This document shows, in pieces, positions 1-64,000 of a stretch of DNA of 64,000 nucleotides. Position 1 is the stretch's first letter; every line of letters begins with the position of its first letter. The stretch spans positions 62,001 through 126,000 of the forward strand of contig CANQDZ010000001.1 of assembly GCA_947594025.1 (NCBI GenBank), written 5' to 3'. A program made the position numbers and the translations under genes. Source of the DNA: Candidatus Gastranaerophilales bacterium (GTDB lineage: Bacteria; Cyanobacteriota; Vampirovibrionia; Gastranaerophilales; Gastranaerophilaceae). Below the pieces are notes generated by a model, which searched no databases, was not told the DNA's origin, and worked only from the letters and a program-made list of their open reading frames with translations.

Positions 1-979
1 CTGCCGGAGCACCCATTAACACTGAACGTGCAGGATGAGATTTTGTAACACCTGCTTGCGCAAGAATTATAGAATCCGAGCCTATTTCGATATGGTCTGC
101 AAGACCCGCTTGACCTGCAATTACAACTCTGTCTCCAATCACGCAGCTTCCTGCAATACCTGTTTGAGAAACAATCATGCATCCTTTTCCTATTCTGCAA
201 TTATGTCCTATCATAACCAGATTATCAATTTTTGTCTGAGTTCCGATTGTCGTATTCTCAACAGTTCCTCTGTCTATTGTTGTATTTGCACCAATTTCAA
301 CATCGTCTTCAATTACAACTGAACCGAGAGAAGGAATTTTGAATATCCTTTGATTTTCTTTTCCGCCTTTAATTTCGCCTTCTTGACGAGCTTGCTCAAT
401 ATTATCGGGCGTTTCCGTTACAAAGCTGAAACCGTCCGCGCCGATTGATGCACCATGGTGAATAATAACTCTTGAACCGATTTGAACAAAGTCACCAACG
501 TTAACACCCGGATGGAATAAACAATTTTCACCGATTTTTGCAAATTTACCGACGTATACGTTTGGCATCAATTTTGAATTGTTACCTATAACCGCCCCCC
601 TTGAGACAACAACATTCGGACCGATTGAAACATTTTGTCCGATTTTTGCTTCAGGATGAATGACGGCAGTCGGGTGAATGCCGATAGGAGTATCAGGTGC
701 TTCATAAAACACATGTAAAAGCTTCATCATTGCAAGTCTTGGTCTTTCAACTTCAATTGTTGAAATATTTTCAAGGCTGACGCCTAATGGAGTAACCGCA
801 CATTTTGCTTTGCTGTGTTCTAAGTTTGCAATTTCTTCTTCACCAAGCGCAAGAGCCAGTGTATTTTCATCCGCCAATAACGGAGGCAAAACTTTATCTA
901 TTTTGGCATCGTTATTTTTTGTTAAAATACCGCCTACAATTTCAGCCAATTCCTCTTGCGTATACATTTTTTTACTCAC
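1..979 (-). CDS. lpxD: UDP-3-O-acyl-glucosamine N-acyltransferase LpxD (C-terminus off the window)
   Basis: Third step of lipid A synthesis: transfers a 3-hydroxyacyl chain to UDP-3-O-acyl-glucosamine in the cytoplasm. About 326 residues are visible. An N-terminal LpxD domain is followed by many left-handed beta-helix hexapeptides (IGPNVV, IGENCL, IGSRVI and similar). The likely catalytic His is in the IGHNCRIG segment. The frame is open to base 1, so about 20 C-terminal residues are probably missing. I chose the GTG at 979 because GGAGG lies 6 nt upstream; an in-frame ATG at 967 is the alternative. It has its own promoter just after the rfaE2-like gene. Later lipid A genes (lpxI, lpxB) are at the other end of the window. 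Confidence 0.93.
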
Positions 980-1012
980 CCAAAACCTCCTATAAAGAAT
1001 TTCTCTATGCTA

Positions 1013-1042
1013 AGTATATCAACTATACCGTCATTTAGTCAA
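1013..1042 (-). promoter_or_regulatory. lpxD promoter
   Basis: On the minus strand TTGACT (1042-1037) is followed by an 18-nt spacer and TATACT (1018-1013) preceded by TGA. Predicted start of transcription is near 1006, giving a leader of about 27 nt with a GGAGG Shine-Dalgarno. This is one of the few places in the window with a recognisable -35 element. Confidence 0.65.
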
Positions 1043-1049
1043 TATATTG

Positions 1050-1517
1050 TTAAGCCTTAATTTTATTGATTAAACCGGTTGTTGATTTACCCTCTTCGAA
1101 CTTTATAAACTCAACATGCCCGCCGTATTCCTTAATAACAGGCGCCTCGGGCAATGTGTCCATTGTATAATCAGCCCCCTTGGTATAGACATCAGGCTTA
1201 ATTTTAGCCAGAAGCTTTGAGGGGCTTTTTTCGTCAAATAAAATAACATAATCAACGCAGGATAAGGCACATAAAATATAGGCTCTGTCAACTTCGCTGT
1301 TTATCGGGCGTCCTTCCCCTTTTATTAATTTAACTGACACATCCGAGTTCATAAGAACAATTAAAATATCCCCAAAAGATTTACTCTTTTCAAGATATTT
1401 AACATGTCCCACATGCAAAATATCAAAACAACCGTTGGTTAAAACCGTCTTTTTGTTTTCTTGTTTTAGTTTAACTAAAAGTTTATCGATATTTTCTTGT
1501 AAAATAATTTCTCCCAT
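1050..1517 (-). CDS. rfaE2: D-glycero-beta-D-manno-heptose 1-phosphate adenylyltransferase (stand-alone HldE C-domain)
   Basis: Nucleotidyltransferase that makes ADP-heptose for the LPS inner core. 155 aa, the size of the HldE cytidylyltransferase-like domain alone; the kinase half is not here. Visible motifs are NGCFDILHVGHV near the N-terminus (the HxGH nucleotide-binding signature), MNSDVSV, GEGRPIN, and GKSTTGLINKI at the C-terminus. An upstream TTG at 1532 would add five residues, but those codons are the -10 box itself, so I place the start at the ATG at 1517. The GT9 gene at 30839 is a plausible user of the product. Confidence 0.88.
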   Translation of the reverse strand: MGEIILQENIDKLLVKLKQENKKTVLTNGCFDILHVGHVKYLEKSKSFGDILIVLMNSDVSVKLIKGEGRPINSEVDRAYILCALSCVDYVILFDEKSPSKLLAKIKPDVYTKGADYTMDTLPEAPVIKEYGGHVEFIKFEEGKSTTGLINKIKA

Positions 1518-1529
1518 ACGGTCATTATA
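1518..1529 (-). promoter_or_regulatory. -10 box 6 nt before the rfaE2-like ATG (leaderless)
   Basis: TATAAT at 1529-1524 followed by GACCGT and then ATG at 1517. The predicted transcript starts at or next to the start codon, and there is no Shine-Dalgarno. It lies back to back with the promoter of the gene at 1555. Confidence 0.6.
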
Positions 1530-1542
1530 CAATAAATTATGT

Positions 1543-1554
1543 TAAAATGTAGCT
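1543..1554 (+). promoter_or_regulatory. -10 box 6 nt before the ATG at 1555 (leaderless)
   Basis: TAAAAT at 1543-1548, then GTAGCT, then ATG. The spacing matches the divergent rfaE2-like promoter, so both transcripts are expected to start at their ATGs from a region of only 37 bp. Confidence 0.55.
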
Positions 1555-2742
1555 ATGGATTTTAAAAGACAAAACACCAAAAATTTAATGTCTAAAGACT
1601 TAAATGCCGCAAACAAAGAATGCAAAAATATACTTGACAATTGCGATGTTGAAGCATTTAGTGATTTATGTGAAAATTCGGAATTTATTTTTGATTTTAT
1701 AAAAACCAAAATAAACAAAAACTTTTTAAATAATGTCACTCAAGATAACTATTTAAATCTTTTAAAATTCACAAAAATATATTGCGAAGATTTTGAAGAT
1801 TTTATTGTCAAGGGTCTTGTAAAATTTGCCGATGAAGATTTAACAGACAATATCCTCGAACTTTTTGAAAACGGAAGTTATGAAGAAAAAGCGTATTGCG
1901 CAAAATATTTTTATTATATTCAAGACCCCCTCTCTCTTGATTTATTAAGAGAATATGCGCTTTGCGATTTTTCGCCCTTAAGTTATAACTGCGCTCAAAC
2001 CTTAAATAAATTTGAAGATAGGGTCTTGTATGATAAAGAAATTGAAATATTAAAAAACGGCGAAGATGATTTTGAAAAAATTAAAGCGGTTTATTTTTTA
2101 ACCTCATTTGGGGATAAAAATGCCTTTAATCCAATGTATGACTATATGAAAATATCGCCTTTTACGGGTGATGTTGTTGAGGCGCTTTTGAGTCTTAAAT
2201 CATTATTTGAAATTGAAGAAAATAAGGCGCTTATCATATTTAACAACCTGTTAGATTCTTATCCCGAGTTTATTTCGCTTGAAACCTTAATTCCTTATAA
2301 CGTTGGGGAATATCTTAAAACAATAATCTCAAAAGAAAAAACACCCTACATTTCATACATTTTATTTAAGGCAAAATCAAAATTTAATCTTATCCTGGAT
2401 AACGAAATCTATACCTATGATTTAAGCAAGGAAGCAAAAGAGGAAATAAAAGAAATTTCAAAAGTTTTAGCGTCAGATAGCGGTAACCGTGAAAATAATT
2501 TTAAAGAGCTTTTAAAAGAAAACGATGCAAAAATCGTAGAAAATGTGCTTGATACAATAACTGACGAAAATATAAAATCATGTAAGGATGAGGTTAAACA
2601 CTTATCTTTAAATTCAGATAACGAAATTATCATCTACAAATCTTTAAATGCTCTTAAAACTTTTGGGGAAGAATTACCTCAAATGGAATTAGATAAAATT
2701 CAAAACGAGAATATAAAAGCTTTAATTGAAAGCCTTTATTAA
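1555..2742 (+). CDS. helical-repeat (HEAT-like) protein of unknown function
   Basis: 395 aa, no signal peptide or membrane segment, rich in Lys, Glu and Asp. The sequence is a run of amphipathic helix pairs with HEAT-like spacing (for example the DPLSLDLLREYALCDF and LSYNCAQTLNKF segments, then a similar unit around FNPMYDYMKISPF). This suggests a curved scaffold that binds protein partners. I do not recognise the family. It is transcribed towards ftsQ and the two stop codons share the four bases TTAA at 2739-2742. No catalytic motif is visible. Confidence 0.7.
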   Translation: MDFKRQNTKNLMSKDLNAANKECKNILDNCDVEAFSDLCENSEFIFDFIKTKINKNFLNNVTQDNYLNLLKFTKIYCEDFEDFIVKGLVKFADEDLTDNILELFENGSYEEKAYCAKYFYYIQDPLSLDLLREYALCDFSPLSYNCAQTLNKFEDRVLYDKEIEILKNGEDDFEKIKAVYFLTSFGDKNAFNPMYDYMKISPFTGDVVEALLSLKSLFEIEENKALIIFNNLLDSYPEFISLETLIPYNVGEYLKTIISKEKTPYISYILFKAKSKFNLILDNEIYTYDLSKEAKEEIKEISKVLASDSGNRENNFKELLKENDAKIVENVLDTITDENIKSCKDEVKHLSLNSDNEIIIYKSLNALKTFGEELPQMELDKIQNENIKALIESLY

Positions 2743-3605
2743 AAAAGTTTTGTTTCGGTATCTTTTAGTTTAATGTATTTTGTTTCCCACCTTAAATCAA
2801 CATATTCGATTTTATTTCTGTAATCATCAATCTCGGGCAGAATGGTCACAAGTGCCTTAAGTCTTTCCTTGTAATTATGATTTAACGCACCGACCCTTAT
2901 TAAAATTTCATCAAGCATAAAGAATAAGTCATCATCTTTTTTTATATCAACATATTTTACTTTTTGATTGGTGTATGCTTCCATAATATTTATGGCATCC
3001 AGAATTTTATTTACTTTTTCCTTTGTCCATTCAATGTAAAGATTGTTTGGCACAATCACCTTTATTGTACCCTCGCTTTTTTTAATGGGCATATAATCCC
3101 TTCCGATTAAAACGCCGTCCCTTGAAACAGCGGAATAAGGTTCAGCTTCAAGGTCTGTTACTATGGTAAAGACGGGTTCGCTTTCATTTATTAAAACCAA
3201 AAATCTTGCAGGAAACCAAAATCTTCTTATTCTAACATCCTTAACGGGTTCTAATCGCTTGATGTTTTCTTCTATTTCTTTTGTGTCCAGTCTAAAAATT
3301 TCAGTATCGGGAATTTCCGTCTGTCTTATCATATCCACAATTTTATATGTGGGTGTAACGTGGTTGCCTACAATCAAAACAACCTTTTTGTCACCTTTTG
3401 ACAAAAGTTCCTGATTAATGTGCCACATCGGAAGTTTAAGTATATATATACCTGCCAAAATAATCAAAACAATTATAAGAATTCTGCATAAGAACCTTAA
3501 AAGCCTTAATTGACGCTTCTTTGCCTGAATTTTACGCACAATTTTATTAGCTTTAAGTTTTCTTTTATAGTACTGTCTGCTAAATCCTTGCTCGTTTTGG
3601 GACAT
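2739..3605 (-). CDS. ftsQ: cell division protein FtsQ
   Basis: Divisome protein linking early and late division proteins. 288 aa: a basic cytoplasmic tail (about 1-37, many Lys/Arg), one membrane segment (about 38-57), then a POTRA domain (about 75-150, VVLIVGNHVTPTYKIVDMI onward) and the FtsQ beta domain (around VLINESEPVFTIV). It is the last gene of the minus-strand wall cluster and follows ddl by 3 nt, the classical ddl-ftsQ order. No ftsA or ftsZ follows; the next gene is convergent. Confidence 0.88.
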   Translation of the reverse strand: MSQNEQGFSRQYYKRKLKANKIVRKIQAKKRQLRLLRFLCRILIIVLIILAGIYILKLPMWHINQELLSKGDKKVVLIVGNHVTPTYKIVDMIRQTEIPDTEIFRLDTKEIEENIKRLEPVKDVRIRRFWFPARFLVLINESEPVFTIVTDLEAEPYSAVSRDGVLIGRDYMPIKKSEGTIKVIVPNNLYIEWTKEKVNKILDAINIMEAYTNQKVKYVDIKKDDDLFFMLDEILIRVGALNHNYKERLKALVTILPEIDDYRNKIEYVDLRWETKYIKLKDTETKLF

Positions 3606-3608
3606 ATT

Positions 3609-4544
3609 TTATTTATTTAACCCCGCAGTATTTAGGATAGTTTCAACAAGACTGTTGTAATCCATACCCATAGCGTTTGCCTGTGCGGGTAAGTCGCTTA
3701 AATCTGTCATACCGGGGCTTGTGTTAATTTCAAGAACATAGGGAACGTTATCCGCAACTAAAAAGTCAACTCTGCTAACCCCTTTGCACTCGCACAAATT
3801 ATGTGACTTAACCGCAAGTTCTTTTATTTTATCGGTAACATCTTTACTGAATTCTGCAGGCAGAATAAATTCCGTCATGCCTGCCGTATATTTTGCCTCG
3901 TAGTCATACCATTCCGTTTTTGTTCTAAATTCAAGGATAGGAGTTGCAAAAACTTCTCCGTCTTTTTCTAAAACTCCTACGGTGCAGCTTACACCCGTTT
4001 TATATTCTTCAAGCAAGATTTTTTTATCTATTTCTCTTGCTTTAATGACGGCAGCTTTTAGTTCTTCATAGTTATTTACTTTTTCCATACCTATACTTGA
4101 ACCTTCGCGCGCAGGTTTTACCATAACGGGAAAATCAAGCATGTTAAAAGCGTCTTCCAATTCATCCGTCGATGTTATTGAACAAGATTTAATAACGGGG
4201 ATACCGCCTTCCTTTAAAATAATTTTTGTCGTATCTTTATCAAGACAAACAGCTGATGCCTTAACACCGGGACCCGTATAAGGAATTTGCAAAAATTCAA
4301 GAACTCCTTGAATGCAGCCGTCTTCCCCGTATTTACCATGAAGCACGTTAAATGCGTATTCGATTTTTTCTTTTTCCAAAATGCGTGCTATGTTTTTTGT
4401 AACATCGATTTTTTTAACTTTCTTGTATCCGAGCTCTAAAAGTGCTTTGTACACCTTTTCACCGCTTCTGAGCGAAATTTCTCTTTCGTTTGAAAGGCCT
4501 CCGCATAATACTGCAATTCTTGCTTTTTTGTCTATTTTTTCCAT
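3609..4544 (-). CDS. ddl: D-alanine--D-alanine ligase
   Basis: ATP-grasp ligase making D-Ala-D-Ala for the peptidoglycan stem peptide. 311 aa, normal length. Motifs: GGLSNEREISLRSG at the N-terminus, LHGKYGEDGCIQG, PYTGPG, MVKPAREGSSIG, and the C-terminal EINTSPGMTDLSDLP that carries metal ligands. The start overlaps the 3' end of murB by 13 bp; an SD-like GGAGA lies 5 nt upstream. Translation is probably coupled to murB. Confidence 0.95.
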   Translation of the reverse strand: MEKIDKKARIAVLCGGLSNEREISLRSGEKVYKALLELGYKKVKKIDVTKNIARILEKEKIEYAFNVLHGKYGEDGCIQGVLEFLQIPYTGPGVKASAVCLDKDTTKIILKEGGIPVIKSCSITSTDELEDAFNMLDFPVMVKPAREGSSIGMEKVNNYEELKAAVIKAREIDKKILLEEYKTGVSCTVGVLEKDGEVFATPILEFRTKTEWYDYEAKYTAGMTEFILPAEFSKDVTDKIKELAVKSHNLCECKGVSRVDFLVADNVPYVLEINTSPGMTDLSDLPAQANAMGMDYNSLVETILNTAGLNK

Positions 4545-5428
4545 ATTTTCTCCGTTTTTTCCGTATTTTTACCTATGTATATTATTTCAGGCTCAAGCCT
4601 TACTTTAAATTTATTATACACGCTTTCTTGAATTTCATACATTAAATTTACAATATCGTCACTTGTTGCGTTATCTTCGTTTACAATAAAGTTGGCATGA
4701 ACCAAGGAAACCATGGCTCCGCCTGATTTTTTACCCTTAAATCCAATCTCCTCAATTAGTTTTCCCGCACTTAAACCCTCGGGGTTCTTAAACACACTTC
4801 CCGCATTTGGTGTTTTTAAAGAAGGTTGTTTTTCCCATCTTATTTTTTTAATGTTTTCCATAAGCGTTGAGATTTCGCTTTTATCCTTTTTTCGTTTTTT
4901 AAATGTAGCGCCCAAGATAACATATTTATTCGGATTTTGATTAAAGGTTGTTTTTCTGTATAAGAAGCTGATTTCGTCTTTTTGAAGCTCTAAAACTTTA
5001 TTGTCATCTTTATCCCAAACTCTTACGGATACCAGATAATCGGATATTGCTTCCCCGTGAGCGGAAGCATTCATGTAGATGTTTCCGCCTATAGTTGAGG
5101 GTATGGGAATTAAAAATTCAAAGCCCGTAAAGCCGCAATCCAGTGCATAATTTGAAAAAACGGGCGATTTTACACCGGCTTCCGCGTAAACTGTTTCACC
5201 GTTATCTTTAATTTTATTAAGGTTTTTTAAAAATATTAAATCCTCCTCTACCCCTGAGGATGAAAAGAGAATGTTAGAGGCGTTTCCGATTACAATACCT
5301 TTTTTAGTTTTTAAAAGACAGATGAGTTCATCTTCATTTTTTGGAAAATAAACGTTTTTTCCGATAGATTTAATCCCGTAGGTGTTATAAGGTTTAAGAT
5401 TAAGATTTTGATAGCTTTCTATATTCAT
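4532..5428 (-). CDS. murB: UDP-N-acetylenolpyruvoylglucosamine reductase MurB
   Basis: FAD/NADPH enzyme converting UDP-GlcNAc-enolpyruvate to UDP-MurNAc. 298 aa. FAD-binding signatures are GNASNILFSSSG and PSTIGGNIYMNASAHGE. The catalytic Ser is expected in GSVFKNP and the conserved Glu in EPEII near the C-terminus; LVHANFIVN is also typical. The start overlaps the end of murC by 29 bp, but the N-terminal NLNLKPYNTYGI aligns with the usual MurB start region, so I keep it. GAGG lies about 9 nt upstream. Confidence 0.93.
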   Translation of the reverse strand: MNIESYQNLNLKPYNTYGIKSIGKNVYFPKNEDELICLLKTKKGIVIGNASNILFSSSGVEEDLIFLKNLNKIKDNGETVYAEAGVKSPVFSNYALDCGFTGFEFLIPIPSTIGGNIYMNASAHGEAISDYLVSVRVWDKDDNKVLELQKDEISFLYRKTTFNQNPNKYVILGATFKKRKKDKSEISTLMENIKKIRWEKQPSLKTPNAGSVFKNPEGLSAGKLIEEIGFKGKKSGGAMVSLVHANFIVNEDNATSDDIVNLMYEIQESVYNKFKVRLEPEIIYIGKNTEKTEKIWKK

Positions 5429-6785
5429 TCTCTAAAACCTCGCCCATTTTTGTAATGTCACCTGCACCTATTGTAAGCACAACATCCCCTTTTTTAAGGT
5501 AGGGTGCGATATATTTTCCTGCTTCCGCGATTGAACCTTTTGCATAGAAGGTATTTGCTTTTTTTATTTGAGATACAAAATCAAAGCTTTCAAAACCTTT
5601 AATCGGGTTATCGCCTGCCCTGAATACATCCGTCACAAACAAGACGTCTGCATCATCAAAACATAATTTAAATTCTTCAAAAAGACCTTTAAACCTTGTG
5701 TATCTGTGCGGCTGAAAAATTGCAACAATTCGCCCTTTTGTATAAGCTCTTGCGCTTTTTAGAGCACATTTTATCTCTGTCGGGTGATGAGAATAATCAT
5801 CAATGACTTCAATATCATCAAATATGCAATTGTGCTCGAAACGACGTCCCATGCCTGCAAACGTTTTAATATGCTCCTTAAGACTTTTAATATCCAAGCC
5901 CATTTCCATAATTATTGAAGATACCGCAAGAATATTATAGACATTGTGTTCTCCAATCAAGATTGACTCAATCTCTGTTATTTTTTTATCACCTTTATAT
6001 AAGTCAAATCTTGTCTTTTTATTTTCGTATGAAATATTTTTAGCACTGTAGTCGGCATCTTCTTTGACGGAATAAGTAATAATTTCCGCATCTGTTTTAA
6101 GCTGTTTTAAAAAGTCTTGATTTCCTTTATTATCAATATTTATAAAAATTTTTGAATTATTACTTAAATTACCTGCAACCTTGTTAAAGGTGTTAAAAAT
6201 ATCGGATATGCCGTTTTTATAAAAATCCACATGGTCTACTTCCAGATTATTTATTGCAAGATAATCGGGCGCATATTTAACTATTGTGCCGTCAGATTCA
6301 TCAAGCTCGGCAACAAAAGGTGAATTTTTATAATCAGGGTTTGATTTTGCATTGACGTTTAAATCGGGTATTATCCCCCCTATGGCGTAAGAAGGATTTA
6401 GACCCCCCTTATCTAATACGTAAGACATGAGTCCGCTTGTTGTGGTTTTACCGTGGGTGCCTGAAAAACCTATAAATTCTTTTGAGTTTTCACTCAAAAT
6501 TTTAAGCATATCGGACCTGTGGAGTATTTGAAGATTTAATTCTTTTGCTCTTATAAGTTCGGGATTATCCTCCTTAATTGCAGATGAAACCACGACTTTA
6601 AAGCCTTCTTTTATGTTTTCTTTTTTATGTCCTATATTTATTTTTGCGCCCGATTTTCTTAGGAGTTTTACATATTTGCTCTCTTGAATATCGGAGCCTT
6701 CAACCGTAAATCCCTGTTCTAATAATATTTTTGCAAGCGCACTTTGTCCCACTCCTCCGATTGCAATAAAATAATATTTATCCAT
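5400..6785 (-). CDS. murC: UDP-N-acetylmuramate--L-alanine ligase MurC
   Basis: Adds L-Ala to UDP-MurNAc using ATP. 461 aa. GIGGVGQSALAKILLEQG is the N-terminal nucleotide fold, GFSGTHGKTTTSGL the ATP-binding loop, and DDYSHHPTEIKCAL the central-domain His motif. An upstream in-frame ATG at 6803 would add six residues. I prefer the ATG at 6785 because the family normally begins close to the glycine loop and GGAG sits upstream of it. Either start overlaps the preceding glycosyltransferase gene (stop at 6778), pointing to coupled translation. Confidence 0.94.
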   Translation of the reverse strand: MDKYYFIAIGGVGQSALAKILLEQGFTVEGSDIQESKYVKLLRKSGAKINIGHKKENIKEGFKVVVSSAIKEDNPELIRAKELNLQILHRSDMLKILSENSKEFIGFSGTHGKTTTSGLMSYVLDKGGLNPSYAIGGIIPDLNVNAKSNPDYKNSPFVAELDESDGTIVKYAPDYLAINNLEVDHVDFYKNGISDIFNTFNKVAGNLSNNSKIFINIDNKGNQDFLKQLKTDAEIITYSVKEDADYSAKNISYENKKTRFDLYKGDKKITEIESILIGEHNVYNILAVSSIIMEMGLDIKSLKEHIKTFAGMGRRFEHNCIFDDIEVIDDYSHHPTEIKCALKSARAYTKGRIVAIFQPHRYTRFKGLFEEFKLCFDDADVLFVTDVFRAGDNPIKGFESFDFVSQIKKANTFYAKGSIAEAGKYIAPYLKKGDVVLTIGAGDITKMGEVLENEYRKLSKS

Positions 6786-8073
6786 TTGTATTTGAAACTC
6801 CATGTACCGTTTTACCCCAATCCATTGTTTTTGGGGTGAAAATAATTTTTAAGATAATAACCATAACTATAGGCGACCAGAATACTATCAGATACGCAGT
6901 TGTCGTGAACAGTGATACGATTTTTTGTTTAAAGTTGTAGTCGCTGTATTTTCTGAGGCTGTAAAACAACATTCCGCCAAACAGAACAGCCATCGCCGCC
7001 ACAACTATAATAGAAGATAGAATTGTATTTTGCGCACCTTTTACATATCTGAATGCTTGAATAAGAATTTCGGATACTACCCAAAACGGAAGTAAAAATT
7101 CCGTAATATAGGATATTAAATCGGCGGTAACCCTGAATGACATATCCTTTGAAAGCAAGATATCCCACATGTATTCAAGATATCTTCTGATACTTCCTTC
7201 CACCCAGCGGCGGCGCTGTTTAATAAGTGCGGAATACGTTAAAACCCCTTCTTCATAAACAATCACATCGGCACAATAGCGTATATCCCACCCTTTTATA
7301 TGCATTCTTGTTGACATATCAAGGTCGTCGGTTATTGTTTCATTATTCCAATAGCCTATATCTTCAAGCGCCCTTCTTTTTATAAGCTCGCCGTTTCCTC
7401 TAAGTTCAACCGCGCCTCTCACCGCATCACGGCCAACCTGCATGTGGGTGTCTATAATATATTCCTCATACTGGCATTTAGTTAGGAAATTTTGTTTGGC
7501 ATTAATTATCACTTTTCTTGATTGAACGGCACCAACATCCACGGGTTCAAGCTTTGGTACCATTTTTGAAATAAAATCGGGTTTTATTTTTGCATCAGCA
7601 TCAAAAACCAAAATTGCTTCACCTTTGGCTATTTTTACGGCATCATTTAATACCGCGGATTTTCCGGGATAAGCGTCTTTTTCTCTTATTAAATATTTTA
7701 CCTTTTCGTTTTTTTCAGAGATATTTTTTATAATTTCAGGCGTTAAATCGGTTGACCTGTCATCAATCAGGATAATTTCATACTTATCCCAATCAACTTC
7801 CGATATATTTTCAACCGTTTTTTCGATAACCGCTTCTTCATTATGGCAGGGTATCAGAATAGAAACAAATGGCTTATATTCGCTTGGAATGTCAGGTATT
7901 CTTCTGGCTTTACGTCTTTGAACCTTAATAAAGCAGTAGCTTATGAGCATATATGTAATCATAAAGCTTACTAAAAAGATAATTGCCCAAAAGGAGTCAA
8001 AATAGTTTTGGAAAACAAATAGGAATGCCAAAAGACCTACTATTATGAGTAAAAGCTCAATTCTTTCCTTCAA
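6778..8073 (-). CDS. membrane glycosyltransferase family 2 (processive, BcsA/PgaC-like)
   Basis: 431 aa inner-membrane glycosyltransferase. Two N-terminal membrane helices (about 7-27 and 30-50), a cytoplasmic GT-A domain starting at FVSILIPCHNEE with DDRSTD, the DAD metal motif (VFDADA), TDDLD and QRRRW (the QxxRW acceptor motif of processive enzymes), then about three C-terminal helices. The family makes beta-linked polysaccharides or transfers single sugars to lipids. The substrate cannot be read from sequence. It is first in the wall cluster and overlaps murC, so a role in a wall or surface glycan is likely. TTG start at 8073 with AAGGGGA upstream. Confidence 0.85.
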   Translation of the reverse strand: MKERIELLLIIVGLLAFLFVFQNYFDSFWAIIFLVSFMITYMLISYCFIKVQRRKARRIPDIPSEYKPFVSILIPCHNEEAVIEKTVENISEVDWDKYEIILIDDRSTDLTPEIIKNISEKNEKVKYLIREKDAYPGKSAVLNDAVKIAKGEAILVFDADAKIKPDFISKMVPKLEPVDVGAVQSRKVIINAKQNFLTKCQYEEYIIDTHMQVGRDAVRGAVELRGNGELIKRRALEDIGYWNNETITDDLDMSTRMHIKGWDIRYCADVIVYEEGVLTYSALIKQRRRWVEGSIRRYLEYMWDILLSKDMSFRVTADLISYITEFLLPFWVVSEILIQAFRYVKGAQNTILSSIIVVAAMAVLFGGMLFYSLRKYSDYNFKQKIVSLFTTTAYLIVFWSPIVMVIILKIIFTPKTMDWGKTVHGVSNTNG

Positions 8074-8106
8074 GTTATTCCCCTTCTTAAATGCTTTTAT
8101 ATAAAA

Positions 8107-8115
8107 ATTTTAGCA
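8107..8115 (-). promoter_or_regulatory. extended -10 promoter of the GT2-mur-ddl-ftsQ cluster
   Basis: TGCTAAAAT on the minus strand (8115-8107). Predicted transcript start is near 8100, giving a leader of about 27 nt that contains the AAGGGGA Shine-Dalgarno before the TTG at 8073. No good -35 is visible. Confidence 0.5.
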
Positions 8116-8126
8116 AAAAGAAAAAA

Positions 8127-8163
8127 TAATGCAAAAAATGCGACCTATTTTCATAAGTCGCAT
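8127..8163 (-). terminator. hairpin with T-tract on the minus strand upstream of the wall cluster
   Basis: ATGCGAC (8138-8144) pairs with GTCGCAT (8157-8163) around a 12-nt loop. Read on the minus strand the stem is followed directly by TTTTTT and a second T-rich stretch, so it looks like an intrinsic terminator. No annotated gene on that strand ends here; the next gene starts at 8073. It could end a short unannotated transcript from 8164-8285 or shield the cluster promoter. Confidence 0.4.
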
Positions 8164-8269
8164 AAGTCAAGAAAGGAATGGTTAGACTATTTTTTTAAAG
8201 TATTGCATGTAAGCATGAGCACAGGCAAATTCCGTAATATTACTTAATATTTATAAAAAGCTTAAAATA

Positions 8270-8278
8270 TGGTAAAAT
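8270..8278 (+). promoter_or_regulatory. extended -10 box before the lipoamide dehydrogenase-like gene
   Basis: TGGTAAAAT ends 7 nt before the ATG at 8286 (spacer TGAGGAC). It is close to the leaderless pattern seen elsewhere. GAGGA lies too near the ATG to be an ordinary Shine-Dalgarno if transcription starts there. Confidence 0.5.
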
Positions 8279-8285
8279 TGAGGAC

Positions 8286-9536
8286 ATGGAATACGATTTA
8301 ATTATTATAGGGCTTGGACCTGCAGGGCAAAAAATGGCGCTTGAAGCGCGCAAACTCAACAAGAGCGTTTTGGTTTTTGAAAAAAACAAAGCCGGCGGAA
8401 CTTGCCTTAACACGGGATGTATCCCGACAAAATCAATTCTTCATGACTCATCCCGTGAAAACTGGCAGGAATGCCTTTTAAGGGAACGGGATATTGTTTC
8501 AAAATTCAATAAGGCAATTGAGAAAGATTTTAAAAATAAGGGGATAGAAATTATCTTTGATGAAGCCTCTCTTGATGTGGATAAAAAATGCGTAATTTGC
8601 GACAATACGGAGTATAAGACTCAAAATATAGTCATCGCAACCGGCTCAAAACCTCTTGAAATTCCAAATTTTAAGTATGACCATGAAACAATTTTATCCT
8701 CAGACGATATCTTTAATATGAGTGAACTTCCAAAAAGTATAGCGATTATAGGCTCAGGTGCAATAGGTATTGAATGGGCGAGAATATTTAATAATTTTAA
8801 AGTCAAGGTAAGCGTCATAGAGGCTATGGAGCACTTATTGCCGGCAATGGATATTGATATATCAAAAAGAATAGAACGTATTTTCAAGATAAATAAAATA
8901 GATTATTATTTAGGTACATCCGCTGTATCTTTTGAAAACGGCATTTTAAAACTTGGGTGCGGAAAAGAGATTGAATGTGAAAAAGTTTTAGTCGGAGTCG
9001 GAAGAAGAAAGGTTCTGCCAAACATCAAGGATGATAAAGAGCTTGTAATAAATGATGATTTTACAACTAACTACAGCGGCATTTATGCAATAGGGGACAT
9101 CACAAAATACCCCATGCTGGCGCATAGTGCAGGCTATCAGGCAAAAAGACTCATAAACGGGATATACAAAAAGAATGATAAAAATGATGCCGTAATCCCT
9201 TCCGTTATATATGGAGAACCGGAAATTGCCTCTGCGGGGATAAGGGAGCAGGATATCCAAAATAAAGATGAATATGAAATTTACAATATGTTGATCGGGG
9301 CACTGCCTAAGGCTTGGTGCGATAATCAAACAGACGGTTTTATAAAAATTATCACAAAAGATAATATGATTAAAGGCGCACACATTGTTTCAAAAGAGGC
9401 GTCCTCCATGATTGGAAGTATTCTTGTCTCAATGAAAGCCAACATTAATACGGAAGAATTTAAAGAAATTGTCTTTCCGCACCCCACGCTTTTAGAGGGG
9501 CTGTCAGAGGTATTTGAATTTAAAAAAACTATTTAA
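8286..9536 (+). CDS. dihydrolipoamide dehydrogenase-like flavoprotein (short form)
   Basis: Class I pyridine nucleotide-disulfide oxidoreductase, 416 aa against about 460-470 for typical Lpd. Visible: FAD-binding IIGLGPAGQKMA, redox-active GTCLNTGCIPTK with the CxxxxC pair, ATGSKP, NAD-binding IGSGAIGIEWARIF, second FAD motif AIGDITKYPMLAHSA, and the C-terminal HPTLLEGLSE with the catalytic His and Glu. These make it a dimeric disulfide reductase, most like lipoamide dehydrogenase. No E1/E2 genes are adjacent, so the partner complex is unknown. It overlaps the convergent MerR gene by 8 bp. Confidence 0.82.
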   Translation: MEYDLIIIGLGPAGQKMALEARKLNKSVLVFEKNKAGGTCLNTGCIPTKSILHDSSRENWQECLLRERDIVSKFNKAIEKDFKNKGIEIIFDEASLDVDKKCVICDNTEYKTQNIVIATGSKPLEIPNFKYDHETILSSDDIFNMSELPKSIAIIGSGAIGIEWARIFNNFKVKVSVIEAMEHLLPAMDIDISKRIERIFKINKIDYYLGTSAVSFENGILKLGCGKEIECEKVLVGVGRRKVLPNIKDDKELVINDDFTTNYSGIYAIGDITKYPMLAHSAGYQAKRLINGIYKKNDKNDAVIPSVIYGEPEIASAGIREQDIQNKDEYEIYNMLIGALPKAWCDNQTDGFIKIITKDNMIKGAHIVSKEASSMIGSILVSMKANINTEEFKEIVFPHPTLLEGLSEVFEFKKTI

Positions 9537-9927
9537 TGGCGGACTTATAGCCTTTACACCTTTTTGACATCACGTTTTGATTATCTTTTTGAATATCTTC
9601 ATTGATGTTCAGGCTTTTTGCGATATTTTGCATATAGTCAAAATATAATTCAGGCTTAATTTTTGTAGCTTCCAGAAGTTTTAAGATTATTTTAACGCCG
9701 TTTATATTAACGGCAAAATTCCTTGTAAGTATGAGGATAAATTGTGCTTTTTTAAGGTCATTTAAAGAATAGAGTCTTTTATTGTATTTGGAACGCTTAG
9801 GCACAACCAAACCCTGCTCGTCATAAATCCTGAGAGTTCTGACATGAATATTTAAAGACTTTGCCATAGCGCCGATTGTAAGCACAGACTCATCTTGTCT
9901 TAAAATTTTATCACTGTTTTTACTCAT
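9529..9927 (-). CDS. MerR-family regulator, HspR-like
   Basis: 132 aa. Winged helix-turn-helix of the MerR type at about 16-85 (LTIGAMAKSLNIHVRTLRIYDEQGLV, then NKRLYSLNDLKKAQFI), followed by a short helical tail instead of a metal-binding loop. The IHVRTLRIYDEQGLV segment resembles HspR, the heat-shock repressor. No dnaK or clpB is in the window, so the target is unknown. It has an extended -10 promoter 21 nt upstream with an inverted repeat over it, consistent with self-regulation. Confidence 0.8.
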   Translation of the reverse strand: MSKNSDKILRQDESVLTIGAMAKSLNIHVRTLRIYDEQGLVVPKRSKYNKRLYSLNDLKKAQFILILTRNFAVNINGVKIILKLLEATKIKPELYFDYMQNIAKSLNINEDIQKDNQNVMSKRCKGYKSAIK

Positions 9928-9940
9928 TCTTAAATTCCAA

Positions 9941-9957
9941 ACAATAATATTGTAGCA
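9941..9957 (-). promoter_or_regulatory. MerR/HspR-like gene promoter with overlapping inverted repeat
   Basis: TGCTACAAT on the minus strand (9957-9949) is an extended -10. The 13-bp inverted repeat ACAATA-A-TATTGT (9941-9953) covers part of it. A dimeric MerR-type protein could bind here, but the repeat is AT-only in its core and could be chance. It does not match the known HspR site. Confidence 0.35.
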
Positions 9958-9962
9958 TAAAT

Positions 9963-11264
9963 TTAAATTATGCCAAATAAATCGTAATCATCAAAGCCAG
10001 TAATCTTAACCGTTTCAATATCGCAAGGGGATAAGTGTTTGTCTGTCTTTATATAGACAAGTCCGTCAACTTCGGGAGCATCTTTATAGCTTCTTGCAAC
10101 AACGGTTCCGTCACCTCTTATTTCTTCAATAATACAGGGGATTTTTTTCCCGACAAGCTTAGAATTTATTTCATGGGAAATATCTTTTTGCAGTGCCAGT
10201 ATTTTATGCTTTCTTTCTTTTTTTACTTTTTGAGAAACCTGAGGCTTTAAGTCGTAGGCGTAAGTTCCTTCTTCTCTTGAAAATTCAAAAACGCCGAGTC
10301 TGTCAAATTTTATTTTTTTGACAAAATTATATAAATCTTCAAATTGCTCGGGTGTTTCTTTAGGATAGCCCACAATAAATGTTGTTCTGATACATACATT
10401 TTTGATATTTTTTCTTATTTTTTTGATTAAATTTTCATAGTTCTCGGAAGGTCTTTTCATATTCTTTAAGACTTCCGCATTTGAATGCTGGAGCGGAATA
10501 TCAATATATTTTACAACCTTTTCGCAAGTTTTATAGGCCTCAATAAGCTCATCATTGAAGTTTGTAGGATAAGCGTATAAAACCCTAATCCAATTTATTT
10601 CATCAATTTTGTTCAGTTCAACAAGTAAATCTGCGAGTTTTGGCTTACCGTACAAGTCGATACCGTAATTTGTCGTATCTTGAGCAATGAGCACAATTTC
10701 GCCGACACCTTTTGCGCCCAATTTTTGAGCCTCTTTTACGATATCTTCAATGCGTCTTGACTTATATTTTCCTTTTAGTTTAGGAATAATGCAGTATCCG
10801 CAGCTATAATTACAACCGTCCGCAATTTTGATGTAAGAGGCTGCACCCGCCGTTATTTGTTCTCTTTCTACATCTTCTTTGTAAGAATATTCAGGATTTT
10901 CACTAACGCAATAGTATTCATCTTTCTCTATTGCTTCCACTATTTTTTCATAATCCGAACTTCCTACAATTGCCGATATTTCAGGTATTTCCTTTTTAAG
11001 TTCTTTTTTATATCTTTGCGCAAGACAGCCCATAACGATAATTTTTTTGTTTTGTCGTGCTTCTTCAAGAATTGCCCTTACGCTTTCTTTTTGTGCGTCA
11101 TGAATAAAAGAGCAGGTATTTATAATAACGATATTACAATTGCTTATATCGAGTGAAACGCTGTATCCCGCTTTAGTTAACATGCCCGCCACAAGCTCGG
11201 TATCAACAAGGTTTTTGGCGCATCCTAAAGTTATAATTCCTATTTTTTTGCTGCTCTTTTTCAT
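9963..11264 (-). CDS. rimO: ribosomal protein S12 methylthiotransferase RimO
   Basis: Radical SAM enzyme adding a methylthio group to an Asp of ribosomal protein S12. 433 aa: UPF0004 domain (GCAKNLVDTE, INTCSFIHDAQKES with cluster cysteines), radical SAM CNYSCGYCIIPKLKGKYKSR, and a C-terminal TRAM domain (from about residue 370). The DTELVAGML and CSFIHDAQKES patterns fit RimO better than MiaB. Head of its own transcription unit with a leaderless-type promoter. Confidence 0.9.
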   Translation of the reverse strand: MKKSSKKIGIITLGCAKNLVDTELVAGMLTKAGYSVSLDISNCNIVIINTCSFIHDAQKESVRAILEEARQNKKIIVMGCLAQRYKKELKKEIPEISAIVGSSDYEKIVEAIEKDEYYCVSENPEYSYKEDVEREQITAGAASYIKIADGCNYSCGYCIIPKLKGKYKSRRIEDIVKEAQKLGAKGVGEIVLIAQDTTNYGIDLYGKPKLADLLVELNKIDEINWIRVLYAYPTNFNDELIEAYKTCEKVVKYIDIPLQHSNAEVLKNMKRPSENYENLIKKIRKNIKNVCIRTTFIVGYPKETPEQFEDLYNFVKKIKFDRLGVFEFSREEGTYAYDLKPQVSQKVKKERKHKILALQKDISHEINSKLVGKKIPCIIEEIRGDGTVVARSYKDAPEVDGLVYIKTDKHLSPCDIETVKITGFDDYDLFGII

Positions 11265-11276
11265 ACGAATATGATA
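11265..11276 (-). promoter_or_regulatory. -10 box 6 nt before the rimO ATG (leaderless)
   Basis: TATCAT (11276-11271), then ATTCGT, then ATG at 11264. No Shine-Dalgarno is present. Confidence 0.5.
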
Positions 11277-11330
11277 TCAAAAACAAGCAAATTTTAACAT
11301 TCAGGGGTTTTAAATAAGCGGAGAAAAACT

Positions 11331-11600
11331 ATGATTAATACCCCCGTTACCGCAAATTCCATAGTAGGTTTTGATATTGACAATTATATTAAAGGCGACT
11401 TAACAGACAACAGGGCGCCTGAAATATCTTCACCCGTGCAAATAAACCAAGGTCCAAACAGCGACGTTGCAGAAATAAGCAGCAAACAAGAAAAAGACCG
11501 GAAGGGCTGGAAGGTTTTTGGCGGTATGTTCGTAACGGGTATTATTGCGCTTGTTTCCGCACCTTTTATTAAAAAAGCGTTAAAAGCCGTTAAGAAATAA
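11331..11600 (+). CDS. small protein with C-terminal membrane helix, unknown function
   Basis: 89 aa. A polar, Asn/Asp-rich N-terminal two thirds without a signal peptide, then one hydrophobic helix (about 63-80, FGGMFVTGIIALVSAPF) and a basic tail KKALKAVKK. This is a tail-anchored layout with the bulk probably in the cytoplasm. I do not recognise the family. SD GGAGA is 7 nt before the ATG, so it is a translated gene rather than a chance frame. It is followed by other small envelope proteins. Confidence 0.65.
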   Translation: MINTPVTANSIVGFDIDNYIKGDLTDNRAPEISSPVQINQGPNSDVAEISSKQEKDRKGWKVFGGMFVTGIIALVSAPFIKKALKAVKK

Positions 11601-11659
11601 GTTTTAAGTTTTTTGAATTTTTTGCTTTACTTTCTCAAAAAAAATATTATGTATTTAGT

Positions 11660-12271
11660 ATGAGAAATAAATTTATATATATATTTTTTTTGGTTATTTT
11701 TCTGTCAAATGTACCGGTTAGTGCCGATGAGATGACGGGTCAGGGCGACTTTTATAATATAGATTTTAATGCCATAGACAATCCTTTTTCCGGACAAAAA
11801 ATGGTAACCGAGCAAGAATATCAAAAGGCGTTAGAACAATACAAACAAGCTTCCGATAAAAAGAAAAACAAAGGTTTTTGGAATTGGGTTTTTAAACACA
11901 CCATACCCGAGGATAAACAATACACTCCGCCAAACCCGAGCTCATCAACATACTCCGATGAAATAAAATATCAAAAAGAAGCTATGAGCCAAAAACCCAC
12001 AATAGCTCTTTCCGATTCCGTTACGGATTCAAGAGGTAAATTGGTTGAAAAAGGATTTTATCAAGTTGTTGTTGAAGATGCACAATTAAAGCTTGTGCAG
12101 GGTTATGATGTGGTTGGGATTTTTAACGCAAGGAGAACGACCGATAAATATGATGAGAATGAAATAATATATGCAAGGATTGTTTATCAGGGAGAAAATG
12201 TGGTTAGAATTATTTATTCAAATCTTGATGACTGTTATGAAGCCTTCGCGGTTGTTAAGAAGGAGGATTAG
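11660..12271 (+). CDS. secreted protein of unknown function
   Basis: 203 aa with a clear signal peptide (MRNKFIYIFFLVIFLSNVPVSA, predicted cut after A22). The mature part has a charged helix (EQEYQKALEQYKQASDKKK), a linker rich in Pro and Ser, and a C-terminal beta-rich domain of about 85 residues (from VTDSRGKLVEKGFYQVVVED). No Cys pair or lipobox. Likely periplasmic. I recognise no family. It shares its stop bases TTAG (12268-12271) with the convergent metallopeptidase-like gene. Confidence 0.7.
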   Translation: MRNKFIYIFFLVIFLSNVPVSADEMTGQGDFYNIDFNAIDNPFSGQKMVTEQEYQKALEQYKQASDKKKNKGFWNWVFKHTIPEDKQYTPPNPSSSTYSDEIKYQKEAMSQKPTIALSDSVTDSRGKLVEKGFYQVVVEDAQLKLVQGYDVVGIFNARRTTDKYDENEIIYARIVYQGENVVRIIYSNLDDCYEAFAVVKKED

Positions 12272-12834
12272 TTAAGTCCTGCATACATCGGATTTTGAGC
12301 AATAATACCTTGAATTCTTTGTTCGCCTTGAGTATTGTATAGACGGCTGATGTAGTTTAATCTTTTTGTTAATGAAGATTGAGTTGAAGCAATTGCATTA
12401 TTGTTTCTTACGAATGTGTTCCAAGTTGAAATTTCTGTAAGCCAAGCTTTAATTTCTTCAGCTTTTGTTCCGCTCATCGGGTGGTGTTGGCTTTCGTGAG
12501 CGATAAGGCAAGCGATTGTTTCAGCCGGAGCTGTTTCGTGTTTTTTGTTGATGAAAATTACAAGTCCGCCGTCTTTTGTGTGCATTGTAACTGCTTCACA
12601 GTTTGCAAGACCGTAAACTTCAAGTTCTCTAAACATAATTCTGATTGGTTTTCTTGAAGTGTTGCTGCCGTTTAAAATAGAGATAACATCTTCTCTGTTT
12701 ATTCTGTCTAATGATTCAAGTGCTTGTGCTATTTTAGGATTTTTAGTGATTGTTGAGAAATCTCTTGCGGAAACAGTTTGGTTAAATACAACCAGAAGTA
12801 AAACTGTTACGATTGTGCAAATAACTTTTTTCAT
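12268..12834 (-). CDS. secreted HExxH protein, putative zinc metallopeptidase
   Basis: 188 aa. Signal peptide at 1-23 (VSA then RD). The motif IAHESQHH places His113, Glu114 and His117 as an HExxH zinc site, with Glu126/127 or Glu134 in the following helix as possible third ligand. This is a small gluzincin-like arrangement in a periplasmic or exported protein. The substrate is unknown and I cannot name a Pfam family. The start is the ATG at 12834, with AAGGAG 5 nt upstream; an upstream TTG would place MQGEK before the signal peptide and destroy the SD. Confidence 0.7.
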   Translation of the reverse strand: MKKVICTIVTVLLLVVFNQTVSARDFSTITKNPKIAQALESLDRINREDVISILNGSNTSRKPIRIMFRELEVYGLANCEAVTMHTKDGGLVIFINKKHETAPAETIACLIAHESQHHPMSGTKAEEIKAWLTEISTWNTFVRNNNAIASTQSSLTKRLNYISRLYNTQGEQRIQGIIAQNPMYAGLN

Positions 12835-12987
12835 TTTTTCTCCTTGCAATCAAATCCTTTAAATAACCACATTCATGTATACGGGTTTTTGAAGGAGAGT
12901 CTTTATGATTTTTATTCATATTGTTACAAAAATTAACATTGTCTAAAACACTTATCCGAGAGGGATTTAAAGACGAACATCAGATTT

Positions 12988-12999
12988 TAAAATGTTTTA
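12988..12999 (+). promoter_or_regulatory. -10 box 6 nt before the ATG at 13000 (leaderless)
   Basis: TAAAAT (12988-12993), GTTTTA, then ATG. No Shine-Dalgarno upstream. Confidence 0.55.
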
Positions 13000-13482
13000 A
13001 TGAAAAGAAAATCCATGTTTTTAACGGCAATTTTTTTAATAGTTATAAAATGGACTATTTTATACGCCAACTCTGACATGCAAAATCAGGTTGCTCTAAC
13101 TCCAAAAATGCTGCGCGAAATAAAAACCATGGAAAACAGACATTTTAAAAGCAGAAGCGATAACGGAGAAACCGAAGCTTACAGACTTGAAAGACTCGAA
13201 ATAGAGCTTATGGGAAGAACTTATGACAGACTTCCAATTCAAGAAAGAATGAAGCAGCTTAAAATTGCGAGCCAAAAAAGAATGTTATCCGGCACGTCAC
13301 TTCCCGTTTACGTATCAGGCAGGTATTATTCTCCTAAAAGAATAAGAAACGACTCAATTATGGTTGTTCCGAAAAATGATGATGTGGGAATAATAGACGG
13401 GCTTATGAAAGTGTACGCGCCTGAATTATTTGAAGCATACAGAGCCATGAAAGACAGGCATTTTGAAATGTTTTACGATTAA
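13000..13482 (+). CDS. secreted or membrane-anchored small protein, unknown
   Basis: 160 aa. Basic N-terminus and one hydrophobic stretch (about 6-22), either a signal peptide cut after YA23 or an uncleaved anchor. The mature part contains the helical unit AYRLERLEIELMGRTYDRL, a type of segment I associate with cyanobacterial and melainabacterial secreted proteins, though I cannot name the family. No catalytic motif. It stands between a secreted metallopeptidase-like gene and a sensor-like gene, so an envelope role is plausible. Confidence 0.65.
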   Translation: MKRKSMFLTAIFLIVIKWTILYANSDMQNQVALTPKMLREIKTMENRHFKSRSDNGETEAYRLERLEIELMGRTYDRLPIQERMKQLKIASQKRMLSGTSLPVYVSGRYYSPKRIRNDSIMVVPKNDDVGIIDGLMKVYAPELFEAYRAMKDRHFEMFYD

Positions 13483-13572
13483 TTTAAAATACACCAACAG
13501 CCTTATTTATCTTGATTAATTGCAGAATTTTTGATAAAATTTGGCTAAAGAAGAAGAGGATATAAGACAATT

Positions 13573-14715
13573 ATGAACATTAAAGCACTACTTACTAACG
13601 TCAAGAAAGACAATTTATTTAACCTGTATCCGGATTCAACTTTAATTATTCAAAGTGACGGACAAATTTTAGATGTTAATATTAAAGCCACTAACTTCTT
13701 TGAATATTCAAGATTTGGTATGGTCGGCGAAAGTGTTGATAAATATATTCTTGACGGATTAAATAAAATTTCAAGAAGCTTAAAAAATCAAGAAACGGAA
13801 ATTGTTGCGGTTGTATGCGCCTCAAAAGCGGAAAAATATGGCGAAATTACAGCTTATAAAGACGAAGAAGATGAAAAAATATATCTAGCAATCCGTGACG
13901 TTACAAAAAAATATGCAAAACAAAACGCCTTGAGCAGCGAATTTAAGGTTGCAAGGAATATAATTGATGAAAAAAACACCTATCTCGTTAATGCATCAAA
14001 TGAAATACTGTCAGGCTTAAATTCAATTGAAAGCTTTTCAAAAGCTTTAATGGGCGGTGTTAGCGGAACATTGACAGCCAAACAGGAAAAATATGTAAAT
14101 ATTATAAACAAAAATGCAAAAGAACTTTTATACAATCTTGATAAGATGTTTTTCTTGTTTAAAACGGAATCAAATCTTATTTATAAAACGTATAAGACTT
14201 TTGATATTGTAAATATGTTAAATGACATTCAAAAAGCTTGGAATGATTTATTTAAAGAAAAAAATATCCGCTTTGTATGCGATTTTTCAAATATTGCATA
14301 CAGAAATGTTTGTCTTGACCCTGTATTAATGCAAAACATAATTGATGTTTTGCTTCAATCAAGCTTAAAAAATACTGAAGTCGGGGGTGTAACATTTACC
14401 GTAAGCAATCCTCCTCAAGAATTTTTGAAGGAAAAAGGAATTGAATTATCGGAAGATGAAAACATCTTTAAAAAATATCTTCTCTTTGAAATTAAAGACA
14501 CATCCGCAGGTTTAAATGATGAAGAAATAAATTCCGTATTTGACCCGTATAAGCTTATTAAAAATCCTCAAAAACGTTCAATGGGCACAAAATTTTCATA
14601 TCCTGCAGTTAAAAAACTCATAGAAGAATTGGACGGCACAATGTGGGTTAATTCAAAAATATCAAACGGAGTGTCTGTTACGTTCTTATTGCCCGCAGAG
14701 AGAAAAATTAAATAG
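13573..14715 (+). CDS. histidine kinase-like protein without the phospho-acceptor histidine
   Basis: 380 aa, cytoplasmic. PAS-like domain (about 15-112), DHp-like helices (about 120-200) and an HATPase fold (about 205-378). In normal kinases the DHp helix reads S-H-E-[LI]-R-T-P-L. Here the aligned stretch is [10 protein letters not shown]: Asn143 replaces His (codon AAT, 13999-14001) and R-T-P is lost. The N-box Asn of LLxNA is also replaced (VLLQSSLKN). The G1-like DTSAGL and a later glycine region survive partly. It is therefore probably a non-phosphorylating sensor or scaffold. No response regulator is adjacent; the next gene, 4 nt away, is an ABC ATPase. Confidence 0.8.
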
Positions 14716-14719
14716 CATT

Positions 14720-15697
14720 ATGGCAAAAATAAAATTCGAAAACATATCAAAATCATTTGGCAATAAAGAAATTCTAAAAAACATTAATCTTGAAATTGAA
14801 GACAAAGAATTTTGTGTTTTAGTCGGTGCTTCAGGCTGTGGAAAATCTACTCTTTTAAGGATTATTGCGGGGCTTGAACAGCAAACATCGGGAAACGTAT
14901 TTATCGGAGATGCCTGCGTTAATAATGTTTCGCCAAAAGACAGAGATGTTGCCTTTGTTTTTCAGAGTTATGCGCTATATCCTCATTTAAACGTATATGA
15001 TAATATCGCTTTTCCTCTAAAAATCAAGGGAGAAAGCAAAGAGGAAATAAATAAAAAAGTACTTGAGGCTTCATCCGTTTTGGGATTAGACGAGCTTCTT
15101 AAAAGGAAACCAAAAGAACTTTCGGGCGGACAAAGACAACGTGTGGCTTTAGGGCGTGCAATAGTCAGAAAGCCAAAGGTATTTTTAATGGATGAACCTT
15201 TAAGTAATTTAGATGCAAAACTCAGAGTCTCCATGAGAAGTGAAATTAAAAAATTGCACGAAAAATTGCAGACAACTTTTGTGTATGTTACTCATGACCA
15301 AACGGAAGCCTTAACTATGGGAGATAAAATAGTTGTTTTAAATGACGGAATTATTCAACAACAAGGAAGTGCAAAAGAAATATTTAAAACGCCTAAAAAC
15401 GTTTTTGTTGCAACTTTTATGGGCAATTTACCGATGAATATTATAGAACGGGATGACAAAATTATGGGTTTTAGGCCGGAAGACGTTGTTGTAAACAAAG
15501 AAGACGGTTTTTCATTCAGACCCGTTGTGGACTTCTTTGAAATCTTGGGTGCGGACAAAATTTTATACTTTAATCTTGACGGAAGCAAATGCCTTGCAAA
15601 AGTAAATGCGGACACGAATACCAAAGATTTGACGCTTAGCGTTCCCTATGATAAATTATACAATTTTGACAAAAAGACTAAAAATATAATCGAATAA
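14720..15697 (+). CDS. ABC transporter ATPase, UgpC/MalK type (orphan)
   Basis: 325 aa. Walker [11 protein letters not shown]-loop [11 protein letters not shown], signature [14 protein letters not shown], Walker B VFLMDEP, H-loop [10 protein letters not shown], then a short C-terminal TOBE-like regulatory region (about 240-325, shorter than in MalK). Such ATPases energise sugar or glycerol-phosphate importers and are often shared between permeases. No permease or binding protein is nearby. It starts 4 nt after the pseudo-kinase and is almost certainly co-transcribed with it, which is an unusual pairing. Confidence 0.88.
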
Positions 15698-15701
15698 GCT
15701 C

Positions 15702-15884
15702 TCATTCTTTATTTTTTTCATCTTCTTCAATCCAAACATAAGTACGACCCGTATAATTTCTAAGAGGGTTATAATCAGAATTTCTGTTTATAAAAGGGTT
15801 TGTCGCCTTTTTGTCCAGTTCATTCATTCTTTTATTCACATATTCGATAAATTTTAAGAAAGACATAGCGTTTTTTCCTGCCAT
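15702..15884 (-). CDS. short hypothetical protein
   Basis: 60 aa, charged and aromatic, no membrane segment (MAGKNAMSFLKFIEYVNKRM onward, ending in an acidic-lysine tail). I do not recognise it. Support comes from a -10-like CATAAT exactly 6 nt before the ATG, as at other genes here, and from a stop only 4 nt from the convergent ABC ATPase stop, which fits the local packing rule. Confidence 0.45.
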   Translation of the reverse strand: MAGKNAMSFLKFIEYVNKRMNELDKKATNPFINRNSDYNPLRNYTGRTYVWIEEDEKNKE

Positions 15885-15896
15885 ACAATCATTATG
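15885..15896 (-). promoter_or_regulatory. -10-like box 6 nt before the ATG at 15884
   Basis: CATAAT (15896-15891), GATTGT, ATG. Five of six bases match the -10 consensus. Confidence 0.4.
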
Positions 15897-16017
15897 ACTC
15901 TGTTTTTTAAAAAATTAATGTCTAAAAGTTTAATGTTTAAATACGCCTAAAAGATAATTTGCACTCAGGTTTTTTTAATGTTAAAATAGTGCCCGAGGTT
16001 ATAAGGGGATTAATAAA

Positions 16018-17199
16018 TTGAGTAATATAAAAAACTATTTAAAAAAACATAAAAAAGTATTTGTTGTCGGAATAATTGTTGCAGTTTTGTTTATACTTGT
16101 AGCTTTCAGATATGCATACAGCGTTGTGAGCAGCATATTTATGGGAAATATGATGAGACAGGCAATGGTTGCGCAAGTAACGCTTGAGACAATTGACGAA
16201 GCGGATATTCTTGAAACTTTTGAAGCTCCGGGAAGAGTTCGAGCAAAATATGATATTGATTTGGTTGCTCGTGTCAGCGGATATCTTCAAAAATCACATT
16301 TTAAAGAAGGTGATTACGTAAAAAAAGGTCAAACACTGTTTACAATTGAACAACAAGAATATATAAACGCGGTTCAAAAAGCTCAAGCATCTTTAAAAAG
16401 TGCGGAAGCTCAAGCTCAGAAAGCTAAAGTTGACTTTGCAAGAGCAAAAGAACTTGTTGAAAAAGATTTCATATCAAAAGCAACTTATGATGACAGGTTA
16501 GCTCAAAGGGATGTTTCAATAGCCAATGTTCAAAGCGCAAGAGCAGCTCTAAGCGATGCCAAAAGAAATTTGTCATACACAAAAATAACATCGCCCGTTG
16601 ACGGAAAAATCGGTGCAATTATAATTACCGAGGGAAACTACGTCACGGCTCAAAGCGGAGCACTTGCTAAAATAACAAGTATTAACCCTATTTACGTTTT
16701 ATATTCGCTTGATTCTAAAAAATTTAATCAATTCAGAAGTGAAACAAATATTCAAAATGACAAACCTTTTGAAGTAGAGCTTGAGCTTGCAGACGGCACT
16801 ATATACGATAAAAAAGGTGTTCAAGACTTCTTTGACAATACCGTTACAACATCAACAGGCACATTATCCTTAAGGGCAACATTTGAAAATCCCGATAATG
16901 TATTAATTCCCGGTGATTTTGTAAAAGTAAAAGTGTTATCAAATACAACCAAAAAACACGTTGTTGTGCCTCAAGATTCAGTATTGCAAGATGCTTCAGG
17001 AAAATATGTTTACACTGTCGTAAACGATAAAGCAAAGCTTGTCAGAATTTCTACGGAAGGACAATTTGAAGATTATTGGATAGTGGAAAAAGGACTTAAA
17101 AAAGGCGACAAGGTTGTAAAAGAAGGTGCCTTAAAACTAACGGACGGTGCCAAAGTAAAAGTATTAACGGAAAAGAGCTATCAAGAGGAAAATAAATAA
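16018..17199 (+). CDS. RND efflux periplasmic adaptor (AcrA/MexA type)
   Basis: 393 aa membrane fusion protein. One N-terminal membrane anchor (about 14-35), no lipobox. Barrel-sandwich/lipoyl halves appear around [21 protein letters not shown] and [18 protein letters not shown], separated by a helical hairpin of about 70 residues rich in Ala, Lys and Gln. Beta-barrel and membrane-proximal domains follow. TTG start with AAGGGG 10 nt upstream. The stop overlaps the pump start as TAATG, so the two are translationally coupled. Confidence 0.92.
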
Positions 17200-20100
17200 T
17201 GTTTTCAAAGTTTTTTATAGACAGACCCAGATTTGCAATAGTAATCTCGCTTGTTATATTGCTTGCGGGTCTTATTTGCCTTTCTAATTTACCTTTAGAA
17301 CAATATCCGACTATTACTCCCCCTCAGGTAACATTATCTGCATCATATCCGGGTGCTTCGGCAGAAGTTATTGAATCAACAATTGCGGCCCCTATTGAAG
17401 CGCAAGTTAACGGTGTTCAGGATATGATTTATATGTCCTCAACATCTTCAAACGGTTCATATCAGTTAAATATATTTTTTGAGGTAGGAACAGACCCCGA
17501 TATGGCGGTTGTTAACGTACAAAACAGAGCCAGCCTTGCAACCCCGAGACTTCCCTCGGAAGTTACAAAATACGGTCTTACAATCAAGCGTTCGACCCAA
17601 GGTTCAGGTATTGTAATGTATGCCTTATCATCCCCCGATGATTCCGTTGATTTCTTGACGGTCAGCAACTATGCCACCATATTTTTAAAAGACGAACTGG
17701 CTCGTGTTAAAGGCGTTGCAAACGTAAACGTATTTGGTTCAAGGGATTATTCTATAAGGGCTTGGCTTGATGCTGAAAAATTGGCATCTTTAAATGTATC
17801 GCCTGCTGAAGTAATGGAAGCGATACAACAACAAAACACCCAAGTTCCTGCAGGCGATATCGGTTCAGAACCGCTTGTAAATAAGCAGGAAATTATTTTG
17901 ACTCTGAAAACAAAAGGCAGACTTCAAGATGCGGAAGAATTTCAAGATATAGTTATCCGTTCAAATCCTGACGGAAGTGCGATAAGACTAAAAGATGTTG
18001 CACGGGTTGAACTTGCGGCTGAGGATTATAATTTCGACGGACGTACAAATTTAAAACCCATGTCAATTATTCAGGTAACACAATTATCTGATGCAAATGC
18101 CATTCAGGTTGTAGCCGACTGTAATAAAAAGATGGCAGAACTTTCTCAAAAGTTTCCAAAAGGAATTGTTTATGAAGTTCAAAGAGACCAAACAGAATTT
18201 ATTAAAGAGTCGCTTGCAGAAGTTGTAAAGGCAATTTTCCTTGCAATTTTCCTTGTAACAATGACTGTTTATCTGTTCTTGGGGGACTGGAGGGCAAGTA
18301 TAGTGCCTTTCGTTGCAATCCCTGTTTCGTTAGTCGGTACAATGATATTTTTTGCGGCACTCGGATTTTCGATAAACACCCTGACGCTTTTTGGACTGGT
18401 GCTCGCCGTAGGTACGGTAGTAGACGACGCCATAGTTGTCGTTGAAAACGTCCAAAGGCACATTGAATACGGAAAAGACCCGAGAGAATCGACGGTTATA
18501 TCAATGGAAGAAGTATCAAGTGCCGTTGTTGCAACATCACTTGTTCTTATGGCGGTATTTGTGCCCGTTGCATTTATACCGGGTATTACAGGTAAGATGT
18601 ATCAGCAATTCGCAATCACAATTGCCGTTTCAATCGGTTTTTCAACCCTTGTTGCATTAACTCTGTCACCTGCGTTGTGTGCAATAATTTTAAGAAGAAA
18701 AGATGAGCTTCCTCAAAGAACTTTCTATGAAAGATATTCGGAACTGTACAGGGAATATTGGGCAAAACACAGTACACAAAATTTAAAAAAGAAAATAAAA
18801 AATATCGGCGAATTTACGGCTTGCGCCTGGGATATATTTATCAAAAAATTTAACAGATTTTTCGATAGGGTAAGAGACAACTTTGTAGATTTTTCAAAAA
18901 CATTTATTGAAAGTCCAAAATATACGGTTTGCACTTATGTATTCCTTATTCTTTGTTTAATAGGCATACTTAAACTTATACCCACGGGCTTTCTGCCAAC
19001 GGAAGACACAGGTGCCGTTCTTACAAATATGCAGCTTGCAGACGGTACATCCTTATCTGAAACATCAAAAGTATCGGGAGATATTGAAAGACAAATAATG
19101 CAGGTAAGAGGTGTTGAAAAGGTAATTGGTCTTATCGGTATAAACGGAAGTAACAGCTCACTTGTAATCACAACCTTTAAACCGTGGAAAGAAAGAGAAG
19201 GAAGCTTCTTTGACATATTTAAAAGCAGAGAAGAAAAAGCTAAAAATGATGCAACCCTTATGGGAATTATATCTAATATAAACAGGATTACAAGCAAGTT
19301 TTATAACGTCAAAATATCAACCTTCAACCCTCCCGCAATTCAAGGTTTAGGTATGTTTGGCGGTTTTGAATATCAACTTTTGGACAAAGGGGACAGAACT
19401 CCCCAAGAACTTCTTGTGGAAGCAAATAAGCTTATAGCCTCAGCAAATGCCGACCCTTATCTGAGCGGCGTTTACACCCAGTTTAACGCAAATAACCCTC
19501 AAATTTTGGTAGACATAGATTACAGCAAGGCTCTTGCGCAAAGTATTCCCGTGTCTGAAATATACTCTGCTTTATCCGCACAATTCGGAAGGTCTTACGT
19601 AAACGACTTCAACAAATACGGTCGTGTATTTAGGGTTATGGTTCAAGCAGATGAAAAATATCGTTCAAAATTGAGTGATATGAACAAAATTTATATTAAA
19701 TCAACAAAAGGCACCATGGCACCTTTAAGCTCTGTCGTTACAGCTAAGGATACAATAGGACCGTATAGCATCAGCCGTTTTAACATGTATAAAGCAGTTG
19801 CAATAAACGGCAGCCCTGCTAAAGGTAAAAGCTCAGGCGAAGCCTTAAACGAAATGATAAAATTATCTAAGAAGCTTTTACCGAGTGATATGGACTTTGG
19901 CTGGTCAGGCATGAGCTATCAGGAAATTCAAGCCCAGGGTCAAATGGGTTCAATTCTTGTGATGTCACTTGTCTTTGTTTATTTATTCTTAGTTGCATTA
20001 TATGAAAGCTGGATGCTTCCAATCGGCGTTCTTCTAATCGCACCTATTGCAATGCTTGGTGCCGCTTTATTCCAATATATTGCAGGTTATCAGCTTGACC

Positions 20101-20492
20101 TGTATGCCCAAATCGGTCTTATTATGCTTATGGGCTTATCCGCAAAACAAGCAATTTTGGTTGTTGAATTTGCAAAAGAGGCTCATGAGGTGAAAGGTTT
20201 AAGCGTTGTTGATGCCGCAATTGAAGCCGCAATGATAAGATTTAGAGCGGTAATGATGACCGTTATTGCATTCATTTTGGGCATTTTACCTCTTGTATTT
20301 GCCGTAGGTCCGGGTTCTGAATCAAGAAGATCTTTAGGAACTACTGTATTTGGAGGTATGACAGCAGCCGCAATTGTTGGTACAATATTAGTGCCTGCAT
20401 TTTATGCACTTATTGAACGCCTTTGTTCTTGGACATTTAATAAGATGGCGGAAAGAAAAAAGCCGGAAGAAGTGAAGGATAAGAATGAATAA
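17199..20492 (+). CDS. RND multidrug efflux transporter, AcrB/HAE1 type
   Basis: 1097 aa inner-membrane proton antiporter pumping hydrophobic compounds. Starts [13 protein letters not shown], then [11 protein letters not shown] typical of HAE1 pumps. Proton relay residues are visible: the Asp pair in [13 protein letters not shown] and the Lys in [14 protein letters not shown]. Twelve membrane segments in two repeats flank two periplasmic loops. It carries an insertion of about 60 residues after the sixth helix ([15 protein letters not shown] region to FSKTFI). Middle gene of a complete tripartite operon. Confidence 0.95.
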
Positions 20493-21954
20493 TAATTTTA
20501 AAAAAATTACGGTATTAGGAGTAGTTGGTTTATTAATGTTAAACACTATGGCATTTGCCATAGACGACACTAATAATAAACAACCTGAAACTAAAAAACT
20601 CACGAGGAAAGAAAAAAAGGTTGAACAAGAAAAAGAAAAATATTCAAGATATATAATACCAACGGTAAATACAATAATACCAAGCGAATTGGAATCAGAC
20701 AGACTGACTATAGAAGGCGGTGTGACAAAGTCCTTGGATTTAAATCTTGCAGACTGTCTTGAACTGGCACTTACTTACAATCCCGCTCTTAAAGCGCAAT
20801 ATGCGGAATCTGCTGCCGTTAAGACACTTAGAGGTCAAGCCTTATCTAATTGGTCGCCGACATTTAATGCAAATTTCGGAATTTCAAGATTAAAACCTGA
20901 TATGTCAAACAGTGTGTTTAATATTAGTGCAAATCCGTTTACCCACTATACTGCGGGCGAAATCAGCGTCAGAGAACTTATTTACGACTTCGGTATAACT
21001 CAAAATCTCTATAAAATGAGAAAAATTGAGTACGAAGAAAGCCTAAATGACATTGAAGCCGTTGCAAATGATATTATATGCCAGGTTAAAACAGCTTACT
21101 ATTTCCTTGTGGCAGCAATGGTTAAACAAGAAGTAATGGAAGATACGGTTTCACAATTTGAACAGACATACCAGCAGGCTTTGTCTTTTTATGAAGTTGG
21201 TATGAAACCAAAAATTGATGTTACAATAGCCTCAACGAACTTATCTGACGCCAAGGCAAAACTTATTCAGGCAAAAAATGAAGTAAGTACGGCAATTGCA
21301 GCATTAAATAACGCAATGGGGCTTCCGTTTATTGTTCCCTATACAATTGAGGATAATTTGCCTTTTGAAGAACTGGACACAAATATAAAAGAGCTTGTTG
21401 AAATTGCAAACGAAAACAGACCTGCTCTTAAAAATTCCGCACTTAGTGTAAAAGAAGCGGAACAAGCTTGGAAGTTAAGTAAACAATATGTACCAAGCTT
21501 ATATTTACAAGGTTCTTTCGGCGGCGGCGGAAATAACAACGTTGAAGTTAGAGATTATTGGAATTTTGGCGGTTATTTAAGCTTTGATTCCATTAACCCC
21601 TTTATGCTTAAAAATCAAATAGACGAACAACGCCACAGATATGAAAAACAGCAGTATGTAGCAGACGGTATGGTAAATGACATATACTATGAAATACAAA
21701 CAACCTGGGCAAATTTAATTGATGCGCAAGACAGAGTCCCTGTTGCGCTTCAATCAATGGAAACATCAAAAGAAAATTATGAACTTGCATCCGGAAGATA
21801 CAAAGTCGGCGAATCAGATGCCATAGAATTAAAGGATGCACAAATACAGTATCAAAATTCAAGACTGGCATACTACAATACTTTATTTGAATATAACAGA
21901 GAAAAAGCTAACCTTGAAAAGGCAATAGGTCAAACCCTTAAAAGTAAATCATAG
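20485..21954 (+). CDS. TolC-like outer-membrane efflux channel
   Basis: 489 aa. Signal peptide ([16 protein letters not shown], cut near residue 29), a charged linker, then two OEP repeats of long coiled helices (about 85-280 and 290-480) with the typical conserved start [17 protein letters not shown]. Overlaps the pump gene by 8 bp. Together with the two upstream genes it forms an outer-membrane-spanning exporter, direct evidence for a diderm envelope. Convergent overlap of 6 bp with the next gene. Confidence 0.92.
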
Positions 21955-22221
21955 GTTAAAAATAAAGTAGGATTGAAATAACAAATAATACAAGAATAAA
22001 CAAAATATCCATAGAAGTTGTTTTTTGTAGTATTCATGGCTGACCATATAAAACAGGTCCCCTATTATAATAAAGCCAAACGCAAGGATAACAAATTCCT
22101 TATTTTCAGGAATAAACAAAAGCTCGGTTGCATTTAGAATATGAGGAACGACGGTCAAAAATAAAACCGCAATTAAAAAGAAAAATGACCCTATCAGGTA
22201 TTTAAACTTCGCTTTGTTCAT
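21949..22221 (-). CDS. small membrane protein, three predicted helices
   Basis: 90 aa, strongly hydrophobic: helices near 8-28, 42-60 and 66-86, with a short charged loop (VSHEYYKKQ). No family recognised. Its promoter fits the leaderless pattern and its stop overlaps that of the TolC-like gene, both typical of real genes here. Confidence 0.55.
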   Translation of the reverse strand: MNKAKFKYLIGSFFFLIAVLFLTVVPHILNATELLFIPENKEFVILAFGFIIIGDLFYMVSHEYYKKQLLWIFCLFLYYLLFQSYFIFNL

Positions 22222-22236
22222 AATCTAATTTTATCA
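22222..22236 (-). promoter_or_regulatory. extended -10 box 6 nt before the ATG at 22221 (leaderless)
   Basis: TGATAAAAT (22236-22228), TAGATT, ATG. No Shine-Dalgarno. Confidence 0.55.
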
Positions 22237-22263
22237 CAAATTGTTTTTATTTTTAAAAAATTA

Positions 22264-22272
22264 TGATAAAAT
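22264..22272 (+). promoter_or_regulatory. extended -10 box upstream of the secreted OB-fold-like gene
   Basis: TGATAAAAT ends 25 nt before the ATG at 22298. The predicted leader of about 19 nt carries a GGAG Shine-Dalgarno, so this gene contrasts with its leaderless divergent neighbour. Confidence 0.5.
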
Positions 22273-22297
22273 GTTATTAAATAAATATGGAGTCGAA

Positions 22298-22753
22298 ATG
22301 AGCAGAAAAGTTATAAATTTGGGTTTATTTTTTATATTGTCAATTACGTTGTGCGCAACAAATATTTATGCGGATAGCGCGTCAAATGCATCGTATAAAG
22401 AAACGTCCGCACTTGAGATTGTCAACAAACCAAGCGAATATGTAAATAAAAATATTCAAATTACGGCAAAATTTGATAAATTTACAATTCTCGGACTTGA
22501 TTATCCTGAAGCTATGAGGAGTAGTGAAGAATACGTCGGAATTGCAATTCAAAGAGATGATGTTACGGACCATAACATCCCGTTATCTGAAATGAAATTA
22601 TTTATTAAACAAAAAAATGCAGAAAAGTTTGCGGATTTAGATACAGGAGATGTTATACAGATACAAGGAAAAGTATTTTCAGCCGCTCTTGGCGATCCTT
22701 GGGTAGATATTGAAAAAATTACTATATTGAAAAAGGCAGAAGAAAAAGAATAG
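22298..22753 (+). CDS. secreted OB-fold-like protein, unknown function
   Basis: 151 aa. The start at 22298 is chosen for its GGAG Shine-Dalgarno and because a signal peptide begins there (VINLGLFFILSITLCATNIYA). The mature 130 residues look like one small beta-barrel: NIQITAKFDKFTILG, a central EYVGIAIQRDD strand, and DTGDVIQIQGKVFS, the typical end of an OB-fold. Possibly periplasmic ligand- or protein-binding. It runs into the GH57 gene after 1 nt, so they are co-transcribed. Confidence 0.65.
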   Translation: MSRKVINLGLFFILSITLCATNIYADSASNASYKETSALEIVNKPSEYVNKNIQITAKFDKFTILGLDYPEAMRSSEEYVGIAIQRDDVTDHNIPLSEMKLFIKQKNAEKFADLDTGDVIQIQGKVFSAALGDPWVDIEKITILKKAEEKE

Positions 22754-22754
22754 T

Positions 22755-25277
22755 ATGGAAGAAAACAAAAAGTATTTAACAATCCACGGGCATTTTTATC
22801 AACCGCCGCGCGAAAACCCGTGGCTTGAGGAAATAGAGTATCAGGAAAGCGCAAAACCATTTCATAACTGGAATTCAAGAATATCATACGAATGTTACGA
22901 ACCAAACTCTGTTGCAAGAATAGCGGGATATGATAACAGGGTTTTAAATATTGTTAATAACTATGAGTATATGAGTTTTAATTTTGGACCGACGCTTTTA
23001 TCTTGGATGCAAAAATATGCTTCAAAAACATACAAAAAAATACTTCTTGCAGATAAAAATTCGAGAAAAATGTACGGCGGACATTCTTGCGCCATTGCTC
23101 AAGTGTACAACCATATTATTATGCCTCTTGCAAATGAGAGAGATAAACATACCCAAGTCATATGGGGTATGAGAGATTATGAAACGCGTTTCGGTCATAA
23201 GCCTGAAGGTATGTGGCTTGCAGAAACGGCAACCGATGAAGCAACTCTTGAAGTTTTAATTAAAAATGGAATTAAATTTACCATTTTGTCTCCATACCAA
23301 GCGGAAAAAGTAAGGAAATTCGGGGATAAAGATTGGCAGGATGTAAGCTGGGGGAGCATTGACCCGTCTATGCCTTACAGATATTTTTCAAAGGAAAATC
23401 CCAAAAAATATATTGATATATTCTTTTATGACGGTTCAATATCAAAGTCTGTTGCCTTTGATGAGCTTCTAAAAAACGGGGATAAATTTGCAAACAGATT
23501 AAACGACGGCTATGTCGAAGCAAGAAACAGGACACAGCTTGTAAATATTGCAACTGACGGAGAAAGCTATGGTCACCATACAAAATTTGGAGATATGGCA
23601 CTTTCTTACGTTTTAACCATAAAAGCAAAAGAATTAGGTTTTACAATTACAAACTACGGACAATTTTTAGAAAAATATCCTCCGACGCATGAAGTTATAG
23701 TAAAACCCGAATCAGCTTGGAGCTGCAGCCACGGTGTCGGACGCTGGGTAGAAGATTGCGGCTGCTCAACGGGCGCACAACCGGGATGGAACCAAAGGTG
23801 GAGAACGCCTTTAAGAAAAGCTCTTGATAACTTAAGAGATGAACTTGTAGTTCTATGTCAAATAGAAGGTTCAAAATATTTTAAAGATTTTTGGCAGGCA
23901 AGAAATGATTATATAGAAGTCATTTTAGATAGAAGCCCTGAAAACGTAAAGAAATTCTTGACGAAACATCAAAAGAAAAAATTATCCCAAAAGGACAAAG
24001 TGAACGCAATAAAGCTTCTGGAAATTCAAAGACAAACACAATTGATGTACACAAGCTGCGGTTGGTTCTTCGCCGATATTTCAGGCATTGAAACAACACA
24101 GATTATGAAATATGCCTCAAGGGCAATTGAGCTTGCTTCATGTTTTACAAAGCAAAATCTTGAACAACCGTTTTTGAATACATTATCAAAAGCGATAAGC
24201 AACCTTGAATTCCACGGAACAGGCAAAGATTTATATGAAAAATATGTAAGAACCGCAAGAATAACTACAGACCAGCTGGCGAGTCATTATGCGATATCCT
24301 CAATCCTTGTTCCCGTCGCAGAATTAAAAGATATATATTGCTATAATACGCACAAAATAAAATACAAGAAAAATAAATACAAAAACGCAACTCTTGTAAT
24401 TGGCGAAGTCGAAATTGAATCAACAATTACACTTGAAAGCACGTTAAAAAAATTTGCAGCCATTGCAACAGATGAAGGCGACGTTTGCTGCGCAATATTA
24501 AAAGAAGAAAAATATGAAGACGTATTGTCACATCTCAAAAAGTTTGAAGAAGAATGCGGCAAAAAGGAAGATGCAAATAAATTTAAAATATTCAAAAAAT
24601 GTTTTAAAGGAAACTACTATACCTTAAAAGAAGTTCTGATAGACAGACGAAAACTCCTTATGAACAGGTTTTTCGGGCGTGAAATTGCAAGTCTTAAAAA
24701 AGTCTATAACGACATTTATAAGGATTACAAGGTTTCCGTTTCTCACCTTACAAATTTAGGACTTGATATTCCTGAAGTATTCAGAATTGCCGCAAAATAC
24801 ACAATATGTACAAAAATTGAGTCTGCGCTTGAAAAGCAGGAAGATTACGGAGATAAAAAATTCACGGATATGCTGACTGCTCTAAAACAAGATGCGGATA
24901 AATTTAATATTGACATAAGCAAAACAAACGCAGGCGAAATTATAAGAAAAAAAATCCAAAAACAACTTTTAAAATTATCCGCCTCTCAAAATATGAAAAT
25001 GGCGCAAGAAGTATTGGAGTCTTGTGAAGTTATTAATATTCTCGGCATTCGTGTTGATGTCAGAGTTGCTCAAAATATTTATTTTGAAGATATTTACAAA
25101 AAACTGGGAACACTTGCAAGCAAACTTGAAAGCGCACCATTAAAAGAAAAGAACAAAGAAAGACGCTTGGCGCTGTTACTTTTAAGAATAGGTGAAGCTT
25201 TAAATATCAACACGGATTTTTACAAAAACGTTATAGACAGAGCCACCCTTCCGAGGCCTCAGGGCAAATTGTGCTAA
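22755..25277 (+). CDS. glycoside hydrolase family 57 protein with DUF3536-type C-terminus
   Basis: 840 aa cytoplasmic enzyme. N-terminal GH57 barrel: LTIHGHFYQPPRENPW, GMWLAETATD (expected nucleophile Glu) and ATDGESYGHHTKFG (expected acid/base Asp). A cysteine-rich WSCSHGVGRWVEDCGCSTG follows, then a long helical C-terminal region (about 380-830) as in the DUF3536 group common in cyanobacteria. GH57 enzymes act on alpha-glucans such as glycogen, but this subgroup is poorly characterised. No signal peptide. It shares its stop bases CTAA with the convergent gene. Confidence 0.85.
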   Translation: MEENKKYLTIHGHFYQPPRENPWLEEIEYQESAKPFHNWNSRISYECYEPNSVARIAGYDNRVLNIVNNYEYMSFNFGPTLLSWMQKYASKTYKKILLADKNSRKMYGGHSCAIAQVYNHIIMPLANERDKHTQVIWGMRDYETRFGHKPEGMWLAETATDEATLEVLIKNGIKFTILSPYQAEKVRKFGDKDWQDVSWGSIDPSMPYRYFSKENPKKYIDIFFYDGSISKSVAFDELLKNGDKFANRLNDGYVEARNRTQLVNIATDGESYGHHTKFGDMALSYVLTIKAKELGFTITNYGQFLEKYPPTHEVIVKPESAWSCSHGVGRWVEDCGCSTGAQPGWNQRWRTPLRKALDNLRDELVVLCQIEGSKYFKDFWQARNDYIEVILDRSPENVKKFLTKHQKKKLSQKDKVNAIKLLEIQRQTQLMYTSCGWFFADISGIETTQIMKYASRAIELASCFTKQNLEQPFLNTLSKAISNLEFHGTGKDLYEKYVRTARITTDQLASHYAISSILVPVAELKDIYCYNTHKIKYKKNKYKNATLVIGEVEIESTITLESTLKKFAAIATDEGDVCCAILKEEKYEDVLSHLKKFEEECGKKEDANKFKIFKKCFKGNYYTLKEVLIDRRKLLMNRFFGREIASLKKVYNDIYKDYKVSVSHLTNLGLDIPEVFRIAAKYTICTKIESALEKQEDYGDKKFTDMLTALKQDADKFNIDISKTNAGEIIRKKIQKQLLKLSASQNMKMAQEVLESCEVINILGIRVDVRVAQNIYFEDIYKKLGTLASKLESAPLKEKNKERRLALLLLRIGEALNINTDFYKNVIDRATLPRPQGKLC

Positions 25278-26110
25278 GATTCCAAGTTTAAGTTATTTAT
25301 TTCGCCGCCTATGATTATAATCATGGCGGTATATTGAAGCCATACCATCATAATTGCAACACCTGCAATTGAGCCGTAGACTTTGTTATACGTTCCAAAA
25401 GAATCAACGTAGAGAGAAAATAACCAAGAACCAAATAACCACATTATGCAGAAAAACAATGAGCCGGGAATAACACTTTTTCTTTTTGATGAAAAATCAA
25501 CCGAGGGCAATACGTAATAGTTAAATGCAGCAAATATAAATAAAAGGGCGAAAGCCAAAGGCCAGCGCAAAAACGAAAGAATATTTTCACTCCCTTGAAG
25601 AAAATAAACATGCCTGCTCAAAAAATCTATTATTACATTTCCGAGAACAATCAGGTTAAAGCTTAAAAGCAGGAAAAAAGTATTTACGAAAACAATAACA
25701 AGAGATAAAAGCCTCACCTGTAAAAAACTTCTTCTTTCCTTAACGCCGTTTGCTTTATTTAACGCTTTAATTATTGAACTTATGACGTTTGATGCCAAAA
25801 ACAGTGTGACAAAAAAACCGATAATCGCAACAAACCCGTCGTTTTTTGAAGACATAATTTCTCTTAAAAATATTTTAATTAAATTTGTCACATCACTTGG
25901 TGTCATAAATGAAATAAAATGTATAATTTTAGTTACAAGAAATTTTTTACCTATGAGCCCAAAGACAGCCGTCAAAAATAACATTAAGGGGAATATCCCC
26001 ATTGTCATCATATAGGAAACCTCTGCGGATATTCCAAAGTAATCCTCGTTCGTAATGCTTTTTATAATATGTCTAAAATATTTCGAAAGAACGCTATAAG
26101 TTTTTTTCAT
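25274..26110 (-). CDS. YihY/BrkB family inner-membrane protein
   Basis: 278 aa, about six membrane helices. Family signatures are AEVSYMMTMGIFPLMLFLTA at the start and YGSIAGVAIMMVWLQYTAMIIIIGGEIN at the end. The old label RNase BN for this family is not supported by its membrane nature; the function is unknown. It overlaps the 3' end of the nrnA-like gene by 17 bp and is in the same operon. Confidence 0.85.
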   Translation of the reverse strand: MKKTYSVLSKYFRHIIKSITNEDYFGISAEVSYMMTMGIFPLMLFLTAVFGLIGKKFLVTKIIHFISFMTPSDVTNLIKIFLREIMSSKNDGFVAIIGFFVTLFLASNVISSIIKALNKANGVKERRSFLQVRLLSLVIVFVNTFFLLLSFNLIVLGNVIIDFLSRHVYFLQGSENILSFLRWPLAFALLFIFAAFNYYVLPSVDFSSKRKSVIPGSLFFCIMWLFGSWLFSLYVDSFGTYNKVYGSIAGVAIMMVWLQYTAMIIIIGGEINNLNLES

Positions 26111-27050
26111 ATTTTTTTATTTCTGCAATTAAGGTTTCAACCGCATCATCCAAAGGTAAATTTATAGTACAGCCTGCGGAATTTTTATGTCCGCCGCCTG
26201 AGAATTTTTCCGTAATTTGTGTAAGGTCAAAATTTTTACTTCTTAAACTTATCTTTGTACTGTTATTTGAAGTTTCCTTTGCAGCAAATGCTATTTCAAC
26301 CGTATCTATGCTTCTTATTGTTTCGCATATTCCATCCGTGTGTTCGTTTTTTGCATTAAATTCTCTAAGCAGACTGTTTGGAATTTTAGTATATGCAACT
26401 TTGTCATTACATAAAAATTTAGTGTTTGAAACACAATGGCTTTGAAGCAAAACCATTTCTTTTGCCTTTGAGTCATAACATTTTTTTGAGATTTCAACAT
26501 TGCTTATACCTGTAGATAATAATTCTTTTGCAGCATCAAAGGTATGTTCTTTTGCATTTTCGTACCTGAAACACCCTGTGTCTGTTAATATTGCCACATA
26601 CAGACAGGTTGCAATGTCTTTCGTAATTTTTGTTTTTGTTTCCTTGAAATAGTCAAACAAAACCTCTCCGCAGCTTGAGGCTTCAGGGTTTACCAGATTA
26701 TATCCTGCAAAATTCGGGTTTGTTTTATGGTGATCAAAGTTTATTGTAACTTTAGCGGTATTAAATATCTTTTTGCCAAGTCTTATAACTCTGTCAATTG
26801 CCGCAACATCGACGGTAATCACTGTATCATAGATATTTTGCACATTATCAAAAGTTTTCGCTTCGTTAATTGAAGGCAAAAAAGAATACATTTTGGGGTA
26901 TGGGTCCGTTTGTATGAGCATGTCGGCTTTCTCGCCTATTGCAAGTTTTAGTGCACACATTGAACCCAGCGTATCTCCGTCAGGATTTATGTGAGATATA
27001 ATAAGTATTTTTTTTGCATCGTTGATTTGCGCTCGGATTTGCTTTATCAT
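26094..27050 (-). CDS. DHH/DHHA1 phosphoesterase, NrnA-like oligoribonuclease/pAp phosphatase
   Basis: 318 aa. DHH motifs: ISHINPDGDTLGSM, the Asp in VTVDVAA, FDHHKTNPNFAG, and ILTDTGCFRYEN; C-terminal DHHA1 with GGGHKNSAGCTI. NrnA-type enzymes degrade short RNA and dephosphorylate pAp, feeding RNA turnover and sulfur metabolism. The start is the ATG at 27050: an upstream TTG at 27068 would read through the -10 box. The neighbouring BrkB gene overlaps its end. Confidence 0.88.
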   Translation of the reverse strand: MIKQIRAQINDAKKILIISHINPDGDTLGSMCALKLAIGEKADMLIQTDPYPKMYSFLPSINEAKTFDNVQNIYDTVITVDVAAIDRVIRLGKKIFNTAKVTINFDHHKTNPNFAGYNLVNPEASSCGEVLFDYFKETKTKITKDIATCLYVAILTDTGCFRYENAKEHTFDAAKELLSTGISNVEISKKCYDSKAKEMVLLQSHCVSNTKFLCNDKVAYTKIPNSLLREFNAKNEHTDGICETIRSIDTVEIAFAAKETSNNSTKISLRSKNFDLTQITEKFSGGGHKNSAGCTINLPLDDAVETLIAEIKKYEKNL

Positions 27051-27065
27051 ATTTAAAAGATAGCA
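27051..27065 (-). promoter_or_regulatory. extended -10 box 6 nt before the nrnA-like ATG (leaderless)
   Basis: TGCTATCTT (27065-27057), TTAAAT, ATG at 27050. TATCTT is a weak -10 but has the TGn extension. Confidence 0.45.
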
Positions 27066-27089
27066 CAAAATAGGGTTTAAGCCAACAGC

Positions 27090-28118
27090 ATGGAATTAAC
27101 GATACACCTTCTTTTAATAGTATTCCTTTTATTACTTGTAGTATTTGTATGCGGTATTTTCACAAATGCCGTTGAAAATCTCGGTTGTTCGTTAAAAATC
27201 GGCTCAAGTGCGGTAGGTTCCATTTTCGCAGCGATAGGTACGGCACTCCCTGAAACAATTGTCCCTCTGGTCGCAATAATAGGAACATACCTGACGGGCG
27301 GAGATTTAAACACGGGTTCAAGTATCGGAATTGGCGCCATTTTAGGTTCTTCATTTTTAATTACAACTCTTGCCATGTTTTTTTCAGGCATTACCGCAAC
27401 TTATTATTTTAAAAGAGGAAAAAGAGGATCTGAAATTTTAATTGATACAAAATCATATTTAAGAGATATAAGATATTTTGTCATCTCTTATATGATTGCG
27501 GTATTTTCAATATTTATAAAATCGTACTGTTTAAAATGTCTTGCCGGAATTTTCCTTATTTGTTATTACGTTTTGTACGCGATAAGAAGTATTATAAAGG
27601 CGAAAGGACTTGAAGATAATGAGGCTGACACTCTTATACTGTGCAGAATATGCAAAACAAAATTGTGTATGGCGCTTATTATCTTACAGCTTATAATATC
27701 TTTTATTCTGCTTATCGTAGTTTCTCACTTCTTTATAAGCGAGATAAAATATTTAGCGGATGCGTTTAAAATATCTCCGTTGATTTTAAGTATATTGATA
27801 TCACCCGTTGCAACGGAACTACCCGAGATTATAAACAGCTCAATTTGGATTAAAAACAAAAAAGATAACCTTGCAATTTCAAACCTGACGGGCGCAATTG
27901 TTTTTCAAAGTACAATTCCTATGTCTATAGGCATGCTGATGACACCTTGGATATTTGATTACAGCGGAATTGTAAATGTCACAATGGTGCTTATGGCAAT
28001 ATTATTCTTATATGGAAGTGTAAAGATAAATCAAAAGCTTGAAATAAAAAATCTTCTGTTTTCAGGCTTATTTTATGCGCTCTTTATATTAATTATTCTT
28101 TTTGAAAAATTAATTTGA
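27090..28118 (+). CDS. sodium/calcium exchanger family (CaCA) antiporter
   Basis: 342 aa, about ten membrane helices in two inverted halves. The alpha repeats are GSIFAAIGTALPETIVPLVA and SPVATELPEIINSS, each with the ion-binding Glu in (G)T-x-LPE. A hydrophilic loop of about 25 residues separates the halves. This is the YrbG type, moving a cation against Na+ or H+ at the inner membrane; ion preference cannot be read. Single-gene unit, overlapping convergent folD by 9 bp. Confidence 0.85.
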   Translation: MELTIHLLLIVFLLLLVVFVCGIFTNAVENLGCSLKIGSSAVGSIFAAIGTALPETIVPLVAIIGTYLTGGDLNTGSSIGIGAILGSSFLITTLAMFFSGITATYYFKRGKRGSEILIDTKSYLRDIRYFVISYMIAVFSIFIKSYCLKCLAGIFLICYYVLYAIRSIIKAKGLEDNEADTLILCRICKTKLCMALIILQLIISFILLIVVSHFFISEIKYLADAFKISPLILSILISPVATELPEIINSSIWIKNKKDNLAISNLTGAIVFQSTIPMSIGMLMTPWIFDYSGIVNVTMVLMAILFLYGSVKINQKLEIKNLLFSGLFYALFILIILFEKLI

Positions 28119-28970
28119 ATGATGTTTGTAGTATAAATTAAGGGTATTTTGCATAAGTTCAGCAACAGTCATTGGACCGACTCCGCCGGGGACAGGCGTT
28201 ATATAGCCTGCTATTTTCTTTACCTCGTTAAAATCAACATCCCCTTTGACTTTATTTTCTTCATCTCTTGAAATACCGACATCAATAACGACGGCACCTT
28301 TTTTAACCATATCTTTTTTGATAAGGTTTTTAACTCCCGTTGCTGAAATTAAAATATCGGCTTGTTTTGTAATATCTTTTAAATTTTTAGTCTTGCTGTG
28401 TGCCACGGTAACGGTTGCATTTTTATTCAGCAAAAGATTAAAAAGCGGCTTACCCACAATATTTGACCTGCCTATTATGACACAATTTCTGCCCTCAATT
28501 TCGATGTTATTTTTTTCAAGAATTTTAAGTATTCCTTTTGGGGTACAAGGGATAGAATATGGTGTCTCCCCTCTCATTAATGCGCCTAAGTTTTCAGGGT
28601 GAAAACCGTCTGCATCCTTATCGGGCAGAATTTCAGATGCAAAATCTGCCTCATTTAGGTGTTTTGGCAACGGCAGTTGAAGAAGAATTGCGTCAGTGTC
28701 GGATTTATTTAATCCGTCAATAACTTCCAGCAACTCCTCTTTTGAAGTTTCCTTTTTAAGAATAACGGACTCTGATTGGAAACCAAGCTCGTTTGCCATT
28801 TTTATCTTCTTATCAACATAAATAATGCTTGGGGCATCTTCCCCGACGCGGATAACGGAAAGTTTTGGTTTCCTTTCAAGTTTTGATACTTCGTTTTTTA
28901 TATTCTCTGCTATTTGTTTTGCAAGCTCTTTTCCGTTTATCACAAAAGCCTCTTTTTTAAAAAATGACAC
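28110..28970 (-). CDS. folD: bifunctional methylenetetrahydrofolate dehydrogenase/cyclohydrolase FolD
   Basis: Interconverts methylene-, methenyl- and formyl-THF. 286 aa. IIYVDKKIKMANELGF carries the catalytic Lys (YVxxK), PLPKHL and DKDADGFHPEN are the central signatures, and IGRSNIVGKPL the NADP-binding loop; PVPGGVGPMTVA is near the end. GTG start at 28970 with AAGGAGG 9 nt upstream, placed inside the end of the CooC-like gene. Third gene of a MetE-like/CooC-like/FolD operon. Confidence 0.95.
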   Translation of the reverse strand: MSFFKKEAFVINGKELAKQIAENIKNEVSKLERKPKLSVIRVGEDAPSIIYVDKKIKMANELGFQSESVILKKETSKEELLEVIDGLNKSDTDAILLQLPLPKHLNEADFASEILPDKDADGFHPENLGALMRGETPYSIPCTPKGILKILEKNNIEIEGRNCVIIGRSNIVGKPLFNLLLNKNATVTVAHSKTKNLKDITKQADILISATGVKNLIKKDMVKKGAVVIDVGISRDEENKVKGDVDFNEVKKIAGYITPVPGGVGPMTVAELMQNTLNLYYKHHSN

Positions 28971-28972
28971 TT

Positions 28973-29710
28973 TTAAAAACCTCCTTCTTGCGGAAGATTA
29001 AGTCTTACATATATATCTTCGATTTTGGTTTTAATACTTTCTTCGACATTACCGTCTTTATAATTATCCAAAATGCCCAAAATTTCAAGCTCATCGCTTG
29101 TTACCTGTTCAATTGTTTTGTCATAATTTTCCTTGTTTACCTTGTTCAGGATAACGCCTATTTGTCCGTTATCCGCATATTTTTTAGAAAAATCATAGAT
29201 ATTTCCCGCGAGATGAATTGATTCGATATCATCATTTGTCACAATAAGAGTTGTGTCAATCGGATAATCCACAAGCTGATTTAAGTATTTTAAATCAAAT
29301 TCGCAATCAAAAATTGCAAAATCGTATCTGTCCACAAGCTTTACGAGTGCTTCATTCATTTGATGAGTAATAGGACATCTGCAATCTTTTGAAGCAACAA
29401 GCCAAGATACAATAATATCGACATTTTCATCGACGGAAACCAAAATATCCTCAAGCGCCCATTCAATATACTCTTGTTTGGACATCCCCTCGGGAATACC
29501 TGTTTTATATTCGTGTTTTCCGCTTCTTATTCCGTATATTGTTGACCTTGTTTGAAGCCCAAATCTGCCCGACAATTGTTCCGTCAAGTCATTATCAACC
29601 AAAAGAATTGTCTTGTCCGGAAATTTTTGTTTTATAATTTCACAAAATACCTTGGTCAAGGTTGTTTTTCCTGAACCGCTTTTTCCTGTAAGTGCCAAAG
29701 TACGGGTCAT
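28973..29710 (-). CDS. CooC-like P-loop ATPase (SIMIBI class, metal-insertion type)
   Basis: 245 aa. Walker A TGKSGSGKTTLTK (the GKGGxGKT position has Ser), VDNDL after it, then a CxC pair (Cys110-Arg-Cys112 in SKDCRCPITHQ) followed by IFDCEFDLKYLNQL and LIVTNDDIESIHLA. This order matches CooC, the ATPase that delivers nickel to CO dehydrogenase and binds metal through a CxC at its dimer interface. No CODH gene is in the window. Between a MetE-like methyltransferase and folD, it may mature a metalloenzyme of C1 metabolism. SD AAGGAG precedes the ATG. It overlaps the MetE-like gene by 4 bp. Confidence 0.72.
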   Translation of the reverse strand: MTRTLALTGKSGSGKTTLTKVFCEIIKQKFPDKTILLVDNDLTEQLSGRFGLQTRSTIYGIRSGKHEYKTGIPEGMSKQEYIEWALEDILVSVDENVDIIVSWLVASKDCRCPITHQMNEALVKLVDRYDFAIFDCEFDLKYLNQLVDYPIDTTLIVTNDDIESIHLAGNIYDFSKKYADNGQIGVILNKVNKENYDKTIEQVTSDELEILGILDNYKDGNVEESIKTKIEDIYVRLNLPQEGGF

Positions 29711-30792
29711 TCTTCACTCCTTAATTTTTCACTTAATTCCTTTGTTAGATGAAGTGCCTTTTTGGCGCCTTCACAAGTTAGAGTACCGCACCCGCAAGAG
29801 GGCGTGATGAATGATTGTTTCATAATCAATTCTCTTGGTATTCCTTTTTTTGTTAAAAAGCTTATTGAATTTTCAAACGCTTCCCCTAAGGCTTCCACAT
29901 CAAGTTTTTGAAGAATTTCATCGCTTAATGTGGGAACTATACCGAGTGCCAAATAGCCTCCGTTTTCCAAAAAATTTTTAACTCTGTCCACAAATAAAGA
30001 TATGCTCTGTGCAAAAGAATATGCATCAAAGTTTATAACGTTTAAATCTGCACCAAGTGCAATATCCCAGTCCGTTTTACCGCAGCAATGAACACCTGAA
30101 ATTGCACCGTATTTTTTGATTTCAAAAGATATTGCCTTTAATATATCAACAACTTCTTCATTTTTTACGGTAAGAAAAGCACAGGAGCCTATCTGAGAAA
30201 TGGAAGGCTCGTCCATAAAAATAATAGGAATAGCTGAGGGCGCAGCTTTTTTAAACTCTTTTATCTGCCATAGAGCTTTTAGCGTTAATGTTTTTACAAT
30301 AACCTCTCTTATTGTTTCATCATAAAATGCACTTTTGCCGTATTTGTCATTTATGGATGTTGAAAATGTAAAAGCACCCGTTATGGAGCCTTTTACAAAA
30401 CTTGGCGATAGTTCCTTAAGCCTGTTTAAAAATGGATCAATAGCGCTTGAATAAGGAGGAGCAATTTTATATTTGTTAAGTCTGTCCTCTGCTTCAATTA
30501 AACTATTTTTTGAAGTTACCTCCTCATAATCAAAGAACAACTCCTCGAGTTTTTCAAAAAAAACATCGGATTCGTAATCAAAGAAGGTTTTACCCCCCTC
30601 TGTTGTCAAACCTGCCATATTTTGGCTAAATTGAATTGCCATGTCTTCTTCTCGCCTGTAATGCGGAAGCTGAGGCCAAAACGGTATGTCGGAAAAATTA
30701 TCAAAAATAAAATCTACTGCCTGATTGGGAGCATTCTTTCCGGAAAACGGAAGAGAACCGATACCTGTATAGTTTAAACTTAAATTCCTCAT
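29707..30792 (-). CDS. MetE/UroD-superfamily zinc methyltransferase (core-MetE-like)
   Basis: 361 aa single TIM barrel. N-terminal TGIGSLPFSG and PFWPQLP are typical of short MetE-like/UroD-MtaA proteins. Candidate zinc ligands are His235 with Cys236/Cys237 (GVHCCGKTDWD), Glu195 (FMDEPSI) and the C-terminal cysteines in SCGCGTLTC (333, 335, 340). Family members move methyl groups from corrinoid or folate carriers to thiols such as homocysteine. It lacks the N-terminal half of full MetE, so a corrinoid methyl donor is possible. First gene of the operon with the CooC-like gene and folD. UroD activity is unlikely. Confidence 0.7.
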   Translation of the reverse strand: MRNLSLNYTGIGSLPFSGKNAPNQAVDFIFDNFSDIPFWPQLPHYRREEDMAIQFSQNMAGLTTEGGKTFFDYESDVFFEKLEELFFDYEEVTSKNSLIEAEDRLNKYKIAPPYSSAIDPFLNRLKELSPSFVKGSITGAFTFSTSINDKYGKSAFYDETIREVIVKTLTLKALWQIKEFKKAAPSAIPIIFMDEPSISQIGSCAFLTVKNEEVVDILKAISFEIKKYGAISGVHCCGKTDWDIALGADLNVINFDAYSFAQSISLFVDRVKNFLENGGYLALGIVPTLSDEILQKLDVEALGEAFENSISFLTKKGIPRELIMKQSFITPSCGCGTLTCEGAKKALHLTKELSEKLRSEE

Positions 30793-30804
30793 TTGTTTAT
30801 TATA
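30793..30804 (-). promoter_or_regulatory. -10 box 6 nt before the MetE-like ATG (leaderless)
   Basis: TATAAT (30804-30799), AAACAA, ATG at 30792; a consensus hexamer with no Shine-Dalgarno. Confidence 0.6.
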
Positions 30805-30838
30805 AAATAATAATTAGCATGTAACAAGGATTTTACAA

Positions 30839-31834
30839 ATGAAAAAGATATTATTTATCAATTTTGGAGGTTTGGGGGACGAGATTTTATTCTTGCCCGC
30901 AATTAAAAGCATGAAAGATAAATATCAAGACTCAAAAATAACATTATGTCTTGAAAAAAGAAGTAAAACCATTAAGGATATGGCGCCGTTTATTGATGAT
31001 GTTATATGCGCAAGTATAAAAGAAAAGGGTATAAAAAAATATATTGAAATTTTAAAAATGCTCTTTAGGGTATGGCAAAAAGACTATGACATGGTAATTT
31101 CAAGCGGAAAGTCACCTCTTATTGCAATTTTATTGTTCCTTACGGGCATAAAAACGAGGGTCGGATATAAAACTCATAATTCTAAAACAAATAAACTGTT
31201 AACGCATGCCGTTGAGCTAAACGAAAATCAATATGCCGCAAAAATGTATCATGACCTTGTAAAACCGCTGGGCGCAAGTGATTATTGCGACCCTCACATA
31301 GAATTAGAAGATAAAGAAACATCACTTGAACCCAATATTATAAATGAGGGTTTTATCGCAATTCACCCCGGAGTGAGCAAAATGAGCCTTGCAAAAAATA
31401 TATATAAGTGCCCCGAGGTTGATTTTTGGGTTGATTTAATTGAAAAAATTGCTGAGAGAAAAAAGAAAGTGATATTGCTTGGGGGTCCCGATGATAAGGA
31501 AATAATAGCGGAGATTTCAAACAAAACGGATAAGTTTATTAACATGTTTGGAAAAACAAAAAATATAATCGATTTAGTTAAGATTATTTCTTTATCAGAT
31601 AAATTTATATGCGTCGATTCCGCACCGATGCATATAGGAGTTGCTCTCGGTAAAGAGCTTATTGCATTTTTCGGTCCGACAAATGAGAAAAAACTTATCC
31701 CTGAAAAAGATATTTTTCATGTTGTAACTTCAAATATTAATTGCAGACCTTGTCTTTGGCATATAAGGCAAGAAAGCTGCAAAGATAAAGGCTGTATAAA
31801 ACCAAATATTAATGACGTTTTAAAGTATATATAG
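30839..31834 (+). CDS. glycosyltransferase family 9 (heptosyltransferase-like)
   Basis: 331 aa GT-B enzyme. NFGGLGDEILFLPAI is the N-terminal GGLGD acceptor loop, IAIHPGVS starts the donor domain, and LLGGPDDKE and CVDSAPMHIGVALGKELIAFFGPT form the ADP-heptose-binding core. The C-terminal INCRPCLW and CKDKGC cysteines also occur in this family. It probably adds a heptose to the LPS core, using the product of the rfaE2-like enzyme. SD AAGGA is 10 nt upstream. Confidence 0.85.
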   Translation: MKKILFINFGGLGDEILFLPAIKSMKDKYQDSKITLCLEKRSKTIKDMAPFIDDVICASIKEKGIKKYIEILKMLFRVWQKDYDMVISSGKSPLIAILLFLTGIKTRVGYKTHNSKTNKLLTHAVELNENQYAAKMYHDLVKPLGASDYCDPHIELEDKETSLEPNIINEGFIAIHPGVSKMSLAKNIYKCPEVDFWVDLIEKIAERKKKVILLGGPDDKEIIAEISNKTDKFINMFGKTKNIIDLVKIISLSDKFICVDSAPMHIGVALGKELIAFFGPTNEKKLIPEKDIFHVVTSNINCRPCLWHIRQESCKDKGCIKPNINDVLKYI

Positions 31835-31991
31835 CATTATTTTGCCTCTGATTTAGACTTGATTTTTAAAAAAGCATATACATATGTAATATTAAAGCTA
31901 AAAATCGTGAAATCTTAAATCCTTTATTTTCAACTATTTCGAGACTATATATTAAGTTTTGTTACGGAATTAAGGTAAAATATGTACAAAT

Positions 31992-32023
31992 TTGTCAATT
32001 TTTTATAAAGTATATACTTTATA
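31992..32023 (+). promoter_or_regulatory. promoter with perfect 20-bp palindrome before the RHH regulator
   Basis: TTGTCA (31992-31997) is a -35 candidate. The 20-bp perfect palindrome TATAAAGTAT/ATACTTTATA (32004-32023) contains the best -10, TATACT (32013-32018), at a tight 15-nt spacing. A repressor on the palindrome would block the promoter. The gene 54 nt downstream encodes a ribbon-helix-helix protein, the class that binds such sites as dimers or tetramers, so autorepression is the simple reading. Confidence 0.6.
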
Positions 32024-32077
32024 TATGTGTAAGAGATAACAAACAAAAAGAGAGAACAAATAAAAGGAGAATGTAAA

Positions 32078-32266
32078 ATGGCCAGAGTTTTAATTTCAAT
32101 GCCCGAAAGATTTCTAGATGAGATTGACAATGTAGCAGACACAGAAAATCGTTCCAGATCAGAGTTAATCAGAGAAGCGTTAAGAACATATATTCACAGA
32201 AACAAAATTCGTGAAAACACATTCGCAGCTAAAAATGCTTCAATACTTGAATCACTACTTGATTAA
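32078..32266 (+). CDS. ribbon-helix-helix (CopG/Arc type) DNA-binding protein
   Basis: 62 aa. N-terminal beta strand ARVLISMPERFLDEIDNVAD, helix, turn NRSRSELIREALRTYI, then a short tail: the standard RHH fold, with strand residues reading the major groove as a dimer. AAGGAGAA is 8 nt before the ATG. No toxin gene follows, so it is unlikely to be a simple antitoxin; a transcription regulator acting on its own palindromic operator is more likely. The next features downstream are a short gap and a bidirectional terminator. Confidence 0.88.
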   Translation: MARVLISMPERFLDEIDNVADTENRSRSELIREALRTYIHRNKIRENTFAAKNASILESLLD

Positions 32267-32342
32267 AAAAACAAAGGCAGTTACCGGATTTAGAGGATAA
32301 AAAAACACGATGGATAACATACACACGCGAGAGAAAAAAATT

Positions 32343-32375
32343 GGCTGATTTAATAAAATCAGCCTTTTTATTTTG
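32343..32375. terminator. bidirectional intrinsic terminator between the RHH gene and comM
   Basis: Perfect 9-bp stem GGCTGATTT/AAATCAGCC (32343-32351 and 32356-32364) with loop AATA. On the plus strand it is followed by TTTTTATTTT; on the minus strand the same stem is followed by AATTTTTTT. It can therefore end both the RHH and comM transcripts. It is the only strong terminator at a convergent junction in this window. Confidence 0.85.
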
Positions 32376-33891
32376 TCCTGTTTTTAAAGCATAAAGCTTG
32401 AATAACGTGTGTCTTTAGAATATCCTTTGAACCTTCAAGGTCGGCTATTGTTCTTGAAAGTTTTAAAATTCTGTCATAGGCGCGTCCCGATAGTGCAAAT
32501 CTTTCAATGGCATCCTTTAGCATAATCTTACTGTCCGCATCAATTTTACAGAATTTTTGTATAAGCTTAGGTGTTAAGGATGAGTTTGTGTAAATATTAT
32601 AATCTTTGTATCTCTCATATTGAATTTTTCTTGCTTTTATTACTCTTTCTCTTATAGTCTCGGAGTCTTCATTTTTATCTGTAGACATGCCTAAGAGTTC
32701 ATCTTGAGTAAGTCTTGGAACCATAATTTGTAAATCAATTCTGTCCGTTAGAGGACCGGAAAGTCTTCCTTGGTATTTTTTAATTTGCGCTTCGTTACAC
32801 GTACATTGTTTATGACTGTCGCCTAAATATCCGCAGGGGCATGGGTTCATAGCGCCTAAAAGAATAAAATTTGCAGGATATTTAATGCTTGCATTTGCTC
32901 TTGAAATTGTAATTTCACCGTCTTCCAAAGGCTGTCTTAAAACTTCAAGCACGCTTCTTGGAAATTCTGCGATTTCGTCAAGAAATAGAACACCATGATG
33001 AGCCAGTGTTATCTCACCGGGTCTTGGATTTGTTCCTCCGCCTATAATTCCAACCGAGCTTGCGCTGTGATGAGGAGTTCTTAGTGGTCTTTCAATAATT
33101 AAAGGGTTTTTTCTGTCTACAAGCCCTGAGATAGAGTAAATATTTGTAAGTTCGATTGCTTCTTCTTTTGTAAGGGGCGGAAGAATTGACCTAAACGCCT
33201 TAGACAAAAGGGTTTTACCTGAACCGGGAGGGCCGTACATTAAGACATTGTGTCCCCCTGCAGCAGAAATTTCAAGTGCTTTTTTTGCAATTGTCTGCCC
33301 TTTTATATCTTTAAAGTCATACTCGTATTCATGCTCTTTAAGTAAAATCTCATCAATATTTTGCTTGGTTTTTGCAAGAGGTTCACCCTGATTTAAGTAT
33401 TCAACGATTTCACATAAATTTTTGGCGCCTAATACCTCAATTCCTTCAACAATGCTTGCCTCTTTTAAGTTTTCGTAAGGCACAATAATTTTAGTTATAT
33501 CGCCGTTTTTTAGGTTTGAAACAATAGGAAGTATGCCGTTTACGGGCTTTATGGTTCCGTCAAGTGATAATTCGCCTAAAAATGCCATGTATTTTGGTTC
33601 GTAGTCAATAACTTTTTCTTTGACAAGAATACCGACCGCCATTGCCAAATCAAAGCCCGTGCCTTCTTTTCTCAAATCGGCAGGAGCTAAGTTTATAACA
33701 ACTTTTGTTTTGGGATAAGTGTATCCGGAATTTTTAATCGCAAGCCTTATTCTTTCTTTAGCTTCCTTAATTGCGGTATCTACCATACCCACAATAACAG
33801 TTTGAGGCAGAGAGTTAATAACATCAACCTCAATGTCGACTTTGTGCACATTAAGTCCCAGTATTAAAGCACTTGTGGTTTTAACAATCAT
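32368..33891 (-). CDS. comM: YifB/ComM-family Mg-chelatase-like AAA+ ATPase
   Basis: 507 aa. N-terminal ChlI domain (Lon protease-like fold, about 1-170), then AAA+ core: Walker A YGPPGSGKTLL, Walker B GVLFLDEIAEF, a CPCG-x-LGD-x6-C-x-C cysteine cluster (NPCPCGYLGDSHKQCTC), and the C-terminal lid YDRILKLSRTIADL. ComM is a helicase that helps branch migration during natural transformation. Its presence alone does not prove competence. Separate transcription unit with a leaderless-type extended -10. Confidence 0.92.
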   Translation of the reverse strand: MIVKTTSALILGLNVHKVDIEVDVINSLPQTVIVGMVDTAIKEAKERIRLAIKNSGYTYPKTKVVINLAPADLRKEGTGFDLAMAVGILVKEKVIDYEPKYMAFLGELSLDGTIKPVNGILPIVSNLKNGDITKIIVPYENLKEASIVEGIEVLGAKNLCEIVEYLNQGEPLAKTKQNIDEILLKEHEYEYDFKDIKGQTIAKKALEISAAGGHNVLMYGPPGSGKTLLSKAFRSILPPLTKEEAIELTNIYSISGLVDRKNPLIIERPLRTPHHSASSVGIIGGGTNPRPGEITLAHHGVLFLDEIAEFPRSVLEVLRQPLEDGEITISRANASIKYPANFILLGAMNPCPCGYLGDSHKQCTCNEAQIKKYQGRLSGPLTDRIDLQIMVPRLTQDELLGMSTDKNEDSETIRERVIKARKIQYERYKDYNIYTNSSLTPKLIQKFCKIDADSKIMLKDAIERFALSGRAYDRILKLSRTIADLEGSKDILKTHVIQALCFKNRTK

Positions 33892-33906
33892 AAATAGATT
33901 GTATCA
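33892..33906 (-). promoter_or_regulatory. extended -10 box 6 nt before the comM ATG (leaderless)
   Basis: TGATACAAT (33906-33898), CTATTT, ATG at 33891. No Shine-Dalgarno. One of the clearest examples of the pattern. Confidence 0.6.
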
Positions 33907-33927
33907 TAAATCACGTACAAAGTTTTA

Positions 33928-35625
33928 TTATTTTAAATATTCTTTGCACTTGTTAATAACGTCATCAGGCGCAATTTTAATCATTTCGCCGTTTTTTCTG
34001 ACTTTAAATTCAACAAGCCCCTCGTTTATGGTTTTACCGACCGTAATTCTTAAGGGGAAACCCATAAGGTCTGCATCTTTAAATTTAACACCTGCACGTT
34101 CGTCTCTGTCATCAAGCACAACTTCAATACCTTCTTTTTGTAATTTTTCATACAAATCTTTTGCCGTATTCATTTGAAGTTCGTCAGATACATTTACGGG
34201 AACTACCACAACATGGTAAGGAGCAATTTCTTTTGGCCAAATAATACCAAAATCATCGTGATATTTTTCAATAGCGGCTGCAGCAACACGAGTAACGCCA
34301 ATTCCGTAGCATCCCATTATAAACGGTTTTAAAGAACCGTCTTCATCGGTGTAGCAAGCATTCATCGGTTTAGAATATTTTGTTCCGAGCTGGAAGATAT
34401 TTCCAACCTCAATGCCCCTTGTAACATGTAAGGGGGCTTTGCAAACAGGGCATTTTTCTCCCTCTTTTACCAAAGATACGTCAACTGTTTCGGGAGTTTC
34501 TTTAAAATTATATCCCACAATGTGATAGTCTTTTTCGTTTGCACCTATCACAAAATTTTTCATTGTTTTTGAGGTGTCGTCGTAAATAACTTTTATCTCT
34601 TTATTGATATTTAAGAAGCTCAAAAATCCCGGTTCACAGTTAAAATATTGTCTGATTTCTTCATCTGTACCATAGCGCATTTCTAAGCCTTGAACTGCGT
34701 TCAGAAGTTTTGTTTCTTCAAGCTCTTTATCCCCTCTAATCATAACAAGGACCGGTTTATCATCAACAATGCAGAAAACTGATTTTAAAATATTGTTTGG
34801 TTTAATGTTCAAAAATTCTGCAAGCTGTTCAATTGTTCTCGTATCGGGAGTGTAGACCTTTTCTTGAGAGCTGAAACCGCCATCTGTTTCCGTTTCATTT
34901 AAAATTGAAATTGCATGGTTAGAGTTTGCGCTGTATCCGCATTTTCCGCAATAAAATACATCATTTTCGCCGACTGCGGTATCTGTTAAAACCATAAATT
35001 CATGGCTCACTTTTCCGCCGATTGCCCCCGAATCAGATTGGACGGCTCTCGTTTCAAGACCGCATCTTTCGAAAATTTTTGTGTAAGTTTTAGACATAAC
35101 TTCATATTCTCTGTCTAAATCCTCTTGGCTTGAATGGAAGCTGTATGCGTCTTTCATTGTAAATTCTCTGCCTCTTAAAAGCCCGAAGCGAGGTCTTATT
35201 TCATCTCTGAATTTTGTTTGAATTTGATATAAATTCACAGGTAATTGCCTGTATGAACTTAAAATACCTTCAGTTAAAGAAGTAACAACTTCTTCATGGG
35301 TTGGAGCAAGGCACATTTCGTTTCCGCTTCTGTCTTTAAGTCTTGCAAGCTCTTTGCCGTATACCGCCCATCTGCCTGATTTTTCCCATATACTTGCAGG
35401 TTGTACAAAGGGCATTAAAACTTCTTGAGCACCCGATGCGTTCATTTCTTCTCTTATAATGTTTGATATTTTTGTCAAAACTCTTTGCATTAAAGGGAGA
35501 TAGGTGTAGCTGCCCGTCATAAGTTTTTTAATATATCCCGCCCTTACCAATAGCTTATGGCTTATGGCTTCTGCATCGTTTGGAAATTCGCGCAATGTTT
35601 GCACAAAAAGTTTTGACATTAACAT
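33928..35625 (-). CDS. proS: prolyl-tRNA synthetase (bacterial type with editing domain)
   Basis: 565 aa class II synthetase charging tRNA-Pro. Motifs: TGSYTYLPLMQRV, motif 2 region RDEIRPRFGLLRGREF, then the YbaK-like INS editing domain (about 225-400), motif 3 GCYGIGVTRV, and the anticodon-binding domain from about 460. First Met chosen; a second Met two residues on is possible. GAGGAC lies upstream. Last gene of the rpsF-ssb-rpsR operon, 18 nt after a membrane protein gene. Confidence 0.95.
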   Translation of the reverse strand: MLMSKLFVQTLREFPNDAEAISHKLLVRAGYIKKLMTGSYTYLPLMQRVLTKISNIIREEMNASGAQEVLMPFVQPASIWEKSGRWAVYGKELARLKDRSGNEMCLAPTHEEVVTSLTEGILSSYRQLPVNLYQIQTKFRDEIRPRFGLLRGREFTMKDAYSFHSSQEDLDREYEVMSKTYTKIFERCGLETRAVQSDSGAIGGKVSHEFMVLTDTAVGENDVFYCGKCGYSANSNHAISILNETETDGGFSSQEKVYTPDTRTIEQLAEFLNIKPNNILKSVFCIVDDKPVLVMIRGDKELEETKLLNAVQGLEMRYGTDEEIRQYFNCEPGFLSFLNINKEIKVIYDDTSKTMKNFVIGANEKDYHIVGYNFKETPETVDVSLVKEGEKCPVCKAPLHVTRGIEVGNIFQLGTKYSKPMNACYTDEDGSLKPFIMGCYGIGVTRVAAAAIEKYHDDFGIIWPKEIAPYHVVVVPVNVSDELQMNTAKDLYEKLQKEGIEVVLDDRDERAGVKFKDADLMGFPLRITVGKTINEGLVEFKVRKNGEMIKIAPDDVINKCKEYLK

Positions 35626-35643
35626 ACTACAAGTCCTCTATTC

Positions 35644-36369
35644 TTATCTTTCACCTTTGGTACTGCCTGCTTCATAGCCTTCATGAGCATATATCAGACC
35701 AAGAATTTTATCTAACTGGAGAGTGTTAACAAAAGGTACTTTCAAAAGAACTAAGGTGCTTACGATATCGTCAGAATGCATTAAATAATCGTCTGCTTTT
35801 ATTTTTCTTTCTTTGTAATTCTTTTCTTTAAACACATTCTTATTTATACTGTTAGAAATTTTGTTTGCAACAGGCATTCCGACACCCACTCCAAAAATAA
35901 CAGGTAAAGCCTTAAATATCGGGTTTTTGATTTTTGCTTTCTCTAAAAGTGTAACACCTGCCGCAACCAAAGCGGTGGGAATACTTAGCGCAAGGGCTTT
36001 ATGAATACCTTCTTTTGTTTTTTCTTTTGGATTAACATCTTTATCAAAAAGAATGCCGCCGGTTACACCTCCCATGATAGAAGATAAACCAACAAGCATC
36101 ATCTCTTTAAACCCGTAATCTATACTAAAAGATTTCCATAATTCTTTGCCTTTATCCTTGGTTGATAGTTTTTGAAAAACATCTTTATTTAAACATTTAC
36201 CCTGACTTTTTCTAATGGCAAGAATTGGCAGAACTGTTGAAACTAAGCTTAATGCCGCAATGCCTGCTTTTTTGGCACCCTCGCCCTTACTGTTTTTATT
36301 TTTACCCGCAAAGTCTGAGGTTGTTAACGGTGCTTGTATATTGTAATTTTCAGTTCTGCTTATTTTCAT
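35644..36369 (-). CDS. lineage-specific membrane protein, unknown
   Basis: 241 aa. A polar N-terminus with the short motif SDFAGKN, then about four hydrophobic helices (near 33-52, 86-107, 124-142 and 150-170), several Gly/Ala-rich, and a charged C-terminal quarter ending in a helix around KVPFVNTLQLDKILGLIYAH. No signal peptide and no known domain. It lies between rpsR (8 nt) and proS (18 nt) and so is expressed with translation genes. The F-x-G motif recurs in two other proteins here. Confidence 0.65.
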   Translation of the reverse strand: MKISRTENYNIQAPLTTSDFAGKNKNSKGEGAKKAGIAALSLVSTVLPILAIRKSQGKCLNKDVFQKLSTKDKGKELWKSFSIDYGFKEMMLVGLSSIMGGVTGGILFDKDVNPKEKTKEGIHKALALSIPTALVAAGVTLLEKAKIKNPIFKALPVIFGVGVGMPVANKISNSINKNVFKEKNYKERKIKADDYLMHSDDIVSTLVLLKVPFVNTLQLDKILGLIYAHEGYEAGSTKGER

Positions 36370-36377
36370 TTTTTATA

Positions 36378-36611
36378 TTAGTTTTCGAATACATATCCGA
36401 TTAAAGCTGCTTCTCTTGCTTTTTTAATAGCGTTTGTAAGCATTCTTTGGTGATATGCGCAAGTTCCGGTCACCCTTCTCGGAAGAATTTTACCTGCTTC
36501 TGATAAATATTTTTTTAGTTTCGCAACATCTTTATAATCGATTGCTTCAACTTTGTCAGCACATAGGCTGCAATTTTTCTTTTTTCTTTGTTCTGTTTTT
36601 GTTTCTCTCAC
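36378..36611 (-). CDS. rpsR: ribosomal protein S18
   Basis: 77 aa small-subunit protein that pairs with S6. Core [32 protein letters not shown] and [18 protein letters not shown] are diagnostic. It keeps CSLC near the N-terminus plus Cys and His in TGTCAYHQ, so it looks like the zinc-binding form of S18. Confidence 0.97.
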
Positions 36612-36635
36612 TTTTTATTTTCCTTTTCTTATTAT

Positions 36636-37046
36636 TTAAAACGGTATTTCATCTTCATCAATCAAGTTTTCTGTCATTTCCTCGCTTGCAAATTGTACAA
36701 TTTCTTGATTATTTTGAGGAGATGAAGCACTTTGAGGTGAGGAAGATGTATCAAAACTGATTTTTTCTATATTTGTTGCATTTATTACAAAAACTCTTTT
36801 GTCTTTTCCGTTTTCGTCTTTTACTGTTTCGATTTGCGGCTGACCTTCAACAATTACGGTATCGCCTTTTGCAATTTTATCCGCAATAGCTTCCGCCGCA
36901 GAGCCTATTCTTAAAACTCTGACCACTGTTTCGTTCTCCGGATTAATATCCATTGAGAAACTAAGAATGGGAAAATTGTTTTGACTAAACCTTTTCTCGG
37001 GATTAGTAACTATTTTTCCGCTGGCAACAATTTTTGATAAAGTCAT
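36636..37046 (-). CDS. ssb: single-stranded DNA-binding protein
   Basis: 136 aa. OB-fold in the first 100 residues (IVASGKIVTNPEKRF, FSMDINPE, GDTVIVEGQPQIE), a Ser/Gln/Asn linker, and the acidic C-terminal tip DEDEIPF that recruits repair and replication proteins. The OB core is somewhat divergent from E. coli SSB. Between rpsF and rpsR, the classical bacterial order. Confidence 0.92.
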   Translation of the reverse strand: MTLSKIVASGKIVTNPEKRFSQNNFPILSFSMDINPENETVVRVLRIGSAAEAIADKIAKGDTVIVEGQPQIETVKDENGKDKRVFVINATNIEKISFDTSSSPQSASSPQNNQEIVQFASEEMTENLIDEDEIPF

Positions 37047-37057
37047 ATTTTATACCT

Positions 37058-37342
37058 TTATTTTACTTCTGAAAACATTGTTCTAATAATGTTTTCATTT
37101 AATTTAATTTGTCTTTTGAACTCAGCAACTTTGTCGCCTGATAAGTTCAATTTTTGGTTAATCATATAACCTTCTCTAAAACCTTTTACATCATAAGCGA
37201 GTTTTTTTCTGCCCATTTTTTCCGTATCTAAAACGCTGCCGCCAAGACTTGCAACTGATTGTTCGATTTTTGCAATAACTTTGTCAGCTTCTTCAAGGTC
37301 AACGTTAGGTTTTACTATTGTAAACAATTCGTATTTTTTCAT
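37058..37342 (-). CDS. rpsF: ribosomal protein S6
   Basis: 94 aa. KYELFTIVKPNVDLEEADKV at the N-terminus and KMGRKKLAYDVKGFREGYMI in the middle are typical. First gene of the rpsF-ssb-rpsR-(membrane protein)-proS operon, with AAGGAG before the ATG. The 104-nt upstream gap (37343-37446) shows no clear S6:S18-binding leader structure. Confidence 0.97.
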   Translation of the reverse strand: MKKYELFTIVKPNVDLEEADKVIAKIEQSVASLGGSVLDTEKMGRKKLAYDVKGFREGYMINQKLNLSGDKVAEFKRQIKLNENIIRTMFSEVK

Positions 37343-37446
37343 TTCTTCTCCTTACTGAGTATATAGAAAAAATCTAACATAAACATATTTTAGACACAAG
37401 TAATTGTTAAGTTTAAAGGACTTTTGTTAAGCAAAAATAATATCAA

Positions 37447-38190
37447 TCAGTCTTCTTTTTTTACTTTGAATTCTTCGGGAGCATCTTCTCTTTCAGGATT
37501 CCATCTTTGAAGCCCCATTTGTTTTCTTAATAGTCCGATGCCAACGTGAACACGCCATTCGTCCATTCTAAGCTGTGCTGCAATAATTTTGTGACAGCCG
37601 ATTGGAGGCAGGGGCAATAACGGTTCATATAAACTCTTAATTGCAGTAAGCTGGTCAACAGTTAGGGCAAGTTTTCTTTTTGGATATGTAATTTTTGGAA
37701 GCATCATCTTTTGTCTAATCAGATTAATGCCAAAAAATACTTTCTTTGGTTCTATTCCCAATTGTGCGCCGATAACCTCATGCGCATCATGGTTGGGCAA
37801 AGGAAGCATCTTTTTATATAAATTTTCAATTTGTAAAATCTGCTCTTTTGTAAGTAAAGGTTGTTTAGGCTTGCGCGGAGCCAATCTTCTTTGACCTTTG
37901 TTAAATTGAGGTCTGCCTCCGCCGTTATTGCGGTAAGGTCTGTTGTTATTCTGTCTGAAACCGTTGTTGTTTCTTTGTTGATAAGGGCGATTTTGATTTT
38001 GCTGCGGTCTTCTGTAATTATCGTTATCGGATGAGCCTGCACTATAGCTTCTCGGATATACGTTAGGAGTACCGTCTTGCTCGCCTGTCGTTAACGGTTT
38101 ATCCGAATATAAGCAAGCAGGGCATATTAAGCGTTTGGGGTTCTTAGTTTCAAATTCTTTGCCGCACTTAGCGCATTTATTAATATACAT
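37447..38190 (-). CDS. zinc-ribbon protein with Asn/Arg-rich linker and tandem helical repeats
   Basis: 247 aa. N-terminal zinc ribbon (Cys6, Cys9, Cys23, Cys26), a low-complexity linker rich in Asn, Gln, Arg, Tyr and Gly (about 50-110), then two copies of a 52-residue unit (about 113-165 and 176-227). Each copy starts LT-x-[ED]-Q, contains LLPLP or MLPLP, then H-E/K-[VI]-I-x-AQL, and ends GI-x-L-[IL]-R-[QK]-[KQ]-M. The linker resembles those of RNA-binding proteins, and the gene sits just upstream of rpsF. A role with nucleic acid is inferred; I do not recognise the repeat. Confidence 0.7.
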   Translation of the reverse strand: MYINKCAKCGKEFETKNPKRLICPACLYSDKPLTTGEQDGTPNVYPRSYSAGSSDNDNYRRPQQNQNRPYQQRNNNGFRQNNNRPYRNNGGGRPQFNKGQRRLAPRKPKQPLLTKEQILQIENLYKKMLPLPNHDAHEVIGAQLGIEPKKVFFGINLIRQKMMLPKITYPKRKLALTVDQLTAIKSLYEPLLPLPPIGCHKIIAAQLRMDEWRVHVGIGLLRKQMGLQRWNPEREDAPEEFKVKKED

Positions 38191-38259
38191 ACAATATCCT
38201 TTAGAGTTAATCCCTCAATTTATATAAACGTAATTCTCGCTACTAGTAAACATAAAAGG

Positions 38260-38310
38260 AAAACTACATTTCTATTTTATAATTAAAATAGAATTATGGC
38301 AAGTAGTTTT
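38260..38310 (-). terminator. long AT-rich hairpin after the GH57 gene
   Basis: Nested inverted repeats: inner TTCTATTTTA/TAAAATAGAA (10 bp, loop TAAT, 38270-38293) and outer AAAACTAC/GTAGTTTT (38260-38267 and 38303-38310). On the minus strand it lies 5 nt after the GH57 stop and is followed by CCTTTTATG. A terminator or 3'-end stabiliser is likely, though the stem is very AT-rich and the T-tract short. Confidence 0.5.
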
Positions 38311-38315
38311 TAAAA

Positions 38316-40535
38316 TTAAGTGTGATTAATTCTTAACACCATATCTTGAGGGAAAATTTCATCAATCAAACCGCCCCTTGCCGTCATAATGCAAAACTCC
38401 GCATATTCACCCTTTTCAATATCGATTTCAGAAAAAGGCACCTTCAAATCCATTACCTCGCCGTATGCATATTCTATATTTTTAGATATTTTTAGCGCCC
38501 ATAAAGAGTTGTACATGGATTGCGACAATCTTGACATCATAATTTTTTCTTTGTCAAACACAAATTTAAGTTCATAATTAAAGAATATACTTAAAATCGG
38601 CGGAATGTTATCCGTTTTGCTTGTAAGGCTGATGGGCGCACCGCTGAGGTCGCTGCTTTTTAAATATAAGTATAATTCATTAAAAATACAATCTTTAAAT
38701 ACTTTAACGTTATCTTTGTTTATTTCAAACCTAAAATACAAATTATCGTTATCGCATCCGTAATAAATGCCTTTAACTGTTTTATTGCTTGAAAATGTCG
38801 GACCGTTGGTCAAGAAGATATAACCTGCATTATTCCATTCACCGGATGTACTTAGGCTGCCTGAAAGGCTCGGAGTAAATTTATCCTTTGGATATCTTAT
38901 CGGTTTTCCGACAATTGAAATTAAAGGCACATCCAACTCGTCCGGAGTCTTTTGCCCCATAAGTTCGTATATGTTTTTAAGGTGAGTTCTGAATAAAAGG
39001 TCAAATATATGGTCGCGTCCCGAATCGTTTGGTTCGCCGTACCACCAGAACCAGTCACTTCCTTCTGCAATATAAATTTCTTCAAGAAGTTTTTTGTTTA
39101 ATTCCTCATCCTCCGATGTTTCAATGAATTTTATAACATCTCCTTTTGCCCTGCTTAAGTACATCCAAGCAACGTTTTTAACAGGTTCGCCTATCCATAA
39201 ATCAAAATTTCTTTTTATCCAAGACCCGCTTTTAATATTTTCAAGCTCAGTCGGTTTTTTATTAGCCAGATATTCACTCACAAGAACAGTTTTAAGTGTC
39301 GGGTCTTTTTCAATTAAACCGTATAGAACGGTTAAAAATTCGTCGCCGTCATTTTTGTATGTTTCCCAGCAGTTTTCACCATCCATTGCAATGGTTAAAA
39401 TGTGTTCATCCCTCGGCGAGTTTTGAAGTTTATCTTGTACAACTTTGATTTTTTCATATAAATCATTCGCCGCATCTTTTCCTTCATAATTTCCGTATCC
39501 GAAACTCATAAGGTTGGCGATAAATGAGTCATCAAACAAAATATTAGTTTTCATTTCCTTATCGGATTTGAGCTTATAGTTAATGCTTATATCGTAAGGC
39601 GACTCAAGACTTCCGTCAAATGCTCTTATATATTCTTTTCCAAACGTCTCGGATAATATACCGATATCTGCAACCGTCCAGCTGACACCGAGGTCATTCA
39701 GCATTTCAACCGTTTTTGAGCTGACACAATGTTCAGGAAGCCATATGCCTTTTGGTCTTTTGCCAAAAACTTCTTCCATTCTGTCTAAACTTTTTTTTGT
39801 TTGGACATACGCATCGTCAGCCAAAATGTCTGACGGATATTCGTCTACATTATAAGCACCTTTTTGCTCTTTTATATTAAGCAAAAGAGGCACAATAGGA
39901 TGATAGTAAGGGTTTGTTGAAATCTCGATTTTTCCTTTATCTTGATATTCCTTATATTTGGGAATAATATCCTTTAAAATTTTTATTGTGTAATTATATA
40001 TTTCGAGTCTTTCTTCTTTTGTATAATTTTTCTGTTTATTGGATAACTTTTCAAGACCGGGGTAGCGGCTGTAGAGTGTTTCATCAAACCAAGCAAGAGT
40101 GAAATTCGCCATAATGTCGGAATATTCCTGATTCGTAAAATCACTCGTTGTTATATTTTCATTTGAATATCTTTTGTTGTAAAGCTCGGCATAATATTGT
40201 CTTTTAAGAATTAAATTATTGTAATTTGCATCGAAAAAGTTATTTAAAATAAAGCCTTTATCTCTATCATCCAAAGTCTCTATATCTGATATTAAAAGAC
40301 GGGAGTGAATATCGTGTGTGCCGTTTATGTATTTTTCGATAGAATCTATAAGAACGGGGGAAATATTGAAGTTAAGTTTTAATTTTTTAAAATTATCGAC
40401 ACGATATAGCATGTCTAAATAGTCTTTTGTAGCATGAAGTCTCGTCCAAGGCATAAGAAAATCGCTGTTTGAATTTTCCTGATACACAGGTTGGTGGAAA
40501 TGCCATATAAACGCTACACTTAACTTCTTAACCAT
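38316..40535 (-). CDS. glycoside hydrolase family 57 amylopullulanase-like enzyme
   Basis: 739 aa. GH57 catalytic barrel in the first 430 residues: FIWHFHQPVYQ at the N-terminus, KGIWLPEHCVSSKTVEML with the nucleophile Glu, and TIAMDGENCWETY with the acid/base Asp. After that, FDLWIGEPVKNVAWMYLSRAK and SDWFWWYGEPNDS are typical of the long amylopullulanase-type members, and a beta-rich C-terminal domain (about 530-735) follows. No signal peptide, so it probably acts on intracellular glycogen or maltodextrin. A -10-like TATAAT lies about 40 nt upstream; I see no Shine-Dalgarno. Confidence 0.88.
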   Translation of the reverse strand: MVKKLSVAFIWHFHQPVYQENSNSDFLMPWTRLHATKDYLDMLYRVDNFKKLKLNFNISPVLIDSIEKYINGTHDIHSRLLISDIETLDDRDKGFILNNFFDANYNNLILKRQYYAELYNKRYSNENITTSDFTNQEYSDIMANFTLAWFDETLYSRYPGLEKLSNKQKNYTKEERLEIYNYTIKILKDIIPKYKEYQDKGKIEISTNPYYHPIVPLLLNIKEQKGAYNVDEYPSDILADDAYVQTKKSLDRMEEVFGKRPKGIWLPEHCVSSKTVEMLNDLGVSWTVADIGILSETFGKEYIRAFDGSLESPYDISINYKLKSDKEMKTNILFDDSFIANLMSFGYGNYEGKDAANDLYEKIKVVQDKLQNSPRDEHILTIAMDGENCWETYKNDGDEFLTVLYGLIEKDPTLKTVLVSEYLANKKPTELENIKSGSWIKRNFDLWIGEPVKNVAWMYLSRAKGDVIKFIETSEDEELNKKLLEEIYIAEGSDWFWWYGEPNDSGRDHIFDLLFRTHLKNIYELMGQKTPDELDVPLISIVGKPIRYPKDKFTPSLSGSLSTSGEWNNAGYIFLTNGPTFSSNKTVKGIYYGCDNDNLYFRFEINKDNVKVFKDCIFNELYLYLKSSDLSGAPISLTSKTDNIPPILSIFFNYELKFVFDKEKIMMSRLSQSMYNSLWALKISKNIEYAYGEVMDLKVPFSEIDIEKGEYAEFCIMTARGGLIDEIFPQDMVLRINHT

Positions 40536-40591
40536 TTGTTTTACATTTCATGAAAAAGTGTGATTACATTATAACATAACTTTTATTCTCT

Positions 40592-42553
40592 TTAAAGCAA
40601 TTTTTGAAAAATATTTTTTTCACTGTCATTTAAGGTTATATTAAGATTTTGAAAATCACTTGTTTTGGCGTTGCGTCTTGATATTAATCTGCTTGAAATA
40701 TATGCAGCGAAGCATACCCAAAGAGCGCCTGTTAGGACAAGAGCCTTATTTATTTTTGATGATTTTTTGTATAATATTTTAGAAAATTTTGAAATTTCCT
40801 CAAAAAGTTCAGGTTTCGTTTTATCCAGCCCCTCTCTCATAAATGCGAGCCTTAAGCTTTCCATTATATTTAATCCTGAGCCCTCTTGAAGACTTTTGTG
40901 ATAAGCGGTTTTATAATCCGTTGGAATTTTATATCTAAAATCGTTTGCCGTTTTGTTTTCTTCAATCAAATTATTAAATACTTCATCTCTGCCAAATATA
41001 TCCATAAAGAAGTACATTCTGTTTTTAACACCTAATATTTCAGCATTTTTTGCTTTAATGAAATTAACGGGATTTGATAAAAACTCTTTTGGTGCTTTAA
41101 ATATTGAAGACAAAACATCAATTTGGTCTTTTGCTCTTTGAGAATTTATATCCTGAGCAAGACGGCTTAAAGGAATTGAATCATGGTTTCCGACACCCAG
41201 TATAACCTCATCTGAATTCATTTTGACACCGTTTTTCAGGAATTCTGACGAACCCCAGCCGCTATGCATATAAGATGTTGTATAAATTTTGGTTCTGCCT
41301 TTAAATGCGCTTCTCTCAATCGGATTACCGCTTGTCCAATCTATTGCCCCAAGCCCGTCATCAGCCTCAACCTCATACATAAGCTTGCTTAAGTCATACC
41401 CCTCGCCCTTGATTTTTTTCGCGGTTTTTTCTATAAGTTTAAATATGCTATCGCCTAAATCTTCAAATATCGTGTTTCCGTTTTCTTTGTGAATGCTTCT
41501 GTTTGTGCTGTACGCCCAGCCTGCATCAAACCTTATTCCGTCATATCTTTTTAGATAGTATTCAAATTTTTCTTGCAGTAATTTACCTGCTTCGCCCAAG
41601 GAGCCGTCGCTTTTATAAAGCTTTTTGTAATCAACGGACGGAACCCCCCATCCGAGTTCTTGATTTGGTATAAATGCTTTTTGGTTTGCCCAAACTTCAT
41701 CATTTGAAAAATTAATGGGACAGTCGCCTATTAAATCAAGTCCTCGGGAATTTAGCGAAGTTTTAGCTTTTTTGAGGGAAATATCTGCCAAAAATTGTCT
41801 GAATGAATAAAAATCCATTTCTGATCGATGTTTGTCTTTAATATATGAAATTCTCTTTAGGGAAGCTTCGTCTTCTGACTGTAAAAGATTTTTGTCGATA
41901 TCGTCCCATTTTTGCCAATCGCGGGTGCCATTTTCTTTTGTGAGAGCTTCAAAAAGCTCTTTTTGATTTAAGAAAAAGCCATTTTCTTTTCTATAGTTTC
42001 TAAATTCCTCTTTAACGGGGTGATTTGAGTCAAGATTTAAAAATCTTTTCCATGCTCTTTTTAAGACATCTCTCTGCGCACTGTTTTCCCCTGCAACATT
42101 ATCTATATTTGCCAAATCAACAAGACCGTTTTTTGAAACGACATACTTAATATCTTCATCGTCTATGATACCTAAATCCTTGAATAACTCAAGGTTTATT
42201 GTTTGTTCGCCAAGACCAAAAGTGCCTGAAGAATATGGGTTAGGGTTGATGTTTAAATTAAACCGGCTAAGATTTGAATACTCGCCTGAAGGCATGACTT
42301 CAACAGAATTTATCCCCGCATATCGTTTCATGAAATCAAAAAAATCCAAAGCTTCGTCAGATGACAGAGTTGAAGCACCTGTGTTATTTTCAATACTTTG
42401 AGGAAGACATGGTTCATGGACAAGCAATACGGATTTTCCGTTTTCTATGCCAAGTGCCCTTTGTGCATCGTGTAAAACTTTGTCAAATCTTTTTTCTTCA
42501 GCCTGGGTTAATGAACGCCCAAATGTGACATTTGAACTTGAGGTAATGCGCAT
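40592..42553 (-). CDS. GH77 4-alpha-glucanotransferase-like protein with C-terminal membrane helix
   Basis: 653 aa. GH77-like core: NPYSSGTFGLGEQTINLELF, GDCPINFSNDEVWANQKAF, the nucleophile motif YDGIRFDAG (R-x-D), LMYEVEADDGLGA as the probable acid/base region, and GNHDSIPL with the third Asp. These diverge from standard MalQ (for example RIDHFRG is replaced). The C-terminus adds a hydrophobic helix (about 605-628, ALVLTGALWVCFAAY) that ordinary MalQ lacks. The N-terminus has the VTFGRS motif seen in other lineage proteins here. It is next to a GH57 enzyme, fitting glycogen/maltodextrin processing, perhaps at a membrane. Confidence 0.72.
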   Translation of the reverse strand: MRITSSSNVTFGRSLTQAEEKRFDKVLHDAQRALGIENGKSVLLVHEPCLPQSIENNTGASTLSSDEALDFFDFMKRYAGINSVEVMPSGEYSNLSRFNLNINPNPYSSGTFGLGEQTINLELFKDLGIIDDEDIKYVVSKNGLVDLANIDNVAGENSAQRDVLKRAWKRFLNLDSNHPVKEEFRNYRKENGFFLNQKELFEALTKENGTRDWQKWDDIDKNLLQSEDEASLKRISYIKDKHRSEMDFYSFRQFLADISLKKAKTSLNSRGLDLIGDCPINFSNDEVWANQKAFIPNQELGWGVPSVDYKKLYKSDGSLGEAGKLLQEKFEYYLKRYDGIRFDAGWAYSTNRSIHKENGNTIFEDLGDSIFKLIEKTAKKIKGEGYDLSKLMYEVEADDGLGAIDWTSGNPIERSAFKGRTKIYTTSYMHSGWGSSEFLKNGVKMNSDEVILGVGNHDSIPLSRLAQDINSQRAKDQIDVLSSIFKAPKEFLSNPVNFIKAKNAEILGVKNRMYFFMDIFGRDEVFNNLIEENKTANDFRYKIPTDYKTAYHKSLQEGSGLNIMESLRLAFMREGLDKTKPELFEEISKFSKILYKKSSKINKALVLTGALWVCFAAYISSRLISRRNAKTSDFQNLNITLNDSEKNIFQKLL

Positions 42554-42684
42554 AACACTTAAATAAAACGTATGAATATTTTTTTTGTTATTAAAGTTTA
42601 CATAACTTCAACTAAAACGCAATCTTTTTTGCTTTTGATGTTTTAATTAGTATAAGGTTTAGCGAATTGGTTAGTATGTAAATA

Positions 42685-45534
42685 ATGAATTCAATTGATA
42701 ATGTAAAACCATACTTTGGAAATATACAAACTCCGAGAATACAGAATGCCCAACAAAATGCGCCTCAAACACAAGATGCGTCAGGTGCCGGCATGCCTGT
42801 TCAAAGTTCAAATAACATACAAGGAATTTATAATTCGGTAAAACCTAACATACCTGTCGGATATACAAAAATCGGAATTCAAAAAACGCCTTATGGGGAT
42901 GATATTCACCATTTTAAACTTGCAAACGGTCAAAACGTTGCAATTATGAAAAAAGAAGGCACGACAATCGTTAATACCTTTGTAAAAACAGGTTCAATGA
43001 ATGAACAAGACCGTCAAAGGGGTATAAGCCACTTTATTGAACATAACCTCTTTAACGGAAGCGAAAATTATGCCCCCGGAGATGTGTTTAAAATTACAAA
43101 TGAAATGGGCGCATATACAAATGCGGCAACAAGTTTTGCACAAACAAACTACTACATTTCATCAGCCTCAATGGATGAAGATGAGCTTAAAAAAGTAATA
43201 AGCCTGCAGGCAGATATGCTGCAAAGACCGACTTTTCCCATTGATATGATTGAAAAAGAAAAGGGTCCTGTTACATCTGAAATCAGCATGGCGACAGATG
43301 ATTCAGGTGCAAATATCTCCCAAACCGTTCTTAAAAACCTCTTTAACATTAATTCAACTTCAACACACCTTATTGCGGGAAATATAGAAAACATAAATAA
43401 TCTGACAAGAGATGATGTTGTTGACTATTGGCAAAAGTATTATACACCTGACAATATGACAACTGTTGTCGTAGGGGATGTTGATGTTGATAAAACAATT
43501 GAATTAATTGCACAAAACTTCAACGCAAAACCTGCAAACAACCAAAATAAAACTTTTACAACACTTAATCCTATTCAATCACCAAAAAGGGTTGATGAAG
43601 TATCACAAGTTAACAACACTGGCAATGTTGTAGCCGCATTTGCGGCACCCGCTGCGTTAAACACAAAAGAAGGTATTGTAATGTCTGCTCTGTCTTACTT
43701 GCTCACAGGATATCCCGAGGCAAGACTTACTAAAAATCTTGAGCAGATAAATTCGTATTGTGATTTTGAAGTTGAACAAATAAGTTCAGACAGCACTCAA
43801 CCTCAAGCAAGCATGTTCTATGTTACGGCTCCAAAGGAACAAACCCAAGCCTCAATTGATATTTTATATGGTACGCTTGAACAATTTAAGCAATATCCGC
43901 CAACTCAAGATGAGATGACAATAGTTAAACAATATTTGAACAAATTAATTGCAAAATTATATGAAAGCTCAGACGATATTTGCTCCACAATTGGCAGAAG
44001 CATACTTAACGGATATTTTGGGGATATCTCAGAATACAAAAATATAGTCGATTCGCTAACTCCTGCCGATTTGGTTAATGCTGCCGCAAAATATTTTGAC
44101 TTAAACAAGGTGTCTTTGGGTGTATGCCACGCAAAAGGCACCACTGCGGATGAAATACAAAATGCTTATTTAAGAAGCAGTTATGCAAACAATTCTAAAA
44201 ATATAAGCTTTAGCGGAAATAAAAATCTCACAACGGATGATGTCCAAGAATATATGCTCCCTGATAATTCAAGAATTATTTTAAATAATACAAATTCAGA
44301 TTTAAGCTATATAAATTGGAGGTTGACTTCATACCAAAGTGTTCCTCAAAATAAAGCGGCATATTATGTTTTATCGGAACTTTTAAATAACGGTTCAATG
44401 TTTAAAGATAAAACTCAATATAAAAAAGAATCATATCTAAACGGCATATCATACAATATTGACGCAAACGGTTTTTCTATAACAATGGATGCAAATTGTA
44501 TGAAAGAAAATCTGCCGACTACAATCGATATGCTGAAGGAATCTTTATTAAACCCAAGATTTACTCAAGAGGAATTCGACAAAGCAAAACAAAAAATTGC
44601 AAGCTACTTTTCAACTTCAACAAAAGAAGCTGAAACAATTTTGATTTCTCAACTCTATCCTCAATTCTTCGCATCAGAAGAAGAAATATTAGAGGGATTA
44701 AAAAGTTTAACTCTTGAAGATGTTAAAGCGCATTATCAAGATATTATGAACAATGCTTCTTCTAACATTGTTATAAGCGCTCCTTTTAAAAATAATCAGG
44801 GTCTTGAACAGCAAGCTATAGCAAAATCAACGATAGACGGAATGCGCTTTAAAGACCAGCAGGTGGCTTTATCTCAAATATATTCCCCCATACCTAATAC
44901 AAAAATATACGCTCAGGCGCAAGAAAGAAACCAGGCTCAAATACTTAAAACATATTCTTTCAAAATGAACGGTAATATTGAGGACGAAGTTAAGTTTGAA
45001 CTTTTAAATACAATATTGGGCGGAACGTCCTCATCCAGATTATTTAACGATTTAAGAGAAAAACAAAAACTTGCTTACTCCGTTTCATCACAAATCCAAT
45101 CTTTTGGAGATACGGGTCTTATCACATGCCAGATACTAACCACAACGGATGATAAAGCGCAAGGCGACATTAAGTATGATAATATGCAGAAATCACTGGA
45201 AGGGTTCGAGGCTAACACTCAACTGTTACAAAATGAACTCGTCACGGATGAAGAACTTGAAAATGCTAAAAAAGTGTTAAAACAAAATGTAATTTCAGAA
45301 TGCGAATTGCCGTCTTCGGAAACTGAACTTTTAGCTGTTAACGCAACGTTACCTTACGGCATAAAAAGAATTGACGAATACTTTAAGACAATAGACAAAA
45401 TAACAAAAGAAGATATCCAAATTGCAGCCAGACACGCATTTTCAAATAATGCCACGATATCCATCCTTGCGAGCGAGGATACTTTAAAAAATCAAAAATC
45501 ATATCTTCAAACACAAGGCGAACTTTATATGTAA
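42685..45534 (+). CDS. M16 family zinc peptidase (two-domain, insulinase/PqqL-like)
   Basis: 949 aa. The active half carries the inverted zinc motif SHFIEH (His116, Glu119, His120) and a downstream Glu in KGPVTSEIS. The second, inactive half includes GGTSSSRLFNDLREKQKLAYSV, which binds substrate in this clam-shell family. Typical bacterial members are about 900 aa or split in two genes. No signal peptide; a Gln/Asn-rich N-terminus with PYFGN, and an ISFSGN motif in the middle. It may degrade peptides in the cytoplasm, or be exported by an unrecognised route. Stop abuts the convergent tsaC stop. Confidence 0.88.
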   Translation: MNSIDNVKPYFGNIQTPRIQNAQQNAPQTQDASGAGMPVQSSNNIQGIYNSVKPNIPVGYTKIGIQKTPYGDDIHHFKLANGQNVAIMKKEGTTIVNTFVKTGSMNEQDRQRGISHFIEHNLFNGSENYAPGDVFKITNEMGAYTNAATSFAQTNYYISSASMDEDELKKVISLQADMLQRPTFPIDMIEKEKGPVTSEISMATDDSGANISQTVLKNLFNINSTSTHLIAGNIENINNLTRDDVVDYWQKYYTPDNMTTVVVGDVDVDKTIELIAQNFNAKPANNQNKTFTTLNPIQSPKRVDEVSQVNNTGNVVAAFAAPAALNTKEGIVMSALSYLLTGYPEARLTKNLEQINSYCDFEVEQISSDSTQPQASMFYVTAPKEQTQASIDILYGTLEQFKQYPPTQDEMTIVKQYLNKLIAKLYESSDDICSTIGRSILNGYFGDISEYKNIVDSLTPADLVNAAAKYFDLNKVSLGVCHAKGTTADEIQNAYLRSSYANNSKNISFSGNKNLTTDDVQEYMLPDNSRIILNNTNSDLSYINWRLTSYQSVPQNKAAYYVLSELLNNGSMFKDKTQYKKESYLNGISYNIDANGFSITMDANCMKENLPTTIDMLKESLLNPRFTQEEFDKAKQKIASYFSTSTKEAETILISQLYPQFFASEEEILEGLKSLTLEDVKAHYQDIMNNASSNIVISAPFKNNQGLEQQAIAKSTIDGMRFKDQQVALSQIYSPIPNTKIYAQAQERNQAQILKTYSFKMNGNIEDEVKFELLNTILGGTSSSRLFNDLREKQKLAYSVSSQIQSFGDTGLITCQILTTTDDKAQGDIKYDNMQKSLEGFEANTQLLQNELVTDEELENAKKVLKQNVISECELPSSETELLAVNATLPYGIKRIDEYFKTIDKITKEDIQIAARHAFSNNATISILASEDTLKNQKSYLQTQGELYM

Positions 45535-46074
45535 TTAATCTATTTTTATAGAACCCTGCCTTAAGATTTTGTATGGTGTTATCGAAAAATCAACAATAGT
45601 TGAGGGAATATTTTCAACTTTAAAATCCTTTTTGGGGGGCACGATTTTGCATATTTTCCCAAATTTTTCCATAGCTTCATTATAATTTTTACAAGGGTCG
45701 TCTCCGGAATGATTTAAAGATGTTGTTGCAAGAACTTTGTTTTTTGTCATTTTGCATACGTCTTCAAACAATGGGTGATTGGGAATTCTGAGGGCAACGG
45801 TGCCAAGCTTTATATATGAAGGGCATAATTTTGATTTTTTAAAAATAAGTGTGAGCCCTCCGGGCCAATGTTTATCCATTAAAGAAAGTGCAAAGCCGCA
45901 AACGTCTTCAACATATTTTAAAAGATACTCTTTTTTGTAACTCATCAAAATCAAGGGCTTATCTTTGTCCCGTTCTTTTATTTCATAAATTTTATTGACG
46001 GCATCAACATCTTCAACATCACAGCCGATACCCCAAACGGTATCTGTTTCGAAACCAAAAACATTACCGTACAT
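45535..46074 (-). CDS. tsaC: L-threonylcarbamoyladenylate synthase (TsaC/YrdC)
   Basis: First step of t6A synthesis on ANN-decoding tRNAs. 179 aa from the ATG at 46074. That start has AAGGA 10 nt upstream and puts FETDTVWGIGCDV near the N-terminus, as in TsaC. An earlier ATG at 46092 lacks an SD. Further signatures are KERDKDKPLILM, HWPGGLTLIF, VALRIPNHPLF and ATTSLNHSG. It overlaps the end of murJ by 11 bp and is last in the uvrC-spoIID-murJ-tsaC run. Confidence 0.92.
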   Translation of the reverse strand: MYGNVFGFETDTVWGIGCDVEDVDAVNKIYEIKERDKDKPLILMSYKKEYLLKYVEDVCGFALSLMDKHWPGGLTLIFKKSKLCPSYIKLGTVALRIPNHPLFEDVCKMTKNKVLATTSLNHSGDDPCKNYNEAMEKFGKICKIVPPKKDFKVENIPSTIVDFSITPYKILRQGSIKID

Positions 46075-47689
46075 TTTGTGAATTTCCTTCATCTGAAATT
46101 ATATCTTGAGTTTTTTTTCTTTTACTGTTAAATCTTTCGATTAAATATTCAAGACAGTCTATCTTTAATATGTGAGATGCCAATATATAAGTAATTAAAG
46201 AGCATACACAAACGGCAATAATTAGCGTAAGTCCAAATACTAAACTCCATTTAAATAATGAGGTTAAAATGTATTTAACATAAGCGCCCGCTCCGTAGGC
46301 AAATAAGGCCGCAATTAATATTTTGACCAATGTCTTAAAGATTTCTCTGTAATTTATATTGGTTTTTTTGCCTGCGAAATAACCGAGCAAAACCGCATTA
46401 AATGTCGTAATACAAGCGGTTGAAGCTGAAATTCCGTATATTCCAAACCTTTGAACAAAGATTGAGTTTAGTATAAATTTTAAGATTATTGAACAAGCTG
46501 CAATAACAAAAGGTGTTTTTGAGTCATTAAATGCGTACAAAAGTCTTGTTGCGCTATCTCTAAATACGTAAGGAATAATTGAAAGAGTCACTATAAATAA
46601 AATTTCACTAACCATATATGTTGCATCGGATGTGAATGCGCCCCTTTCAAGAGCAAGCTTTACCGCATCATACCTTACAATAAAAATTACAACCATCATA
46701 AGGCTTGCAACATAAAAAAGGCTTGTAACTCCCTTTGTAAAATACTCTGAAACTCCTTTATAATCTTTTTGTCCGACAAGCTTAGAAAATAACGGGAACA
46801 AGGGCACAAGCACTGCCGCAAGTATCATGCCCGTCGGGAATTGAAAAATTCTGTTTGCATATCCGAGTGATGTCCAGGCACCCTCTGTAAGCTTTGCAGA
46901 AAAGAACATATCAATATACAGCCCCAACTGTCCTACGCTTGATGATAAAAATGCGGGGAATAATAACTCCATTATCTCTTTAAAGCGTTTGTTGCCCGAA
47001 AATTCAAAACAAGGTCTAAATGTATATCCCATTTTATAAACCAGGGGCGTTTGTGCAAGAAGTTGAGCAAAAGCACCAACCAATGTACCTGCCGCAAGGT
47101 TAAATCCGTTATTGTCGGGCCCTGTAATCAAAAGTACAAAAACAAGGCCTATGGACATAAAAGAAGGGGAAATATTGGGAAGAAGGTAGTGTTTATGCGT
47201 TACTAAAATTCCGTAATATATTCCGATTACGGCTCCCACAAATATAATGGGGGACATAATCCTTAACTGCATTGCAGCCATATTTATAAGCTCGGGTGAC
47301 GCTCCATGGATTATAATTTTCATAATCGCATGGGGGAATAAAAAACATATTGAAGATAAGGTGCCAAACACAAGAAGTGAAAAAGTTTCAAATGTATTAA
47401 ATAACTTTTTTACTTCATATTCGGGCTTTGCGTCAAAATCTTTTATTATTTTGGTAAAAACCGCAACGGTTGCACTGTGAAAAGGACCCCCGACTCCCCC
47501 CAAGATAACAACTGCAAGTGCAGGAAGCTGATAAGCGTAAAAATAAGCATCCGATACCATTGTTGCCCCGTAATGGTTTGCAACAACAACATCTCTTAAA
47601 AAGCCAAAAACTTTTGATAATAATATTACAACCGCAATCCAGCCTGCCGCTTTTAATAAACCTTTTTCTTTTCTTTGAGTTTCTTCCAT
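46064..47689 (-). CDS. murJ: lipid II flippase MurJ (MviN)
   Basis: 541 aa with about 14 membrane helices. GFLRDVVVANHYGATMVSDAYFYAYQLP at the N-terminus is the MurJ signature, including the conserved Arg in SKVFGFLRD; QLGLYIDMFFSAKL and LYAFNDSKTPF are later family landmarks. It flips lipid II across the inner membrane for wall synthesis. It begins 4 nt after the spoIID-like stop. A TGGTAGAAT box ending 6 nt before its ATG may give a second, leaderless promoter. Confidence 0.93.
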   Translation of the reverse strand: MEETQRKEKGLLKAAGWIAVVILLSKVFGFLRDVVVANHYGATMVSDAYFYAYQLPALAVVILGGVGGPFHSATVAVFTKIIKDFDAKPEYEVKKLFNTFETFSLLVFGTLSSICFLFPHAIMKIIIHGASPELINMAAMQLRIMSPIIFVGAVIGIYYGILVTHKHYLLPNISPSFMSIGLVFVLLITGPDNNGFNLAAGTLVGAFAQLLAQTPLVYKMGYTFRPCFEFSGNKRFKEIMELLFPAFLSSSVGQLGLYIDMFFSAKLTEGAWTSLGYANRIFQFPTGMILAAVLVPLFPLFSKLVGQKDYKGVSEYFTKGVTSLFYVASLMMVVIFIVRYDAVKLALERGAFTSDATYMVSEILFIVTLSIIPYVFRDSATRLLYAFNDSKTPFVIAACSIILKFILNSIFVQRFGIYGISASTACITTFNAVLLGYFAGKKTNINYREIFKTLVKILIAALFAYGAGAYVKYILTSLFKWSLVFGLTLIIAVCVCSLITYILASHILKIDCLEYLIERFNSKRKKTQDIISDEGNSQNVR

Positions 47690-47704
47690 TTTTCTATTCT
47701 ACCA
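47690..47704 (-). promoter_or_regulatory. extended -10 box formed from the end of spoIID, 6 nt before the murJ ATG
   Basis: TGGTAGAAT (47704-47696), AGAAAA, ATG at 47689. The hexamer overlaps the last codons and TAG stop of the spoIID-like gene. It could be chance in AT-rich DNA, but the spacing equals that of the stand-alone heads. Confidence 0.35.
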
Positions 47705-49340
47705 CTTCAATCCAAGCTGTTATAGTTTTTTCAAAATCACGACCGGAAAGCGGTTTTATAAATATCGTATTATTTCCGCTTTTTAAAAATTCAGTTACGT
47801 CGAAAAGCAGTGTTTTTGCACTAAATAAAGATAAATCCGGTCTAAATTCATCATCATTTATATAAAAATCCAAGTTCTTAATCTTTCTTGAATTGTCTAT
47901 CTTGAGATATACTTTAAACTTTTTGTCATGGTAAAAATTAATTTTTTCTCCGCTTCCGCTGCCCCCTACCGCAATCGGAATTGTGCCTATTGTAATGTTT
48001 GTATAGTAATGTTTTAAAATATCTATGTAATTATGCCCCTTAGATGCCATAAAGCCTGCACCGTATTGGCTCATCCCTACTCCGTGTCCAAAACCTGCAC
48101 CGTAAAATTCGTATTGCGCTTTGCCTTCGTCGTCTGATTCAAAGACTGTAAGCTTGTCTGATTTTTTCTTGGTTTTTTCAACATAGAAGTTTGCACTATC
48201 CAGCATTTTGCCATTTTTTGCAAACAATCTTCTGATAGCGAGTTCTTTTTTTATTTTCCAACAGCCTTTGTTTGTTTCTATTTCGACAAGAAGAATTTTA
48301 CCGCTTCCCCCCCTGTTTAGAACTTTTATTTCTTTTAAGCTTCCAAATTTGTTCACATCATCAAATTTTGGCTCAACCAAATTACTTTTGGATAAAGATA
48401 AAAGATTTTTTGGAAGTATATTATCAAGCTCATCTTGGGTAAAAATCACGTTCCATCTATATTTTGGCGACTTCATGTCGAATGACTCCGGAGCTTCTTT
48501 AAAAAATTTTTTAAAGTCGTTCTCGGATTTTATTTTCTTAAAATCTTTATCGTCGTATACACTTACAAGATACGGAAGAACGCTTGCAATTTTAGGGTTA
48601 TAGCTGCCAAACACGTTTTCCCAGCTTTCCGTAATTCCCGACCCCGTCGAAAAATAAAGAGCAACAATAGGTTCTCTTTCGTAAAGTGCGTAAAGTCCGT
48701 TTGTTTCGTTTATTGCGGTATCGGATAAGGTATTATGGGAATTAACCCCGTAATAAACCTGAGAAGCAACGGAATCCACCACATCATAATTATTATTTGA
48801 ATTTACATCCCTGTTTGCATAATTTCTTGCTGCAATTGCCTGCGCTTTAAGCGCTTCAAGCCCAAACGATACGGGCATTTCATTTGGGACAACGCCTTTT
48901 AGATATTCCTGCATTGAAACGACATTTACAACGTTAAATTTTGAGTTTTTAGTTAAAATGATTTCGAATTGTCCGCCGTATCTTGCAGGGGTGCCTTTTC
49001 TGTTTAACTCGGGAATTCCTATATCCGTATCGGAAGATAAGACAAGAGGTCCTTTTAAATTATCTATTGACTTTAAACCGCAATGCGCGCTTAGAAGTCC
49101 GTTTTTTACTTCAATTGTAAGACTATCGTTTTTACCTAAGGAAAGAGTTTTTTCTGATGTCATATCGGTAACAAGAATATTATTAAAAGATAAAAATTTC
49201 ATTGAAGTGTGTTCATAGGTTGAAAAGCCTTGATTTGAGATACCAACCCTTACGATATTTCTTTGTGTGATAGCATATGCACTCATTGAACACATAAAGA
49301 AAACAAACAAAACAAAAAATATCTTTTTAAAAACTCTCAT
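47694..49340 (-). CDS. SpoIID/LytB-domain protein, putative secreted lytic transglycosylase
   Basis: 548 aa. Signal peptide (FVLFVFFMCSMSAYA, cut near 23). SpoIID core: VVSMQEYLKGVVPNEMPVSF, LKAQAIAARNYANRD, ALYFSTGSGITESWENVFG, and GAGFGHGVGMSQYGA; the Glu of VPNEMP is the expected catalytic residue. It cleaves denuded glycan strands in spore formers, but homologues occur in non-sporulating bacteria including cyanobacteria. Next to murJ it suggests wall remodelling here. An additional C-terminal beta domain (about 455-548) is unassigned. Confidence 0.85.
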   Translation of the reverse strand: MRVFKKIFFVLFVFFMCSMSAYAITQRNIVRVGISNQGFSTYEHTSMKFLSFNNILVTDMTSEKTLSLGKNDSLTIEVKNGLLSAHCGLKSIDNLKGPLVLSSDTDIGIPELNRKGTPARYGGQFEIILTKNSKFNVVNVVSMQEYLKGVVPNEMPVSFGLEALKAQAIAARNYANRDVNSNNNYDVVDSVASQVYYGVNSHNTLSDTAINETNGLYALYEREPIVALYFSTGSGITESWENVFGSYNPKIASVLPYLVSVYDDKDFKKIKSENDFKKFFKEAPESFDMKSPKYRWNVIFTQDELDNILPKNLLSLSKSNLVEPKFDDVNKFGSLKEIKVLNRGGSGKILLVEIETNKGCWKIKKELAIRRLFAKNGKMLDSANFYVEKTKKKSDKLTVFESDDEGKAQYEFYGAGFGHGVGMSQYGAGFMASKGHNYIDILKHYYTNITIGTIPIAVGGSGSGEKINFYHDKKFKVYLKIDNSRKIKNLDFYINDDEFRPDLSLFSAKTLLFDVTEFLKSGNNTIFIKPLSGRDFEKTITAWIEVVE

Positions 49341-49352
49341 AAGGTAATTTTA
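49341..49352 (-). promoter_or_regulatory. -10 box 6 nt before the spoIID-like ATG (leaderless)
   Basis: TAAAAT (49352-49347), TACCTT, ATG at 49340, in the 21-bp gap after uvrC. Confidence 0.5.
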
Positions 49353-49361
49353 CACCAAACA

Positions 49362-51020
49362 CTATTTTAGGGTATTTTTACTTCTCAATTTTCTGTGATA
49401 TGTAATTGCAAAGCGGTGAGCTTCGTCCCTTATGCGCTGAAAGAGGTGAAGTGCGGGACTGTTTAGAGGAAAAATTACAGGTTCTTTTTTATTCGGCAAA
49501 AAAACCTCCTCCTCTCTTTTTGCAAGAGATACAATATTAAGATTTAAATTCATGCTCCTCATAACATCAATAACGCTTGATAACTGCCCTTTACCGCCGT
49601 CAATTATTATAAGGTCGGGGGCTTTTTCCCCTTTTTGTGTTATCCTTTTAAATCTTCTGGTTAAAATTTCCCTCATACTTTTAAAGTCATCAACTTCGCC
49701 TTTTTCTATTGTTTTTAGTTTATATCTTCTGTAAAGACTTTTTTTTGGCTCGCCGTTTTCAAAACATACACCGGAAGCTACCGTGTTTGTCCCTTGAATG
49801 TGCGAAATATCATAACATTCAATAAGGTGAGGGAAAATTTTAAGATTAAGCTTTTCGGCAACATATGAGCCTATTTCGTTGTAGTTATTTTGCATTTCAA
49901 CAATTTCTTTCAGCCTCATTTTTTCAATGTTCATTTGAGCATTTTTTTGTGCAAGCTCCATAATTTCTTTTTGCTTTTTAGTTGCGGGAGTGAGTATCTT
50001 AACGTTTTCCTTTAACCTTTGAGAAAGCCATTTTGTGTATATTTCAGGGTCATTTATTTTTTGAGTTAAAAATATTTTTTTAGGAATATTCTTATCGGGT
50101 AAAAGTGCGTAATAATCTCTTAAAACAGATTCAATAACATCTTCTTCATCGGATTCAAAGTGTTTATTAAATTCAAAATCTTTTTTAGCAATAAGTCTTC
50201 CTTCTCTTATTTCAATAACGCAGGCGGAATATAAGCTGCCCGTTTTTGCAACTGAAAGATAGTCTTCGTCGATATTTTTGTTTTCGGCAACAACTTTCTG
50301 TTTTTCAAGAGTTTTTTCAATATCCGAGATGGCGTCGCGCATTTTGCCTGCTTTTTCGTATTCCATAGATTTTGAATACTCTTTCATTTTTTCTTTTAGA
50401 ATTTTTAAAAGTTCTTTTTGTCTTCCCTGCAAAAACAGTTCAACGTTTTTTATAATTTTTCCGTATTCTTCTTCTGACACAAGCTTTTGACAAGGTGCCA
50501 TACATTGTCCCATATCATAATAGAGGCAGGGTCTTGAGTTAAATTTTGGAGTTCTGCACTTCTTTAGGGGAAATATTTTTTGCAAAATTTCAAGAGTTGC
50601 ATGCATTGCACGTGCGTCTGTATACGGACCAAAATATCTTCCTTTAATAAAATTTTTATTTGCTTTTCTTGCAACAATAATTCTCGGATATTCCTCTTTT
50701 GTGACAACGAAATAGGGGAATTTTTTATCATCTTTTAAAAGAACATTGTATTTTGGCTTATGCTTTTTAATAAGCTGGGATTCCAAAATTAAGGATTCAA
50801 TTTCGGTATCCACCACAATGTATTTGATGTCTGCGATTTGAGGCACCATAACCATAAGCTTTGGGGAAGCATTTTTCTTATTTAAAAAATAACTTGAAAC
50901 ACGCCTGTGTAAGTTCTTAGCTTTTCCTATGTATATAATCTCTCCGTTTTTATCATAAAACTGATAAGAACCCGGCGAATTTGGAATTATCTCAAGTTGT
51001 TTTTTTATATTTTCGTTCAT
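49362..51020 (-). CDS. uvrC: excinuclease ABC subunit UvrC lacking the C-terminal HhH domain
   Basis: 552 aa. GIY-YIG nuclease at the N-terminus (SPGSYQFYDKNGEIIYIGKAKNLHRRV), a cysteine cluster (CRTPKFNSRPCLYYDMGQCMAPC), a UVR coiled coil (around 205-240), and the RNase H-like nuclease (CYDISHIQGT, IIIDGGKGQLSS, RDEAHRFAITYHRKLR). Normal UvrC continues for about 50-60 residues into a helix-hairpin-helix pair; here a TAG stops it at RSKNTLK. There is no room for the rest before spoIID. The start is the ATG at 51020, preceded by a leaderless-type promoter; upstream codons are non-coding. Confidence 0.93.
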   Translation of the reverse strand: MNENIKKQLEIIPNSPGSYQFYDKNGEIIYIGKAKNLHRRVSSYFLNKKNASPKLMVMVPQIADIKYIVVDTEIESLILESQLIKKHKPKYNVLLKDDKKFPYFVVTKEEYPRIIVARKANKNFIKGRYFGPYTDARAMHATLEILQKIFPLKKCRTPKFNSRPCLYYDMGQCMAPCQKLVSEEEYGKIIKNVELFLQGRQKELLKILKEKMKEYSKSMEYEKAGKMRDAISDIEKTLEKQKVVAENKNIDEDYLSVAKTGSLYSACVIEIREGRLIAKKDFEFNKHFESDEEDVIESVLRDYYALLPDKNIPKKIFLTQKINDPEIYTKWLSQRLKENVKILTPATKKQKEIMELAQKNAQMNIEKMRLKEIVEMQNNYNEIGSYVAEKLNLKIFPHLIECYDISHIQGTNTVASGVCFENGEPKKSLYRRYKLKTIEKGEVDDFKSMREILTRRFKRITQKGEKAPDLIIIDGGKGQLSSVIDVMRSMNLNLNIVSLAKREEEVFLPNKKEPVIFPLNSPALHLFQRIRDEAHRFAITYHRKLRSKNTLK

Positions 51021-51032
51021 ATTTATATTGTA
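51021..51032 (-). promoter_or_regulatory. -10 box 6 nt before the uvrC ATG (leaderless)
   Basis: TACAAT (51032-51027), ATAAAT, ATG at 51020. It decides the uvrC start. Confidence 0.55.
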
Positions 51033-51257
51033 CTTAATAATTAACTTTTTATCTGCTACATTATTAGCAAGAAGCATTATGGCAGGCTTATTTGGGAGAA
51101 AACCCCGATATTTTTAAAATAAAATTTCTTAATAAAACTTTACAAAAAACCGACTTTAGACTGGTAAAAGTTAGAAAAAGTGCTAACATGGGAATATAGA
51201 CTTTAACATTCAAGCGGACATTCAATTAGCAATTTACAACCATAAGGATAAAACCCC

Positions 51258-51545
51258 ATGATATTGGAGTACAAAATCAGTGAATTAGACATTCATAGTG
51301 CTTGGCTGCAAACTCTGTATGAGCTTGCGGATGAGTTGAATTGCAAATGTCAAACATTTTTTGAAGAAGGCTACAGCAAAGAGCACAAATGCTTTGCGCA
51401 AACCAGAACAATTAAAATCAGAGGCGAAGGCACTATGCTCAACTGGCTGAAATTGCGTATGGAAAGATATACTCATTTCATTGATACGCTAAATTCCAGA
51501 GCTGATGCAATCACAAGCTATTTGAATGACGACAACGAATTATAG
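51258..51545 (+). CDS. small helical protein, unknown function
   Basis: 95 aa, soluble, mostly helical. N-terminus MILEYKISELDIHSAWLQTL; three Cys (two in NCKCQ); a mid basic stretch TRTIKIRGEGTMLNWLKLRM; acidic C-terminus. No family recognised. AAGGAT is 8 nt before the ATG. The stop overlaps hisB by 6 bp. The 237-bp stretch upstream (51021-51257) otherwise holds only the uvrC -10 box and no convincing gene. Confidence 0.6.
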   Translation: MILEYKISELDIHSAWLQTLYELADELNCKCQTFFEEGYSKEHKCFAQTRTIKIRGEGTMLNWLKLRMERYTHFIDTLNSRADAITSYLNDDNEL

Positions 51546-52124
51546 AAGCCCTTTTGTAGACGGGATTTCTTCGCATTTTGCGGGGTCAATTTCTATTGCC
51601 TGTTTTAGTGCTCTTGCACTTGATTTAAAACTTGCTTCAATTATGTGATGAGTATCAACGCCGTCAAGTTTTCTTATGTGTAAACTTGCCCCTAAATTTT
51701 GCGCAAAGGATGAGAAAAAGTGCGCAAGAAGAACAGTTTCGAAGTCTGCCGTTTTTTCATCATTTACATCCACATCAACTTTAGAGAAAGGTCTGCCTGA
51801 AATATCAATAACGGAGAGAATTAGTGCTTCATCCATGGGGAGAATAAATTGTCCGTATCTTCTTATTCCTTTTTTGTCCGCAAGAGCGGTTTTTACGAGG
51901 CTGCCTAAGACAATTGCAACATCTTCAACTAAATGATGAGAATCACCGTCAAGGCTTTGAGCGTCAAGTTCGATATCGATTGAAGAATGATAAGAAAACT
52001 GTTCCAACATATGATTAAAGAAAGCAAAAGGTGTTTTGATATTATAATTGCCCAATCCGTCAAGGTTAATTTTCGCGCTTATTTTTGTTTCTTTTGTTTC
52101 TCTTATTTTTTCACCCGTTCTCAT
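51540..52124 (-). CDS. hisB: imidazoleglycerol-phosphate dehydratase
   Basis: Sixth step of the histidine pathway, a manganese enzyme. 194 aa, the stand-alone dehydratase without the phosphatase domain of enteric HisB. Signatures: FFNHMLEQFSYHSSIDIEL, DGDSHHLVEDVAI, and DTHHIIEASFKSSARAL, which supply the His/Glu metal ligands. Its ATG overlaps the stop of the hisC-HAD fusion as TAATG, so the two are co-translated. Confidence 0.95.
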   Translation of the reverse strand: MRTGEKIRETKETKISAKINLDGLGNYNIKTPFAFFNHMLEQFSYHSSIDIELDAQSLDGDSHHLVEDVAIVLGSLVKTALADKKGIRRYGQFILPMDEALILSVIDISGRPFSKVDVDVNDEKTADFETVLLAHFFSSFAQNLGASLHIRKLDGVDTHHIIEASFKSSARALKQAIEIDPAKCEEIPSTKGLL

Positions 52125-53857
52125 TATTTCACCTCGCTAACTTTTAAGATGTCGCCGATATTATTAATTACAACTTCCGCCCCCGATTGAATAAGCCTGT
52201 TTTTATAATTTTCATTCTGCTCGTTTAAAGGAAGCACACCCATTGCACGAACGCCGGCAGACTTTGCGCAAAGCATATCGTCCGTTGTATCGCCAAAGTA
52301 GTAAATGTCTTTATAGTAAGAATTTTTCTTAATATAATTTAAGCCGTCAGGGAAAGGTTTTTGGCGATTTTTAGGCAAATCGTCTCTTGTGATTATAAAA
52401 TTAAAATATTTTAAAATTCCAAATTTTTGCAGTGAATATACGGCTTCATCTTTTGGACGACCCGTAAAAACGCAGATATCGTATATTTTTGACAGTTTTT
52501 TAAAGCCGTTTTTATCTAAAAGAAGTTTTTCGTTATCAATCAAGCCTTTTGAGCCGTTACTGTTTTTATTAAAGAAAAATCTTTGAAATACATCGATAAT
52601 TTCTTTTTTATCTCTGTTTATTCCGTATTTTTTAAGTAAAAACTCGGTTAAATCCCAGTCGCAGTTTAATCCGCCCAAGTTTTTGCAATCTTGTATTTCA
52701 TGTTCGCCAAGTTTTTGGTGCGCAAAGTATTCAAAAGTTTTTTCTATTGCCGCCCTGTACGAATTTTGTACATCAAATATCACTCCGTCCATATCAAAAA
52801 CAAGCATTGTTTTAGGTAACAGGGCATTTAAGACTTTCTTGGTATCTTCTTTTTTGGGGACCGTTATTCTAAAGCAGTTTTCAAGATTTTTCTTTTTGCC
52901 GAAATTTCTAACCTTAATGGAATTTGTAAGAAGTTTTTTGTACACAAAATCAGAACACGCGCCAAAATCACATAAAACAAAGTTCCCTTCACTGTTGTAC
53001 ACTTTAAAACCAAGCTTACTTAAACCTGATATAAGCATTTTTCTGGACTCAATTATTTCTTTTTTCATATCTGAAAGAAATTTTTCATCATCCAAAACCG
53101 CAAGTCCTGCCTTAACCGCATAGTTATTTACGGAATATGGAGAGACGATTTTTCTTATGTTATCGATATTTTTGCTGTTTGAAACAATATAGCCGAGTCT
53201 TAAGCCTGCAAGCGAGCAATCTTTTGAGAACGATTTTACTATAATTACGTTAGGGTATTTTTTTGTAAGTTCGTAAAAATCCTGCCCTTCTTCAACAAAA
53301 AAGCCATACGTTACATCAATCACAATTGCAATATTTGGAAAATTATCAATAAGAAGCTCAACATCATGCACCTCTATTTTTTCACCCGTTGGAGAATTTG
53401 GAGAGGTGAGGTGTATTATTTTTGTTTTTTTATTTACGTTTTTTGCGATTTCTTCAGGGTCAAAAACCCATTTTCTTTTATATTCAACTTCTTTGAATTC
53501 CGCACCGTTTAAGTTTGCGTAAATTTTAGGCATAGAAAAAGTCGGGGCAAAACTTACCACGTTATCCCCTTTTTCCAAATAGGTTGAAAAAACAACGTTT
53601 ATCGCTTCGTCACATCCGTTTGTAAGAAGAATATTGTTCTTTTCCACAAGATGTTTTTTGGATAGCTTATCTAAAAGTTCGCCGTAGCAGGGATAACAGC
53701 TAATATATTTTTCATTTTTATCGGATAGAGCCTGAAGAACTTTGCTTGAAACTCCGTAAACATTTTCATTGGAATCAAGCTTCAACTCATAATTTTCATA
53801 ATATTCGTCAGTTTGATAGACAGGAATATCTTCAAGTATCTTTTTTGCTTTTAACAT
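52124..53857 (-). CDS. hisC: histidinol-phosphate aminotransferase fused to a HAD phosphatase
   Basis: 577 aa, two enzymes in one chain. Residues 1-347: PLP aminotransferase of the HisC type (LDSNENVYG, the PLP Lys212 in KSFSKDCSLAGLRLGYIV, NFVLCDF, RITVPKKEDTKKVL). Residues 350-577: HAD hydrolase with FDMDGVIFD (Asp355/Asp357), VFTGRP (motif II), KPFPDGL (Lys) and FGDTTDDMLCA (acidic motif). Downstream hisB lacks a phosphatase, so the HAD half may be the histidinol-phosphate phosphatase. The HAD half resembles a subfamily known in cyanobacteria and linked to histidine genes. That assignment is inference. Confidence 0.88.
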   Translation of the reverse strand: MLKAKKILEDIPVYQTDEYYENYELKLDSNENVYGVSSKVLQALSDKNEKYISCYPCYGELLDKLSKKHLVEKNNILLTNGCDEAINVVFSTYLEKGDNVVSFAPTFSMPKIYANLNGAEFKEVEYKRKWVFDPEEIAKNVNKKTKIIHLTSPNSPTGEKIEVHDVELLIDNFPNIAIVIDVTYGFFVEEGQDFYELTKKYPNVIIVKSFSKDCSLAGLRLGYIVSNSKNIDNIRKIVSPYSVNNYAVKAGLAVLDDEKFLSDMKKEIIESRKMLISGLSKLGFKVYNSEGNFVLCDFGACSDFVYKKLLTNSIKVRNFGKKKNLENCFRITVPKKEDTKKVLNALLPKTMLVFDMDGVIFDVQNSYRAAIEKTFEYFAHQKLGEHEIQDCKNLGGLNCDWDLTEFLLKKYGINRDKKEIIDVFQRFFFNKNSNGSKGLIDNEKLLLDKNGFKKLSKIYDICVFTGRPKDEAVYSLQKFGILKYFNFIITRDDLPKNRQKPFPDGLNYIKKNSYYKDIYYFGDTTDDMLCAKSAGVRAMGVLPLNEQNENYKNRLIQSGAEVVINNIGDILKVSEVK

Positions 53858-53872
53858 ACAAAAATTATACCA
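53858..53872 (-). promoter_or_regulatory. extended -10 box 6 nt before the hisC-HAD ATG (leaderless)
   Basis: TGGTATAAT (53872-53864), TTTTGT, ATG at 53857. Consensus hexamer plus TGn, just after the radical SAM stop. One of the best examples. Confidence 0.65.
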
Positions 53873-53887
53873 TAAAATTGAAAACTG

Positions 53888-55423
53888 TTATTCCGCAGAC
53901 CTTTTATAGATTTCATAAAGTCTTTCGTTTGGAGTGAATTCTATAAAATCCCAAGGAATGCCTTTTTCTTTATCAAATGGCATTTGAACCGCATCTTCGT
54001 ATGATAAATCACCTTTTTTGTTAAACATCTTTTTCCACACATGTTTATATGCACCGAGATTTGCGCCCGATTTCATAACTTCCTCGAAATAATCAATTAG
54101 GGATTTATCGTATCTTGAAAGAATGGCTTGAATGTTATCCCACTGTATACTCGTAGGTCTTATTGTGATACCCAGTTTATGCAATTCTTTTTTCAGATAT
54201 TCTATTTTCTTTTCTAAACTTTTTGTAGACTCTCTTTTTACAAATTGAAAAGGTGTATGCGCCTTTGGTGTAAAAGATGCAAAGGAATATGAAACATCAA
54301 AGCCCTTATTTTTAGATTTTATCTCGCGTGCAAGAGATATAAATTCTTCAATATCTTCCATGGTTTCCGTCGGATGACCGAGCATCATATAAACCTTAAG
54401 ACCTGAAAGACCGTTTAGCCTTGCTGTTTCAACCGTTTTTAGTATTTGTTCTTTAGTTAAATCTTTATTTATAACGCGCCTTAATCTTTCGGAACCCGCC
54501 TCAATTGCAATTGTCGCCGTTTTTTGTCCGCATTCGACAAGAGTTTTTACAACATTTTCCGTTGTTAAATCGGCTCTTAAAGATGACAGCGTAAGTTCAA
54601 TCGGCGAAATTTTATTCTTTTCCCTTATGTATTCTAAAATATTTTCAAAATCAGGATGTCCCGCAACATAGGCGCCGAGAAGTGCAATTTTATTTGTGTG
54701 TGTAAGTCCTAAATCAATTGCGCGCTTAATTTCATCTTTATCTGCAAACCTCGGGGGTAAGTTTAGGTATGACGCAAGACAAAAATTGCACATTTTAGGA
54801 CACCCTCTTTCAATTTCAATGATAAATGTATTTTTAAAAAAACTGTCCTCGGACAAAATCGGAATGTAGAGAGGTTTGTTTAAAACATCCCTTGCTCCTT
54901 TTACTTTCTTATTTTTACCAAATTTAGGAACCCATATATTAGTCATTTTATCAAGCGCTTTTAATTTTTCATCCTTTGTTAAATCTCTTGAAGAAACCAA
55001 TATATCCAGAAGTTCATCCGCCGTTTGATGAAAATCTCCAACGGTTACAAAATCATAGAATTCTTGATAAGGTAAAGGATTTGCACTTATAACGGGACCG
55101 CCCCCAAATATTAAAGGATGAGTTTCATCTCTGTCTCTTGAATTTAGGGGAATGTTATATTTATTTAAAATCCCGATAATGGATAAAATATCTGTTTCAA
55201 ATGATGTTGAAAAACCAATTATATCAACATCTTTTACGTTTGCTTGAGTCTGTTTTGTATCGGTATAGATTCTTTCCGCAAAAATATCTTTTCTTGTATC
55301 TATCTTTTGAAAAATAGATAAATAGCCGAGAGAAGAAAGGGCAAAACTCCTGATTGCGGGAAATGCAAACCATACATTTATTTTTGGGTCTTTTTCATCA
55401 GCTTTGTATAAAAATTTTTCCAT
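53888..55423 (-). CDS. radical SAM protein with B12-binding-like N-terminal domain
   Basis: 511 aa. N-terminal cobalamin-binding-like Rossmann region (about 10-150, VDIIGFSTSFETDILSI, FGGGPVISANP), radical SAM cluster ERGCPKMCNFC at about 214, IEAGSERLRR and MMLGHPTETMEDI as SAM-barrel landmarks, and a C-terminal helical region. B12-dependent radical SAM enzymes do methylations, ring contractions or thiolations; the substrate here is unknown. Cyanobacteria carry similar proteins. The start overlaps the AI-2E family stop (TAATG). Confidence 0.82.
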   Translation of the reverse strand: MEKFLYKADEKDPKINVWFAFPAIRSFALSSLGYLSIFQKIDTRKDIFAERIYTDTKQTQANVKDVDIIGFSTSFETDILSIIGILNKYNIPLNSRDRDETHPLIFGGGPVISANPLPYQEFYDFVTVGDFHQTADELLDILVSSRDLTKDEKLKALDKMTNIWVPKFGKNKKVKGARDVLNKPLYIPILSEDSFFKNTFIIEIERGCPKMCNFCLASYLNLPPRFADKDEIKRAIDLGLTHTNKIALLGAYVAGHPDFENILEYIREKNKISPIELTLSSLRADLTTENVVKTLVECGQKTATIAIEAGSERLRRVINKDLTKEQILKTVETARLNGLSGLKVYMMLGHPTETMEDIEEFISLAREIKSKNKGFDVSYSFASFTPKAHTPFQFVKRESTKSLEKKIEYLKKELHKLGITIRPTSIQWDNIQAILSRYDKSLIDYFEEVMKSGANLGAYKHVWKKMFNKKGDLSYEDAVQMPFDKEKGIPWDFIEFTPNERLYEIYKRSAE

Positions 55424-56475
55424 TATTCCTTATTCTCCGTATTTGTTTCTTCGCCGTTTATGGGCTTAATGTATAATTCATCAATTAAAATAGATAACAC
55501 GCTTGCAATCGGAGGACCTAAAAGCACACCCCAAAAACCTAAAAATTTTGCACCTATAAGCAAAGACATAATTATCGCCAAAGGATGAATATTCATAAAT
55601 TTTCCGTATACAACGGGTCTTAAAAATTGATTTTCGAGAACTTGAACTATCATATAAACCGCAAAAGTTATAAGAATATACCCAAAACTTGCTTTTGTAA
55701 TTGTTAAAAGACCTATAACAACTGCAAAAGCAGGTCCTATAACGGGGACTATGTCAAAAACACCCGATACAAAACCGAGTATTACCGCGTTTGGATTTTT
55801 CAAAATAAATAAACCGAGACCCGTTAAAACACCTACAAATATCATTGCCACCATTTGAGCAAAAACAAAACCGCCTGCTTTTTGAATAATTGAATTAAGA
55901 ATGCTGATTGCTTTTCCTTTTACCTTTTCGGGGAACAGTTTTGCAAATCTGTCGACTAAAACTTGTTTATCGCAGCATATGTAAAACAGCATAATTGATG
56001 TTGCAATAAGAGCCGTCAAAGTATTTATTAAAATCTTAGTTAAGCTCACTGATTTACCTATCACATTTGTTGCAATATCTTCCGTATAGGGAATTAAATT
56101 GTATTCGGATAAAACCGATGAAACGTCATATCCAAAAAGTGTAAAGTTAGAAAAATTTGTTTGAATGTCTTTTACGATTTGAGGCAGGTTCTCTATGGCC
56201 AAAATTCCTTGTTTAACGCTAAAAATGACAAGAGGCACAATTATTAACAGTACAATTAAAAGCCCCGTCAAAAGAATTATGGAAGTTGCAAGCGTTCTTG
56301 GCATTTTTAGGGATAATTTATCTATAAAAGGTATAAGAACGGCAGATAAAATAAATGCGGCAAAAAACATTAAGGCAATGTCAACTATATGGTTTAAGAA
56401 AACCAAAAACAGCACAATCATTATAAAAAAGATTATGTTTTTGGTTGTAAAGTATTTATTTACATTTCGATCCAT
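55423..56475 (-). CDS. AI-2E family transporter-like membrane protein (PerM/YdbI type)
   Basis: 350 aa, about eight membrane helices. Family signatures: FAAFILSAVLIPFIDKLS at the N-terminal pair, VFDIVPVIGPAFAVVIGLL in the middle and LLIGAKFLGFWGVLLGPPIAS near the end. Members have been proposed as exporters of small signals or as Na+/H+ antiporters; none of this can be decided here. Divergent from lysA and co-transcribed with the radical SAM gene. Confidence 0.85.
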   Translation of the reverse strand: MDRNVNKYFTTKNIIFFIMIVLFLVFLNHIVDIALMFFAAFILSAVLIPFIDKLSLKMPRTLATSIILLTGLLIVLLIIVPLVIFSVKQGILAIENLPQIVKDIQTNFSNFTLFGYDVSSVLSEYNLIPYTEDIATNVIGKSVSLTKILINTLTALIATSIMLFYICCDKQVLVDRFAKLFPEKVKGKAISILNSIIQKAGGFVFAQMVAMIFVGVLTGLGLFILKNPNAVILGFVSGVFDIVPVIGPAFAVVIGLLTITKASFGYILITFAVYMIVQVLENQFLRPVVYGKFMNIHPLAIIMSLLIGAKFLGFWGVLLGPPIASVLSILIDELYIKPINGEETNTENKE

Positions 56476-56503
56476 ATTAATACCGCCGTTTCTGTTAGTT
56501 TTA

Positions 56504-56512
56504 TGTTACAAT
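56504..56512 (+). promoter_or_regulatory. lysA-cdaA promoter (extended -10)
   Basis: TGTTACAAT ends 28 nt before the lysA ATG. The leader of about 22 nt carries AAGGAG, so this operon is conventionally led. The 65-bp divergent region is too short for a lysine riboswitch. Confidence 0.5.
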
Positions 56513-56540
56513 TTATATAAAATTTTAGCAAGGAGTAAAA

Positions 56541-57860
56541 ATGAAAACAACTAACCAGAACATTAAACCGTTAACAACAAAAAGAAACGAGAAGGGGAAT
56601 TTGACAATAGGAGGATGTGACCTTACAGAACTTGCGCAAAAATATTCAACCCCTCTTTACGTAATGGATAAAGAAACTCTTGTTTCAATTGCAAGAGAAT
56701 ATAAAGATGCGTTTAAATCATACCCTAAATTTAAACCAAAATTTGCGTCAAAAGCACTTATGACAAGCGCTATAGCAAAAATAATGGCGGATGAAGGTTT
56801 TGGTTTTGATGTTGTATCCGGCGGTGAAATATATACCATTCATAACGCGGGAATTTCTCTTGAAAATTCAACATTTAACGGAAACAATAAAAGCAGGGAA
56901 GAACTTGAACTTGCAATAGCTCTTGATATCGGAAGGGTAAGTGTTGATAACTTCTATGAACTTGAGCTTTTAGACAGCATCTTAAAAGAAAAAAATAAGA
57001 CCCAAAAAGTAATGCTGAGGGTTACTCCGGGCATTGAATGCCACACGCATGAATACATCCAAACGGGGCACCTTGATTCTAAATTCGGTTTTGATTTAAC
57101 TCAGCTGGATAGTGTTGTTGAACTTATTTTAAATAAGTATACAAACGTTGAAATAATGGGACTTCACGCGCATGTTGGTTCTCAAATTTTTGAAACAAAG
57201 GTTTGGGTAGATGAGGTTGAAGTTTTAGTTAAAGAAATAAAAAGAATTAAAGACAAATTTGGAATTGAACTCCAAGAAATAAATATAGGGGGCGGCTTAG
57301 GTATAACGTACACTGAATGCGATACTCCCCCGAGCACTTATGAAATTGCGGAAAAAATATTAAAATCATTAAATGAAAGTATTAAAAAATATAATATAAA
57401 AGAACCTGTTTTATACATTGAACCCGGAAGAAGCATGGTCGGAACCGCAGGTGTGTCATTATATACGCTTGGCAGTTCAAAACAAGTTCCAAACGGAAGA
57501 AAATATATTGCGGTAAACGGCGGTATGGCGGATAACGTAAGACCTTCAATGTACGGTGCTTTATACACGGCAGAAATCGCAAATAAAAAAGATACAAATA
57601 TTAAAGAAAAAGTAACAATTGCAGGAAAATTCTGCGAATCCGGCGACATTTTAATTAAAGAAATTGAACTCGAAAAACCTGAAAAAGGCGATATTTTGTG
57701 CGTATATAACACAGGTGCATACGGCTATTCAATGGCGTCCAATTATAATTTAATGCTAAAACCCGCAATGGTACTTGTAAATAATTCGCAATCTGCTATT
57801 ATAGTTAATAGGCAAACATACGAACAACTCGTACAAAATGATAAAATTGCCGATATTTAA
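56541..57860 (+). CDS. lysA: diaminopimelate decarboxylase
   Basis: Last step of lysine synthesis, converting meso-DAP to lysine with PLP. 439 aa. FKPKFASKALMTS carries the PLP Lys region (AxKA), GFGFDVVSGGEI, HAHVGSQI, NIGGGLGI, EPGRSMVG, CESGDIL and the C-terminal GAYGYSMASNYN complete the signature set. Drains the same mDAP pool used by the wall enzymes encoded at the left of the window. AAGGAG precedes the ATG. cdaA follows after 9 nt. Confidence 0.96.
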   Translation: MKTTNQNIKPLTTKRNEKGNLTIGGCDLTELAQKYSTPLYVMDKETLVSIAREYKDAFKSYPKFKPKFASKALMTSAIAKIMADEGFGFDVVSGGEIYTIHNAGISLENSTFNGNNKSREELELAIALDIGRVSVDNFYELELLDSILKEKNKTQKVMLRVTPGIECHTHEYIQTGHLDSKFGFDLTQLDSVVELILNKYTNVEIMGLHAHVGSQIFETKVWVDEVEVLVKEIKRIKDKFGIELQEINIGGGLGITYTECDTPPSTYEIAEKILKSLNESIKKYNIKEPVLYIEPGRSMVGTAGVSLYTLGSSKQVPNGRKYIAVNGGMADNVRPSMYGALYTAEIANKKDTNIKEKVTIAGKFCESGDILIKEIELEKPEKGDILCVYNTGAYGYSMASNYNLMLKPAMVLVNNSQSAIIVNRQTYEQLVQNDKIADI

Positions 57861-57869
57861 GGGTGTTAA

Positions 57870-58760
57870 TTGGAAAATATATTTACAAATTTGATATATA
57901 GGCTGCAACTTGCAATCTCGACGCTAAAAACGCCTGAACTTATAGTAAGCTCTCTTGAAATTGCGGTTCTTGCGGTATTAATCTTGTTTTTATACAAAAA
58001 ATATATAAAGGGAACAAACAGCGAAAATCTTCTTAGAGGCGTTATCGTTCTTATTTTTATGTGGATATTATCAGAACTTTTAATGATAATCGGATTAAAA
58101 GTTTTTGGCATGGTATTAAAGGCATTTGTTGCAATTATTATCTTTGGGCTTATTGTCATATTTCAGCCCGAGCTTCGCCGCTTCCTTGTTTATTTGGGGC
58201 AGGGAAATCTTATTTCAAGAGTATTTTTTACGAAAGAAGATGTTCAAAATAAAGAAGACGGCACAAAAACAGTAAAAGAAATTATAGAAACAATTAAGTA
58301 TTTATCAAGAAATAAAATTGGCGCTTTGATTGTGCTTAAAGGTATGGAAGATTACAAAAACTATGAAGTCGGAACCATTATAAATGCGGACATTTCACAG
58401 GAATTGCTGCTTACGATATTCCACCCAAACACACCCTTGCATGACGGCGCTGTTGTTATTGTAAAAAATAAGATAAAATCAGCAGGGGTTCTTCTTCCTT
58501 TAACGGAAGACCCTAAACTCAGCTGGAGATACGGAACCCGTCACAGAGCGGCGCTTGGTGCTTCAGAAACATTTGATTGCGCTTGTATCGTTGTAAGTGA
58601 AGAAACAGGGGATGTTTCAATTGCGATTGACGGAGCGCTTAAAAAATACGAAGATTTGGGTCAATTAAAATCAAGTATTGAAAAAATCTTGATGATAGAA
58701 AATGAAGAAGGGGCGCAAAAGAAAAACTTTTTGTTCAAATTAAACAAAAGGCAGGACTAA
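57870..58760 (+). CDS. cdaA: diadenylate cyclase CdaA
   Basis: Makes c-di-AMP from two ATP. 296 aa: three N-terminal membrane helices (about 25-45, 52-72 and 76-95), then the DAC domain with HDGAVVIV (DGA motif) and GTRHRAALG (RHR motif), both intact. Short C-terminal tail. TTG start 9 nt after lysA with GGGTG upstream. c-di-AMP typically controls potassium, turgor and wall homeostasis; the link with lysA is noted in cyanobacteria from memory. Ends convergent with GH38, sharing CTAA. Confidence 0.93.
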   Translation: MENIFTNLIYRLQLAISTLKTPELIVSSLEIAVLAVLILFLYKKYIKGTNSENLLRGVIVLIFMWILSELLMIIGLKVFGMVLKAFVAIIIFGLIVIFQPELRRFLVYLGQGNLISRVFFTKEDVQNKEDGTKTVKEIIETIKYLSRNKIGALIVLKGMEDYKNYEVGTIINADISQELLLTIFHPNTPLHDGAVVIVKNKIKSAGVLLPLTEDPKLSWRYGTRHRAALGASETFDCACIVVSEETGDVSIAIDGALKKYEDLGQLKSSIEKILMIENEEGAQKKNFLFKLNKRQD

Positions 58761-61000
58761 ACTTCGATATCTTTAATTTTATTTTCTTTAAAATCATAGC
58801 AAATTGCGGTATTTTTATCTTTCATACCGTATAATAAGTTATTTTTTGGAAGTGTTATAAATGTTTTTGAAGTTTCTTTAGAATTACCCGTAAAGCAAAA
58901 AGCAAGAGCCGCGCCATAAAATTCTTCCGTTATTTTATACATATCTTCCGTGTCTGATATAAAAGAATAAGAAAATTCCACTTCGTATTTTCCTAAAAGC
59001 TGAGCCTCGGGCGTTTGAATGGGCGGACCTGCAGGAATACTTCGTGCGATATTGTTAGGGTTTGAGATTGAGCTAAAACATCTTAAAAGCGGAATTGAAA
59101 GGGTATTTTTGTAAATTTCATATTCGCGAAGCCCGATAGTTGAAATCAAACTTCCCTGCGCCATTACGAACCTTTGGATAGGATAGATGTTGGTTTTTGC
59201 CTCTTTTGGTCTTTGAACGGGCAGATTTTCCAAAAGTGAATAGTTTGGGTCATGTTCCCTTTTGATAACCCCAAAGCCGTCCTCTGCCGTTGTTTTAAAT
59301 ATATTTTCTTCAAGGTTAAATCTCGCTTGAATTTTGTGATTTTTCTCTTTGTTGTTGATTTTTGCTTTAAACTTTAGAAAATCAGCATTATCAAAAAGAC
59401 TTATTTCTAAAATTAAATCTTTGAAATAAACGCAAAGTACGGAATACAAGCTTCCTTTTTTAAGAACTTTTGTTTTTATTATTTCTTTCTTTAAGGGTTT
59501 GCTTTTTGGCGCACAATTGTAGCTATCCCCCATGTCTTTGGTATCAACTATATTTAAAAAATCTTTAATTATCTTGTTATTCTTTTTATCTTCAATATTC
59601 AAAACACCGTTTTTAACGCTGAGTTTTATTTTTTGGTTTTCGATAAAATCATCCCCGATTTTAACATCACCTTTTAGCGGTTTAAGTTCAAAAATATTTT
59701 TTGAAAAAGGTTTAAATAAGGGAGCCTTTACAATATATTCATAAATATCCGTGTAATCTTCCGTAACCGGTATTTTAGTTTTGTCATAGAAAATATAATC
59801 AGGGAAGCCTTTTTCTTTATTTAAAACTTCAAGCCCCTTTATTTTTTTATGAGTTTTAAAGGTGACAGGTATAGCTCTTTCGAAGTTTGAAAAATTATAT
59901 GCACAAATATAATTTTTGCCTTCTTCTTTGTTTAGTTTATCAAATTCAGACTTTATAAGCTTCTTGTTCAGATAATTTGAAATTTGTTCGACCTGCTCAT
60001 ATCTCAAGCTGACATAGTGATTAACTTCATCTTTTGAACAGCCGTAAATGCTGTCGTGTGCATGGTTTTTAATTAAAAGTTTCTGAGCGTAGTCTATGCA
60101 GGTTTTATATTTTGAGCCTTTTATGATATCAAAAGGTTCCGTAATTCTTGATAATATCCATTCGCATTTTGAATTTTGCACCTTTTGCGGAATTCTTCCG
60201 CTATAAACGCCTTGCAAAATATAAGTTGAAGAATTATCTAAAAATTCCCCTTGATATTTCTTTTTATAGTCTGCGTTTTTTATGTATTCAAAAGGATTAG
60301 ATAAAATAATTTCATATTTCTCGGATTTTTTGTTAAAGTCTTCGATTTTTTGAACAGAATTTGTTAAAATCGCCAAATGGTCTGCCCCTATCGGCAAAAG
60401 AATATCTTTTGAGTTTGTATATTCTGCAACTTTATCAATATTTTCTTCTATTGTTTTAGTGTCTGCCCCGTTATGGAAAAAGTCAAAAAAATAACCCCTT
60501 ACAAGACGGGTTGTTTTTACGCCGTTGAATATAAAATCTGATTCTATATCAGGAGTTCCCCTCCAAACAATAGAGTTTTCAATTTTTAAATATTTTAATA
60601 TTTCAAAAATAGATTTACCATGCCCAAACGTATCAGGTAAATATCCGATAAAATCGCTGCATCCCAAATCTCGTGCAAAATTGAGACCGTTTTCAAAATT
60701 TCTTGCAAGAAAATAACCTGAGGACATAAAGCTGTCTGCGCTCACGGAAAACGGACCTATAAATAATTTTTTTTCTTTGATAAGTTTTTTTATTTTATTT
60801 TTATTTTCCGGTCTGAATTTTAAATATGTTCTAATGGCATCCGTTTGCCCGTCAAAATAAAACGATGGTGCACGAGAGCATTCAAGCTCTTTTATAATTT
60901 CATCAACGATATCTGAAAGTCTTATATTAAATTCTTCAAATGTTTTATACCATTCTCTATCCCAGTGAGTGTGAAGATATGCGATGACTTTTCTTTTCAT
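58757..61000 (-). CDS. GH38 alpha-mannosidase-like enzyme
   Basis: 747 aa. YLHTHWDREWY at the N-terminus gives the zinc ligands His12 and Asp14; LPDTFGHG carries the nucleophile/zinc ligand Asp123, and PIGADHLA a further His. Middle helical domain and a beta-rich C-terminal half complete the GH38 layout, shorter than the about 870-1000 aa of many homologues. Possible substrates are alpha-mannosides or mannosylglycerate. No signal peptide, so probably intracellular. Its -10 box overlaps the trmL stop. Confidence 0.86.
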   Translation of the reverse strand: MKRKVIAYLHTHWDREWYKTFEEFNIRLSDIVDEIIKELECSRAPSFYFDGQTDAIRTYLKFRPENKNKIKKLIKEKKLFIGPFSVSADSFMSSGYFLARNFENGLNFARDLGCSDFIGYLPDTFGHGKSIFEILKYLKIENSIVWRGTPDIESDFIFNGVKTTRLVRGYFFDFFHNGADTKTIEENIDKVAEYTNSKDILLPIGADHLAILTNSVQKIEDFNKKSEKYEIILSNPFEYIKNADYKKKYQGEFLDNSSTYILQGVYSGRIPQKVQNSKCEWILSRITEPFDIIKGSKYKTCIDYAQKLLIKNHAHDSIYGCSKDEVNHYVSLRYEQVEQISNYLNKKLIKSEFDKLNKEEGKNYICAYNFSNFERAIPVTFKTHKKIKGLEVLNKEKGFPDYIFYDKTKIPVTEDYTDIYEYIVKAPLFKPFSKNIFELKPLKGDVKIGDDFIENQKIKLSVKNGVLNIEDKKNNKIIKDFLNIVDTKDMGDSYNCAPKSKPLKKEIIKTKVLKKGSLYSVLCVYFKDLILEISLFDNADFLKFKAKINNKEKNHKIQARFNLEENIFKTTAEDGFGVIKREHDPNYSLLENLPVQRPKEAKTNIYPIQRFVMAQGSLISTIGLREYEIYKNTLSIPLLRCFSSISNPNNIARSIPAGPPIQTPEAQLLGKYEVEFSYSFISDTEDMYKITEEFYGAALAFCFTGNSKETSKTFITLPKNNLLYGMKDKNTAICYDFKENKIKDIEV

Positions 61001-61015
61001 ACATTCATTTTAGCA
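61001..61015 (-). promoter_or_regulatory. extended -10 box overlapping the trmL stop, 6 nt before the GH38 ATG (leaderless)
   Basis: TGCTAAAAT (61015-61007), GAATGT, ATG at 61000. The hexamer is built from the last two trmL codons and the first base of its TGA stop. Confidence 0.55.
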
Positions 61016-61481
61016 CATGTGTCAAGTCAATTTGGCGAATAGCTTCATACACTCCGACTGCAACGGAATTTGAAAGATTGAGACTTCTGAGTCCTTCTTT
61101 CATGGGTAATTTTACACAATTATCTCCGCCAAATTCTCTAATCTCGCAAGGCAGTCCTCTTGTTTCGGGTCCATACATTAAGAAATCCCCCTCTTTATAT
61201 TTAACATCCGTGTAGTATCTTTTTGCCTTTGTTGTGAAGTAGTATATGGAATGCCCTTTAGCTTCTTCCAGCAATTCTTCAAAATTATTCAAATGAATAA
61301 TTTCAACCTTATTCCAATAATCAAGCCCTGAACGTTTCAGATATTTTTCAGACATTGAAAAACCAAGACGCCCTATTAAGTATAATTTGACCCCCGTACA
61401 AGCACAAAGTCTTGCAATATTACCCGTGTTTTGGGGAATTTCAGGCTCAAATAAGACAACATTTAAAAAACTATTTTCCAT
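61005..61481 (-). CDS. trmL: tRNA (cytidine/uridine-34 2'-O)-methyltransferase TrmL
   Basis: SPOUT methyltransferase modifying the wobble base of two tRNA-Leu species. 158 aa from the ATG at 61481; an ORF start 30 nt earlier is less likely because TrmL usually begins with the strand NVVLFEPEIPQNTGNIARLC. Further signatures: FGPET-like LMYGPETRGLP and LPMKEGLRSLNLSNSVAVGVYEA. Overlaps the end of pgsA by 11 bp. Confidence 0.93.
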   Translation of the reverse strand: MENSFLNVVLFEPEIPQNTGNIARLCACTGVKLYLIGRLGFSMSEKYLKRSGLDYWNKVEIIHLNNFEELLEEAKGHSIYYFTTKAKRYYTDVKYKEGDFLMYGPETRGLPCEIREFGGDNCVKLPMKEGLRSLNLSNSVAVGVYEAIRQIDLTHVLK

Positions 61482-62061
61482 CTTCAAAAAATCTCTTGGA
61501 TTCAAGCACAACGGGTATACCCCTTAAAACACAGAATACTGCGGAAGCTATCGCGCATACTTCACCAATTTTAAGAACAATTTCTTCCCCTCTGTAGGGC
61601 ACCAAATTGCCTGCAATCAAAAGGACAAAAGCAGCTGCCTTAGTAACCGCGTATCCGCCTCTTGAAAAATTTGAAGCAACGATAAATCTTGCAATCGGAT
61701 TTTGCTGCATTGTTTTTTCGCCAAACGCAGTATAACCTTGGCTTAAAGCAAGCGCTCTTATTGCATCGGTTACAATCCCTCTTGTTACAACTACTGCTGG
61801 GATTAAGACGTTAATCCAACCGAGCGCGCAAAATACGAGCCAGTATAAATTTTCCACTATTCTGTCGCCCATAATATCGAGAACGGCACCAAGTTTTGAA
61901 CTTTCGTTAAATTTTCTTGCAATGTAACCGTCAAGCCCGTCAAACCACATAACAAATATGGTTAAAACAAGTGATGCCTGATAAAATTCTCTTTTATAAA
62001 AAAGCATTCCGAGCGCAACAAATGCCAAAAATATTCTTGAAATTGTGATTATGTTAGCCAT
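61471..62061 (-). CDS. pgsA: CDP-alcohol phosphatidyltransferase (PgsA-like)
   Basis: 196 aa membrane enzyme with about five or six helices. The family motif D-G-x2-D-G-x2-A-R-x8-G-x3-D-x3-D is intact (FDGLDGYIARKF, then LGAVLDIMGD). PgsA makes phosphatidylglycerophosphate from CDP-diacylglycerol. Other alcohol acceptors are possible, so the exact substrate is inferred. Between lpxB (8-bp overlap) and trmL, in an envelope operon. Confidence 0.82.
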   Translation of the reverse strand: MANIITISRIFLAFVALGMLFYKREFYQASLVLTIFVMWFDGLDGYIARKFNESSKLGAVLDIMGDRIVENLYWLVFCALGWINVLIPAVVVTRGIVTDAIRALALSQGYTAFGEKTMQQNPIARFIVASNFSRGGYAVTKAAAFVLLIAGNLVPYRGEEIVLKIGEVCAIASAVFCVLRGIPVVLESKRFFEDGK

Positions 62062-63175
62062 TATTTAACTCCTTGTCTATGATTTTTGCCACTTCCTCTA
62101 CACAGTGCTTATCCGTGAGCATTTCCTGAACTTCATTAAGTCCTTTAAGCTGTGCGTTTCTTTCGTCTTCATTATTTAAAAGTTTTAAAATTTTATCTGC
62201 AATCTTATCTGATTTTGCCTTATACATTAAAAATTCTTCCACGTATTCTTTACCCGTGATTATATTCACAAGACAAGCTTTATTTATTGAGCGAACAAGC
62301 AAATAAATCAAATAAAAGAAAAACGGCCCTTTGTATGCAATAATCATGGGCGTTTTATAAAATGCAGCCTCAAGTGCCACGGTGCCGGACGCTAAAATAA
62401 GGGCATCCGATACGCTCAATAAGGCTCTATTTTCTCCTTTAATAACTTTATAATTTTTAAGCTTATCCCCAAATACCTTTTCCGATAAATTTGGTGCATT
62501 TGAAAATACTATTTGTATATTCTCATCTTTTTGAGTCAAAATTTCCGCCGCCTTTATAAAAATATCGAGCAAAAATTTAATTTCAAAAACTCTTGACCCC
62601 GGAAAAATTGAAACAAGCTTTTTATTTGTATCAAGCCCGTGTCTGTTAAAAAAATCTTCTCTGTCGGCTTGCGGAGGAAGTTCTTTTACGAGAGGATGAC
62701 CCACAAATTCTGCACTAATTCCTTCTTTATCGTACATTTCTTTTTCAAACGGAAAAATGGTTAAAACCTTATCAATATGCTTCTTAATTGTTTTTAGGCG
62801 CCATTTTCTCGAAGCCCAAACTTGAGGAGGAATAAAGTAAAAGGTTTTAATTCCTGCCTTTTTGAGATATTTTGATATTGCAAGATTGAATGCGCCGTAA
62901 TCGATAAGCAGAACCAAATCAGGCTTGTATTCGTTTTTTAAATAATCAACAATTCTTTTCCCTAAGGAGAGGTGGTCTTTTATTATTTGAAAATTAATTC
63001 CTGCTTTTTCCATTTTGTCATGGTTTGCAAAAATCTTGACTCCCGCTTCTTCAAGAGATTTACCCCCGACTCCTTCAATTTGAATGTCGGGACGTATTTT
63101 TAAAAGTTCACGTACGACATTTGCTGCGTGTGATTCGCCCGAGTATTCACCTGTTATAATAAAAAGTTTTTTCAT
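62054..63175 (-). CDS. lpxB: lipid-A-disaccharide synthase LpxB
   Basis: GT19 enzyme joining UDP-diacylglucosamine and lipid X. 373 aa. FIITGEYSGESHAANVVREL (usually GExSGD), GVGGKSLEEAG, YFIPPQVWASRKWR, EFVGHPLV, IFPGSR and ASGTVALEAAF are diagnostic. The usual IDAPDFN is IDYGAFN here, a small divergence outside the main catalytic loop. Overlaps lpxI by 4 bp, so the two successive lipid A enzymes are coupled. Confidence 0.94.
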   Translation of the reverse strand: MKKLFIITGEYSGESHAANVVRELLKIRPDIQIEGVGGKSLEEAGVKIFANHDKMEKAGINFQIIKDHLSLGKRIVDYLKNEYKPDLVLLIDYGAFNLAISKYLKKAGIKTFYFIPPQVWASRKWRLKTIKKHIDKVLTIFPFEKEMYDKEGISAEFVGHPLVKELPPQADREDFFNRHGLDTNKKLVSIFPGSRVFEIKFLLDIFIKAAEILTQKDENIQIVFSNAPNLSEKVFGDKLKNYKVIKGENRALLSVSDALILASGTVALEAAFYKTPMIIAYKGPFFFYLIYLLVRSINKACLVNIITGKEYVEEFLMYKAKSDKIADKILKLLNNEDERNAQLKGLNEVQEMLTDKHCVEEVAKIIDKELNNG

Positions 63176-63990
63176 ACTGCAATAATTACCATATTATGTT
63201 TATTTGCATATTCAATCATTTTAGCCTGATCTACCATAATGGTTTCCCCTGTTTGCAAAGCAAGAACATTTGCGCCGTATCTTCTCATTGTTTTTAATGT
63301 TTTAAGCCCGACGGCGGGAATATCAAACCTTTTATCCTGCTGAGGTTTTGCAACTTTTACAACAACCGCGTTTTTTCTCCTTGCAAGTTTACCTCCTCTT
63401 TTAATGCATTGATCGGTACCTTCAATTGCTTCAATTGCCATAATCATCTTTTCTTTCATAACAACCGATTGTCCGATGTCGAGTTTTCCCATTTCACGAG
63501 CAATTTTGTATCCGTATTCAATATCCGCCATTTGTTCCGGAGTCGGCTTTCTTTTTGTTAAAACCCCTTCTTTTACCATTGAATCTTTTATAAATATGGT
63601 TTGGTCAAGAATGGTTATGCCGATTTTATTAAGTTCTTCAATAATTATAAGCATAACCATATCGTCATTTAACCTTGTTGCCTTTTTAATAAGTTCGAGC
63701 GCTGTGGGTTCAAATTTCGGACGTTTGAGTATCATGGTTTTTGATACTTTTCCGATAAAGGTTAATTGCTTAATACCTTCATCTATAAGAACTTTTTTAA
63801 TGCTGTCCAATTGTCCGCACCCAAAACTGTATACTTTTGAGCAGTATTTTTTAAGCTCTCTGCAATTATCGTTTGAAAGTGAAATTGCAACAACTTCGAG
63901 TCCGTTATTTTTTGCATTTTGCGCCATTTTGATTGGCAGAATTCCGTTTCCGGCTATAAGGCATTGTTTATGTTCAAGTGTAATTGTCAT
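63172..63990 (-). CDS. lpxI: UDP-2,3-diacylglucosamine pyrophosphatase LpxI
   Basis: 272 aa. The LpxI (DUF1009) type replaces LpxH in many alphaproteobacteria and cyanobacteria-related groups. Visible: LIAGNGILPIKMA at the N-terminus, FIGKVSKTMI, RLNDDMVM, and the C-terminal catalytic region EAIEGTDQCIKRGGKLARR, KVAKPQQDKRFDIPAVGLKTL and GETIMVDQAKMIEYA. Cleaves UDP-2,3-diacylglucosamine to lipid X for LpxB. Its ATG forms TAATG with bases upstream, suggesting overlap with a preceding gene beyond the window. Confidence 0.94.
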   Translation of the reverse strand: MTITLEHKQCLIAGNGILPIKMAQNAKNNGLEVVAISLSNDNCRELKKYCSKVYSFGCGQLDSIKKVLIDEGIKQLTFIGKVSKTMILKRPKFEPTALELIKKATRLNDDMVMLIIIEELNKIGITILDQTIFIKDSMVKEGVLTKRKPTPEQMADIEYGYKIAREMGKLDIGQSVVMKEKMIMAIEAIEGTDQCIKRGGKLARRKNAVVVKVAKPQQDKRFDIPAVGLKTLKTMRRYGANVLALQTGETIMVDQAKMIEYANKHNMVIIAV

Positions 63991-64000
63991 TATGGCATCA

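Follow-up and report, generated by a model that had tools for sequence, protein, structure and literature searches.

A HisC-HAD fusion coupled to hisB is a candidate histidinol phosphatase in a Gastranaerophilales bacterium

A 64,000-nucleotide stretch of DNA from a Candidatus Gastranaerophilales bacterium, referred to here as the window, encodes a protein in which a HisC aminotransferase is joined to a HAD phosphatase. We propose that this fusion is a bifunctional enzyme that would catalyze steps 7 and 8 of histidine biosynthesis and is coupled to hisB, a reading to which we assign a probability of roughly 0.9. The HAD half would very probably perform step 8, which makes it a candidate histidinol phosphatase (EC 3.1.3.15). 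Genome annotation lacks histidinol phosphatase more often than any other step of histidine synthesis; of the 148 amino-acid-prototrophic microbes surveyed with GapMind, 28% had it at low confidence (PMC7311316). The combined evidence from the fusion, the operon and mutual exclusion names a specific protein family for this gap; if the assignment is true, histidine prototrophy can be predicted correctly in cyanobacterial relatives. HAD-type histidinol phosphatases as such are an enzyme kind already known. The HisC-HAD architecture is new as far as the searched literature shows, and so is the line of evidence leading to the family TIGR01548 as the cyanobacterial histidinol phosphatase.

The fusion gene occupies positions 52124..53857 of the window on the (-) strand and runs from an ATG start to a TAA stop, with 577 codons for amino acids. 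Pfam assigns Aminotran_1_2 to residues 25-346 (1.3e-54) and HAD_2 to residues 353-541 (3.1e-18); Pfam and NCBIfam together extend the HisC part over residues 8-346 and let a HAD-IA phosphatase begin at about residue 351. We therefore speak of a HisC half (residues 1-346; 52820..53857 (-)), as delimited by Pfam/NCBIfam, alignment and Foldseek, and a HAD half (residues 347-577; 52127..52819 (-)), whose motifs I and II are separated by an alpha-helical cap. Against TIGR01141 (hisC) the first half scores 274.2 bits over nearly the whole model length, just missing the cut-off of 276.55. In an alignment of 24 fusions its residues K212 (the PLP lysine, 53222-53224 (-)), R220 and R330 are invariant. 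The second half carries the marks of the HAD superfamily, namely a DxD motif I, a threonine in motif II, a lysine in motif III and an acidic motif IV. Alignment of the HADs places motif I, DMD, at 52787..52795 (-), with D355 as nucleophile and D357 as acid/base; T465 of motif II (FTGRP) at 52463..52465 (-); K500 of motif III (K500-P) at 52358..52360 (-); and motif IV, D523-T-T-D526-D527 after G522, at 52277..52291 (-). The cap contributes the motif N398-x-D400-W401 (52655..52666 (-)), whose tryptophan is invariant in 40/40 aligned HADs from fusions, standalone copies and cyanobacteria. An AlphaFold2 model of the entire fusion has a mean pLDDT of 90.9 and a pTM of 0.85. Foldseek ranks HisC structures first for the HisC half (e.g. 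8bj1/8bj3 and 3hdo), and the separately modelled HAD half matches HAD-IA phosphatases, 6iah among them. Could the fusion be an assembly artefact? It is not: the identical architecture lies directly beside hisB in 44 genomes of two surveys (five of them by coordinates only). The original prediction of a HisC aminotransferase and a complete HAD phosphatase in one protein thus holds for the open reading frame, for the domain assignments and for all four HAD motifs.

The top-scoring family for the HAD half is TIGR01548 (HAD-SF-IA-hyp1), at 101.9 bits, or 105.3 in the genome search. The cut-off is 140.2, which places this domain adjacent to the curated family and not within it; the highest score of another fusion from the same family of genomes (f1) is 125 bits. 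The HAD half is a member of a HAD-IA family around TIGR01548. The related cyanobacterial HAD subfamily to which the first reading of the locus had pointed is this very TIGR01548.

Downstream of the fusion lies hisB (51540..52124 (-), 194 aa). As predicted, it is an imidazoleglycerol-phosphate dehydratase alone, with IGPD as the sole Pfam domain. The predicted stop/start overlap can be read directly at 52122..52126 (-) in the sequence ...GAGGTGAAATAATGAGA, where the TAA of the fusion (52126-52124) and the ATG of hisB (52124-52122) form TAATG with one base in common. A GAGGTG ribosome-binding site precedes the hisB ATG by 5 nt. Translation of hisB is thereby coupled to that of the fusion, so steps 6, 7 and 8 would come from one transcript. 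An extended -10-like element, TGGTATAAT, at 53864..53872 (-), 6 nt upstream of the fusion ATG, suggests that the fusion has its own promoter and a near-leaderless mRNA. In one relative, G014, fusion and hisB are separated by a gap of ~470 nt (L026:1697-4520 (+)), unlike the tight coupling seen elsewhere.

In the proposed mechanism the HisC half, with PLP on K212, would convert imidazole-acetol phosphate to L-histidinol phosphate by transamination, and the HAD half would hydrolyze L-histidinol phosphate via an aspartyl-phosphate on D355. Mg2+ would be bound by D355 and the acidic residues of motif IV, the phosphate by T465 and K500, and the NxDW motif of the cap probably recognizes the imidazole-amine part of the substrate. 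The histidinol product would pass to HisD, whose gene lies elsewhere in the genome. Histidinol phosphate as the substrate, the roles of single residues and any benefit of tethering are inferred. Known HisC enzymes resemble the N-terminal half, to which the fusion adds a C-terminal phosphatase. E. coli HisB (HisN-HisB) likewise joins a HAD-type histidinol phosphatase to another histidine enzyme, but it combines a HAD-IIIA domain with the dehydratase, whereas here a HAD-IA domain is combined with the aminotransferase and hisB forms a gene of its own. HisJ, a PHP protein, and HisN, an IMPase, catalyze the same reaction as proposed for the HAD half with unrelated folds; neither was found in this genome.

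How are these phosphatases distributed among relatives? In a class sample of 146 related genomes, 52 possess hisB. HisJ scores above its cut-off in 21 of the 52, and a HAD lies directly beside hisB in 28 (five by coordinates only): 24 of these HADs are fused to HisC, three are standalone and one is truncated at a contig end. Not one of the 52 hisB-positive genomes combines HisJ with a hisB-adjacent HAD. The remaining three have neither. G058 is 79% complete and belongs to a HisJ family of genomes. In G030 hisC is unfused, while G067, a genome that lacks the HAD, encodes a HisG-HisC fusion of 682 aa (L020:4516-6561 (-)). For the IMPases of G030 and G067, HisN is the best model, at 233-257 bits and below the cut-off of 275. 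In G067 two HisN-like IMPases are found in tandem (L133). By family, HisJ occurs in f4, f5 and f6 and the HAD in f1, f2, f3 and f8; the exclusion tracks family lines, so few independent events lie behind it. Large f2 genomes hold HisN-like IMPases (200-266 bits; G062, 266 bits) alongside the fusion, and there the HAD is consequently not the sole candidate. Weak TIGR01548 matches of 215-250 aa, which occur in many relatives distant from hisB, look like generic HADs and were set aside.

Within the extent of each stretch examined, the gene order in f2, f3 and f8 is hisG-(hisC-HAD)-hisB-hisH-hisF-hisA. Genus g46 shows hisG-HAD-hisB-hisH with an unfused HAD, which stands alone between hisG and hisB; the HAD thus keeps company with the pathway even without HisC.

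A wider phylum sample of 292 genomes contains the fusion in 24 genomes of f1 and f10, and hisB adjoins it in 21 of them. In the other three, G255, G267 and G293, the fusion is present and hisB is missing genome-wide. Exactly these three fusions (L100:2601-4325 (+), L102:2622-4340 (-) and L103:2368-4134 (+)) have the substitutions D355N, D400N and D523S, so that DxDG has become NxDG and the nucleophile is gone, whereas D355 and D400 are unchanged in every other aligned member. The three form one clade in the tree, which makes the active-site loss a single event. Their HAD half is under purifying selection, with a dN/dS of ~0.09 between L100 and L102 that is rough since dS exceeds 1. The nucleophile-less HAD therefore seems redeployed rather than decaying, and may have taken on a new role as a pseudo-phosphatase. 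One further genome, G264, encodes a standalone HAD with an intact site (L101:3112-3858 (+)) that branches among the f1 fusions, and has no hisB. A second role for the HAD family may therefore exist.

With a profile of the HAD family the best PDB match by far is 6iah, the phosphatase Tt82 of Thermococcus thioreducens (E 9.5e-21), in an alignment that spans motifs I-IV. The cap motif reads GDDF in 6iah versus NxDW in this HAD. A monofunctional HAD-type histidinol phosphatase is reported from Thermococcus onnurineus (cited in PMC5516325), and this enzyme, TON_0887, is probably the Thermococcus his-operon HAD. Relatives of 6iah lie in Thermococcus loci of the order hisG-hisD-hisB-hisH-hisA-hisF-hisIE-hisC-HAD, with the HAD as last gene; hisC and HAD genes overlap in L120 and L123 and are 37 nt apart in L122. 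For these his-operon HADs TIGR01548 is again the top NCBIfam model, at 75-78 bits. As in our bacterium, a HAD-IA phosphatase directly follows hisC, but it is a separate gene there and fused here, at ~24-29% identity. The Thermococcus hisC-HAD gene pair represents the split form of the fusion.

Might the HAD half act on something else? HAD-IA phosphatases are often promiscuous, and the domain could serve a damaged or side product of the pathway or PLP, or have a house-cleaning function, with promiscuous phosphatases supplying step 8. Such an explanation would draw on this promiscuity and on the intact HAD of the hisB-less G264. We nevertheless consider it improbable: it does not sit well with the mutual exclusion of HAD and HisJ, with a HAD beside hisC in bacteria and Thermococcus alike, or with the HAD-type histidinol phosphatase reported from Thermococcus (PMC5516325).

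The assignment of step 8 to the HAD half was also set against the gene content of the host genome (G000; 1.51 Mb). It encodes HisB as well as the histidinol dehydrogenase HisD, and step 8 is therefore needed. A HisA-HisIE fusion of 408 aa, its domains assigned from sequence, adjoins hisD (L049:2742-3968 (-), contig C32); HisA-HisIE proteins of similar kind are seen in L019, L020 and L021. The IMPase family PF00459 has no match in the genome, while the same model finds matches in 14/14 control genomes. A profile search for HisN (TIGR02067) gave no match in this genome either, and the best score of any protein in it with HisJ (TIGR01856) is 27 bits against a cut-off of 90.2. Five PHP proteins are present: one is DnaE-like, with 1155 aa, one is short and the others are RNase RNM-like or CehA/McbA-like. 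We rejected them as HisJ, as models of RNase RNM/nucleoside-bisphosphate phosphatase or of CehA/McbA fit better. At 98.9% completeness the absence of other phosphatase families is not absolute; the pattern, a fusion with neither HisJ nor any IMPase, is that of G000 and recurs in G014, G047 and G065.

Three proteins of G000 match the HAD-IIIA model TIGR01656, and the fusion is not one of them. One such domain forms part of a 397-aa nucleotidyltransferase-GmhB protein (L046:156-1349 (+), contig C5). As E. coli HisB-N is likewise a HAD-IIIA domain, this GmhB-type HAD is a second possible histidinol phosphatase; similar HADs occur in nearly all fusion genomes. It could serve both heptose and histidine synthesis and leave the fused HAD to do otherwise. 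The domain reaches 95 bits with TIGR01656, above the cut-off, and dual use of this kind has been proposed for bacteria without HisN (PMC8305728). The GmhB model, however, fits it better (99.3) than hisB_Nterm does (57.8; cut-off 140), and the heptose cluster that contains its gene also holds gmhA-like, epimerase/dehydratase and kinase genes. Moreover, dual use of the GmhB protein would leave unexplained why the other HAD is fused to HisC, why it resides in his operons and why its active site is lost together with hisB. We rate this explanation as slightly less probable even than a different substrate for the fused HAD.

A regulatory or structural, non-catalytic role of the HAD half might be argued from the nucleophile-less HADs that three hisB-less relatives keep under purifying selection, but is most improbable, as D355, D357, K500, D527, D400 and W401 are kept in all aligned hisB-adjacent fusions and would be needless without catalysis.

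Histidinol phosphatase activity of the HAD half, linked to that of HisC, is thus the reading we retain. The idea that this HAD is the missing histidinol phosphatase finds good support in the genome, distribution and operon data. The checks originally proposed gave no HisN match and no HisJ above cut-off in the genome, and no enteric HisB N-domain save the GmhB domain in the heptose cluster. The proposed survey of relatives found HAD and HisJ to be exclusive in hisB-positive genomes, the HAD in full his operons, and its site lost with hisB.

Did HisC and the HAD fuse once or twice? In the trees of the HisC and the HAD halves alike, f1 forms one clade and f2, f3 and f8 together form the other. 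The HAD tree clusters the f1 fusions with cyanobacterial and Thermococcus HADs, from which two fusion events would follow; a single fusion clade is compatible with the HAD data (p-AU 0.133).

TIGR01548 scores above its cut-off in 121 of the 292 phylum genomes, in frames of standalone size (249-384 aa), and none of the 121 falls in the host's own family. From their position in the phylum and from the Synechococcus elongatus control, these genomes would be photosynthetic cyanobacteria. Among 14 named controls only S. elongatus and Haloferax volcanii have a TIGR01548 match at E<=1e-12. In most cyanobacteria the proteins are standalone, with 250-315 aa; they share NxDW, an SY(R) motif and the context of motif IV with the HAD studied here, and the model carries no assigned function. 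A literature search for TIGR01548 returned nothing relevant, and a tblastn search of plasmids for the cyanobacterial HAD gave no match. In S. elongatus the histidinol phosphatase step is a novel, unfilled gap (PMC7311316). In H. volcanii an insertion in the HAD gene HVO_0431, which may be its TIGR01548 gene, leads to histidine auxotrophy (PMC4300041), and a later review proposed HVO_0431 as the missing histidinol phosphatase (PMC8305020). One coordinate in Table 5 of PMC4300041 looks misprinted, since the insertions in HVO_0431 and HVO_1312 are listed there 5 bases apart. The TIGR01548-type HAD is the best candidate for the cyanobacterial step-8 enzyme. More broadly, and with less confidence than for the fusion itself, we think it fairly probable that cyanobacteria (down to sampled genomes of 1.6-1.7 Mb), the non-photosynthetic relatives of our bacterium, Thermococcus and haloarchaea all have their histidinol phosphatase from the HAD-IA family around TIGR01548, which would then be one more major family for the step, tethered to HisC in the relatives of our bacterium, possibly twice independently. 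Both the S. elongatus and the H. volcanii gap would thereby be closed.

Elsewhere in the window, uvrC (49362-51077 (-), 571 aa) seems, by eye, to be without the usual C-terminal helix-hairpin-helix region.
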